This document shows positions 1 to 38,495 of a stretch of 38,495 bases of DNA, piece by piece. This DNA comes from Melioribacteraceae bacterium (GTDB taxonomy: Bacteria; Bacteroidota; Ignavibacteria; Ignavibacteriales; Melioribacteraceae). The translations under genes and the position numbers were made by a program. The stretch is taken from NCBI GenBank assembly GCA_021740785.1, contig JAIOZI010000050.1, positions 1-38,495 on the forward strand, written 5' to 3'. The notes below the pieces were generated by a model that was given only the letters and a program-made list of their open reading frames with translations, had not been told where the DNA came from and did not search any database. How positions within the stretch are numbered: position 1 is the first letter of the stretch; every line of letters begins with the position of its first letter.

Positions 1-140
1 GGATTAACCCCGACAATTTGTAAGAAAAATATTTTACTCAAATAACGAATTTCAAAATTTCTATATGGCTAAGTATTTGATATTTCTCAACTTACAAATT
101 GTCGGCCCGAAGGGCAGATTTTCCAATGGAAAATCTGGGT
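1..140 (+). mobile_element. Element copy A (5'-truncated by window start)
   Basis: This is the right two thirds of the ~215-bp multi-hairpin element seen complete at 12798-13013. It contains the 15-bp inverted repeat CCGACAATTTGTAAG at 10-24 and its complement at 91-105, a GCCC-GAA-GGGC mini-hairpin at 105-115, and the terminal hairpin at 115-137 (11-bp perfect stem, one-base centre), ending in GGG at 138-140. The first ~76 bases lie outside the window. The sequence is almost identical to copies C and E. The five bases after GGG are TTTAT, which would be the right target duplication. Confidence 0.85.
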
Positions 141-171
141 TTATGAATTCAAGGTGAGTAAAAAGATTCGA

Positions 172-3100
172 TTAGCCGGAGATAATAGTTTTCTTCAGAG
201 ATTTTTCAATAGCGAATTTGAATATGTTCAGGTTTACCGGTTTACTAAAAACAAAATCAATTCCCAATTCATTATATTCCCGTTTAATACCTTCGGTTAT
301 GTCTGCGCTTAATATGATAATCGGCGGTTTATATTTTATATCCGAATAAAGGATTTGCTTAACCATTTCATACCCGTTCATCACCGGCATTACATGATCC
401 GAGATAACCAAAGCCGGAGTTGCACTTTTAATAATTGCAAGAGCTTCTTCACCGTTTTTAGCTTCAATTACATCATACTTGGGAGCAATACTCTTTAGCA
501 ACTTGGAATAAAGAAGCCTGTCTGTTTTTCTGTCGTCAACAAGTAAAATTTTAGTCGAGGAAACCGGGATAGTAAATATAAAACTTGTTCCTCTTCCCAA
601 TTCGCTTTCCACCCGTATATCGCCGCCATGCTTCTTAACAATATCATGAACAAGGGACAATCCCAAACCGCTTCCCTTTTCACCAGCAGTTCCCAGAGAC
701 GTGAATTTGGTATCAATCCGGAAAAGTTTTTTCTTATCTTCTTCACGGATACCAACGCCCGAGTCAGTTACGGAAAATTGAATCTGCCGGTCTTTCGGAA
801 GAGGTTTGGCTGCAATTGTTATACTACCGCCGCTCTTTGTAAATTTGATTGCATTAGACATCAGGTTGCTGAAAACCTGCAGCAGTAAATTTTCATCTGC
901 ATGCACATACGCACTATCTTCAAGTTCATTAACTAAGTTAATGTTCTTCTGCATTGCAGTACCCGATAGCATTTGAATTGCATTAGTAATTACGATTTTT
1001 GCATTTAACCTTTGCGGTTCGAATTCAATCCGCCCGGTTTGCAATCGAGTCCAATCCAAAAGTGAATTAACAAGGGCAAGCATACTTTGAGCTGATTCCT
1101 GGATGAAAGAAATATACTGCTCCTGCTTTTCTTCGGGCATTTGTCTATCACCCAAAAGTAAATCGGTGAATCCCAAAATTGAGCTGAAAGGCGTGCGTAA
1201 ATCGTGTGAAATAATTGAAAGGAACCTGTCCTTAGTTTCATTCAAACTTCTGAGATCCGCAGCGTTTTTCTTTATTTCCTCTTCCGCCCTTTTGTTTGCT
1301 GTAATGTCGCTAACAAGTCCGTAAATTCTTATTACTTTCCCATCGCTGCTGCGTGTTACGTTAACTTTATTTTTAATCCAGACAATACTTTTTACTTTGT
1401 TTAATATCCTGTACTCAAGTTCTTCTTGTGATCTTGTTTTGTCTTTGTAAAACCTGTTCAACTTTTTTACGACAAAGCCGGCATCGCTTGGATGAATAAT
1501 TTTAAACCAAAGTTTCCTGTCGCTGATAAACTGATCGCCGTAATAACCTGTAATTCTTTTAACGGACTCAGTATACAGCACGGGTTTTAATGACCCGTTA
1601 TCTCTTTCAGCGCTCCAAATAAATTCACTGATATTCTCTGCGATATTTCTATATCTTTCTTCCGATATTTTGAGAGCATCTTCTGATTTCTTTGCCTCGC
1701 TGATATCCCTGTACAAGCAAACTAAATAATTCTCATCTTCATCATCATAGGATGAAACCGAGATTTCAATATGACGAGTACTTCCGTCTACTCGCCTGCC
1801 TTTGAATTCTATCCTATCCTCATTTTCCGGATCTTTTTCATGTTCGTCAAGCGATTTTAAAACTTGCTCCTTATCCTTATCATCAACAAAATAGAGTGGG
1901 TCTTTTCCCGACAATTCATCATAGGATTGATATCCGAACATTTCAATGAACGAATCATTTGCTAGAATTAATTCACGGGATTTGAAAACCGCAACACCAT
2001 CCCGAGAGGCTTCGAATACCGATCGAATTAAAAGTAGATTTTTTTCTGTATCCTTTTTCTCGGTAACATCAATTAAAATTCCGTTGTAATTCTTTACGTC
2101 TCCGTTGAAATCTAGAACGGGAGTAAACCGTGCAATTACAAATATTTTATCACCGTTATTCTTGTTAAGAATTAATTCCTTTTCATCTTTGAGCAGCTTT
2201 AAAAAAACGCTGAAGTTTTTCATCGACGCTTCGAGTGATGAATCGTCAATTAAATCTCTAAAATTTGTTTCAAAATTTTCTTCCAGTGAGAGGTCAAAAT
2301 TTTCAACAAAGAAGGGATTGGCATATTTAATCGTACCGTCAGGATCCAGCAGACAAATATACTCGCGGGCATTTGTTACCATTAACCGGTAGCGTTCTTC
2401 CGACATCCGCAATTCTCTTTCCATTTCGGCGCGGTGCGAAATATCAGAAAACAAGAACAGTATCGACTTCTCATTATTAACTTCTATTTGCGATGCCCTG
2501 ACTGATATTGCTTTAAAATCTTCGTTATCCCGGGTGTACTTTAAATCTCCTTCCCAAACATTATTCTCGGTAAGCTCTTCTTTTATTGAATTGAAAAAAG
2601 TTTTATTAATTATCGGAACAGTCCTTCCGATGAATTTTTTCTTTTCATCACTTGTAATAAAAAACAAATTGTTTGCAGCATTATTAAAGTAACTTATCCC
2701 TCCTTCCCAATCGGTTCGAATAATAGCATGTTCAATTGATGAGATTATTTCATTTTGTAATTCCGCATCAATCAATTTTTGCGATAACTCGCGCTGGTTA
2801 TTAATCTCTTCAGTCTCGTCATCAATTAAAATAAATATTAGCCGTACTTTCTCCTCGGTATCCTGCACCGGGACGAATTTCAGTTTATAGGAAATGTTTT
2901 CTCTAGCAATTTGCTGCTCAAAACGAATTATCTTTACGGAATTTTGGGATTTAACTTCACTGAATAATTCACCCAAATCCACCTGCTTAAAAGCATCAAA
3001 AATATTCTTCTTTTTTGAATTGAACGGTACGTTTGTAAAACTTTCCTTGGTTTGCATTAACAGGATATTGCCATCGGTATCGGTAATAAGAATTGCATCG

Positions 3101-3552
3101 CTGAGCTTTGAAACCAAGGATATTACAGGTTGAAATTTTGGAAAACGTTCAAATAAGATTTCATTTGTAATCTTCTGCTTATCAATTATAAGCACAAACC
3201 CATTTTCTTTGCCTGAATCAAAAAGCGGAATTATTCTCAACCATATGATCTGTTCGTTTCCTTCCTCATCAGTTTCAATTGATACCTGCTTTTCCAAACT
3301 TTCGTTTTTCTTAAGTTTATTCAGATCATTTTTACTTAATAGGTTTGGCAGCAGTTCAATTAGATTTTTTCCGGTATGCTTCGAAAGTGATTTGTGGCGG
3401 GAGAGATCAAACGAATCCACAGCATTATTAATAAAGGATGTGTTTAATTCTGCATCCAGTAAAATAATGCCGATCGGTAATTCATTCAGTAGAATATTTG
3501 ATGATACTTTATCCTGCAAATTACCGGAATTCAAATTTTGTTCATTGCTCAT
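172..3552 (-). CDS. Hybrid PAS sensor histidine kinase with C-terminal receiver
   Basis: A 1126-aa cytoplasmic hybrid kinase; I see no signal peptide or membrane segment. About six PAS-like domains come first (roughly residues 20-125, 142-250, 270-375, 390-500, 512-620 and 640-755). HisKA follows, with phospho-acceptor His783 in ISHDLRTP, then an HATPase domain with N-box N896/N900, G1 box D930-SGVG and G2 box GSGLGL at 960-965. The C-terminal receiver (1001-1120) has the acidic pair D1006/D1007, phospho-acceptor D1052 in SDHVMP, S1082 and K1104, so all catalytic residues are present. It should sense cytoplasmic signals and phosphorylate its own receiver; the final output partner is not encoded nearby. 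The start has no strong Shine-Dalgarno sequence. The gene stands alone, downstream of pckA on the same strand but beyond that gene's terminator. Confidence 0.95.
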   Translation of the reverse strand: MSNEQNLNSGNLQDKVSSNILLNELPIGIILLDAELNTSFINNAVDSFDLSRHKSLSKHTGKNLIELLPNLLSKNDLNKLKKNESLEKQVSIETDEEGNEQIIWLRIIPLFDSGKENGFVLIIDKQKITNEILFERFPKFQPVISLVSKLSDAILITDTDGNILLMQTKESFTNVPFNSKKKNIFDAFKQVDLGELFSEVKSQNSVKIIRFEQQIARENISYKLKFVPVQDTEEKVRLIFILIDDETEEINNQRELSQKLIDAELQNEIISSIEHAIIRTDWEGGISYFNNAANNLFFITSDEKKKFIGRTVPIINKTFFNSIKEELTENNVWEGDLKYTRDNEDFKAISVRASQIEVNNEKSILFLFSDISHRAEMERELRMSEERYRLMVTNAREYICLLDPDGTIKYANPFFVENFDLSLEENFETNFRDLIDDSSLEASMKNFSVFLKLLKDEKELILNKNNGDKIFVIARFTPVLDFNGDVKNYNGILIDVTEKKDTEKNLLLIRSVFEASRDGVAVFKSRELILANDSFIEMFGYQSYDELSGKDPLYFVDDKDKEQVLKSLDEHEKDPENEDRIEFKGRRVDGSTRHIEISVSSYDDEDENYLVCLYRDISEAKKSEDALKISEERYRNIAENISEFIWSAERDNGSLKPVLYTESVKRITGYYGDQFISDRKLWFKIIHPSDAGFVVKKLNRFYKDKTRSQEELEYRILNKVKSIVWIKNKVNVTRSSDGKVIRIYGLVSDITANKRAEEEIKKNAADLRSLNETKDRFLSIISHDLRTPFSSILGFTDLLLGDRQMPEEKQEQYISFIQESAQSMLALVNSLLDWTRLQTGRIEFEPQRLNAKIVITNAIQMLSGTAMQKNINLVNELEDSAYVHADENLLLQVFSNLMSNAIKFTKSGGSITIAAKPLPKDRQIQFSVTDSGVGIREEDKKKLFRIDTKFTSLGTAGEKGSGLGLSLVHDIVKKHGGDIRVESELGRGTSFIFTIPVSSTKILLVDDRKTDRLLYSKLLKSIAPKYDVIEAKNGEEALAIIKSATPALVISDHVMPVMNGYEMVKQILYSDIKYKPPIIILSADITEGIKREYNELGIDFVFSKPVNLNIFKFAIEKSLKKTIISG

Positions 3553-3649
3553 AAAAACTTTTATATAGATTAAAATCTTAACTGCTTACATAAAAATATA
3601 AATTCTATTCAAAAATACTACTATCAAATTTATGATGAGAGGTTCATCA

Positions 3650-3683
3650 CAAAAAAATAAAGCCGGTCTAAAATTGACCGGCT
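3650..3683 (-). terminator. Rho-independent terminator of pckA
   Basis: An 8-bp perfect stem (AGCCGGTC 3661-3668, GACCGGCT 3676-3683) with a 7-base loop lies just past the pckA stop. Read on the minus strand it is followed by a T-rich tract (3650-3660). It separates pckA from the kinase gene downstream. Confidence 0.85.
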
Positions 3684-3705
3684 GTCTTAATTAAAAAAAT
3701 ATCCT

Positions 3706-5307
3706 CTAAATTCTATTCGGACCTGCATTTTTAATTTCATCCTCTACGTCATCTTCAAACTCTTTGAAGTTATCGTGAAACATTGTTACCAGCTTCTTTG
3801 CCATTTCATCATATGCATTTTGATCTTTCCAAGTTTGCTTCGGATACAAAACCTCTTCGGGAACTCCTTCAACTTTTTTCGGTACACTCAAACCGAAGAA
3901 CGGATCAATATAAGTTTCAGCATCATCAAGTTTACCGGAAAGTGCTGCATTCAACATTGCGCGTGTGTATTTAATTTTTATTCTGCTTCCTTCACCGTAA
4001 GGACCCCCGCTCCAGCCGGTATTTATCAGCCAGCATTTTGATTGATGCTTGCGAATTTTATCTCCCAATAAATTAGCATAAACCGATGGATGAAGCGCCA
4101 TAAACGGTGCGCCGAAACATGTGCTGAACGTGGCTTTTGGTTCCGTTACTCCTTTTTCAGTTCCGGCAACTTTTGCAGTATAACCCGAAATGAAATGATA
4201 CATCGCTTGTGCAGGTGTAAGTTTTGCGATCGGCGGCAGAACTCCGAATGCATCGGCAGTGAGCATAATTATATTTTTCGGATGCCCGCCCATTCCGCTT
4301 TCTTCAATATTATTTATATGTGTGAGAGGGTATGCAGCGCGAGTATTTTCAGTTAGTTCGGCGTTGTCAAGATCAAGCAATCTTGAATCCGAATCCAATG
4401 ACACATTTTCAAGTATTGTACCAAACATGTGAGTTGTTTTAAAAATATCCGGTTCCGCCTCCTCGGAAAGATTAATTACCTTTGCATAACAACCGCCTTC
4501 ATAATTGAATACCCCGCGGTCGCTCCAACCGTGTTCATCATCACCGATTAATCTTCTTGTCGGATCTGCAGAAAGAGTTGTTTTACCTGTGCCGGAAAGT
4601 CCGAACAACACTGCAGTATCATCACCCTCGCCGATATTTGCCGAACAATGCATCGACATTACACCTCTTTGAGGAAGAAGATAATTCATGATAGAGAAGA
4701 CCGACTTTTTAATCTCACCTGCATAACTGGAGCCGCCGATCAATACAAGTTTCCTTCCGAAATTAATTACAACAAATACAGCCGAGTTTGTACAGTCCAT
4801 CTCGGGATCGGCATGCAGAGACGGCATCTGAACTATAGTGAATTCCGGGTTGTGATTTTTTAAATCTTCTTCGTCTTTTGCTTGGACGAATAAATTTCTT
4901 GCGAAAAGATTATGCCATGCCGTTTCAGTTATTACCCGGATCGGCAGGCGGTATTCCGGATCGGTGCCCGCATAGCAGTCCTGTATATAAACATCCTTAT
5001 TCTGAATGTATGCAAGCATTTTTGAATAAAGACGATAAAAACATTTTGCGTCAATCGGTCTGTTAACTTTTCCCCACCAAATCTGATCTTCGCTTGATTG
5101 TTCCTGAACAATAAATTTATCGTTCGGACTTCTGCCAGTATGCTGACCAGTTCTAACTACTAATGGTCCCAAATGTGAAAGGTTTCCTTCGCGTCTTCTG
5201 ATTGCTCTTTCGTAAAGAGCCGGCGTACTTAAATTATAGAAAATATCATTTAAGTTCTTTATCCCGATTTCATTTAACTGCCGAAGAATTTCATCTTTTG
5301 GCTTCAT
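3706..5307 (-). CDS. pckA: Phosphoenolpyruvate carboxykinase (ATP)
   Basis: A 533-aa cytoplasmic enzyme that converts oxaloacetate and ATP to PEP, CO2 and ADP at the entry to gluconeogenesis; in some anaerobes it runs in reverse to fix CO2. The length matches the ATP-dependent family (about 540 aa). The substrate-binding segment [10 protein letters not shown] is at 56-65, the lysine-containing segment [12 protein letters not shown] at 191-202, the P-loop (kinase-1a) GLSGTGKT at 236-243, and the metal-binding kinase-2 segment IGDDEHGW at 254-261. All expected catalytic segments are intact. The start is preceded by a GGGG-containing weak ribosome site. The gene is monocistronic: it ends in a strong terminator and is divergent from the secreted-protein gene at 5539. 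The 231-bp region between them should hold both promoters. Confidence 0.98.
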
Positions 5308-5538
5308 TTTTACCCCGGTTTTATTATTTGTTCGATGTTTTTTAACCGAAAAAAATTAACGAAAAATTGAATGCTTTCCAAGAGAAAGCGGATGCTTGGT
5401 GTAATTTAGTCAAATAAACTTTGGACAATTTGTGAGTTAACTCATAGCTTAAATCCCCCCTAAATTGGGAGTTTCAAAAACATTTAAAATGTATTATCTT
5501 CTTTATAATTAATTCCATCTGTATTAAAGGGAGCGCTA

Positions 5539-8500
5539 ATGAAAAATTTAATTACAGTTTTATTAACTCTGCTGCTTTATTCTTTTGTATCGGCACAAAG
5601 TTATCATACAATATCAATTGACGGGAATAATGATTTTAATGTTACCTCAGAACAATTAACAACAACAAGCGGAACTTCATTATACGGGTATGTAACCTGG
5701 GATCAGAATTATCTGTATGTTGGATATTCGGGTAATTCCCCGGCTGGAAATTTCACCGATGACAACCGGGTGGTTCATATTTATCTTGATACGGATCCTC
5801 AGCAGGTCCCTAAGTCCGGGAACGGAACATCCGACGGAGAAGCATGGCGCTGGGATCCGAATTTACCTATAAATGCCGATTATCATTATGCATTTAAAAC
5901 TGTCAGCAATGAAGAAGTTAAAAGAGAATATAACGGATCCTGGGCTGATGCATTTTTTTCTGTTGATAATTTTAAAGGCAACTCTTACTGGGAAGCACGT
6001 TTCTTGCTAAGTGATCTCGGAGATCCCGAACAAATAAACTTGGTTTCGTATGTAGAAGAAGATTGGGATGGCAGCGGTCAGATAAGCGGCGGTCTGCCAA
6101 GTAATCTGTTTACTAATACCAGCACACAAGGCGCTATTACTTTTAATGATCATTATCTGAATTTCTATCTGATTGAACAGGTAACACCAAACTTGAATTT
6201 AAATGTTGATAATTACCAATGGCTCATAAGATTAAAAGCATCCACAACTTCTCTAAGTGACACAAATATTTATGCGGGGATGGCTTTAAATGCAACTGAT
6301 AATTTCGATACCGGTTTCGATATCGCACAGCCCCCTTCACCTCCGAGTGATTTCGTTGATGTTTATTTCAATCTGCCTGATTGGACATCCTCTATGGGAC
6401 CTAATTATACGCGGAATATTAGAAAATTAATTTCATTAGACAGCACAACATCAACATGGGATTTTAAAGTCAATACCGATCAAAATAATGAAATTATTAC
6501 TCTGTCAATAAGCGACTTTAATTTTGTCCCAAACAATTATGATCTAAAACTTTTGGATATCGATGCGGATGTAACTCATAATTTTATTACCGGCGGGGTT
6601 TATCAATATAACTCGGGGTCTTCTCCGGGTGAAAAAAGTTTCAGACTAATTGTCGGGGTTGCTTTAACTTCACCTACTATCAGTTCCGATGTAGACTCTC
6701 TCGCATTCGGTTCGGTAAAAATTAATGCCAATAAAACACTTAACGTAACCGTACAAAACTCGGGTGATTCTACTCTTACAGTAAGCGGATTGACATTTTC
6801 CAATTCTGTCTTTTCTACTACACTCGGCACCCCGTTTTCTATTACTACCGGAAACACACAGGTAATTCCCGTAAAATTTGCTCCAACTAGCGCTATTGCT
6901 TATTTAGATTCTTTAACTATTTCCAGTAACGATCCGAATACACCAAGTTATCAAGTAATGTTAACCGGTACCGGACTAGAACTTGTACCTGTTGTCTCTA
7001 CCGATGTTACTTCGTTAGATTTCGGTTCCATTAAAGTAGATTACGATACAACCCTTTCATTCAAGGTATATAACACCGGGGATATTACACTTAATGTTTC
7101 CGGCATAACTTTCACACATTCGGATTTTATGTTAAATGAATCGGCTTCTTTCAGCGTAGCAGTGGGCAACTCAGTTGAACGGACGGTTACTTTTAGTCCC
7201 AATACAGTAATGAATTATACCGATTCGCTAACTATAGCCAGCGACGATCCGGTCAATTCAGAAATTGTAATTGAATTGCTTGCAGATGGTTTGGCTGCTG
7301 AAGAATCATATGATTTTACAGCCGGATGGAACTTGATGGCATTGCCTTTGGTTCCCGATAATTTTGCCGCCTCTGAAATTATTGGTGATGATGCCGCCTC
7401 TTATTTTTTGTATTCATACAGCAGTTCCGGCGGGTATCAAAATGTAAATACATTTGAAATGGGTAAAGGCTACTGGCTTGGATTGGAATCTGACGCAGCA
7501 ATCGATATGATAGGCACACCCAAAATCGATTCAACAATTGTCCCCCTTAATAACGGATGGAATATTGTTGGCGATCCATATGTGCGTGATTATCCGACCT
7601 CTGCATTACAAATTGTTAAAAACAATGTTGCATATAATATTACAACTGCTGTTGATTCGGGCTGGGTTCAAAATGCTTTCTATTCTTATAATGCTGCCGG
7701 TGGAACGTATGAATCTGCAACTTTATTTGATCAGTGGAAGGGATATTGGTTTGCCGCACTATCCGCCGATCTGTCGCTTTTATTCCATCACGATTCCACA
7801 ACAGGAACACCTTTGAAAATTGCCCCGGGTATGATTGAAGCAGATTTACAAAATTGGGCGGTTAATATTAAAGCCAGCCGCGATGGTTTTACCGATGAAT
7901 TACTTGCATTCGGAGTTAAGTCAGATGCAAGCGATGGTTTTGATTCAGGATATGATATGGCAAAGCCGCCGATTTCACCATCTGCAAATGCTATTGAAAC
8001 TTATTTCCCGCATAATGATTGGACAAATATTATTTCGAAATTTGCTGCCGATATTAAGGAGCCTTTCCAATCACCGGAAATTAAAAGCTGGACTTTTAAT
8101 TTGTACTCAAAACAGGATGGCGAGATAACTCTTAGCTGGGAAAATATTTTGGAACAACTGCCGGCTGAAATAGATGATGTAATTCTACAAGGTGAAGTTG
8201 TAACAAACGGCGAAATATCTATGACTGAAAAATTGAATCTCACCTTTAATGCATCGGCAGGAACAACCTATGAGTTTTTGATAAGCTCAATTGCTGTTGG
8301 AATTCAAGACAAGGAATCAATTCCTCTCGAATTTAAATTGGAGCAAAACTATCCGAATCCGTTTAATCCTGCTACAACAATCAATTATCAGATTCCTGAA
8401 GACGGATTTGTTTCATTGAAGCTCTATAATATATTGGGAGCGGAAATCGCCACATTGATTAATGAATTCCAAACAGCAGGATATTATCAACATACATTTA

Positions 8501-8601
8501 ATTCAGCATCACTTGATGCAGGATTGTCTTCGGGTGTGTACCTTTATGAAATAAAAGTCGGTCAGCACAGCTCAATTAAAAAGATGGTATTGTTGAGATA
8601 A
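5539..8601 (+). CDS. Secreted multidomain protein with T9SS sorting domain
   Basis: A 1020-aa exported protein of unknown function. Residues 1-19 form a signal peptide ending in SVSA-like FVSA. Residues 22-210 resemble a DOMON/CBM9-like beta domain. Two ASH-like (choice-of-anchor D type) beta domains lie at about 378-480 and 485-585, each with the S-DV-SLDFGS pattern. A tandem pair at about 593-660 and 671-745 shares GWN...FYSY...GKGYW. The C-terminus (930-1020) is a T9SS type A sorting domain with QNYPNPFNPATT and a terminal KKMVLLR, so the protein is probably sent across the outer membrane and attached or released at the surface. Segments 225-325 and 770-870 look like duplicates of one module. 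The ribosome site AAAGGGAG is 5 bases before ATG. The gene is monocistronic with a terminator at 8621. Confidence 0.9.
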   Translation: MKNLITVLLTLLLYSFVSAQSYHTISIDGNNDFNVTSEQLTTTSGTSLYGYVTWDQNYLYVGYSGNSPAGNFTDDNRVVHIYLDTDPQQVPKSGNGTSDGEAWRWDPNLPINADYHYAFKTVSNEEVKREYNGSWADAFFSVDNFKGNSYWEARFLLSDLGDPEQINLVSYVEEDWDGSGQISGGLPSNLFTNTSTQGAITFNDHYLNFYLIEQVTPNLNLNVDNYQWLIRLKASTTSLSDTNIYAGMALNATDNFDTGFDIAQPPSPPSDFVDVYFNLPDWTSSMGPNYTRNIRKLISLDSTTSTWDFKVNTDQNNEIITLSISDFNFVPNNYDLKLLDIDADVTHNFITGGVYQYNSGSSPGEKSFRLIVGVALTSPTISSDVDSLAFGSVKINANKTLNVTVQNSGDSTLTVSGLTFSNSVFSTTLGTPFSITTGNTQVIPVKFAPTSAIAYLDSLTISSNDPNTPSYQVMLTGTGLELVPVVSTDVTSLDFGSIKVDYDTTLSFKVYNTGDITLNVSGITFTHSDFMLNESASFSVAVGNSVERTVTFSPNTVMNYTDSLTIASDDPVNSEIVIELLADGLAAEESYDFTAGWNLMALPLVPDNFAASEIIGDDAASYFLYSYSSSGGYQNVNTFEMGKGYWLGLESDAAIDMIGTPKIDSTIVPLNNGWNIVGDPYVRDYPTSALQIVKNNVAYNITTAVDSGWVQNAFYSYNAAGGTYESATLFDQWKGYWFAALSADLSLLFHHDSTTGTPLKIAPGMIEADLQNWAVNIKASRDGFTDELLAFGVKSDASDGFDSGYDMAKPPISPSANAIETYFPHNDWTNIISKFAADIKEPFQSPEIKSWTFNLYSKQDGEITLSWENILEQLPAEIDDVILQGEVVTNGEISMTEKLNLTFNASAGTTYEFLISSIAVGIQDKESIPLEFKLEQNYPNPFNPATTINYQIPEDGFVSLKLYNILGAEIATLINEFQTAGYYQHTFNSASLDAGLSSGVYLYEIKVGQHSSIKKMVLLR

Positions 8602-8620
8602 CAACAATCTTTAAGAATGA

Positions 8621-8653
8621 AAAAGCGAAGTCAAACGGCTTCGCTTTTTTTTT
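8621..8653 (+). terminator. Rho-independent terminator
   Basis: A 10-bp stem (AAAAGCGAAG 8621-8630 with CTTCGCTTTT 8639-8648) and an 8-base loop, followed by a run of T to 8653, 20 bases after the stop of the secreted-protein gene. Element copy B begins 3 bases further on. Confidence 0.9.
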
Positions 8654-8655
8654 AT

Positions 8656-9093
8656 CCCGGATTTTCCATTGGAAAATCTGCCCTACAGTCGACAATTTGT
8701 AAGTAAGAAATATCAGATACCTAGCCATTTTAGAATTTTGGAATTCGTTATTAATCCGGAATTATGATTTAGAATACGATACAGAAATAATAGGATTATA
8801 AATTGCGCCGTCATTTTTCCGTAGGAACGCCTATGGCGATGGCGGCGATTCTTTAAAGATAATGGAATGCGGGCTTTAGCCCAATAGCCTTTTGGTTTAA
8901 AACCCGATATACTCGTTTATCCATTATTCACAGCCTCTGAAGCGCCATGCTATTATTCTTATTGAATAATCCAGGTTAATGTAAAATGTTTTTCTTACAA
9001 ATTGTCGAGGTTAACCCCGCAACATAAAATGTTTTATTGAAACATTTTATTAGCTGCCTGCGGTAAAAAATTCATTACAAATGAACTTTTAGG
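8656..9093 (-). mobile_element. Element copy B, diverged and interrupted
   Basis: This is a reverse-orientation copy of the ~215-bp element split into two parts, 8656-8755 and 8976-9093, by a 220-bp insertion. The left part has the terminal hairpin (stem around CCATTGG, 8660-8679) and GACAATTTGTAAG. The right part has CTTACAAATTGTCG, GGTTAACC, the 13-bp-stem hairpin CATAAAATG..., and a decayed outer hairpin. Flanks are TTTAT (8651-8655) and TTCAT (9094-9098), which differ at one base and fit an old target duplication. The right flank contains the waaA stop codon. This is the most diverged of the five copies. Confidence 0.75.
8756..8975. mobile_element. Second non-coding element nested in copy B
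   Basis: 220 bp inserted in the central part of copy B, flanked by a perfect 5-bp duplication TTAAT (8751-8755 and 8976-8980). Removing it and one duplication restores the order of the parent repeat as seen in copy D. The ends begin CCGGAATTAT and, on the other strand, CCTGGATTAT, an imperfect terminal inverted repeat. Inside are small hairpins, including CGCC-TAT-GGCG and GGGC-TTTA-GCCC. There is no open frame of useful size. It is unrelated in sequence to the parent repeat apart from having CC/GG ends, similar length and the same duplication length. Confidence 0.7.
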
Positions 9094-9094
9094 T

Positions 9095-10369
9095 TCATAT
9101 GTACTTATGTATTTCATTTAGAATTCTTTCGGTAGCGCCGATATTTTCTTTAACGTATCCCGATGAAATTTCACCCAGTCTATTTCTATAACTTTCATCT
9201 GAAAATATTTTACGTAATGAGCGGTACATATCACGTTTATTTTTAACGACAAGTCCGCTGCCGAGTCCCACTAGTTTTAAGGCTTCCTGGCTGTTTTGAT
9301 GTTTAGGTCCGAATAGTACGGGAATTCCATAAACAGCAGGTTCAAGCACATTATGTATTCCCTGCTTAAAGCTTCCTCCGACATAAGCGGCGTCGGCATA
9401 AAAATAAAGAGTCAGCAAAATACCAATAGAATCAATTAGAATTACTCTCTCGTTATTGTAATTATTCATATAAGAGAAACGAATAGTTTTAGTTATTCCC
9501 GAAAAATATCCCTCAATACTTTCAAGATGAATTTCAGTCGGTTCGTGTGGTGCAAGAATCATAATAACATTTTGATCATACTTCATCAATTTAAGAAATG
9601 CGGGAAGCACAACATCCTCATCCGAAGGCCATGAACTTCCGAACACGAATATTTTTTTTCCATCAAACAAACCATCTTTAAAGAGATGCTTTTCTCTCGC
9701 CGCAAGACTTTTCTTATATACCCTGTCAAAACGAGTATCCCCAACGGCTTTTAATTGATCCGCATTAATCCCGAAATCTTTAAAGTTATCCGAATCTATT
9801 TGAGAGACGGATAAAATTTTACTCACGCTTCCGAATAAAGATTTATGAAAATTTTTTGCAACCGGAAGCTTACGCTTGGAATTTTTCTGCATTGTTGCAT
9901 CAACTATCATCCACGGAATTTTTTTTGATTTGATCGTCCAAATTATATTCGGCCAAAAATCGTATCTCATAAAAATTACAAGTCCGGGACGAACCAACGA
10001 AATAAACCTTGAAATCAACGCAGGTGTATCGAACGGAAGATATGAAATTACATCGGCATAAGGATAATTCCGGGAATTGAGATATCCTGAAGGCGAAAAA
10101 AACGTTACAATAAGGTTTATGTTTTTCTCTTCCCGCAGTCTTTCGATTATCGGTTTTGCCTGTTCAAATTCACCCATCGAAGAGGAATGAAACCAGACCA
10201 TTTTCTTCTTCCGGTCGATCCCTGTAAGATCGATTATCAACTGTTCGAAAAGTTTTTTACGTCCTGATATACCGCTTCGAATTTTTTTATTAAACAATCC
10301 GAGAAAACGAATTGCGATATACAACATTGGGAGCACAAGAAAATTATAGATGACATACCAGATATTCAT
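9095..10369 (-). CDS. waaA: 3-deoxy-D-manno-octulosonic acid (Kdo) transferase
   Basis: A 424-aa GT30-family enzyme that transfers Kdo from CMP-Kdo to the lipid A precursor on the inner face of the inner membrane, an early step in LPS core synthesis. An N-terminal hydrophobic anchor (about 5-25) precedes the catalytic region. The likely general base is E67 in SSSMGEFEQ. Other family segments seen are GDTRFDRV (210-217), GSSWPSDED (244-252), HEP (275-277) and the nucleotide-binding IHNVLEPAVYGIPVLFGP (338-355). Length is typical. It lies 5 bases downstream of the GT9 gene, so the two are co-transcribed. Its TGA stop sits inside the flank of element copy B, so the transcript runs directly into that element. 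Whether it adds one or two Kdo residues cannot be read from the sequence. Confidence 0.95.
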   Translation of the reverse strand: MNIWYVIYNFLVLPMLYIAIRFLGLFNKKIRSGISGRKKLFEQLIIDLTGIDRKKKMVWFHSSSMGEFEQAKPIIERLREEKNINLIVTFFSPSGYLNSRNYPYADVISYLPFDTPALISRFISLVRPGLVIFMRYDFWPNIIWTIKSKKIPWMIVDATMQKNSKRKLPVAKNFHKSLFGSVSKILSVSQIDSDNFKDFGINADQLKAVGDTRFDRVYKKSLAAREKHLFKDGLFDGKKIFVFGSSWPSDEDVVLPAFLKLMKYDQNVIMILAPHEPTEIHLESIEGYFSGITKTIRFSYMNNYNNERVILIDSIGILLTLYFYADAAYVGGSFKQGIHNVLEPAVYGIPVLFGPKHQNSQEALKLVGLGSGLVVKNKRDMYRSLRKIFSDESYRNRLGEISSGYVKENIGATERILNEIHKYI

Positions 10370-10374
10370 AAGAT

Positions 10375-11358
10375 TCAGGATTGAAATTTGTTAATCGATT
10401 CCAGAACAAGTCCGGGAGTTAATTCGAGCATACACTTAAAATGTTTTTTCGGGCAGTCGCTTCTTCCGATATGACTGCAGGGTCTGCAAGTTAACGAATT
10501 ATTTTCAATTACTAAACTATCGACATTATAAGGCGCAAAACCAAATTCCTTAACAGTCGATCCGAAGATTGCAATTACCGGTACATCTACAGCACATGCC
10601 GTGTGCATCAACCCGGAATCATTACATAATATCATTGAGCATTGTTTCATATCTGCGGCTGTTTGAAGCAGATCATTATCCGTACAAAGATTTACCGCAC
10701 CTTTGATTTTTTCCTCTAGTTCGGCACAAATAACTTTATCATCCTTCCCGCCGAATAAAATTATTCGCTTCCCTTTTTCTGATAGTAAATTCCCTAATTC
10801 AATAAAGTACCCGGCAGGCCACATTTTACTGAAATGTTTTGATCCCGGAGCAAACCCGATATTAATAACGGATGATTCTATTTGCGGTTTGATTTCACCC
10901 GGGACAAATAACTCCAGCCCTTTTTCATCAAGCTTAATACCAGGCAGTGTTTCGGCATACCGGAGAGGTATTTCTTTAACTGAATTAAAGAGATTCCACT
11001 TAAAATTAACGAGCAGCATTTTTTTAATATTGGGTTTGTTGAACCGGAAAATCTTTGTCTTTAGTTTGACTGTTATAAGCTGGGAACGAAAATTGTTCTG
11101 GAGATCAATTACAAGATCATATCTTTTGTTTTTTAGTTCGGAAATAGTCCCGCCGTAATCTTTATCTCGTTCTATGGTAAAGATATTATTCAAATTAGGA
11201 TTGAATTTCACCGTGTCCGAAAATTCCTGCCGCACGAGAAAATCAATGTTAGATGCCGGGTATTTTTGCTTAATTCCCCTAACAAAAGGCGAGGTAAGCA
11301 GTACATCTCCTAATGAACTGAGCCGGATAATTAGAATTTTGTCGAAATTGTTTTGCAA
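10375..11358 (-). CDS. Glycosyltransferase family 9 (ADP-heptose:LPS heptosyltransferase-like)
   Basis: A 327-aa GT9 protein, probably adding heptose or a similar sugar to the LPS inner core in the cytoplasm. The N-terminal segment IRLSSLGDVLLTSP (11-24) carries the family's likely catalytic Asp (D18). The donor-binding half has GSKHFSKMW (172-180), NDSGLMH (246-252) and FGST (265-268). A Cys-rich segment (CRPC 291-294, DC 301-302, C309) is common in this family. It could be WaaF-, WaaC- or WaaQ-like; I cannot assign which. The start appears to be TTG at 11358 with GGTGG just before it, because no in-frame ATG exists before the essential N-terminal motif. It is the first gene of the two-gene LPS operon with waaA. 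Confidence 0.88.
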   Translation of the reverse strand: MQNNFDKILIIRLSSLGDVLLTSPFVRGIKQKYPASNIDFLVRQEFSDTVKFNPNLNNIFTIERDKDYGGTISELKNKRYDLVIDLQNNFRSQLITVKLKTKIFRFNKPNIKKMLLVNFKWNLFNSVKEIPLRYAETLPGIKLDEKGLELFVPGEIKPQIESSVINIGFAPGSKHFSKMWPAGYFIELGNLLSEKGKRIILFGGKDDKVICAELEEKIKGAVNLCTDNDLLQTAADMKQCSMILCNDSGLMHTACAVDVPVIAIFGSTVKEFGFAPYNVDSLVIENNSLTCRPCSHIGRSDCPKKHFKCMLELTPGLVLESINKFQS

Positions 11359-11548
11359 TCCACCACTTTATGTTTTTTCATTAACCGAGTAAAAATAAGA
11401 AAAACAATCAAAAGGGAAGGATAATCTTTTGGATTGGAACAACAAATATTTTTTTATGAATAAATGACAGATTTAATTTGACGCTTAAGTTAATGTTCTT
11501 TATTTTCACATCACAAATCAGCAGCAAAAAAATAAATTAGGATTTAAG

Positions 11549-11809
11549 ATGACAACATTAGCTCCCCCACCCACCAGAGTATTTCTTGCCGAAACGATTG
11601 AGAAAAAAATTTATAATATTGTTGATCGGTATAAAGAATATATACCTGTTATGAATGACCGCAACCGCCTGGCTTTTAGTTTATATAAATATATCACGGG
11701 TGAAGGAGATTCCCCGGACGTACTTGTAAAAACCACCAAAGTTAAAATCGAAGGGATTACAAAAGAAGAATTAGCAGCTAAACTCGAAGAAGAATTACAG
11801 GTTATTTGA
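11549..11809 (+). CDS. Small conserved-type hypothetical protein
   Basis: 86 aa, cytoplasmic, with no family I recognise. It begins MTTLAPPPTRVFLAETIEKK, followed by a charged, mostly helical stretch and a C-terminal EGITKEELAAKLEEELQVI segment that looks like an amphipathic helix. The ATG is preceded by AGGA at a suitable distance (TTAGGATTTAAG), and composition is protein-like, which supports a real gene. It stands alone and is divergent from the LPS operon, with repeat-rich DNA downstream. Confidence 0.65.
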   Translation: MTTLAPPPTRVFLAETIEKKIYNIVDRYKEYIPVMNDRNRLAFSLYKYITGEGDSPDVLVKTTKVKIEGITKEELAAKLEEELQVI

Positions 11810-12320
11810 CTTTTAGCTGCTGAACGGTGAAGGGTCAAGAGCAAAGGGTAAAACGGAGAATAACTAAAAAATACAAAAAGCAAATAACAAATAAATCTCA
11901 AGAAACAAATAACAAAAAACCAGTAACAAGAAGTCCCTCTTTGGCGGGATATTGCTTTGCGGACAAATTTCAAATAAACATCAAACAACAATTGTTAATT
12001 TAATTCGCTACATCTTTAGCGCTTCTAATAGTCAATCGAAAATAAACAATTTTCCGCCCCTCAATAACTTAATAACCCAATAACCCAATAACCCAATAAC
12101 TTAATAACTTAATAACCACTAACAGATTTATAGTTCCCCTTCGCGCCTCCGTGTCCTTGCGGTGTTCTTTCATACATAAAATTTGAACATGGTTTCTCAC
12201 ATCATAGATCATTCATCAAAGGCTGTATTTAATTTTTGCATTTGTGAATTCGCGGCGTTCTGGAAGTTGAGGTATTTTTGAACGGTAGAAAAAACTGGTC
12301 ACTGACATCAAACCGTATCG
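11810..12320. other. Gene-free, low-complexity stretch
   Basis: About 510 bases with no convincing gene. It contains AAATAACAAA-like runs (11865-11930), the 8-bp tandem repeat listed separately, and a CTTCGCGCCTCCGTGTCC-type stretch (12139-12165) of the kind often seen between genes in related genomes. An open frame on the minus strand here is antisense to the 86-aa gene and has unlikely composition. Confidence 0.6.
12065..12117. repeat. 8-bp tandem repeat, about 6.5 units
   Basis: Units read TAACTTAA, TAACCCAA three times, TAACTTAA twice, then TAACC. The two unit types differ only at the central CC/TT, so slippage plus two transitions explains the array. It is intergenic and no gene overlaps it. 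Confidence 0.9.
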
Positions 12321-12551
12321 CTATTCTTTTTCTTTATTTGAATCTGCTTTATCCGGATTGCCAAACAATTGAACAATTTTATTTCCGAAAACCAAAGCTA
12401 TGGCTACACCTAATGATGTGCCTATTGAAACACCGAGCGCTATGTCTATACTTTCAAATATAGTTCCTGAGGCAGCTCCAAAAGCAGCCCCTAATCCGGC
12501 GCCATATACTAAGATTGTTTCACTTTTATTGGCTGATTTATTTTTTTTCAT
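12321..12551 (-). CDS. Small glycine-zipper membrane protein
   Basis: 76 aa. A basic N-terminus (MKKNKSANKS) is followed by two hydrophobic, Gly/Ala-rich segments (about 14-33 and 36-60) with small residues spaced every four positions (GAGLGAAFGAASG, GVSIGTSLGV), then a charged tail ending NKEKE. This is the pattern of glycine-zipper family proteins, which pack as tight membrane helices; the role is unknown. The ribosome site AAGGAG, 10 bases before ATG, is one of the best in the window and supports expression. It is monocistronic in repeat-rich DNA. The remaining 246 bases up to copy C show nothing further. Confidence 0.75.
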   Translation of the reverse strand: MKKNKSANKSETILVYGAGLGAAFGAASGTIFESIDIALGVSIGTSLGVAIALVFGNKIVQLFGNPDKADSNKEKE

Positions 12552-12797
12552 CTATAACATTCTCCTTATTCGTTAGAACATCTAATTCTAATTTTAATCA
12601 AAAACTAAAGATAGATAATTACTGAGTGAATAAATGTCATGATATGTCATCATATGTCAAAGAATGGTATTAAGCCGGATTCTTGAATATAAAGATGCAT
12701 TTGAATTCTCTTATCTGTTTTATATCAATGCTGTCAACTTAAGAATTGAACTGAGCAACTCGACTATGGTTGAAGTCTACGACAATATCATACTAAT

Positions 12798-13013
12798 CCC
12801 AAAAAATTCATTGGAAATAAATTTTTTGCCGCTGACCGCTCATAAAATGTTTTATTAAAACATTTTATGTTGCGGGATTAACCCCGACAATTTGTAAGAA
12901 AAATATTTTACTCAAATAAAGAATTTCAAAATTTCTATATGGCTAAGTATTTGATATTTCTCAACTTACAAATTGTCGGCCCGAAGGGCAGATTTTCCAA
13001 TGGAAAATCTGGG
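12798..13013 (+). mobile_element. Element copy C, complete (reference copy)
   Basis: A complete 216-bp copy from CCC to GGG with an exact 5-bp duplication CTAAT at 12793-12797 and 13014-13018. Modules in order: outer hairpin 12801-12827 (12-bp stem, one mismatch, GGA loop), spacer, hairpin 12841-12869 (13-bp perfect stem, ATT loop), GCGGG-ATTA-ACCCCG, 15-bp inverted repeat 12884-12898 paired with 12965-12979 around a ~66-bp AT-rich core, GCCC-GAA-GGGC, and end hairpin 12989-13010. Both end hairpins share ATTGGAAA at their tips. No open frame of note; no transposase. Confidence 0.9.
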
Positions 13014-13076
13014 CTAATAAAAACCTTATTCGGTGATGAAACTTTTGGTTATTTAACAAAACTTCTTCTCGACATA

Positions 13077-13240
13077 CAATCCCGAGGGATTGAACGTGAA
13101 TAGATAATGAATATAAATTAATTTTAACAACCCCTGCAGGGTTGAACATATTCTTTCATATTCAACCACTCCGTGGTTGATGGTTTCCTTTTCAATATAG
13201 GCTATTCACATTGAACCCCTTGAACCCCTACCGGGGTTCA
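13077..13240. repeat. Cluster of four palindromes
   Basis: Four hairpins, each with a CAA.../...TTG outer stem: CAATCCC-GA-GGGATTG (13077-13092), CAACCC-CTGCA-GGGTTG (13128-13144), TCAACCAC-TCC-GTGGTTGA (13162-13180) and TGAACCCC-TACC-GGGGTTCA (13221-13240). GTGAATAG after the first and CTATTCAC before the last are complementary, so the cluster could also fold as one large structure. No clear target duplication or gene. Confidence 0.75.
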
Positions 13241-13615
13241 AAAACATTTTAACCCAGCCTCTCTATGCCTTTGCTCTCTGCTCTCTGCCTTTCACCCTTC
13301 TTCTTAAAAAATATATTGTTTCGTAACAGACCGCAGATAGAAATTCAATGAGCAATAGGTTATAGTATTTACGACTAATTTCACTAAGTTGACAGCATTG
13401 CAAACTGCGTAGGGGATTCGAAATGAAATTACAAATATGACGAAACTAGTTTTTCGCATTCAAAACAACATTTAATTATCTGATGGATATTTATTGCAGC
13501 CTTACATGCACGGTTAATGGAAAACATTTTGTGCTTGGTAAAAATCAATAATAAGATTAAGGAAATTTCGCTATCTTCTATCTTTAGAAATCTTATCAAA
13601 TGAAAAGAAAATTAA
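13241..13615. other. Gene-free leader region of the soluble kinase gene
   Basis: 375 bases with a pyrimidine-rich CTCTGC repeat stretch (13258-13300) and otherwise AT-rich DNA. No gene seen. The promoter of the downstream kinase gene probably lies here, but I cannot place it. Confidence 0.5.
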
Positions 13616-16600
13616 ATGAAAAGTTACTCAAATTTCAATAAAAAAGAGCTTATTTCCGAAATCGAAATTCTAAGAAAAGAGATTGATAACCTTAAGCGGA
13701 AATATGAACCTGAACAGGATATAAATAATTTAGATTTAGTTTCTTTTATGAATTCCGCACCATTTGCAATAATGATTGTTGATCAAGGTAGAGTTATATA
13801 TGCAAATCATAAACTAGTTGAAATTTTCGGCTATTCATTTGAAGATATTGGCGACGACCATAATAAATGGTTTACTCTTGCCTATCCTGATGCAAATTAT
13901 CGTGAGAAAGTTTTAAAAACATTTCAAGAAGATATTAACCATCTTGAATACAAAAGTTCAACGAGCAGAGAATATTTTGTTACGAGTAAAAGCGGTTCAA
14001 AACGTTTAGCTAGATTCAAGTTGATAAAAATTGATCAATCAAAAACTGGAATTGTTGTAGAAGATATTACGGAATTGAAACTGATTGAAGATCAGTTACA
14101 TAAAAGAGAATATTTGTACAGACTTCTTTTCAACTATGCGCCGATTGGGATTTTACATTATGATGAAAATGGAATTATTCAAAGCTGCAATGATGAATTT
14201 GTGAGGACAATCGGTTCATCAAAGCAGGCTCTTACTGGTTTCGATATGCTGAACCGGTTAACTAATATGGGTGTGCTTCAAGCAGTTAAAGATTCACTTG
14301 AGAGCGGGGAAGGTTATTATTCGGGGGAATATCATTCAGTAACCGGAGACAAGATTTCTTATACAAGGTGTTATTTTAAAGCTATAAGGGATGCCGAAAA
14401 TAAATTTATTGCCGGTGTTGGAATAATTAATGATATAACTGAGATTGAAAAAGTTACACGCGAACTTGCTGATAGTGAAAGACAATACAGGCTGCTTGCT
14501 TCAAATATTAATGATGTGCTTTGGTTGTATGATATCTATAGTGACAGGTTCTCTTACTTAAGTCCGTCAGTTGAAAAAATAGTCGGTTACAAACCAGGGG
14601 AATTGATTGGAAGATCATTCGACATCCTGCTTCCGAAAAACACCCAAAAATATGTAAGAAGAATTATTAATTCAAAATTGGCTAAAGAAAAGGAAGGTAC
14701 TCTAAATGATGAACCGCTTAGACTGGAGTTGGAGCATATTTCGAAGGATGGTTCCATTATATGGATTGAAGTCATAATTACAATTATACGCGGAGAAAGC
14801 GGTAAAATAGATAATTTATTAGGATTGAGCCGGGATATTTCTTCCAAGAAAAAAATTGAAAATGATCTTCGTGAAAGCGAGAAAAAATTTAGGGAGTTAG
14901 TCGAGATGTCTCCCTATATGATTGCAGTTCATACAGACGGTATTCTGAAATATATTAATGAAGCCGGTGTGAAAATAATGGGAGCAAAATCGGCTGATGA
15001 ATTGATAGGAAAAAAAGTAACTGATTTCGTACATCCGGATTATAAGGATTTTGCAATATCTCGAGTAAAAAAATTGGTCGCCGGCGCGCACAAGGTGCCC
15101 GAATCAAACGAAAAGTTAATTACTGTTGACGGCAGATCTATAGATGTGGCAATTACCGGACTAAGAACCATTCAGGACGGCAAGATTTCTATCCAGCTTA
15201 TTGTTAGAGATATAACCGAGAAAATTCAATCAGAAAAGCATTTTGGACTTTTGGCTGATGCCCTGCGATCTATAAATGAATGCATCTCTATCACGGATAT
15301 GGAAAATAAAATATTATTCGTTAACAATGCATTCGAAAGAACATACGGATATACACTGGATGAATTAATTGGTGAAAATATAAATATCGTATCTTCTGAA
15401 CCCGAAAAGGACGAGAAGCAAATGAACGTTCTCCCAACTACACTTTCAAGCGGCTCCTGGAGCGGGGAACTTATTAACAGAAGGAAGGATGGCACAGAAT
15501 TCCCTATTAAACTTTCCAGTACGGTAATTACAGATGAAGAGAATAATCGAATAGCATTAATCGGAGTGGCTGAAGATATTTCCGAAAGAAAGAAAAGCGA
15601 AGAAAAAATTCATCTTCAGAGTGCGGCTCTGGAAGCGGCTTCAATCGGAATACTTATTACAGATACCAATGGCATTGTTGCGTGGATTAACCCGGCATTT
15701 TCAGAGCTTACGGGATACAAGGAATCTGAAATTATTGGTGAATCGACAAGTATTTTGAAATCAGGAATTCATACTAAAGAGTTTTATGAAAATTTATGGT
15801 CTACTATAAAATCCGGTAAAGTATGGAGTGGTGAAATAACAAACAAGAAAAAGGATGGTTCTCTTTATATCGAAGAAATGACAATAACCCCGGTTAAAAA
15901 CAGTTCAGAAGAAATCACAAACTATATATGTGTGAAGCAGGATATTACACATCGTAAAAGCGTTGAAAGAGAACTCCGGGAAAGTGAGGAAAGATTCAGA
16001 AGTCTTTATGAAAATGCTACCATTGGAATGTACAGAACAACCCCGTCGGGAACTGTGCTGCTTGCAAATCAAGCGTTTGCAAGAATGCTTGGTTATAATA
16101 CTGTTGAAGAACTCTATAAAACTAATCTTGAAGAAACTGATTATACAAAGAAAGGAATGAGAACAATATTCAAGAAAATATTGGAGGAAAAAGGATTTGT
16201 AAACGGATTCGAAACATTGTGGACAATAAACGACGGATCGATTATTTCAACCCGGGAAAGTTCGAGAGCTATTAAGGATAATGAAGGTAAAGTTTTATAC
16301 TATGAAGGAACCGTGGAAGATATTACAGAGAAATATCTTGCTGATAAGAAATTAGAAGAAAATGAAAAACGTTATCATACACTGTTTGAACTTTCACCTA
16401 CGGGAATTTTACTTGAAGATGTTAACGGAATCATAATGGATTTAAATCCCGCGTTATGTCAGTCATTAAAATATTCGAGAGAAGAATTAATTGGTCAGCA
16501 TATATCAATTTTAGCAGCGCCCGAAAATATCCGGTTTGTTGAAGAGAACATTGCAAAGATAAATGACGGAGAAATCCTTATACATCAAACAAGAAGCAGA

Positions 16601-17443
16601 AGGAAGGATGGTACTTATTGTTATATGCAGATGTTTGAAAAGCGGGTTCCGCTTCCGAATGGTGAATACGGGATAATAAACGTTGCGAGTGACATCACTG
16701 AAATAAAAAGATACGAGGAAGAAATAATTCAAGCAAAAGAGAAAGCGGAGATTTCAGATAAACTTAAATCCGAATTTCTTGCTCAAATGTCACATGAGAT
16801 CAGAAGTCCTATCAACGTAGTATTAAGTTATTCAAGTCTATTATCAGAAGAATTTAGAGATGAACATGACGAACTTAAGAAAGAAATATTTACGGGAATG
16901 GAAAATGCAGGAAGAAGGATCATCAGAACAATAGATTTGATCTTGAATATGTCTGAGATTCAAACCGGAACATATGAGCCGTCACCGAAAAAATTAAATC
17001 TTTATTCGGATATATTAAATAATCTCTTCACTGAATTCTCAAAATCTGCTAAGAGAAAAGGATTAGAATTCTTAATCCAGAATAAAGCTCCTAAATGCAA
17101 TATAATTGCCGATGAATATTCAGTTACACAAATTTTCGGCAACCTGATTGATAACGCGATTAAGTATACCAAGAAAGGAAAAATTGAGGTGATTATTAAT
17201 GAAGAACCTGAACATCTTTCGGTTAGCGTGGTTGATACAGGGATCGGAATTTCGGAGGAATATATCCCTTCACTCTTTGAAGCATTCTCTCAGGAAGAAC
17301 AGGGATATACAAGAAAATTCGAAGGCAATGGACTCGGCTTAGCGCTCGTAAAAAAATACTGTTCAATTAATAATGCCGAGATAAATGTAGAAAGTAAAAA
17401 GGGAAGAGGAGCAATGTTTACGGTGAGATTCCATAAAAATTAA
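13616..17443 (+). CDS. Soluble histidine kinase with eight PAS domains
   Basis: A 1275-aa cytoplasmic kinase with no membrane segment. A short coiled-coil start (8-30) precedes eight PAS domains at about 40-155, 168-280, 290-412, 422-537, 545-660, 668-782, 792-908 and 918-1033, each ending in a DIT/DIS-type signature. HisKA has phospho-acceptor H1060 in AQMSHEIRSP; HATPase has N1176/N1180, D1207-TGIG and GNGLGL at 1237-1242. There is no receiver domain, so it needs a separate response regulator, none of which is in the window. Residues 1051-1275 differ from the core of the 2017-aa kinase at only 20 positions. No strong ribosome site precedes the ATG. The signals sensed are unknown; I see no conserved cofactor-binding residues I could name. 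Confidence 0.95.
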   Translation: MKSYSNFNKKELISEIEILRKEIDNLKRKYEPEQDINNLDLVSFMNSAPFAIMIVDQGRVIYANHKLVEIFGYSFEDIGDDHNKWFTLAYPDANYREKVLKTFQEDINHLEYKSSTSREYFVTSKSGSKRLARFKLIKIDQSKTGIVVEDITELKLIEDQLHKREYLYRLLFNYAPIGILHYDENGIIQSCNDEFVRTIGSSKQALTGFDMLNRLTNMGVLQAVKDSLESGEGYYSGEYHSVTGDKISYTRCYFKAIRDAENKFIAGVGIINDITEIEKVTRELADSERQYRLLASNINDVLWLYDIYSDRFSYLSPSVEKIVGYKPGELIGRSFDILLPKNTQKYVRRIINSKLAKEKEGTLNDEPLRLELEHISKDGSIIWIEVIITIIRGESGKIDNLLGLSRDISSKKKIENDLRESEKKFRELVEMSPYMIAVHTDGILKYINEAGVKIMGAKSADELIGKKVTDFVHPDYKDFAISRVKKLVAGAHKVPESNEKLITVDGRSIDVAITGLRTIQDGKISIQLIVRDITEKIQSEKHFGLLADALRSINECISITDMENKILFVNNAFERTYGYTLDELIGENINIVSSEPEKDEKQMNVLPTTLSSGSWSGELINRRKDGTEFPIKLSSTVITDEENNRIALIGVAEDISERKKSEEKIHLQSAALEAASIGILITDTNGIVAWINPAFSELTGYKESEIIGESTSILKSGIHTKEFYENLWSTIKSGKVWSGEITNKKKDGSLYIEEMTITPVKNSSEEITNYICVKQDITHRKSVERELRESEERFRSLYENATIGMYRTTPSGTVLLANQAFARMLGYNTVEELYKTNLEETDYTKKGMRTIFKKILEEKGFVNGFETLWTINDGSIISTRESSRAIKDNEGKVLYYEGTVEDITEKYLADKKLEENEKRYHTLFELSPTGILLEDVNGIIMDLNPALCQSLKYSREELIGQHISILAAPENIRFVEENIAKINDGEILIHQTRSRRKDGTYCYMQMFEKRVPLPNGEYGIINVASDITEIKRYEEEIIQAKEKAEISDKLKSEFLAQMSHEIRSPINVVLSYSSLLSEEFRDEHDELKKEIFTGMENAGRRIIRTIDLILNMSEIQTGTYEPSPKKLNLYSDILNNLFTEFSKSAKRKGLEFLIQNKAPKCNIIADEYSVTQIFGNLIDNAIKYTKKGKIEVIINEEPEHLSVSVVDTGIGISEEYIPSLFEAFSQEEQGYTRKFEGNGLGLALVKKYCSINNAEINVESKKGRGAMFTVRFHKN

Positions 17444-18205
17444 TTTTATCTCCTTAGTTCACTTCTTTTTTCCTTATACTGATTCTGAATTGCTTAAAAT
17501 AGAAATTCAATCATGTTCAACTTATGGAATTCGTATTAACCTCAATAATTATGAAAGAGTCCTTTGTAAATGTTATATTTTATTATACGCTTTGTCTAGT
17601 CTTGTTTATTGATTTCTAATTACCAATTCTAACACGATAAGTATTTGATTGTTTTTGTTAGAAGTCTGTCTAATATTTTTTACCGGTTGAATAATAGTTT
17701 TCATCTTAACTTAGGAGATGTGAATTGCAATTAATACAAATACCGGAAAATACAAATCATAAGAAAACCAAATTATTTATACAAGGACGTTTCATAACGT
17801 ATCTTCAATTAATTTGTTGTAAGTATAGAACCCTTGTACTAATAGGATCGATTGATATATTGATCATCAAACAATCGAAAGCAGTTCGTGCATTGTTTTA
17901 TAAACATATCCTTTTATTTCCAGACGATTTTTCCTTCTCGCATAGATTTAATTCAATTGTGTACAAACGATATAATGAGTTAGTATAGATTAGTTAGGTT
18001 AAGTAAAATTTACGATTCTTAAAACTTTCTGAGCAATAATAATTACCAGGAAGATAAATGTTCAAAAAAAGCAAACGTAAACCTAATTTCGAGCTAAGCT
18101 TTTCAAATTCAGAAACCCTGGGAAATATCTGTTGGTTTTCGTATTACCAATTATCCGAATAAGTAACTAATTATTTGTTTTGAAAACAATTATTGGAGAT
18201 GGAAT
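17444..18205. other. Long region upstream of the receptor operon
   Basis: 762 bases between the soluble kinase and the receptor gene. It is AT-rich and has no protein family I recognise. A TTG-started frame at 17725-17988 (87 aa) has AGGAG 7 bases upstream but unconvincing composition. A 34-aa frame at 18058 is listed separately. The promoter and any leader of the receptor operon should be here. Confidence 0.5.
18058..18162 (+). CDS. Possible 34-aa small protein or leader peptide
   Basis: ATG with AGGAAG 4 bases upstream; 34 codons then TAA, ending 43 bases before the receptor start. The peptide has a basic start (MFKKSKRKP) and an aromatic C-terminal half (ICWFSYYQLSE). No homology is recognised. 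The good ribosome site and position suggest a leader or small protein, but a chance frame is quite possible. Confidence 0.25.
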   Translation: MFKKSKRKPNFELSFSNSETLGNICWFSYYQLSE

Positions 18206-20302
18206 ATGGAAAATCATAACACTCGATTCAGGTTGCTGCCGGTTTTAGCGGCTGCTTTGTTAATGATTCCAATTAATTCCTTTGCCCAGGAAAAAACATT
18301 GGAAGAAATGACGATAGAGGAATTGATGAAAATCCAGGTTATATCAGCTTCTAATAGGTTACAGGAGTTGAGAGAAGCACCTGCAACCATTTATGTTATT
18401 ACCGAAGAAGATATTAGGCAATACGGATACCGCGACCTGAAGGATATTCTGAACCATCTTCCCGGAATTGAATACAGTAATGCGCACTCCAATCTGCAAG
18501 GCGGACAGAGAGGATTCGCGGAAAACTGGTCGCAGACAAAATTATTAATTAATGGTCGCCAGGCAAACAAGTTATGGTCCGGGGAATCATATATCGCTTC
18601 GCAATACACGTTAAATAATGTTAAGCAGATTGAAATAATTCAGGGTCCTGCTTCGGCTTTATACGGAGCAGATGCTTTTACCGGGGTAATCAATATTATT
18701 ACAAAAAACAGCGCTAACTCTGAAGAACACTCAGATATTTCTTTCGCTTTAGGAAGTGTCGATAAAGCGTTCGACAGTAAGCAATTAAGTTTCAATTTAA
18801 TCACCAAAAAAAAGAACCTGGGCGTTACCCTATCCGGAACTATTTTTAATCAGGAGGGACCCGACTTTACAGAATTTGTAAGAACCGCACAATACACAGA
18901 AGATAACAGGCAGCTAAGAAACGAAATGCTTAATAACGGAAACCCTTACAGGGACAACAACAGATCTTATAATGCAAATGCCGATTTTAATTATTCTATT
19001 AGCGATAACACAAATATTGAGGCGGGTATTTATTTTTTAAGAGATGAAGACGGCGGTGGAATTGAAAGTCCCGAAATCTCTTATACTAATTTTAGTTACA
19101 TTTCCGAACAAATTTTGACTTATTTGAGATTTGAGAAGGAGTTCGATTCTTACCCGGTTAAATTAACTGTTGATGCCTTACGTGAGGATGAAGATGATTT
19201 AATCCGTTTTCAGAATAGAGAAGATGAGGGAGATAATCCCCCCTACCTCGGTGTATTTAATATTGAGGATTGCAATTCACATTCTGTTAACGCCCAACTT
19301 GATATAGCACCTGAAAGTATACCCAATTATCTTATTGCCGGTTTTGGCTATTATAAGGTTAGTATCGGCGCCCCGGCATTTACAGGTTTAAGCAGCGCCG
19401 ATAGTACTTTGGGTAATCCCATTGTTGGTAGATATCTCTATCCGCCTAAAGGATATTTTTCTAATTTGAACCCATACCTGGATCAGAGCAAGACATACAT
19501 CTACCTTCAGGATCAACACTCTTTTCTTAATAATAAAATACAGGTTACCTTAGGCGGCAGATACGACTACCATAATATTTACGGAAGCATAACCAGTATA
19601 AGAAGCGGACTGTATATTCATTTGATAAAAAACTGGGCGGTAAAAGCTCTCTACGGCGAGGCATTTCGTGAACCGACAATGTTCGAATTTTCCGAAAATC
19701 CCGATCTAAAGCCGACTGAAATGAAGACTTGGGAATTATCACTCCATTTTAATCCCATAGAGAATATTGCAGGCCAATTAGTTTACTTTCGAAATTATGC
19801 TTCAATGATTATTGAAGAAGCACCTGGGATAGAAGATATAATTGTTAATAGCGGCAACAAAAAAGTAGAAGGTTTAGAGAGCCTGGTTAAATGGCAGTAT
19901 AAAAGTTTACGGGGAAATTTTTGGTATAGTTACGAGCGAAACCCGGATGATATCAATTTCATGGAAGTTGCAAAAAATAAATTCGGGTTTGGATTTGTTT
20001 TAAATATATCGGAAAAATTATCCGTGAGTTTACAAGGAAAGTATACAGATAAAATTAACGGCTATGCTTTGGATGAAGATTTGAACGAAATTACTATCAT
20101 AATTCCTGAATATAAGTCCATTAATTTAACATTACTTGCGCATCAAATAAATTTTCCCACTCTCCCGGAAATCGATTTTTCATTTTCTATCTATAATCTG
20201 TTCGATACGAGAAACCTGTACCCTGATGTCAGGGGATCAAATCCTAGTTGCTTTTTAGAAGAAGGAAGAAGTTTTTACGGCAGATGCGCGGTATACTTTT
20301 AA
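18206..20302 (+). CDS. TonB-dependent outer-membrane receptor
   Basis: A 698-aa outer-membrane beta-barrel. Signal peptide 1-27 ends SFAQ. A short N-terminal segment (30-50, TLEEMTIEELMKIQVISASN) precedes the plug domain (about 55-170), which has APATIYVITEEDI, INGRQ, and QGPASALYGADAFTGVINI at 146-164. The rest is barrel strands ending in a terminal aromatic (AVYF). No STN domain is present, so it should not signal through an anti-sigma factor. The substrate is unknown; the length is typical of siderophore/vitamin-type receptors rather than SusC. GGAG lies 7 bases before ATG. It is followed after 192 bases by a YfiR-like gene and a membrane kinase on the same strand, which suggests the receptor takes part in, or is controlled by, that sensory pair. 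Confidence 0.92.
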   Translation: MENHNTRFRLLPVLAAALLMIPINSFAQEKTLEEMTIEELMKIQVISASNRLQELREAPATIYVITEEDIRQYGYRDLKDILNHLPGIEYSNAHSNLQGGQRGFAENWSQTKLLINGRQANKLWSGESYIASQYTLNNVKQIEIIQGPASALYGADAFTGVINIITKNSANSEEHSDISFALGSVDKAFDSKQLSFNLITKKKNLGVTLSGTIFNQEGPDFTEFVRTAQYTEDNRQLRNEMLNNGNPYRDNNRSYNANADFNYSISDNTNIEAGIYFLRDEDGGGIESPEISYTNFSYISEQILTYLRFEKEFDSYPVKLTVDALREDEDDLIRFQNREDEGDNPPYLGVFNIEDCNSHSVNAQLDIAPESIPNYLIAGFGYYKVSIGAPAFTGLSSADSTLGNPIVGRYLYPPKGYFSNLNPYLDQSKTYIYLQDQHSFLNNKIQVTLGGRYDYHNIYGSITSIRSGLYIHLIKNWAVKALYGEAFREPTMFEFSENPDLKPTEMKTWELSLHFNPIENIAGQLVYFRNYASMIIEEAPGIEDIIVNSGNKKVEGLESLVKWQYKSLRGNFWYSYERNPDDINFMEVAKNKFGFGFVLNISEKLSVSLQGKYTDKINGYALDEDLNEITIIIPEYKSINLTLLAHQINFPTLPEIDFSFSIYNLFDTRNLYPDVRGSNPSCFLEEGRSFYGRCAVYF

Positions 20303-20494
20303 GAGTGCAAAATGCTAATACCGGGGAATTTAAATAAAATCTTAAGGGTATAAAGAAATGATGATTATTTAGTTCCATCGTTTTTGTACGTTTCAAATAC
20401 AAATAGGGATGTAATGGAGAAATGAACATACTTCGGTTGGGCTCTAAGATAAATGTAAAGGTTAACTGGTAATGTTTTATAAACCGGGAGAAAA

Positions 20495-21073
20495 GTGAGA
20501 ATGAGTTTTCGTGCTGTCATTAAAAATTTTTGCAATAATATTATTATGCTTATATTTGTCGCACTATTGTCAACATCTATATTTGCCCAGCAAAAATATT
20601 ACAGCGAGTACGAAGTAAAAGGGGCATTCCTCGAGAAGTTTACTCAATTTATTGAATGGCCCTCCGAATCTCAAATTGAAGACACAAGCAAATCGTTTGT
20701 AATCGGCATTATCGGAAAAAATGAAATAAACAAAATCCTTAAGGAGAAGTATGAAGTACAAAAAATTATGGATAAAAGGGTTGAAATATTGGAAATAGCT
20801 TCCCTGGATGATATTAAGAGCTGCCATATGCTGTATATTTCTAATACGAAGAATTTGCCGGTTGAAAAAATATTAGATTACACCAAAAACAAACCGATAC
20901 TTACAGTAAGCGACGACATTGATGCTTCAGAAAAAGGCGTAATAATTACGCTGTTTATAAAGGATAATCACGTTTACTTTCAGATAAATAATAGTGCAAT
21001 AAAAAACACAGGTTTATATGCAAGCACGTTGCTGCTTAGTCTTTCAAAAAATATTAATGCCGGGGGAGAATAG
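20495..21073 (+). CDS. YfiR-family (DUF4154) periplasmic protein
   Basis: 192 aa with an N-terminal signal peptide (hydrophobic 13-29, ending SIFAQQ). Family signatures are YEVKGAFLEKFTQFIEWP (about 38-55), a central CHMLYIS segment, a TVSD stretch, and a C-terminal FQINNSAIKNTGLYASTLLLSLS segment. In Pseudomonas, YfiR is a periplasmic repressor that binds the sensor part of the diguanylate cyclase YfiN. By analogy this protein probably binds the periplasmic domain of the kinase encoded 3 bases downstream. Only one of the Cys positions used for YfiR disulfides is visible, so redox control is doubtful. The start could be GTG at 20495 or ATG at 20501; GGGAG at 20486 fits either. Confidence 0.88.
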   Translation: MRMSFRAVIKNFCNNIIMLIFVALLSTSIFAQQKYYSEYEVKGAFLEKFTQFIEWPSESQIEDTSKSFVIGIIGKNEINKILKEKYEVQKIMDKRVEILEIASLDDIKSCHMLYISNTKNLPVEKILDYTKNKPILTVSDDIDASEKGVIITLFIKDNHVYFQINNSAIKNTGLYASTLLLSLSKNINAGGE

Positions 21074-21076
21074 TTA

Positions 21077-24000
21077 ATGAAATTCTTCTATAACTTATCA
21101 ATTAAAAATAAGCTGATAGTTATTATACTTTTTACTACTGCAATTATAATTTGTGCGGGTTCGGTACTGGAAGTTGTTGTTAATGCCGCCCGGTACAAAG
21201 AGGAAATGGTTAACAGCACAATTGTAAATGCAAGGTTAATTGGTGAATATAGTATTGCGCCTCTTTCATTTGGAGATGAGAAAGTAGCCGCGGATGTTAT
21301 AAATAGAGTTGAGACTATTCCTTCAATTGCAACCGGCTGCATTTATGATGAGAACGACAATTTATTTGTGTCTTATCAAAAGACGAAAGATAATGACCTT
21401 CCAAAATCAATTTACCGGGAAGTTAAATACCTTTTTACTGAAGACTATTTGAAAGTATTTTACCCGATTGAATATAAAGGAAATAAGTATGGAACCGTCT
21501 ATCTTAAAGCATCTACGGAAATATTAAACGATAAAATCAATGAACAAATATTCTATACGCTGTTATTAATTTTAGCGCTGCTGGTTTTATCATATATTAT
21601 CGCATCAAAGCTGCAGTCGACCATATCAAAACCCATTTTGGATTTAACCCGCATTACGAATAGGGTTGGGTCTGAAATGGATTATTCATCCCGTGTACAA
21701 AAGAGAGGTTCAGATGAAATCGGGTTACTGTATGAAAGTTTTAACGAAATGCTTACGCAAATTAATTTGCACGAAGAAGAGAGAAATAAATCCGAAGAAT
21801 TATTACGGCAAAGTGAAGCAAAGTATCGTAATATAGTAGATACAGCCATGGAAGGAATTTGGGGCTTGGATGACGAGTCTAATACTATTTTCGTTAATGC
21901 ACAAATGGCTGAAATGCTCGGTTATTCAATCGAAGAATTGTATACGCGTGATATTACCGATTTTATATTTCCCGAAGATATTCCCTATTATCGTAAGAAA
22001 GAAGAAAACCGCAGGGCAGGCTTAGCTGAAAGTTATGAATTCCGGTTTAATGATAAAAACGGAAATACTGTGTGGACAATTGCTTCGGCGAGCCCGGTTT
22101 TTGATAGCTCGCAGAATTTCCGCGGGTCATTTGCAATGTTTACCGATATATCCGAAAGAAAACAAGCCGAAAAACGTCTTAGCGATACTGCATCCAGACT
22201 TAATGAAGCTCAACGGATTGCTCATATCGGGAGTTGGGAATTGAATCTTGTCACAAATGTTTTAACATGGTCTGATGAAATATATCGAATATTCGAAATA
22301 GATAAAGAAAAATTCGGAGCTACTTACGAGGCTTTCCTGAATGCCATTCACCCGGAGGATATAGAAGCTGTTGATTTTGCTTATACAAATTCTCTTAAAA
22401 CAAAAGAGCCGTATCATATTGAACACAGACTTCTTTTTCCGGACGGACGTATTAAGCATGTACGGGAACAATGTGAAACCTTCTTTGAGGGCGATAAACC
22501 GCTGCGTTCCATCGGAACAGTACAGGATATTACCGTGCAGAAAATTGCCGAGATGGCATTAAAAGAAAAACAACTTCACTCCCAGTCATTGCTTCGTCTT
22601 TCTAAAAAATTCGAGCTTGCATATACTTACGATGAAGTTGTAAATGCTGCGCTTGAGGAAATTAATAAAATAATAGGTTACAAAAACATTTGGGTTTATT
22701 TATTCTCCGAGGATAAGAAGTATGCTTTTGTATTGGCGGCAGAAGGAACAGTTTCCAATTTAATATTATCAGAAAAAGAAGTAACCAGGCTTACTATAAA
22801 TGGCGATAAGATGCTTGAAGAAATTGCCGCTGCTCAAGAAATTATAATTGTGGAAGATGCCTTAATAGATGAGAAAACTAACAAAGAAATTGTCGGCATA
22901 TTGAAAAATCGCACAATTATTAATATCCCGATAATGTTTTTCGATAAGCATCTCGGATCCCTCGGAACCGGTACTTTTGGTGACGAAGGCATTCGTATTC
23001 CTTCAAAAGCCGAGCAGGAATATCTTATTGCCCTGGCTAATCATATGGCTGTATCCATTGACCGGATTCACCTAATGATAGAAAGAGATAAAGTTCAAAC
23101 ACATTTGAAGAAACTGGCTGAATCATCCCCGGGTTTAATGATCACATTATACCAAAGAACCGACGGAACGATGTGTATGCCTTATGCATCACCCCGAATT
23201 TTGGAGCTGTATGGTTTGAGTCCCGAAGACGTAAAAGATGATACAACAGAGCTTTTTGCCCGTTATCACCCGGATGATATTGAACTTGTGAAAAAGACAA
23301 TTGCAGAATCTGCACGTAATATGACATTATGCCGGCAGGAATTCAGAGTTAATCACCCATCACGCGGCGTAATTTGGCTTGAAGGACACACAATGCCGGA
23401 ACCTCATCCCGACGGGGGAGTTTTGTGGTATGGATTTGTTCATGACATTACGGAGCGAAAACAAAACGAGGCGATTAACAATTCGCGCCTGCACCTGATG
23501 CAGTTTGCTGCTACTCACTCATTAGATGATCTGCTGGAAGAAACATTGAACGAAGTTGAAAAACACACCGGAAGTAAAATAGGATTTTTTCATTTTGTTG
23601 ATGATGATCAAATTTCACTCACACTGCAGAATTGGTCGACTAAAACCAAATCTCAATTCTGTAGAGCCGAAGGAAAAGGATTTCATTATAAAATTGATGA
23701 AGCCGGTGTATGGGCAGACTGCTTCCACGAGCGAAAACCTGTAATTCATAATGATTATGCGTCTCTTCCTCATCGCAAAGGAATGCCCGAAGGACATGCT
23801 GAAGTTATACGTGAACTTGTTGTTCCGGTTATCAGGAGAGATAAAATAAAAGTAATACTCGGGGTTGGTAATAAAGAGCATGAATATAATGAAAGCGATG
23901 TTAAAAATATCTCGCTGCTTGCGGATCTTGCATGGGAAGTTGTTGAGAAGAAACAAGCTGAAGAAGCTCTGCAAGCCTCCGAAGCCGAACTCAGATCTTT

Positions 24001-27000
24001 AATTGCAGCGATGACAGATGTTGTGATCGTGTTTAATTCTGAAGGACGCTATATAAAAATTGTCGATACAAATCCTGATCTTTTATATAAACCGTCGGAA
24101 GAGATGCTGGGTAAAACCCTTCATGAATTATTCCCCAAAGATAAGGCGGATATATTTTTGAGTTACATTACCGCCGCACTTGCCGAACAAAAACCTAAAA
24201 CCGTAGAATACAATTTAACAATTGATGAAAAAGTATATTGGTTCAATGCCACTCTTTCTCCCGTATCAGGCGAAGCCGTATTGCTGGTGGCTCGCGATAT
24301 TACCGATCGAAAACAAACCGAGGAAACCGTTCGTAGAATGAACAGGGAATTGCGCGCGATCAGTAATTGCAATCAAACTCTTCTTAGAGCTGAGGACGAA
24401 CAGACACTCATCAATGAAATTTGTAGAATTATATGTGAAGAAGCCGATTATAGAATGGCATGGGTCGGTTATGCTGAACACGATGAACAAAAAAATATAC
24501 GCACCGCTGCTTGGTCAGGTTATAACAAAGGCTATATTGAAAGTATAAAGCTAAGCTGGTCCGAGGATTCGAAATACGGTCGGGGACCGGCTGGATTAGC
24601 CGTTAGAACCGGGCAATCAATAATTGTCCAGGATATTGAAAACGATAATTTGATGGAACCCTGGCGTAAAAAAGCATTACAATGCGGCTATCATTCATGT
24701 TTAGCGCTTCCGCTAAGTGATGAAATCAATAAATCATTCGGTGTGCTTGTTATTTACTCCGGGGAAAAGAACCTAATTACCGATGCTGAAATTCAACTTA
24801 TTGAAGAATTAGCAGGAGATTTGGCGTTCGGCATAAATACATTACGCCTGCGTGAAGATAGAAATAGAATTGTAGAAGCGCTTCGTGAAAGCGAGGAACG
24901 GTTTAGACTGATTGCTGAAAATACTGCCGATACAATTAATGTATTTGATTTCGATCTGAAACCTATTTATGCAAGCCCATCGATTGAAAAATTACGCGGG
25001 ATAACGGTTGAAGAATCGATGAAAGAAACCTTAGATAAAGTAATGACACCTGAATCATTTAAGAAGGTTATGGATGCATATAAGCAACAATTGGAGTTGG
25101 AAAAAAGAGCTGATTCAGATCCTCAACGCGCGGTGGTTCTTGAAATTGAAGAATATCGAAAAGACGGTTCCACAGTTTTAGTTGAAGTTACAGCTTCGTT
25201 TTTGAGAGATGAAAGCTCCAAACCTATAGGAATACTTGCAGTTTCGAGAGATATTACCCGCCGTAAGCAAGCTGAAATTAAACTTATAGAAAGTGAACAA
25301 AAACTTAGAAATGTTTTTAATACTATTTCCGAAGCGTTGACATTTAATGAATTGATCTATGATGAAAACGGTGATATTGTTGATTATAGAATTATCGAAG
25401 TTAATCCGGCGTTCGAAAAAGATACCGGGCTTACCAGGGAGCAGGCAATAGGGAAAAAAGCTACCGAGTTATATGGTATGAAACCCGATTATATCAATAA
25501 ATTTTGGAAGGAAAACTCCAATAGCCAACGCCCGATAATTACGGAAATGTACATTGAGCAGATTGACCGCTGGAAACATATTATCGCGTCTTGTCCTGTT
25601 GAAAATAAAATTGTAATATCTTATTTCGATATAACCGAAAAGAAGAAAATTGAAGCCGCCCTGGTTGAAAGTGAGAAAAAGTACCGGGCTATATTTAATA
25701 ATTCACCATTAGGCATTTTCCGCTCAACGCTCGAAGGGCAATTCCTTGAACTGAATCCTGCGCTTGCTAAAATGCTTGGTTATGACTCACCTGAAATCGT
25801 GATTAAAGAGATTTACGATATAGCCAAACAAATATACATTAGAAGCGAAGACCGGGCTGATATTATCACCACACAGCTTGCGGCAAAAGAAATTAAACAG
25901 CACCTTTGCCGGTTCCGGAGAAAAGACGGCAGTGAATTTATTGCTAATCAATATTTAAGAACGGTTAGAGATTCTGATGGCAAACCTCTTTATCTTGAAG
26001 GCATTATGGAAGATATAACGGAACAAAAACATGCTGAAAACGAGGTGATGAAACTTTCCGAAGCTGTGGCTCAAAGCCCCGCTTCAATAATAATAACTGA
26101 TCTAGATGGTAACATCGAATACGTGAATAAAACTTTTGAAGAGAAGTCGGGTTATTCATTCCGGGAAGTTTTGAATGAAAATCCAAGGATATTAAAATCA
26201 GGTTATAATAAAGACGAGGATTATATAGCTCTTTGGAAAACAATTAGAGCCGGTAAAACTTGGCGGGGCGAACTTTTAAATAAAAAGAAAAACGGAGAAT
26301 ATTACTGGGAAGAAGTTTTAATTTCACCGATAACAAATGCAGATGGTAAACCCGTAAATTACCTCGCTGTAAAACAGGATATTACTGAAAGAAAACAGAT
26401 TACGGAAGCATTGATCGAGGCAAAAGAAAAAGCAGAAACGTCAGCCAAATTAAAATCAGAATTTCTTGCACAGATGTCCCATGAAATTAGGACTCCAATC
26501 AATGTAGTTCTTAGTTATTCAAGCCTGCTGTCAGAAGAATTTAAAGGCAGCAAAGATGAATTAAAAAAAGAAATTTTTCAGGGAATGGAAAATGCCGGGA
26601 AACGGATAATAAGAACAACCGATTTGATATTGAATATGTCTGAGATTCAAACCGGAACATATGAGCCGTCACCGAAAAAATTAAATCTCTATTCGGATAT
26701 ATTAAATAATCTCTTCATTGAATTCTCAAAATCGGCAAAAAGAAAAGGATTAGAATTTTTGATTAAGAATAAAGCTCCTAAATGTAATATAATTGCTGAT
26801 GAATATTCGGTCACCCAAATTTTCGGCAACCTGATTGATAATGCGATTAAGTACACCAAGAAAGGTAAAGTTGAGGTGATTATTAATGAAGAACCTGAAC
26901 ATCTTTCGGTAAGCGTGAATGATTCTGGGATTGGAATCTCAAAGGAATATATCCCTTCACTCTTTGAGGCATTCTCTCAAGAAGAACAGGGATATACTAG

Positions 27001-27130
27001 AAAATTTGAAGGCAACGGGCTCGGCTTAGCATTAGTAAAAAAATATTGCGCAATTAATAATGCCGAGATAAATGTAGAAAGCGAAAAGGGAAGAGGATCA
27101 ACCTTTACAGTTCGGCTTCCTAAAAACTAA
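21077..27130 (+). CDS. Giant membrane histidine kinase: CHASE8-like, HAMP, 8 PAS, 3 GAF
   Basis: 2017 aa. TM1 is at 11-33, a small periplasmic CHASE8-like domain at about 35-155, TM2 at 157-178 and HAMP at 180-232. Then come PAS (245-362), PAS (372-487), GAF (505-665), PAS (675-795), GAF (808-955, with AGVWADC and PVIHNDY), PAS (968-1077), GAF (1095-1255, with RMAWVG and GRGPAG), and four PAS (1270-1397, 1407-1522, 1535-1650, 1660-1775). HisKA has H1802; HATPase has N1918/N1922, D1949-SGIG and GNGLGL at 1979-1984. There is no receiver and no GGDEF domain. The N-terminus through HAMP matches the plan of YfiN, and the gene is translationally coupled to the YfiR-like gene: 3-base gap, with GGGGGAG inside the upstream coding end. 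It should sense YfiR binding plus several cytoplasmic signals and phosphorylate an unlinked regulator. Confidence 0.95.
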   Translation: MKFFYNLSIKNKLIVIILFTTAIIICAGSVLEVVVNAARYKEEMVNSTIVNARLIGEYSIAPLSFGDEKVAADVINRVETIPSIATGCIYDENDNLFVSYQKTKDNDLPKSIYREVKYLFTEDYLKVFYPIEYKGNKYGTVYLKASTEILNDKINEQIFYTLLLILALLVLSYIIASKLQSTISKPILDLTRITNRVGSEMDYSSRVQKRGSDEIGLLYESFNEMLTQINLHEEERNKSEELLRQSEAKYRNIVDTAMEGIWGLDDESNTIFVNAQMAEMLGYSIEELYTRDITDFIFPEDIPYYRKKEENRRAGLAESYEFRFNDKNGNTVWTIASASPVFDSSQNFRGSFAMFTDISERKQAEKRLSDTASRLNEAQRIAHIGSWELNLVTNVLTWSDEIYRIFEIDKEKFGATYEAFLNAIHPEDIEAVDFAYTNSLKTKEPYHIEHRLLFPDGRIKHVREQCETFFEGDKPLRSIGTVQDITVQKIAEMALKEKQLHSQSLLRLSKKFELAYTYDEVVNAALEEINKIIGYKNIWVYLFSEDKKYAFVLAAEGTVSNLILSEKEVTRLTINGDKMLEEIAAAQEIIIVEDALIDEKTNKEIVGILKNRTIINIPIMFFDKHLGSLGTGTFGDEGIRIPSKAEQEYLIALANHMAVSIDRIHLMIERDKVQTHLKKLAESSPGLMITLYQRTDGTMCMPYASPRILELYGLSPEDVKDDTTELFARYHPDDIELVKKTIAESARNMTLCRQEFRVNHPSRGVIWLEGHTMPEPHPDGGVLWYGFVHDITERKQNEAINNSRLHLMQFAATHSLDDLLEETLNEVEKHTGSKIGFFHFVDDDQISLTLQNWSTKTKSQFCRAEGKGFHYKIDEAGVWADCFHERKPVIHNDYASLPHRKGMPEGHAEVIRELVVPVIRRDKIKVILGVGNKEHEYNESDVKNISLLADLAWEVVEKKQAEEALQASEAELRSLIAAMTDVVIVFNSEGRYIKIVDTNPDLLYKPSEEMLGKTLHELFPKDKADIFLSYITAALAEQKPKTVEYNLTIDEKVYWFNATLSPVSGEAVLLVARDITDRKQTEETVRRMNRELRAISNCNQTLLRAEDEQTLINEICRIICEEADYRMAWVGYAEHDEQKNIRTAAWSGYNKGYIESIKLSWSEDSKYGRGPAGLAVRTGQSIIVQDIENDNLMEPWRKKALQCGYHSCLALPLSDEINKSFGVLVIYSGEKNLITDAEIQLIEELAGDLAFGINTLRLREDRNRIVEALRESEERFRLIAENTADTINVFDFDLKPIYASPSIEKLRGITVEESMKETLDKVMTPESFKKVMDAYKQQLELEKRADSDPQRAVVLEIEEYRKDGSTVLVEVTASFLRDESSKPIGILAVSRDITRRKQAEIKLIESEQKLRNVFNTISEALTFNELIYDENGDIVDYRIIEVNPAFEKDTGLTREQAIGKKATELYGMKPDYINKFWKENSNSQRPIITEMYIEQIDRWKHIIASCPVENKIVISYFDITEKKKIEAALVESEKKYRAIFNNSPLGIFRSTLEGQFLELNPALAKMLGYDSPEIVIKEIYDIAKQIYIRSEDRADIITTQLAAKEIKQHLCRFRRKDGSEFIANQYLRTVRDSDGKPLYLEGIMEDITEQKHAENEVMKLSEAVAQSPASIIITDLDGNIEYVNKTFEEKSGYSFREVLNENPRILKSGYNKDEDYIALWKTIRAGKTWRGELLNKKKNGEYYWEEVLISPITNADGKPVNYLAVKQDITERKQITEALIEAKEKAETSAKLKSEFLAQMSHEIRTPINVVLSYSSLLSEEFKGSKDELKKEIFQGMENAGKRIIRTTDLILNMSEIQTGTYEPSPKKLNLYSDILNNLFIEFSKSAKRKGLEFLIKNKAPKCNIIADEYSVTQIFGNLIDNAIKYTKKGKVEVIINEEPEHLSVSVNDSGIGISKEYIPSLFEAFSQEEQGYTRKFEGNGLGLALVKKYCAINNAEINVESEKGRGSTFTVRLPKN

Positions 27131-27559
27131 CGCTTTGATTTAAAAGAATCGGCAGTATCTTTTACTTTTGACAGTAATTTTTTAACCCAAACAAATTCAG
27201 TAGCTAAAATTGATAACCCCAATGGAATTACTATAAATGCCGGTCCGGGAAGTACAATTAAACCCAGATTTTCCATTGGAAAATCTGCCCTTCGTGCCGA
27301 CAATTTGTAAGCTGAGAAATATAAGATACTTAGCCATATAGAAATTTTGGAATTCGTGATTTAAGTAAAATATTTTTCTTACAAATTGTCGGGGTTAACC
27401 CCGCTCATAAAATGTTTTATTAAAACATTTTATGAGCGACCAAAGGCAAAAAAATCATTTCCAATGATTTTTTTGGGTTAAAAATAATCCGATTACTACA
27501 ATCGTCGTCCCGACAATTCCAACAATAATCCGCTTAACTTGTTTTAGTGTTCTTTCCAT
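27127..27559 (-). pseudogene. PGPGW-family membrane protein gene split by element copy D
   Basis: The 5' part (27559 down to 27478) encodes MERTLKQVKRIIVGIVG and a hydrophobic run to VVIGLFL. The 3' part (27262 down to 27127) encodes LIVLPGPAFIVIPLGLSI, then LATEFVWVKKLL and a basic tail ending KSKR-stop. Joining them by removing the element and one TTAAA copy gives one uninterrupted frame, FLIVLPGP, matching the PGPGW transmembrane family (about 75 aa, function unknown). As it stands, translation runs from ACC into the element and stops within its first hairpin. The gene is downstream of the TolC-family gene (38-base gap), and its stop overlaps the 3' end of the giant kinase gene by two bases, tail to tail. 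Confidence 0.88.
27263..27477 (-). mobile_element. Element copy D, complete, inserted in a gene
   Basis: A 215-bp reverse-orientation copy, CCC at 27263 to GGG at 27477, with an exact duplication TTAAA (27258-27262 and 27478-27482). All modules are present: end hairpin, 15-bp inverted repeat, GGGGTTAACCCC (27391-27402), the 13-bp-stem hairpin, and the outer hairpin AAAAAAATCATT...AATGATTTTTTT. The core differs from copies A, C and E at several places, and the GCCCTTCGGGC mini-hairpin is altered to GCCCTTCGTGCC. Confidence 0.92.
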
Positions 27560-27597
27560 ATACTCACATATGACGATTTGAAAGTCAGTTTGTTTTT

Positions 27598-28911
27598 TTA
27601 ATCGGGATTCACTTTCAGCATACCCATAATCTGTTCAAGTTCCAAAATAGTAATTCGCGCCTGGTACCTTGCCGAAATTAAAGCGGTTTGTGCCCTGCTA
27701 AGATTAACCTGCGCGTCTCTGAATTCAAGTGAAGTTGTTGTGCCTGTTTCGTATTTATCCTGCTGAAGACTTAAATTCTGCTCGGCAGCTTTTACATTTT
27801 GTATTTCTAATTCAACCACTTCAAGACGTTTTTGTAGAGTAGCATATTTTTCTTTTACCAATCCGGCAAGTTGATTTTCCACATTCATCAGTGCGAGTTC
27901 CGCATTCTTTGCATCAATTTTTGCATTTTGCGAATTGATGTTATCTCTAAGCCCGTTAAAAAGATTAAAAGATAGATTTACCCCAACCGAATAATCCGTA
28001 CTTAAGGTTGTAATTTCTGTTGTAAAACGCGGGCTGTCGCTTGCAACGGTTCTATCTGAATAACCATAGTTCGCATTGAATGATAAGTTTGGATAAAATG
28101 TTGAATTTGCCAACGATAGGTTATTTTCAGCAACAGATTTATTTTGTTTTGCTGATAACAGAGCATTATTATTCTTCCCGGCAGTTTCAAGAATTTGCTC
28201 ATAGCTATAATTGAATTCGGGAATTTCAATTTCATTGTCGACAATTATTTCAGTCCCCGGTTCTTGAGCCAAGAGAATATTCAGGTTTTTCTTTGCGACA
28301 CTAACGGCTAATTGTTGATTAAAATATTCCGACTTGTCATTGTTAAGTGAAACCTGCGCATTCAACAAATCAGTGGATGAAGCTCCGCCCAGTTCATTTC
28401 TAACTTTTGATTTTTCATAGCGTGATTCGGAGATGGCTAAATTACTTTCGGCTACTTCCAGTAATTGCTGCTGCTGTACATAATTAAAATACGCCTGCAT
28501 AATTTGGATAACATTTGTTTCAATTGTAGTCCGTGCTTGATATTCTCCTAATTTTGCCAATTCAAGATAACGGCTTCGGTCGGCAAACATTCTGAAACCG
28601 TCGAATAGAGTCCAGTTGAGCGTTAACTGAGTCGCGAATCCTTTTGTGTCCGAATTTCCAAAACTGAAGGGTGAATTAGTTTCCTGCTTCGTATTTGAAT
28701 AAGAATAATTACCGGTTGCGTTAAGTGTCGGAAGGAAATTTGCTGTTCCTTTTCCTGTATTGTTGCCGGCAATTTCCGCGGTATTTCTTGCTATTCTAAT
28801 ATTGAAATTATTTTTCAAGCCTAGTTCAACTGCATCTTCCATTGTCATGACTTTCTGACCCAATAAGGGTATCGACATAAAAATGAGAAGGACAAATAAT
28901 ATATTTTTCAT
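27598..28911 (-). CDS. TolC-family outer-membrane efflux protein
   Basis: 437 aa. Signal peptide 1-18 (ends PLLGQ). Two outer-membrane efflux repeats follow: the first opens with MTMEDAVELGLKNNFNIRIA and LPTLNATGNYSYS, the second with LSLANSTFYPNLSFNANYGYS. Long alpha-helical, Gln/Asn/Ala-rich stretches match the periplasmic tunnel of TolC-type trimers. It provides the outer-membrane channel for type I secretion or RND/MFP efflux; the inner-membrane partners are not in this window, so the substrate is unknown. The broken PGPGW gene follows it on the same strand and may once have shared its transcript. The 134-bp gap to the DUF3078 gene upstream contains a terminator, so the two are probably separate units. 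Confidence 0.93.
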   Translation of the reverse strand: MKNILFVLLIFMSIPLLGQKVMTMEDAVELGLKNNFNIRIARNTAEIAGNNTGKGTANFLPTLNATGNYSYSNTKQETNSPFSFGNSDTKGFATQLTLNWTLFDGFRMFADRSRYLELAKLGEYQARTTIETNVIQIMQAYFNYVQQQQLLEVAESNLAISESRYEKSKVRNELGGASSTDLLNAQVSLNNDKSEYFNQQLAVSVAKKNLNILLAQEPGTEIIVDNEIEIPEFNYSYEQILETAGKNNNALLSAKQNKSVAENNLSLANSTFYPNLSFNANYGYSDRTVASDSPRFTTEITTLSTDYSVGVNLSFNLFNGLRDNINSQNAKIDAKNAELALMNVENQLAGLVKEKYATLQKRLEVVELEIQNVKAAEQNLSLQQDKYETGTTTSLEFRDAQVNLSRAQTALISARYQARITILELEQIMGMLKVNPD

Positions 28912-28990
28912 AAAAACACTCCAGTGATCAAAAATGACTTTCGAATATAAGTAAATACAAGAAATTTGGATAGGTAGTTCAAAATATTAA

Positions 28991-29034
28991 AAAAAGGAGA
29001 GTAAGCGGAACCCGCTTTTAACCGGCAGGCTCCT
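28991..29034 (-). terminator. Probable terminator of the DUF3078 gene
   Basis: On the minus strand, CTCCT/AGGAG forms an outer stem around an inner hairpin (AAGCGG-AAC-CCGCTT, 29003-29017), followed by a run of T (28991-28995 complement). It is 12 bases past the stop of the gene at 29046. The stem is imperfect. Confidence 0.5.
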
Positions 29035-29045
29035 CTTAATCTAAA

Positions 29046-29897
29046 TTATAATATTGAATAGGTGATTCCGATTTGCAGAGCTTCTTTGAACTGAGTTTTA
29101 ACCGTCTGCGATACTTCATGAATTATAATAACGCTCAAATTTACATTAAGCCAACTGTTGACTTCTGCTGTAATTGTATTATCCCATCGTACATCCCAAA
29201 TATCTATATCTTCAAACCGGGTGAATAATCTTAGTTTGGATTGGTAAATTAAATTTTTATCTACATTTAATTTCATATCGGTAACACTTTCCAGACCGGT
29301 TTCAAATTTGAATTTTTCTATTTCGGCAGTTTCCGGGTCATCGGAATAAGCTAGTGCCAGGGCATCTTCTCGTGTAAAAGTTTCCTGGAATGCAATACCG
29401 AGTCGTGTCCGGAAATTTTCATGTTTATCATAAGTAAACCCGATTGATTGAGTAACATAACCGGGATCGAAAAAATCTGCAATCTTTGTTTTCGGTGTTG
29501 TTTTATAATCGTAACCAGATGTAATTGCCGAACGAACAAGATTACTTATAAAAGGGTTAACTTCCCACCCGAGTATCTTGTAAGACAAAACCGTTTCAAA
29601 GAAAAATTCATTGTCGGTTGTACGTATTTCATCCTGACCTAATTTCGTTTTACCGAAAGCTCCTTTAAATTGATTTCTGAATTTCCAATTTTCCGTTAAA
29701 TAGCGAAGCGCAAAATCTCCGGTAACTGTATAAGCCAAAGAATTTTCACCGCCCTTTGCCCAATTCTCGAATGTTATCTGGCTGATATTCAATCCCGTTA
29801 CAAAAGCGGGTGACCACTTATACAACTCTAATTCCTCATCTTGTGCATTGATGTTCACAAATGCTAGTATTAATAAAATTAATAACGTTTTCTTCAT
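29046..29897 (-). CDS. DUF3078-type outer-membrane beta-barrel protein
   Basis: 283 aa with signal peptide 1-18 (ends VNINAQ). The mature protein is rich in alternating, aromatic beta-strands. The N-terminal segment WSPAFVTGLNISQITFENWA followed by KGGENSLAYTV is the recognisable DUF3078 signature, and it ends in a hydrophobic strand (IGITYSIL) suited to barrel assembly. The family is found mainly in Bacteroidota and relatives and has no established function. Monocistronic, divergent from uvrB. Confidence 0.82.
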   Translation of the reverse strand: MKKTLLILLILAFVNINAQDEELELYKWSPAFVTGLNISQITFENWAKGGENSLAYTVTGDFALRYLTENWKFRNQFKGAFGKTKLGQDEIRTTDNEFFFETVLSYKILGWEVNPFISNLVRSAITSGYDYKTTPKTKIADFFDPGYVTQSIGFTYDKHENFRTRLGIAFQETFTREDALALAYSDDPETAEIEKFKFETGLESVTDMKLNVDKNLIYQSKLRLFTRFEDIDIWDVRWDNTITAEVNSWLNVNLSVIIIHEVSQTVKTQFKEALQIGITYSIL

Positions 29898-30025
29898 TGT
29901 TGCCCCAGTTTTTGATTTAAGAAAAAGATCAATTTCGAACCTAATTTTGGTTAACTTACAGATTGCATTATTCTACTAATTCCGGAAATAAATTTAATTA
30001 AATAAAAGCTAATTGAAGAAAATAA

Positions 30026-32044
30026 ATGGAAAATTTCAAGCTGGTATCCAATTATAAACCTGCAGGTGATCAACCCAAGGCAATTGAAGAATTAACAAGA
30101 GGAATACTTAAAGGAGATAAACATCAAGTGCTTCTCGGTGTTACCGGCAGCGGTAAAACTTTTACAATGTCGAATATTATAGAGAAGGTTAACAAGCCGA
30201 CGTTAATTATCTCCCACAATAAAACTTTGGCGGCACAGCTCTATTCCGAATTTAAGGGATTTTTCCCGCATAATGCGGTCGAGTTTTTTATCAGTTATTA
30301 TGATTATTATCAACCCGAAGCTTACGTGGTAAAAAGTGATTTATATATTGAAAAGGATTTTTCGGTAAATGAAGAAATCGACAGACTCCGGCTCAAAGCT
30401 ACAACTTCATTAATCGAAGGGAGGAATGATGTGCTGATTGTTGCCAGCGTAAGCTGTATTTACGGAATCGGCGCTCCCGACGAATATGCGCGGCAGATCA
30501 TCTTTATTAAAAAGGGAGCACAAATCGAAAGGAAGAAACTTCTGCGGCAATTGATTGATATTTATTACGTAAGAAATGATGTGGAGTTTACACGCGGTAC
30601 TTTCCGTGCCCGCGGTGATGTTGTTGAGATAATCCCGGCTTATCAATATGAGGAGGCGGTAAGAGTTGAATTCTGGGGCGATGAAATCGAACGGCTTTCA
30701 ATAATTGATTCGGTTACAGGGGAGGTAATTAAGGAAGTTGAATCACAAGCAATTTATCCCGCAAAATATTTTGTTACCACCAAGGAGCAGGCTGCCAGGG
30801 CAATTAAAACTATTGATGATGAACTAAAAGAGAGACTGAAGTATTTATGGAAGGAAGAAAAATATGTCGAAGCTCAGCGGTTGGAACAGCGCACCCGTTA
30901 TGATATTGAAATGATAAAGGAAATCGGGTACTGTTCGGGAATTGAAAATTATTCGCGCCACATGGATGCCAGGTTGCCGGGCTCGCGTCCCGCATGTCTG
31001 TTCGATTATTTTCCTGATGATTATTTATTAATAATTGATGAATCACACGTAACTGTTCCGCAGATAGGCGGCATGTATAAAGGCGACCGCTCACGAAAGG
31101 AAACGCTCGTTGAGTTCGGGTTCCGCCTGCCGTCCGCACTTGATAACCGTCCGCTTAAATTTGATGAATTTGAGAAGCTTGTTAACCAGGTGGTTTATGT
31201 AAGCGCTACGCCGGGTGATTATGAGTTGACTAAAACCGGGGGCTCTTATGTTGAACAGGTTATTCGTCCAACAGGGCTGCTCGATCCGATGATAGAAGTG
31301 CGACCGGTTAAAACTCAGATTGATGATTTGATTGGTGAAATTAAATCGCGGACAAAAAGGAAAGAAAGAATTCTTGTTACAACATTAACAAAAAAAATGG
31401 CTGAAGATTTAACAGATTACCTGGATAAGATAAACATAAAAGTTCGTTACATTCACAGTGATATTGATGCGCTCGAACGTGTGGAAATTATACGTGATCT
31501 GCGTATCGGTGATTTTGACGTTTTGGTTGGCGTTAATCTGCTTCGTGAAGGTTTAGATTTACCGGAAGTTTCTCTCGTTGCAATAATTGATGCCGATAAA
31601 GAAGGTTTCTTGAGAAGCGAACGGTCTCTGATGCAGACTGCCGGACGAACTGCCCGAAACGTAAACGGAATAGTGATAATGTATGCCGATTTTATTACTA
31701 ACTCTATGAAGAAAACTATTGATGAAACCAACAGGCGGAGAATTCTACAATTGGAATACAATGAAAAACACGGAATTACTCCGAAAACAATTTTTAAAAG
31801 CCGTGAAGAAATTATGTCGTCTACTTCTATTGCCGATGTAAGAAAGAAAGATCCGAATCAAGATCTTGCTGCATTTTCGAAAGTTGCTGAACCTGTTTTA
31901 AAATATATGACCGATGATCAAAAGAAAGATTTGATTGATCAAATGTCTGAAGAAATGATAACCGCTGCAAAAGATCTTGAATTTGAAAGAGCGGCATTTT
32001 TGAGAGATGAAATTGAAAAACTGCAGAAGATGATAAAGTCTTGA
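30026..32044 (+). CDS. uvrB: Excinuclease ABC subunit B
   Basis: A 672-aa helicase-like damage-verification subunit of nucleotide excision repair; it accepts DNA from UvrA and recruits UvrC. Walker A GVTGSGKT is at 38-45, and the damage-probing beta-hairpin [11 protein letters not shown] at 91-101. The DEAD-type motif DESH is at 338-341, and [10 protein letters not shown] at 391-400. The helicase motif [18 protein letters not shown] is followed by QTAGRTARN. The C-terminal UVR domain (about 632-668, with [13 protein letters not shown]) binds UvrC. Length and motifs are fully typical. The ribosome site is weak (GAAGAA). It stands alone here; no other uvr genes or SOS box are recognised. Confidence 0.98.
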
Positions 32045-32070
32045 TTGAGAATAACTCTCAATTAAATTTT
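32044..32070 (+). terminator. Probable terminator of uvrB
   Basis: A 7-bp stem ATTGAGA (32044-32050) with TCTCAAT (32056-32062), 5-base loop, followed by TAAATTTTTT. The stem starts at the last base of the uvrB stop codon. AT-rich, so only moderately strong. Confidence 0.5.
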
Positions 32071-32130
32071 TTGTTTATTTCTAAATTACTTTACCAGGAA
32101 AATAACAGCAGCATGACGAGGTAATGTTAA

Positions 32131-32562
32131 TTAGCTTTGTTTCGTAGAATGAGCAGCTAATTCAATTTCAAATTGGTTCTGGGCTGTTTGAAATTTTATA
32201 TCAAAAAACTCAAAGAATCCTTTGTGCCCTAGTAATACTCCAAAATTGTTTGACTTTAAATATGAAATATCAGCAAGAAATTTGCGATCATTAAATCCAT
32301 CAACTTCTAGTTCAACTTTGGAATCCCATATGGGCTGAGGTTCTCCATACACTCCGTGAGTGGTTGAGGCAGGATTACAAATCTTAAAATCATAACCCAA
32401 TTGTTTCCCTATTTGTTTATTAATCATCGTTCTATCTGCACCGGAATCAATGATAGCCCAAGTGGAAAATGATTTTGTCTTTAACTTTAATTTTACTTCT
32501 ATTATAGGTCTATAAATATATGTGTTGTTTGGAGCGGGGAATCTGCGATAAGGAATAATCAT
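32131..32562 (-). CDS. Retropepsin-like aspartic protease domain protein
   Basis: A 143-aa single-domain protein. The segment AIIDSGADRTMINKQIG (36-52) carries the retropepsin catalytic triad D-S/T-G (DSG at 39-41), and GVLLGHKGFFEFFDIKF near the C-terminus is the usual flap-and-strand ending of small bacterial retropepsin-like proteins. Such enzymes work as homodimers; the substrate is unknown. No signal peptide, so cytoplasmic. It starts 3 bases after the stop of the 66-aa gene upstream, so the two form an operon. It is convergent with uvrB. Confidence 0.78.
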   Translation of the reverse strand: MIIPYRRFPAPNNTYIYRPIIEVKLKLKTKSFSTWAIIDSGADRTMINKQIGKQLGYDFKICNPASTTHGVYGEPQPIWDSKVELEVDGFNDRKFLADISYLKSNNFGVLLGHKGFFEFFDIKFQTAQNQFEIELAAHSTKQS

Positions 32563-32565
32563 AAC

Positions 32566-32766
32566 TTATACTATAGATGGTGTTAGGTACGATTTTGAGT
32601 CGGGAACTTTCAACAATATTCCATCTGATAATTTATCTTTAATTTCCTCTAAGTTGTCGGATGAAGCCAACACAGTAGCTCCATCTTCTGAAAGAATCAC
32701 CCATTTATTGTCGAGATCTTTCAGTAATTCATAAAAATCGATATTTTTATTCTTTTTGTTTTCCAT
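32566..32766 (-). CDS. Small DUF5678-like protein paired with the retropepsin-like gene
   Basis: 66 aa, cytoplasmic, acidic-basic mix. The central WVILSEDGATVLASSDNLEE pattern and the ending ILLKVPDSKSYL resemble DUF5678-type small proteins, which I recall as sitting next to retropepsin-like genes; this recollection needs a search to confirm. It is the first gene of the two-gene operon. No strong ribosome site. A partner, substrate or antitoxin-like role is possible but only guessed from the pairing. Confidence 0.6.
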   Translation of the reverse strand: MENKKNKNIDFYELLKDLDNKWVILSEDGATVLASSDNLEEIKDKLSDGILLKVPDSKSYLTPSIV

Positions 32767-32995
32767 TTCATTTTCACTTTTGCATACTAATTTAATATTA
32801 TTATCGTAAATTTCAAGTGTCGTTTCACCCCTCTTAATACAGAATTGGACAATTCTTCATTGAAATCCCGACTTTCACTAAGTAAGAAAGAGTAATTTTG
32901 AAACTGATATTCCATTGAAATATATATGACTTTTATCACTCCATTTTTTTCATGATATTTGTTTTTATATCTGAAATGAAATTGAAAAGGTAGTA

Positions 32996-35323
32996 ATGAA
33001 ATTTGCATTAATGATTATAGTGTTTTGTAACTCGTTTAATTATGCGCAATCCGATGAGAGCTGGAAAGTTTATGATGATTCCCAGGTTGCGATAATAAAC
33101 ATTGCTATGGATCCGGCTGATCTTGAGTATATTTTCGATAATCTTTATGATGATGTAGAAAAACCCGCTGTTGTTCATTATCAGAATGCTTACATAAACG
33201 AAACAGTAGATTCGGTGGGAATAAGAATAAGAGGAAATACTTCGAGGGATTCACAAAAAAAATCATTTAAGTTGAGCTTTAACGCTTTTGAGTCCGGCAG
33301 AAAATTTTACGGATTGGAAAAGATGAATATCAACGGCGAGCATAATGATCCGTCTATTGTCAGAAGTAAACTTTGCTGGGATTTATTTGCAAAAAGCGGC
33401 ATGATCGCTTCACGCGCAAATCATGCTGAGGTTTATATAAACGGTGATTATTACGGGCTCTATATTTCGGTTGAACATATCGATGAAGAATTTGTAAATA
33501 AAAATTATGATGATGATTCAGGCAATCTTTGGAAATGCTTGTGGCCTGCCGATTTGGATTACCTTAGTGATAACCCGAACTCTTACAAATTAATGTCCGG
33601 TGGAAGAAGAGTTTATGAGTTAAAGACAAACACGGATGAGGATGATTATACCAATCTCGCACGGTTTATCAGAATATTAAATTTAACTCCAATAGAAAAC
33701 CTCCCGGATTCTCTTGAAAAAATATTGCATGTACCCGAGGTTTTAAAATATTTAGCTTGGGATGTTTTGATGGGAAGCTGGGATGATTACTGGGGGAATA
33801 AAAACAACTTTTATTTGTATCATGATCCTTCGGTGGATAAGTTTCATATAATTCCTTATGATTATGATAATACGCTCGGTATAGATTGGTCGGGAATTGA
33901 TTGGGCGACTGCCGATATTTATAATTTTCCGAATATTTCAGGCGGTCCGCGTCCGTTAGCCGAAAGACTTCTTCAAATTCCTGCTTACCGTGATCTTTAC
34001 ACACATTACCTCGAGTTTTTCCGGGATGAAATTTTTAAGCTGTGGAATTGGGAAAATGAAATTCTAGATATACAGGCAATGATTTCTAACTCTGCAATTG
34101 AGGATACATACCGGACATTGGATTATGGTTTCACTGTTGCCGATTTCTTCGAATCTTATACAAGCTCGCATTTTGAAAAACTTCATGTGCGATGGGGATT
34201 GAGAGAGTTTATAATCGATAGAAGTGAATCACTCGATGATCAATTTGAATACCTTGATGCAGCACCTTATGCGTACGGGATTGATTATTATCCGAAAAAT
34301 CCTCTTCCTACAGATTCAATTTATGTTGCTGTTTCGGCTTTTAGTCATACCGGAATTTCTAACGCGCAAATTTTGGTTTACCCGGAAGATTTAACGATCG
34401 TATATAATTATCCGTTGACCTACAACCCAATTGAATCAACGTTAATAGTTGATGAATACGATAGATGGTTTGGCGTAATACCTCCGCTGGGAGAAGGCGG
34501 TTCGGCAGAATTTGAAATCTATTTTTTGGATAACAACATCAACGAATCTACCTATCCTTTAAACGGAAAAATAAAAATTGAAGCAGCGGAAGTTTCCTCT
34601 TCGTCTATTTTAATAAATGAATTTTTGGCAAGCAATGAGTCGGCATACACTGACCCTCATGGTGAATTTGACGATTGGCTGGAAATTTATAATAATTCTG
34701 TGGAACCGGTTTTACTAACAGGGATGTATTTGACCGATAAACAGGACAATCTAACAAAATGGCAGTTCACTCAGGATGATTTATACATTGCTGCCGGTGA
34801 ATTTTTAATTGTTTGGTGTGATGAAGATTCGGGACAGGTCGGTTTGCACTCTAATTTCAAACTGGATGCCGATGGTGAATATATAGCTTTGGTATCCGGC
34901 AATGGCAATACTATAATTGATGAAATTGAATTCGGTACGCAGCAATCAGATATTTCTTTCGGGCGGTATCCTGATGCATATGAGCACTGGGGATCTATGG
35001 AACCAACTCCCGGTTTTTCCAATTCCCCGGTTTCCGTTGAGGAGAAAGATGAAGTCGTACGTGATTTTAAACTTTCGGTTTTCCCGAATCCGTTCAATCC
35101 ATCGACGAATATCCAGTTTGAACTTCCTGAACAATCGGATGTTGACTTAACCGTTTTTAATTTGTTGGGTGAAAAAGTCTGGCAGAAAAAATTGACTGCA
35201 CAAAAACCCGGGATACATAAAATTAATTTCACACCGGATTATTCAATAGCATCAGGAGTATACTTTGTCAGTATCCGCGCAGGGAAATTTTCAGATGCAA
35301 AAAAAATTGTATTGATGAGGTGA
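32996..35323 (+). CDS. Secreted CotH-kinase protein with lamin-tail and T9SS domains
   Basis: 775 aa. Signal peptide 1-17 (ends FNYAQ). The CotH kinase-like domain (about 30-410) has RIRGNTSRDSQKKSFKL at 77-93, the active-site region DDYWGNKNNFYLY (263-275) and the metal-binding IPYDYDNTLG (286-295). CotH in Bacillus phosphorylates spore-coat protein; secreted relatives in non-spore-formers are uncharacterised. A lamin-tail-like beta domain follows (about 536-665, with INEFLASN and DDWLEIYN), then a T9SS type A sorting domain (685-775, VFPNPFNPSTN and a final KKIVLMR). So it is probably exported to the surface. AAAGG lies 5 bases before ATG. Its stop codon overlaps the ribosome site of the HAD gene. 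Confidence 0.92.
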   Translation: MKFALMIIVFCNSFNYAQSDESWKVYDDSQVAIINIAMDPADLEYIFDNLYDDVEKPAVVHYQNAYINETVDSVGIRIRGNTSRDSQKKSFKLSFNAFESGRKFYGLEKMNINGEHNDPSIVRSKLCWDLFAKSGMIASRANHAEVYINGDYYGLYISVEHIDEEFVNKNYDDDSGNLWKCLWPADLDYLSDNPNSYKLMSGGRRVYELKTNTDEDDYTNLARFIRILNLTPIENLPDSLEKILHVPEVLKYLAWDVLMGSWDDYWGNKNNFYLYHDPSVDKFHIIPYDYDNTLGIDWSGIDWATADIYNFPNISGGPRPLAERLLQIPAYRDLYTHYLEFFRDEIFKLWNWENEILDIQAMISNSAIEDTYRTLDYGFTVADFFESYTSSHFEKLHVRWGLREFIIDRSESLDDQFEYLDAAPYAYGIDYYPKNPLPTDSIYVAVSAFSHTGISNAQILVYPEDLTIVYNYPLTYNPIESTLIVDEYDRWFGVIPPLGEGGSAEFEIYFLDNNINESTYPLNGKIKIEAAEVSSSSILINEFLASNESAYTDPHGEFDDWLEIYNNSVEPVLLTGMYLTDKQDNLTKWQFTQDDLYIAAGEFLIVWCDEDSGQVGLHSNFKLDADGEYIALVSGNGNTIIDEIEFGTQQSDISFGRYPDAYEHWGSMEPTPGFSNSPVSVEEKDEVVRDFKLSVFPNPFNPSTNIQFELPEQSDVDLTVFNLLGEKVWQKKLTAQKPGIHKINFTPDYSIASGVYFVSIRAGKFSDAKKIVLMR

Positions 35324-35329
35324 TTTTAC

Positions 35330-35998
35330 TTGTTAGTAAAAGTTGATATAAAAAAATATAAGCACGTCATTTGGGATTGGAACGGAACCTTGCTTGATGA
35401 TGTATTCCTTTGTGCCGACATAATGAATGGAATACTAGGTAAAAGAAATCTGCCTGCCATAACAATAGATTATTATAAGAGTATTTTCACATTCCCGGTT
35501 AAAGATTATTATGCAAAGACCGGGCTGGATTTTGAGAAAGAAACTTTTGATAAATTGGGATTGGAATTCATCGTTGAATATGAAAGAAGAAAAACAGAGT
35601 GCACTCTTTACCCCGGCGCTTTGGATGTATTAAAAAAAATTAATGAATTAAATATTGAGCAGTCGATACTATCAGCCTATTCGCAGCACACTTTAGAAGA
35701 GATTGTTAAGTATTTCAAATTAGATAAATTTTTTATCGGGCTTGTTGGTCTGGATAATGTTTATGCTGCCGGTAAAATGGAAAATGGTAAAAAATGGATT
35801 AAAGAATTAAATCACCCTGATGGTTCGGTATTATTTATCGGTGATACGCTGCATGATTTTGAAGTCGCCAATGAAATCGGCGCCGATTGTATAATGATAT
35901 CTGCCGGTCATCAAACAAAAAAAACACTCGAAACATGCGGGGTTCCTGTTTTTGATAACCTGAATGATCTTTTTGCAAAAATCGAGGGGGATCTTTAA
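35330..35998 (+). CDS. HAD-superfamily phosphatase
   Basis: A 222-aa cytoplasmic HAD hydrolase of the phosphoglycolate phosphatase-like group (helical cap at about 24-90). Motif I is DWNGTLLDD (16-24): the nucleophile D16 is present but the usual acid/base Asp two residues later is Asn (N18). Motif II is SAYSQH, motif III a Lys in GKMENGKKW, and motif IV FIGDTLHDFEVA with the metal-binding Asp pair. The start is TTG at 35330 with GAGGTGA at 35317-35323; the ribosome site includes the CotH gene's stop, so translation is coupled. The substrate is unknown; DWNGT is, as I recall, a recurring variant in this group. Confidence 0.88.
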   Translation: MLVKVDIKKYKHVIWDWNGTLLDDVFLCADIMNGILGKRNLPAITIDYYKSIFTFPVKDYYAKTGLDFEKETFDKLGLEFIVEYERRKTECTLYPGALDVLKKINELNIEQSILSAYSQHTLEEIVKYFKLDKFFIGLVGLDNVYAAGKMENGKKWIKELNHPDGSVLFIGDTLHDFEVANEIGADCIMISAGHQTKKTLETCGVPVFDNLNDLFAKIEGDL

Positions 35999-36112
35999 CC
36001 TTTAATGATATTTAAATATCCTTCCTAAAAACAATTGCTTTTATACAATAGGGTGTCTAAATTTAAAGTCTGAATTTTTTTGTTAAGTTTAAAAATAAGG
36101 GAGTTGTAAAAT

Positions 36113-38203
36113 ATGGCTATGATGGCCCGGATGAGGAGTTTGGCTCCTTGGTTTATAATAATGGTTGGCGGACTATTTGTGCTCTTTATGGTCTTATCTG
36201 ATTCACGTGTTCTTGACATTATGGGTCAAAGATCATCAATAATCGGATCGATTGAGGGCGAAGATATATCCTACCAGGAATTTGCTCAGCGTGTTGAACA
36301 GGAAAGGCAAAACCTTGCACAGTCAGGTCAAGAGTTGGATGAATCCCAAATGGATGCATTCCGCGGACAGGTTTGGGACTTGATGATCAACCAGAAACTT
36401 GTTCAAGAAAAAATGGATGAATTTAACATCATTGTTACGGATGAAGAGGTGAGGGAGGCACTTTTAGGACCGAATCCGCCCGAATTTATTAAACAATATT
36501 TTAGGGATTCAACCGGGACTTTCGATAGAACTGCCTATGATCAAGCAATGCTTAATCCTCAAAACAGAGATGCAGTAATTCAAACAGAAGAGTTAGTTCG
36601 GCAACAGAGAATGCAGCAGAAACTTCAGGAATACTTGTCCGCTAATATCATTGTTACCGAAAGTGAAATTAAAAGAAAGTTTGTTGAACAGCGTGTTGAA
36701 ATGAGTGCCGATTATGTTTTTGTTAGCACTGCTGCAATTCCCGATACTGCCGTTCAAATTTCGGAATCGGAATTAAAGAACTTTTACAACAAGAATATTA
36801 ACGACTATAAAATCGAAGCACAGAGAAAAGTAAAATATGTGTTATTCAGGAAGCAGGCTTCAAAGGGTGATTCGGTTGGAATTAAAAATAATTTGGAAGC
36901 AATTGTTAATAAAGTAAAAGAAGATACCAGCACTTTCAAAACGTATGTTGAAATTTATTCCGATCAACCTTTCTCACGCGATACACTTTCATTGGATAAA
37001 ATTCCCGACGGAGCTAATCAGCAATTAGTTAATGCTGATCCGGGTGAAATTGTCGGACCCGTATTAACATACGAAGGATATGTCGTTTATAATTTTGTTA
37101 ATAAAATTCCTGCTGAGGAACCTTCGGTTAGAGCATCGCATGTTCTAATCAAAACCCAGAATGCAGATAAAGAATCAGCTAAAGCAAAAGCCGATTCATT
37201 GTATCAACTTTTGAGTGACGGCGCCGATTTTGCAGAAATTGCAACTGCAAATTCAGAAGATTTCGGGAGCGCACAAAAAGGCGGTGATCTGGGCTGGTTT
37301 GGAAAAGGTCAGATGGTTAAACCTTTTGAGGATGCATGCTTCAGCGGAAGAGTCGGTGTCATACAAAAACCTATTGAAACTCAGTTCGGTTATCACATCA
37401 TCAAAGTAACCGGAAGATCAGATGAAAATTATGTGGTTGAAAAGTTGGTAAATCAAATTCAACCTTCGGCAACTACATTAGACGATATTTATAATAGCGC
37501 AAATGATTTTTCGTATCTCGCAGATAAAAACGGTTTTGAATCCGAAGCCGAATTAATTGGTTATGACGTTGTTCAATCGGCTGCTTTCCAGGAAGAAGGT
37601 AATTCAATTCCGGGACTTGGAGCTAGCATGGCAATGGTTAAATTTGCATTTGACAACAGTGTCGGAACTATTAGTGAAGTTTTTCGTGTCCCTTCCGGAT
37701 ATGCAGTATGTATGGTTTCTGAGGTAATTAAACCAGGCTCTAAACCGTTTGAGGAAGTTAGAAAAACAGTTGAATCAGCAGCGAAAAGAGAGAAGAAACT
37801 TGCAAGAACCTTGGAACTGGTTAAGGAAATAAAATCAAAATTAGGTGAAACGGGCGACATGATGAATGCTGCATCGATTGTTCCGCAGGCTAAATACTCT
37901 ACCGCTAATAAATTTAATCTGAACGGGACTATTCCTGGTGTTGGAAGGGAATTTGCTTTTAGTGAATATGCAGTTGATGCACCGTTGAATGTAATTTCCG
38001 ATCCAATTAAAGGAACCAGAGGAAGCTATCTGATCCGTGTTAAAAGTAGAACGGAATTCGATTCTACAGCATTTTCAATTCAGAGAAATTCTATTAGAGA
38101 TAACCTTCTTCAGCAGAAAAAATCGACTTTCTTTACTGATTGGCTTGAAGAGTTAAAGGCAGATGCCGATATTACAGATAACAGGCATCTCTTCTACAGG
38201 TAA
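36113..38203 (+). CDS. PpiD/SurA-type peptidyl-prolyl isomerase foldase
   Basis: 696 aa, anchored in the inner membrane by one N-terminal segment (about 12-29), with the rest in the periplasm. The SurA_N-like helical chaperone part (about 45-200) is followed by a parvulin rotamase domain (about 338-435) with VRASHVLIK, FAEIATANSED, GGDLGWFGKGQMVKPFEDA and QFGYHIIKV. A second degenerate parvulin-like part may span 440-640. It should assist folding of exported and outer-membrane proteins. AAGGGAG lies 9 bases before ATG. Monocistronic, with a strong terminator. Confidence 0.93.
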   Translation: MAMMARMRSLAPWFIIMVGGLFVLFMVLSDSRVLDIMGQRSSIIGSIEGEDISYQEFAQRVEQERQNLAQSGQELDESQMDAFRGQVWDLMINQKLVQEKMDEFNIIVTDEEVREALLGPNPPEFIKQYFRDSTGTFDRTAYDQAMLNPQNRDAVIQTEELVRQQRMQQKLQEYLSANIIVTESEIKRKFVEQRVEMSADYVFVSTAAIPDTAVQISESELKNFYNKNINDYKIEAQRKVKYVLFRKQASKGDSVGIKNNLEAIVNKVKEDTSTFKTYVEIYSDQPFSRDTLSLDKIPDGANQQLVNADPGEIVGPVLTYEGYVVYNFVNKIPAEEPSVRASHVLIKTQNADKESAKAKADSLYQLLSDGADFAEIATANSEDFGSAQKGGDLGWFGKGQMVKPFEDACFSGRVGVIQKPIETQFGYHIIKVTGRSDENYVVEKLVNQIQPSATTLDDIYNSANDFSYLADKNGFESEAELIGYDVVQSAAFQEEGNSIPGLGASMAMVKFAFDNSVGTISEVFRVPSGYAVCMVSEVIKPGSKPFEEVRKTVESAAKREKKLARTLELVKEIKSKLGETGDMMNAASIVPQAKYSTANKFNLNGTIPGVGREFAFSEYAVDAPLNVISDPIKGTRGSYLIRVKSRTEFDSTAFSIQRNSIRDNLLQQKKSTFFTDWLEELKADADITDNRHLFYR

Positions 38204-38227
38204 ATTCATCAAATAATATAAATTTAG

Positions 38228-38257
38228 CCTCCGTGTTTTCCGGAGGCTTTTTTTTTG
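38228..38257 (+). terminator. Rho-independent terminator of the foldase gene
   Basis: A 7-bp perfect GC-rich stem (GCCTCCG 38228-38234, CGGAGGC 38242-38248), 7-base loop and nine T residues, 24 bases after the stop. Confidence 0.95.
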
Positions 38258-38318
38258 ACTAAATTCATTCCGGTTCCGGCTTGTTATTTCTCTTTTATTC
38301 CGAATTTGGTAAATTGAA

Positions 38319-38495
38319 CCCAAAAAATTCATTGGAAATGAATTTTTTGCCGTTGACCGCTCATAAAATGTTTTATTAAAACATTTTATGTTGCGGGATT
38401 AACCCCGACAATTTGTAAGAAAAATATTTTACTCAAATAACGAATTCCAAAATTTCTATATGGCTAAGTATTTGATATTTCTCAACTTACAAATT
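38319..38495 (+). mobile_element. Element copy E (3'-truncated by window end)
   Basis: The first 177 bases of the ~215-bp element, from CCC at 38319. The outer hairpin has a perfect 12-bp stem (38322-38348). The second hairpin and most of the 15-bp inverted repeat are intact; the sequence stops within CTTACAAATT. The five bases before CCC are TTGAA, the expected left duplication. It is nearly identical to copies A and C. Confidence 0.88.

Follow-up and report, generated by a model that had tools for sequence, protein, structure and literature searches.

What kind of element is the short, hairpin-rich repeat found in a Melioribacteraceae genome, and what moves it? The question is raised by a contig of 38,495 nucleotides (JAIOZI010000050.1; the whole stretch is called the window here) that carries intact, diverged and truncated copies of the repeat (Table 1). 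We consider it very probably a MITE, a miniature element without a transposase of its own that derives from IS1380-family insertion sequences (ISs), because some IS1380 ISs of related genomes have ends of this motif and NTNAN target duplications.

Table 1. Features of the window and of related insertion sequence loci
Feature	Position or length	Strand	Remarks
Element copy C	12798..13013	+	216 bp; ~100 genomic copies
Left target duplication CTAAT	12793..12797	.	Empty paralog with one CTAAT at C11:27463-27467
Right target duplication CTAAT	13014..13018	.	Sequence and empty paralog
Left terminal repeat CCCAAAAAATTCATTGGAAA	12798..12817	+	Motif shared with IS1380 ISs
Right terminal repeat, inward reading CCCAGATTTTCCATTGGAAA	12994..13013	-	Inverted-repeat search and motif scan
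Left end hairpin (terminal repeat and inverted copy of its inner part)	12800..12828	.	Folding; helix 1
Second AT-rich hairpin	12841..12869	.	Folding; helix 2, 7/17 pairs changed on both sides
Centre GGGATTAACCCC (GGGGTTAACCCC in relatives)	12874..12885	.	Looks like two element ends abutting one TTAA target
Left 15-bp arm flanking core	12884..12898	.	Inverted-repeat search; helix 3
Right 15-bp arm flanking core	12965..12979	.	Inverted-repeat search; helix 3
Right end hairpin CAGATTTTCCAATGGAAAATCTG	12989..13011	.	Loop inverted in some copies; helix 5
Copy A, cut by contig start	1..139	+	Right flank TTTAT; 99.3% identical to copy C over part present
Copy B, diverged, interrupted by second element	8656..9094	-	Without matching duplication (1/5)
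Nested element of second family, CCGG..CAGG ends	8756..8975	+	TTAAT at 8751-8755 and 8976-8980
Copy D, intact	27263..27477	-	Duplication TTAAA; 91.2% identical
Copy E, cut by contig end	38319..38495	+	Left flank TTGAA; 97.7% identical over part present
Larger repeat hosting copy C	12726..13400	.	16-bp perfect terminal repeats CAATGCTGTCAACTTA; element inserted into repeat
IS L201	1483 bp		Flanks ATAAT; reading frame runs into motif
IS L206	1486 bp		Flanks ATAAT
IS L204	1488 bp		Flanks GTTAT; stop inside gene
End motif beside PF13701 match	G188:C22, G273:C27, G180:C16, G169:C12, G242:C169		Among matches listed

The sequence of copy C bears out the coordinates, the CCC and GGG ends and the CTAAT duplications first proposed for it, as well as the TTAAA duplication (27258-27262 and 27478-27482) around copy D. 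An inverted-repeat search recovered a 20-bp terminal repeat (75% complementary), a 14-nt stem in the second hairpin and 15-bp arms separated by 66 nt; as single-stranded DNA, the copy folds far better than 200 shuffles (z -7.78), and it is almost wholly made up of hairpins. As predicted, it has no coding capacity, with no listed ORF of at least 100 aa overlapping it, and a search at Rfam gathering scores gave no matches anywhere in the window. At each end, the terminal repeat is succeeded by its own inner part in inverted orientation: the left half reads CCC-hairpin-GCCGAAGGC-CG-hairpin-CGGGG, and the right half follows the same plan inverted, its hairpin being long-looped. The halves meet at GGGGTTAACCCC in relatives and at GGGATTAACCCC in the window copy, and the plan looks like two inverted half-units joined at GGGnTTAACCCC. 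Two other copies in this genome (C72:26205-26336 and C103:10317-10452) are without the left half and break exactly at the internal TTAA, with left flanks (ATAAC vs ATAAT and TTAAC vs TTAAA, respectively) that seem to combine the duplication with the internal TTAAC. Elsewhere in the genome, a solo 27-bp hairpin CCCAGATTTTCCATTGGAAAATCTGGG lies between TTTAA and TTAAA (locus L084, G000:C78:42931-42957) and corresponds to one element end alone.

The genome itself (G000) is a draft that comprises 115 contigs and 4,854,194 bases. When up to one mismatch is allowed, the arm 14-mer has 100 forward and 98 reverse matches in it (reversed control, 1 and 1), and the end-hairpin 23-mer, with up to three mismatches, has 104 and 102 (control, 0 and 0); given two arms per copy and a hairpin that is almost self-complementary, either count corresponds to about 100 copies. 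The density of about one per 8 kb originally noted is thus local to the window, the genome-wide figure being about one per 48 kb. Within 285,847 bases of examined stretches we located 96 places, left out 34 that were partial or at contig edges, and counted the 62 full-length copies with both flanks. Their 5-bp target site duplications (TSDs) are exact in 49, match at 4 of 5 positions in 8, at 3 of 5 in 2 and at 1 of 5 in 3, while random pairing of left and right flanks (2000 shuffles) gave a mean of 8.7 and a maximum of 18 exact. The prediction of a non-coding mobile element with 5-bp target duplications therefore survives its own proposed refutation, namely that most genomic copies would lack matching flanks. 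The target motif is wider than the YTAAW first suggested: all 49 exact TSDs have T at position 2 and A at position 4, 44 have T at position 1 and 45 have A or T at position 5, so that the target is NTNAN, and mostly TTWAW.

Positions are mostly intergenic: ORFs of at least 120 aa span 4 of 59 empty-site joints, compared with 25 of 32 points drawn at random from the examined stretches, a small null in which 32 of 400 draws were usable. The recent movement read from near-identical window copies finds little backing genome-wide, as no two of 61 intact copies exceed 98.15% identity and the copy nearest to the consensus differs from it by 1.4%. Copies cut by contig ends are among the closest to the reference, at up to 99.3% over the part present, and the youngest copies may therefore be hidden by the assembly. 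Both ends of the window contig themselves fall inside element copies.

Within the window, the two intact copies do have the exact duplications claimed for them and the element nested in copy B is flanked by TTAAT; copy B itself has flanks that agree at one position of five. The nested element belongs to a second, low-copy family with four near-full copies (8756-8975 and loci L228, L229 and L230), whose 5-bp duplications, read by eye, are exact (TTAAT, TTTAA, TTAAT and TTAAA); its left end CCGGAATTATGC resembles the ends CCCAAATTATGCATTAG adjoining IS1380 matches in loci L211 and L216. Apart from these elements, window positions 16691-17443 and 26378-27130 share 84.8% DNA identity over 755 bp and form the 3' parts of two large sensor-kinase-like genes, reflecting duplication or gene conversion.

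Copy C sits inside a larger repeat, which is found uninterrupted on another contig of the genome (C11): its left part (12726-12797) matches 27534-27463 there and its right part (13014-13220) matches 27467-27260, the overlap being a single CTAAT. C11 is therefore an empty site for the element, in a paralogous repeat as distinct from the orthologous locus of a relative; the examined stretches were chosen around element copies, which makes any ratio of filled to empty repeats uninformative. The larger repeat is multi-copy, with several short internal GC hairpins and no ORF of at least 100 aa, and we found neither a mobiliser nor a target duplication of its own. Its existence raises the alternative that copies spread mainly through duplication of the larger repeat and homologous recombination, without transposition of their own. 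Such a route does fit the CTAAT subgroup: the flanks of the window copy recur at two other intact copies (C33:24853 and C109:40167) and at eight partial or contig-edge places, some of which may be halves of one copy, because these copies sit inside the larger repeat, and copy C has also spread as its passenger. For most copies, though, this explanation is refuted by the diversity of flanks (60 different pairs in 62 full-length copies, one of them found three times) and by the 49 exact duplications, leaving it with only a very slight probability as a general account.

Searching 391 genomes of the class with the 216-bp sequence, and scoring the best two candidates per genome at E<=1e-5, gave matches in nine, the element's own genome included. 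Six relatives (G213, G279, G096, G027, G076 and G020) have recognisable copies, whose whole or longest matches are 69-84% identical; the matches in the other two (G207 and G394) extend over 40-51 bases within apparent genes and were taken as chance. Scanning named genomes with a pattern picked out 48 stretches, 28 of them in Ignavibacteria bacterium X2_MaxBin.003 and others in Bacteroidetes bacterium OSL_B.mb.4, WY2.bin74, WY4.bin70, DBS2-4.bin16, Ignavibacteriales bacterium CG_4_9_14_3_um_filter_30_11, a Melioribacter roseus MAG and Ignavibacteria bacterium RIFOXYB12. Two Clostridia MAGs and one Nitrospira MAG also gave matches, apparently by chance, the rest of the element being absent around them. 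Both ends could be called at 25 of 49 distinct sites in the relatives, with TSDs exact in 17, matching at 4 of 5 positions in 6, at 3 in one and at 2 in one, a tally that slightly favours matches since the best-fitting duplication was chosen within an end shift of 0-2 bases.

The CCC ends and TTAA-like targets, which we take to be IS1380/piggyBac traits, pointed towards a transposase family, and the search originally proposed for a full-length transposon with the same CCC...GGG ends did lead to IS1380-family elements, in relatives. An end motif, CCCARAWWDKYCATTRGRRA, drawn up from the element and further families in G096, occurs in 35 of the 391 genomes (the reversed control has one match in each of three), and the IS1380 transposase profile PF13701 matches 48 of the same genomes at E<=1e-5, 38 of them over the family cut-off. 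The two co-occur in 15 genomes: PF13701 matches 15 of the 35 genomes with the motif and 33 of the 356 without it (odds ratio 7.3, p 1.4e-6), a count that includes genomes where the motif is the IS's own end and in which some weak PF13701 matches may be other DDE transposases; at the same threshold, PF13701 is absent from 20 of the 35 motif-positive genomes. At no fewer than five places among the matches listed (Table 1), the motif stands outside a PF13701 match, 50-60 bp from its end, and faces into it. The 87-residue fragment adjoining the motif in G242 is assigned to IS1380 by both PF13701 (7.9e-07) and NF033539 (7.6e-06), with scores below both whole-protein cut-offs, as expected of a fragment.

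Thirty PF13701 loci in relatives were examined for end pairs bounded by the same 5 bp on both sides. The search yielded three ISs, each about 1.48 kb long and with NTNAN flanks (L201, L206 and L204; Table 1), along with a further one with CCTGAA ends and TTAAA (L199); the remaining loci, where many matches are truncated, gave no convincing end pair, and a looser form of the motif is present in only 10 of the 30. Compared by eye, the element agrees with these ISs at 16 of 20 positions on the left (L206) and 17 of 20 on the right (L201). At their left ends, L201 and L206 read CAATAG in place of the motif's CATTAG, and L204 diverges from the motif beyond CATTAGA on the right; the left ends of all three and the right end of L204 fit the motif only loosely. 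Other short elements with the end motif, some 180-400 bp long and unrelated-looking, occur in other genomes (L168-L172, L180 and L190-L192), mostly with matching NTNAN flanks, and probably form a wide IS1380-derived set.

In the element's own genome, a draft of 115 contigs, PF13701 found no match, and transposase and element are thus not seen together there. The transposase has presumably been lost from this genome or was never present, or the draft may have lost multi-copy ISs. Several candidate partners were considered and set aside. Upstream of 12 partial copies (234 to 2046 bases searched), no hidden autonomous element emerged; the sole exact match of TSD plus CC, 1579 bp upstream of the solo hairpin on C78, was taken as chance. 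Contig-edge repeats in G096 with CCCAGATTTGTCATTAGAGA ends, and a 2641-bp span in L181, have neither a transposase nor a matching duplication, and at an inside-contig copy of the CCCAGATTTGTCATTAGAGA end in G020 (L157) the two adjoining long ORFs are not transposase-like by eye. In its other features, the element matches what is expected of a MITE: it is short and without a transposase gene, has IS1380-like terminal repeats and the same TSD length and motif, and occurs in many copies at distinct sites. No matching transposase was found with PF13701 in the same genome, but this is not a strict requirement, as partners can be lost.

Our transposase search of this genome covered the PF13701 and PF01609 profiles only, and two observations might suggest that a different DDE transposase, of IS1634 or IS1182 type and with similar ends, moves the element. 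An IS1634-family IS (NF033559) whose ends start with CC lies inside an element copy of the same genome (L095, G000:C48:843-4637, at about locus bases 884-2527), and in a relative an IS1182-family gene (NF033551) lies within a related short element with an IS1380-type end (L184, G188:C122). However, the IS1634-family IS ends in CCCGACTTGTGA/CCTGACTTGTGA and is bounded by 151-bp direct repeats (99.3% identical) in place of 5-bp NTNAN duplications, on which grounds it was rejected as mobiliser; very long target duplications are known for IS1634/IS1549, and those in L095 are alike. The IS1182-family gene apparently has its own ends, AACCCACGACTTAAGAG (by eye), and is read as a nested insertion, and the CATTRGAAA motif is missing from both ISs, so that a mobiliser of either type is very improbable.

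How the hairpins are maintained is a separate matter. Over 13 chosen copies from seven genomes, a named structure of 50 pairs was paired in 94.7% of cells and 17 of the pairs had changed on both sides, neither figure being reached in 500 shuffles (controls slid along the sequence were 30-52% paired, and one shuffle in 500 reached the count of further pair types); as the structure was read from the tested sequences, the pairing itself is biased and the two-sided changes are the stronger evidence. Compensatory changes of this kind separate genera in all five helices, which, together with the strong folding and the mostly intergenic positions described above, might suggest that the hairpins are kept for a host function as RNA or DNA structures (terminators, mRNA stabilisers, or gyrase or recombination sites), with transposition merely spreading the copies. 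We regard this as unlikely. The distribution across the class is patchy, no Rfam family was recognised in the window, and orientation relative to neighbouring ORFs is mixed (19 ++, 15 +-, 7 -- and 6 -+ among 47 scorable copies), while hairpin 1, hairpin 2 and the core vary among the copies of X2_MaxBin.003; the intergenic bias, for its part, is expected from AT-rich targets and purifying selection. Two-sided changes need not mean selection either, as self-correction of palindromes can yield them. The loops are of interest here: at the centre of the end-hairpin loop (12989-13011 and its counterparts), T replaces A in 9 of 62 full-length copies and G or C in none, AAT thus being inverted to ATT, and the hairpin-2 loop has T in 26 and A in 16 of 42 perfect cases among the 96 places. 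These inversions fit extruded hairpins that were copied or resolved in inverted form, shared descent among copies also being possible.

Exchange of whole hairpins is seen between copies within one genome, that of X2_MaxBin.003. Its 29 sites, scored with regular expressions, show 19 combinations of module states, an upper figure, as two sites make up a combination in which nothing was recognised and contig ends truncate some sites. At the same place, hairpin 2 is AT-rich in 9 copies and TCCCGAAAATCGGGA in 15, and the 3' arm of hairpin 1 is TCCCGCTAAATATAAGCGGGA in seven, always together with the changed hairpin 2; extra palindromes are found in the core, the right arm and the 5' arm of the end hairpin (CCTGCC..GGCAGG). 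A similar replacement is found in OSL_B.mb.4 (L122, L125 and L141), where hairpin 2 is swapped for another palindrome between like flanks. Across the loci examined in X2_MaxBin.003 (L111-L155, 195,180 bases), the named palindromes are nearly confined to elements, with one outside match each for two of them, and any TCCCG(3-12)CGGGA occurs 28 times inside elements and 8 times outside, a ratio biased by the choice of these loci for the element. It is tempting, though somewhat short of an even bet, to view the element as a modular palindrome chassis whose hairpins are self-renewing and interchangeable, the 216-bp unit having arisen from two inverted IS1380 mini-elements that shared one TTAA target. 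If so, other palindromes would come to replace extruded hairpins by using them as templates or acceptors.

Comparison with known systems places the element most readily beside IS1380. ISEcp1 is a member of this family. Like IS1380 ISs, the element has CCC ends, an inner end motif (shared within the class) and a 5-bp target duplication; the ISs are ~1.48 kb long and carry a transposase, whereas the element, at 216 bp, has none and its ends are extended into hairpins. In the accessible text of the respective papers, the IS1380 family is called distantly related prokaryotic transposases of piggyBac (PMC10140906), and 5-bp direct repeats (DR) are given for IS1247 (PMC3281130) and ISEcp1 (PMC7527135). 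The accessible portions of two others describe TIMEs as Tn3-derived miniature elements with IR of 38/29-30, naming Correia elements as well (PMC4133298), and MITEPye1 as an IS1182-type miniature element (PMC11578231). As far as those portions go, TIMEs and MITEPye1 are, like the present element, short and non-coding, presumed to be moved in trans and endowed with direct repeats and predicted structured transcripts, but they have other transposase families and ends and reach one or a few copies per genome against ~100 here. The element also has a 20-bp imperfect repeat starting with CCCA in place of the ~38-bp Tn3-like inverted repeats of a Tn3-type TIME. Tn3 ends start with GGGG. REP and BIME sequences, associated with RAYT transposases, are palindromes of mostly intergenic position and high copy number that are not known to make target duplications; the element resembles them in its palindromes, position and copy number but has exact 5-bp duplications in 49 of 62 copies. 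Correia elements of Neisseria are likewise high-copy MITEs able to fold, but differ in their TA duplications and their ends. A literature search, with most subscription journals outside its scope, returned no paper on MITEs in Ignavibacteria and, in the text accessible to it, no description of an IS1380-derived miniature element. The hairpin-only build of the family is unusual.

The following course of events would account for the element. Provided in trans, an IS1380 transposase would bind to the 20-bp ends (CCCA.A...CATTRGAAA), excise the element and insert it, mostly between genes, at NTNAN (best TTWAW) through a cut staggered by 5 bp. Each end, a terminal repeat with an inverted inner copy, could fold into a hairpin, and the whole would consist of two half-units in inverted orientation that meet at TTAA. 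Persistence of the hairpins may be due partly to self-copying of extruded palindromes, as the loop inversions and two-sided changes suggest, and partly to their being useful to, or tolerated in, transposition.

In conclusion, a likely mobiliser can now be assigned to a high-copy hairpin repeat of Ignavibacteria-type genomes, and, with its end motif present in 35 of 391 genomes, IS1380-derived miniature elements seem to form a set that spans the class. They disrupt assembly from short reads, as the window contig illustrates at both of its ends. Palindrome extrusion and template switching may have left a natural record in their varied hairpins and inverted loops. Their NTNAN target and CCC ends are similar to those of piggyBac (TTAA and CCC), and these natural mini-elements could help to test target choice by the IS1380/piggyBac transposase group.
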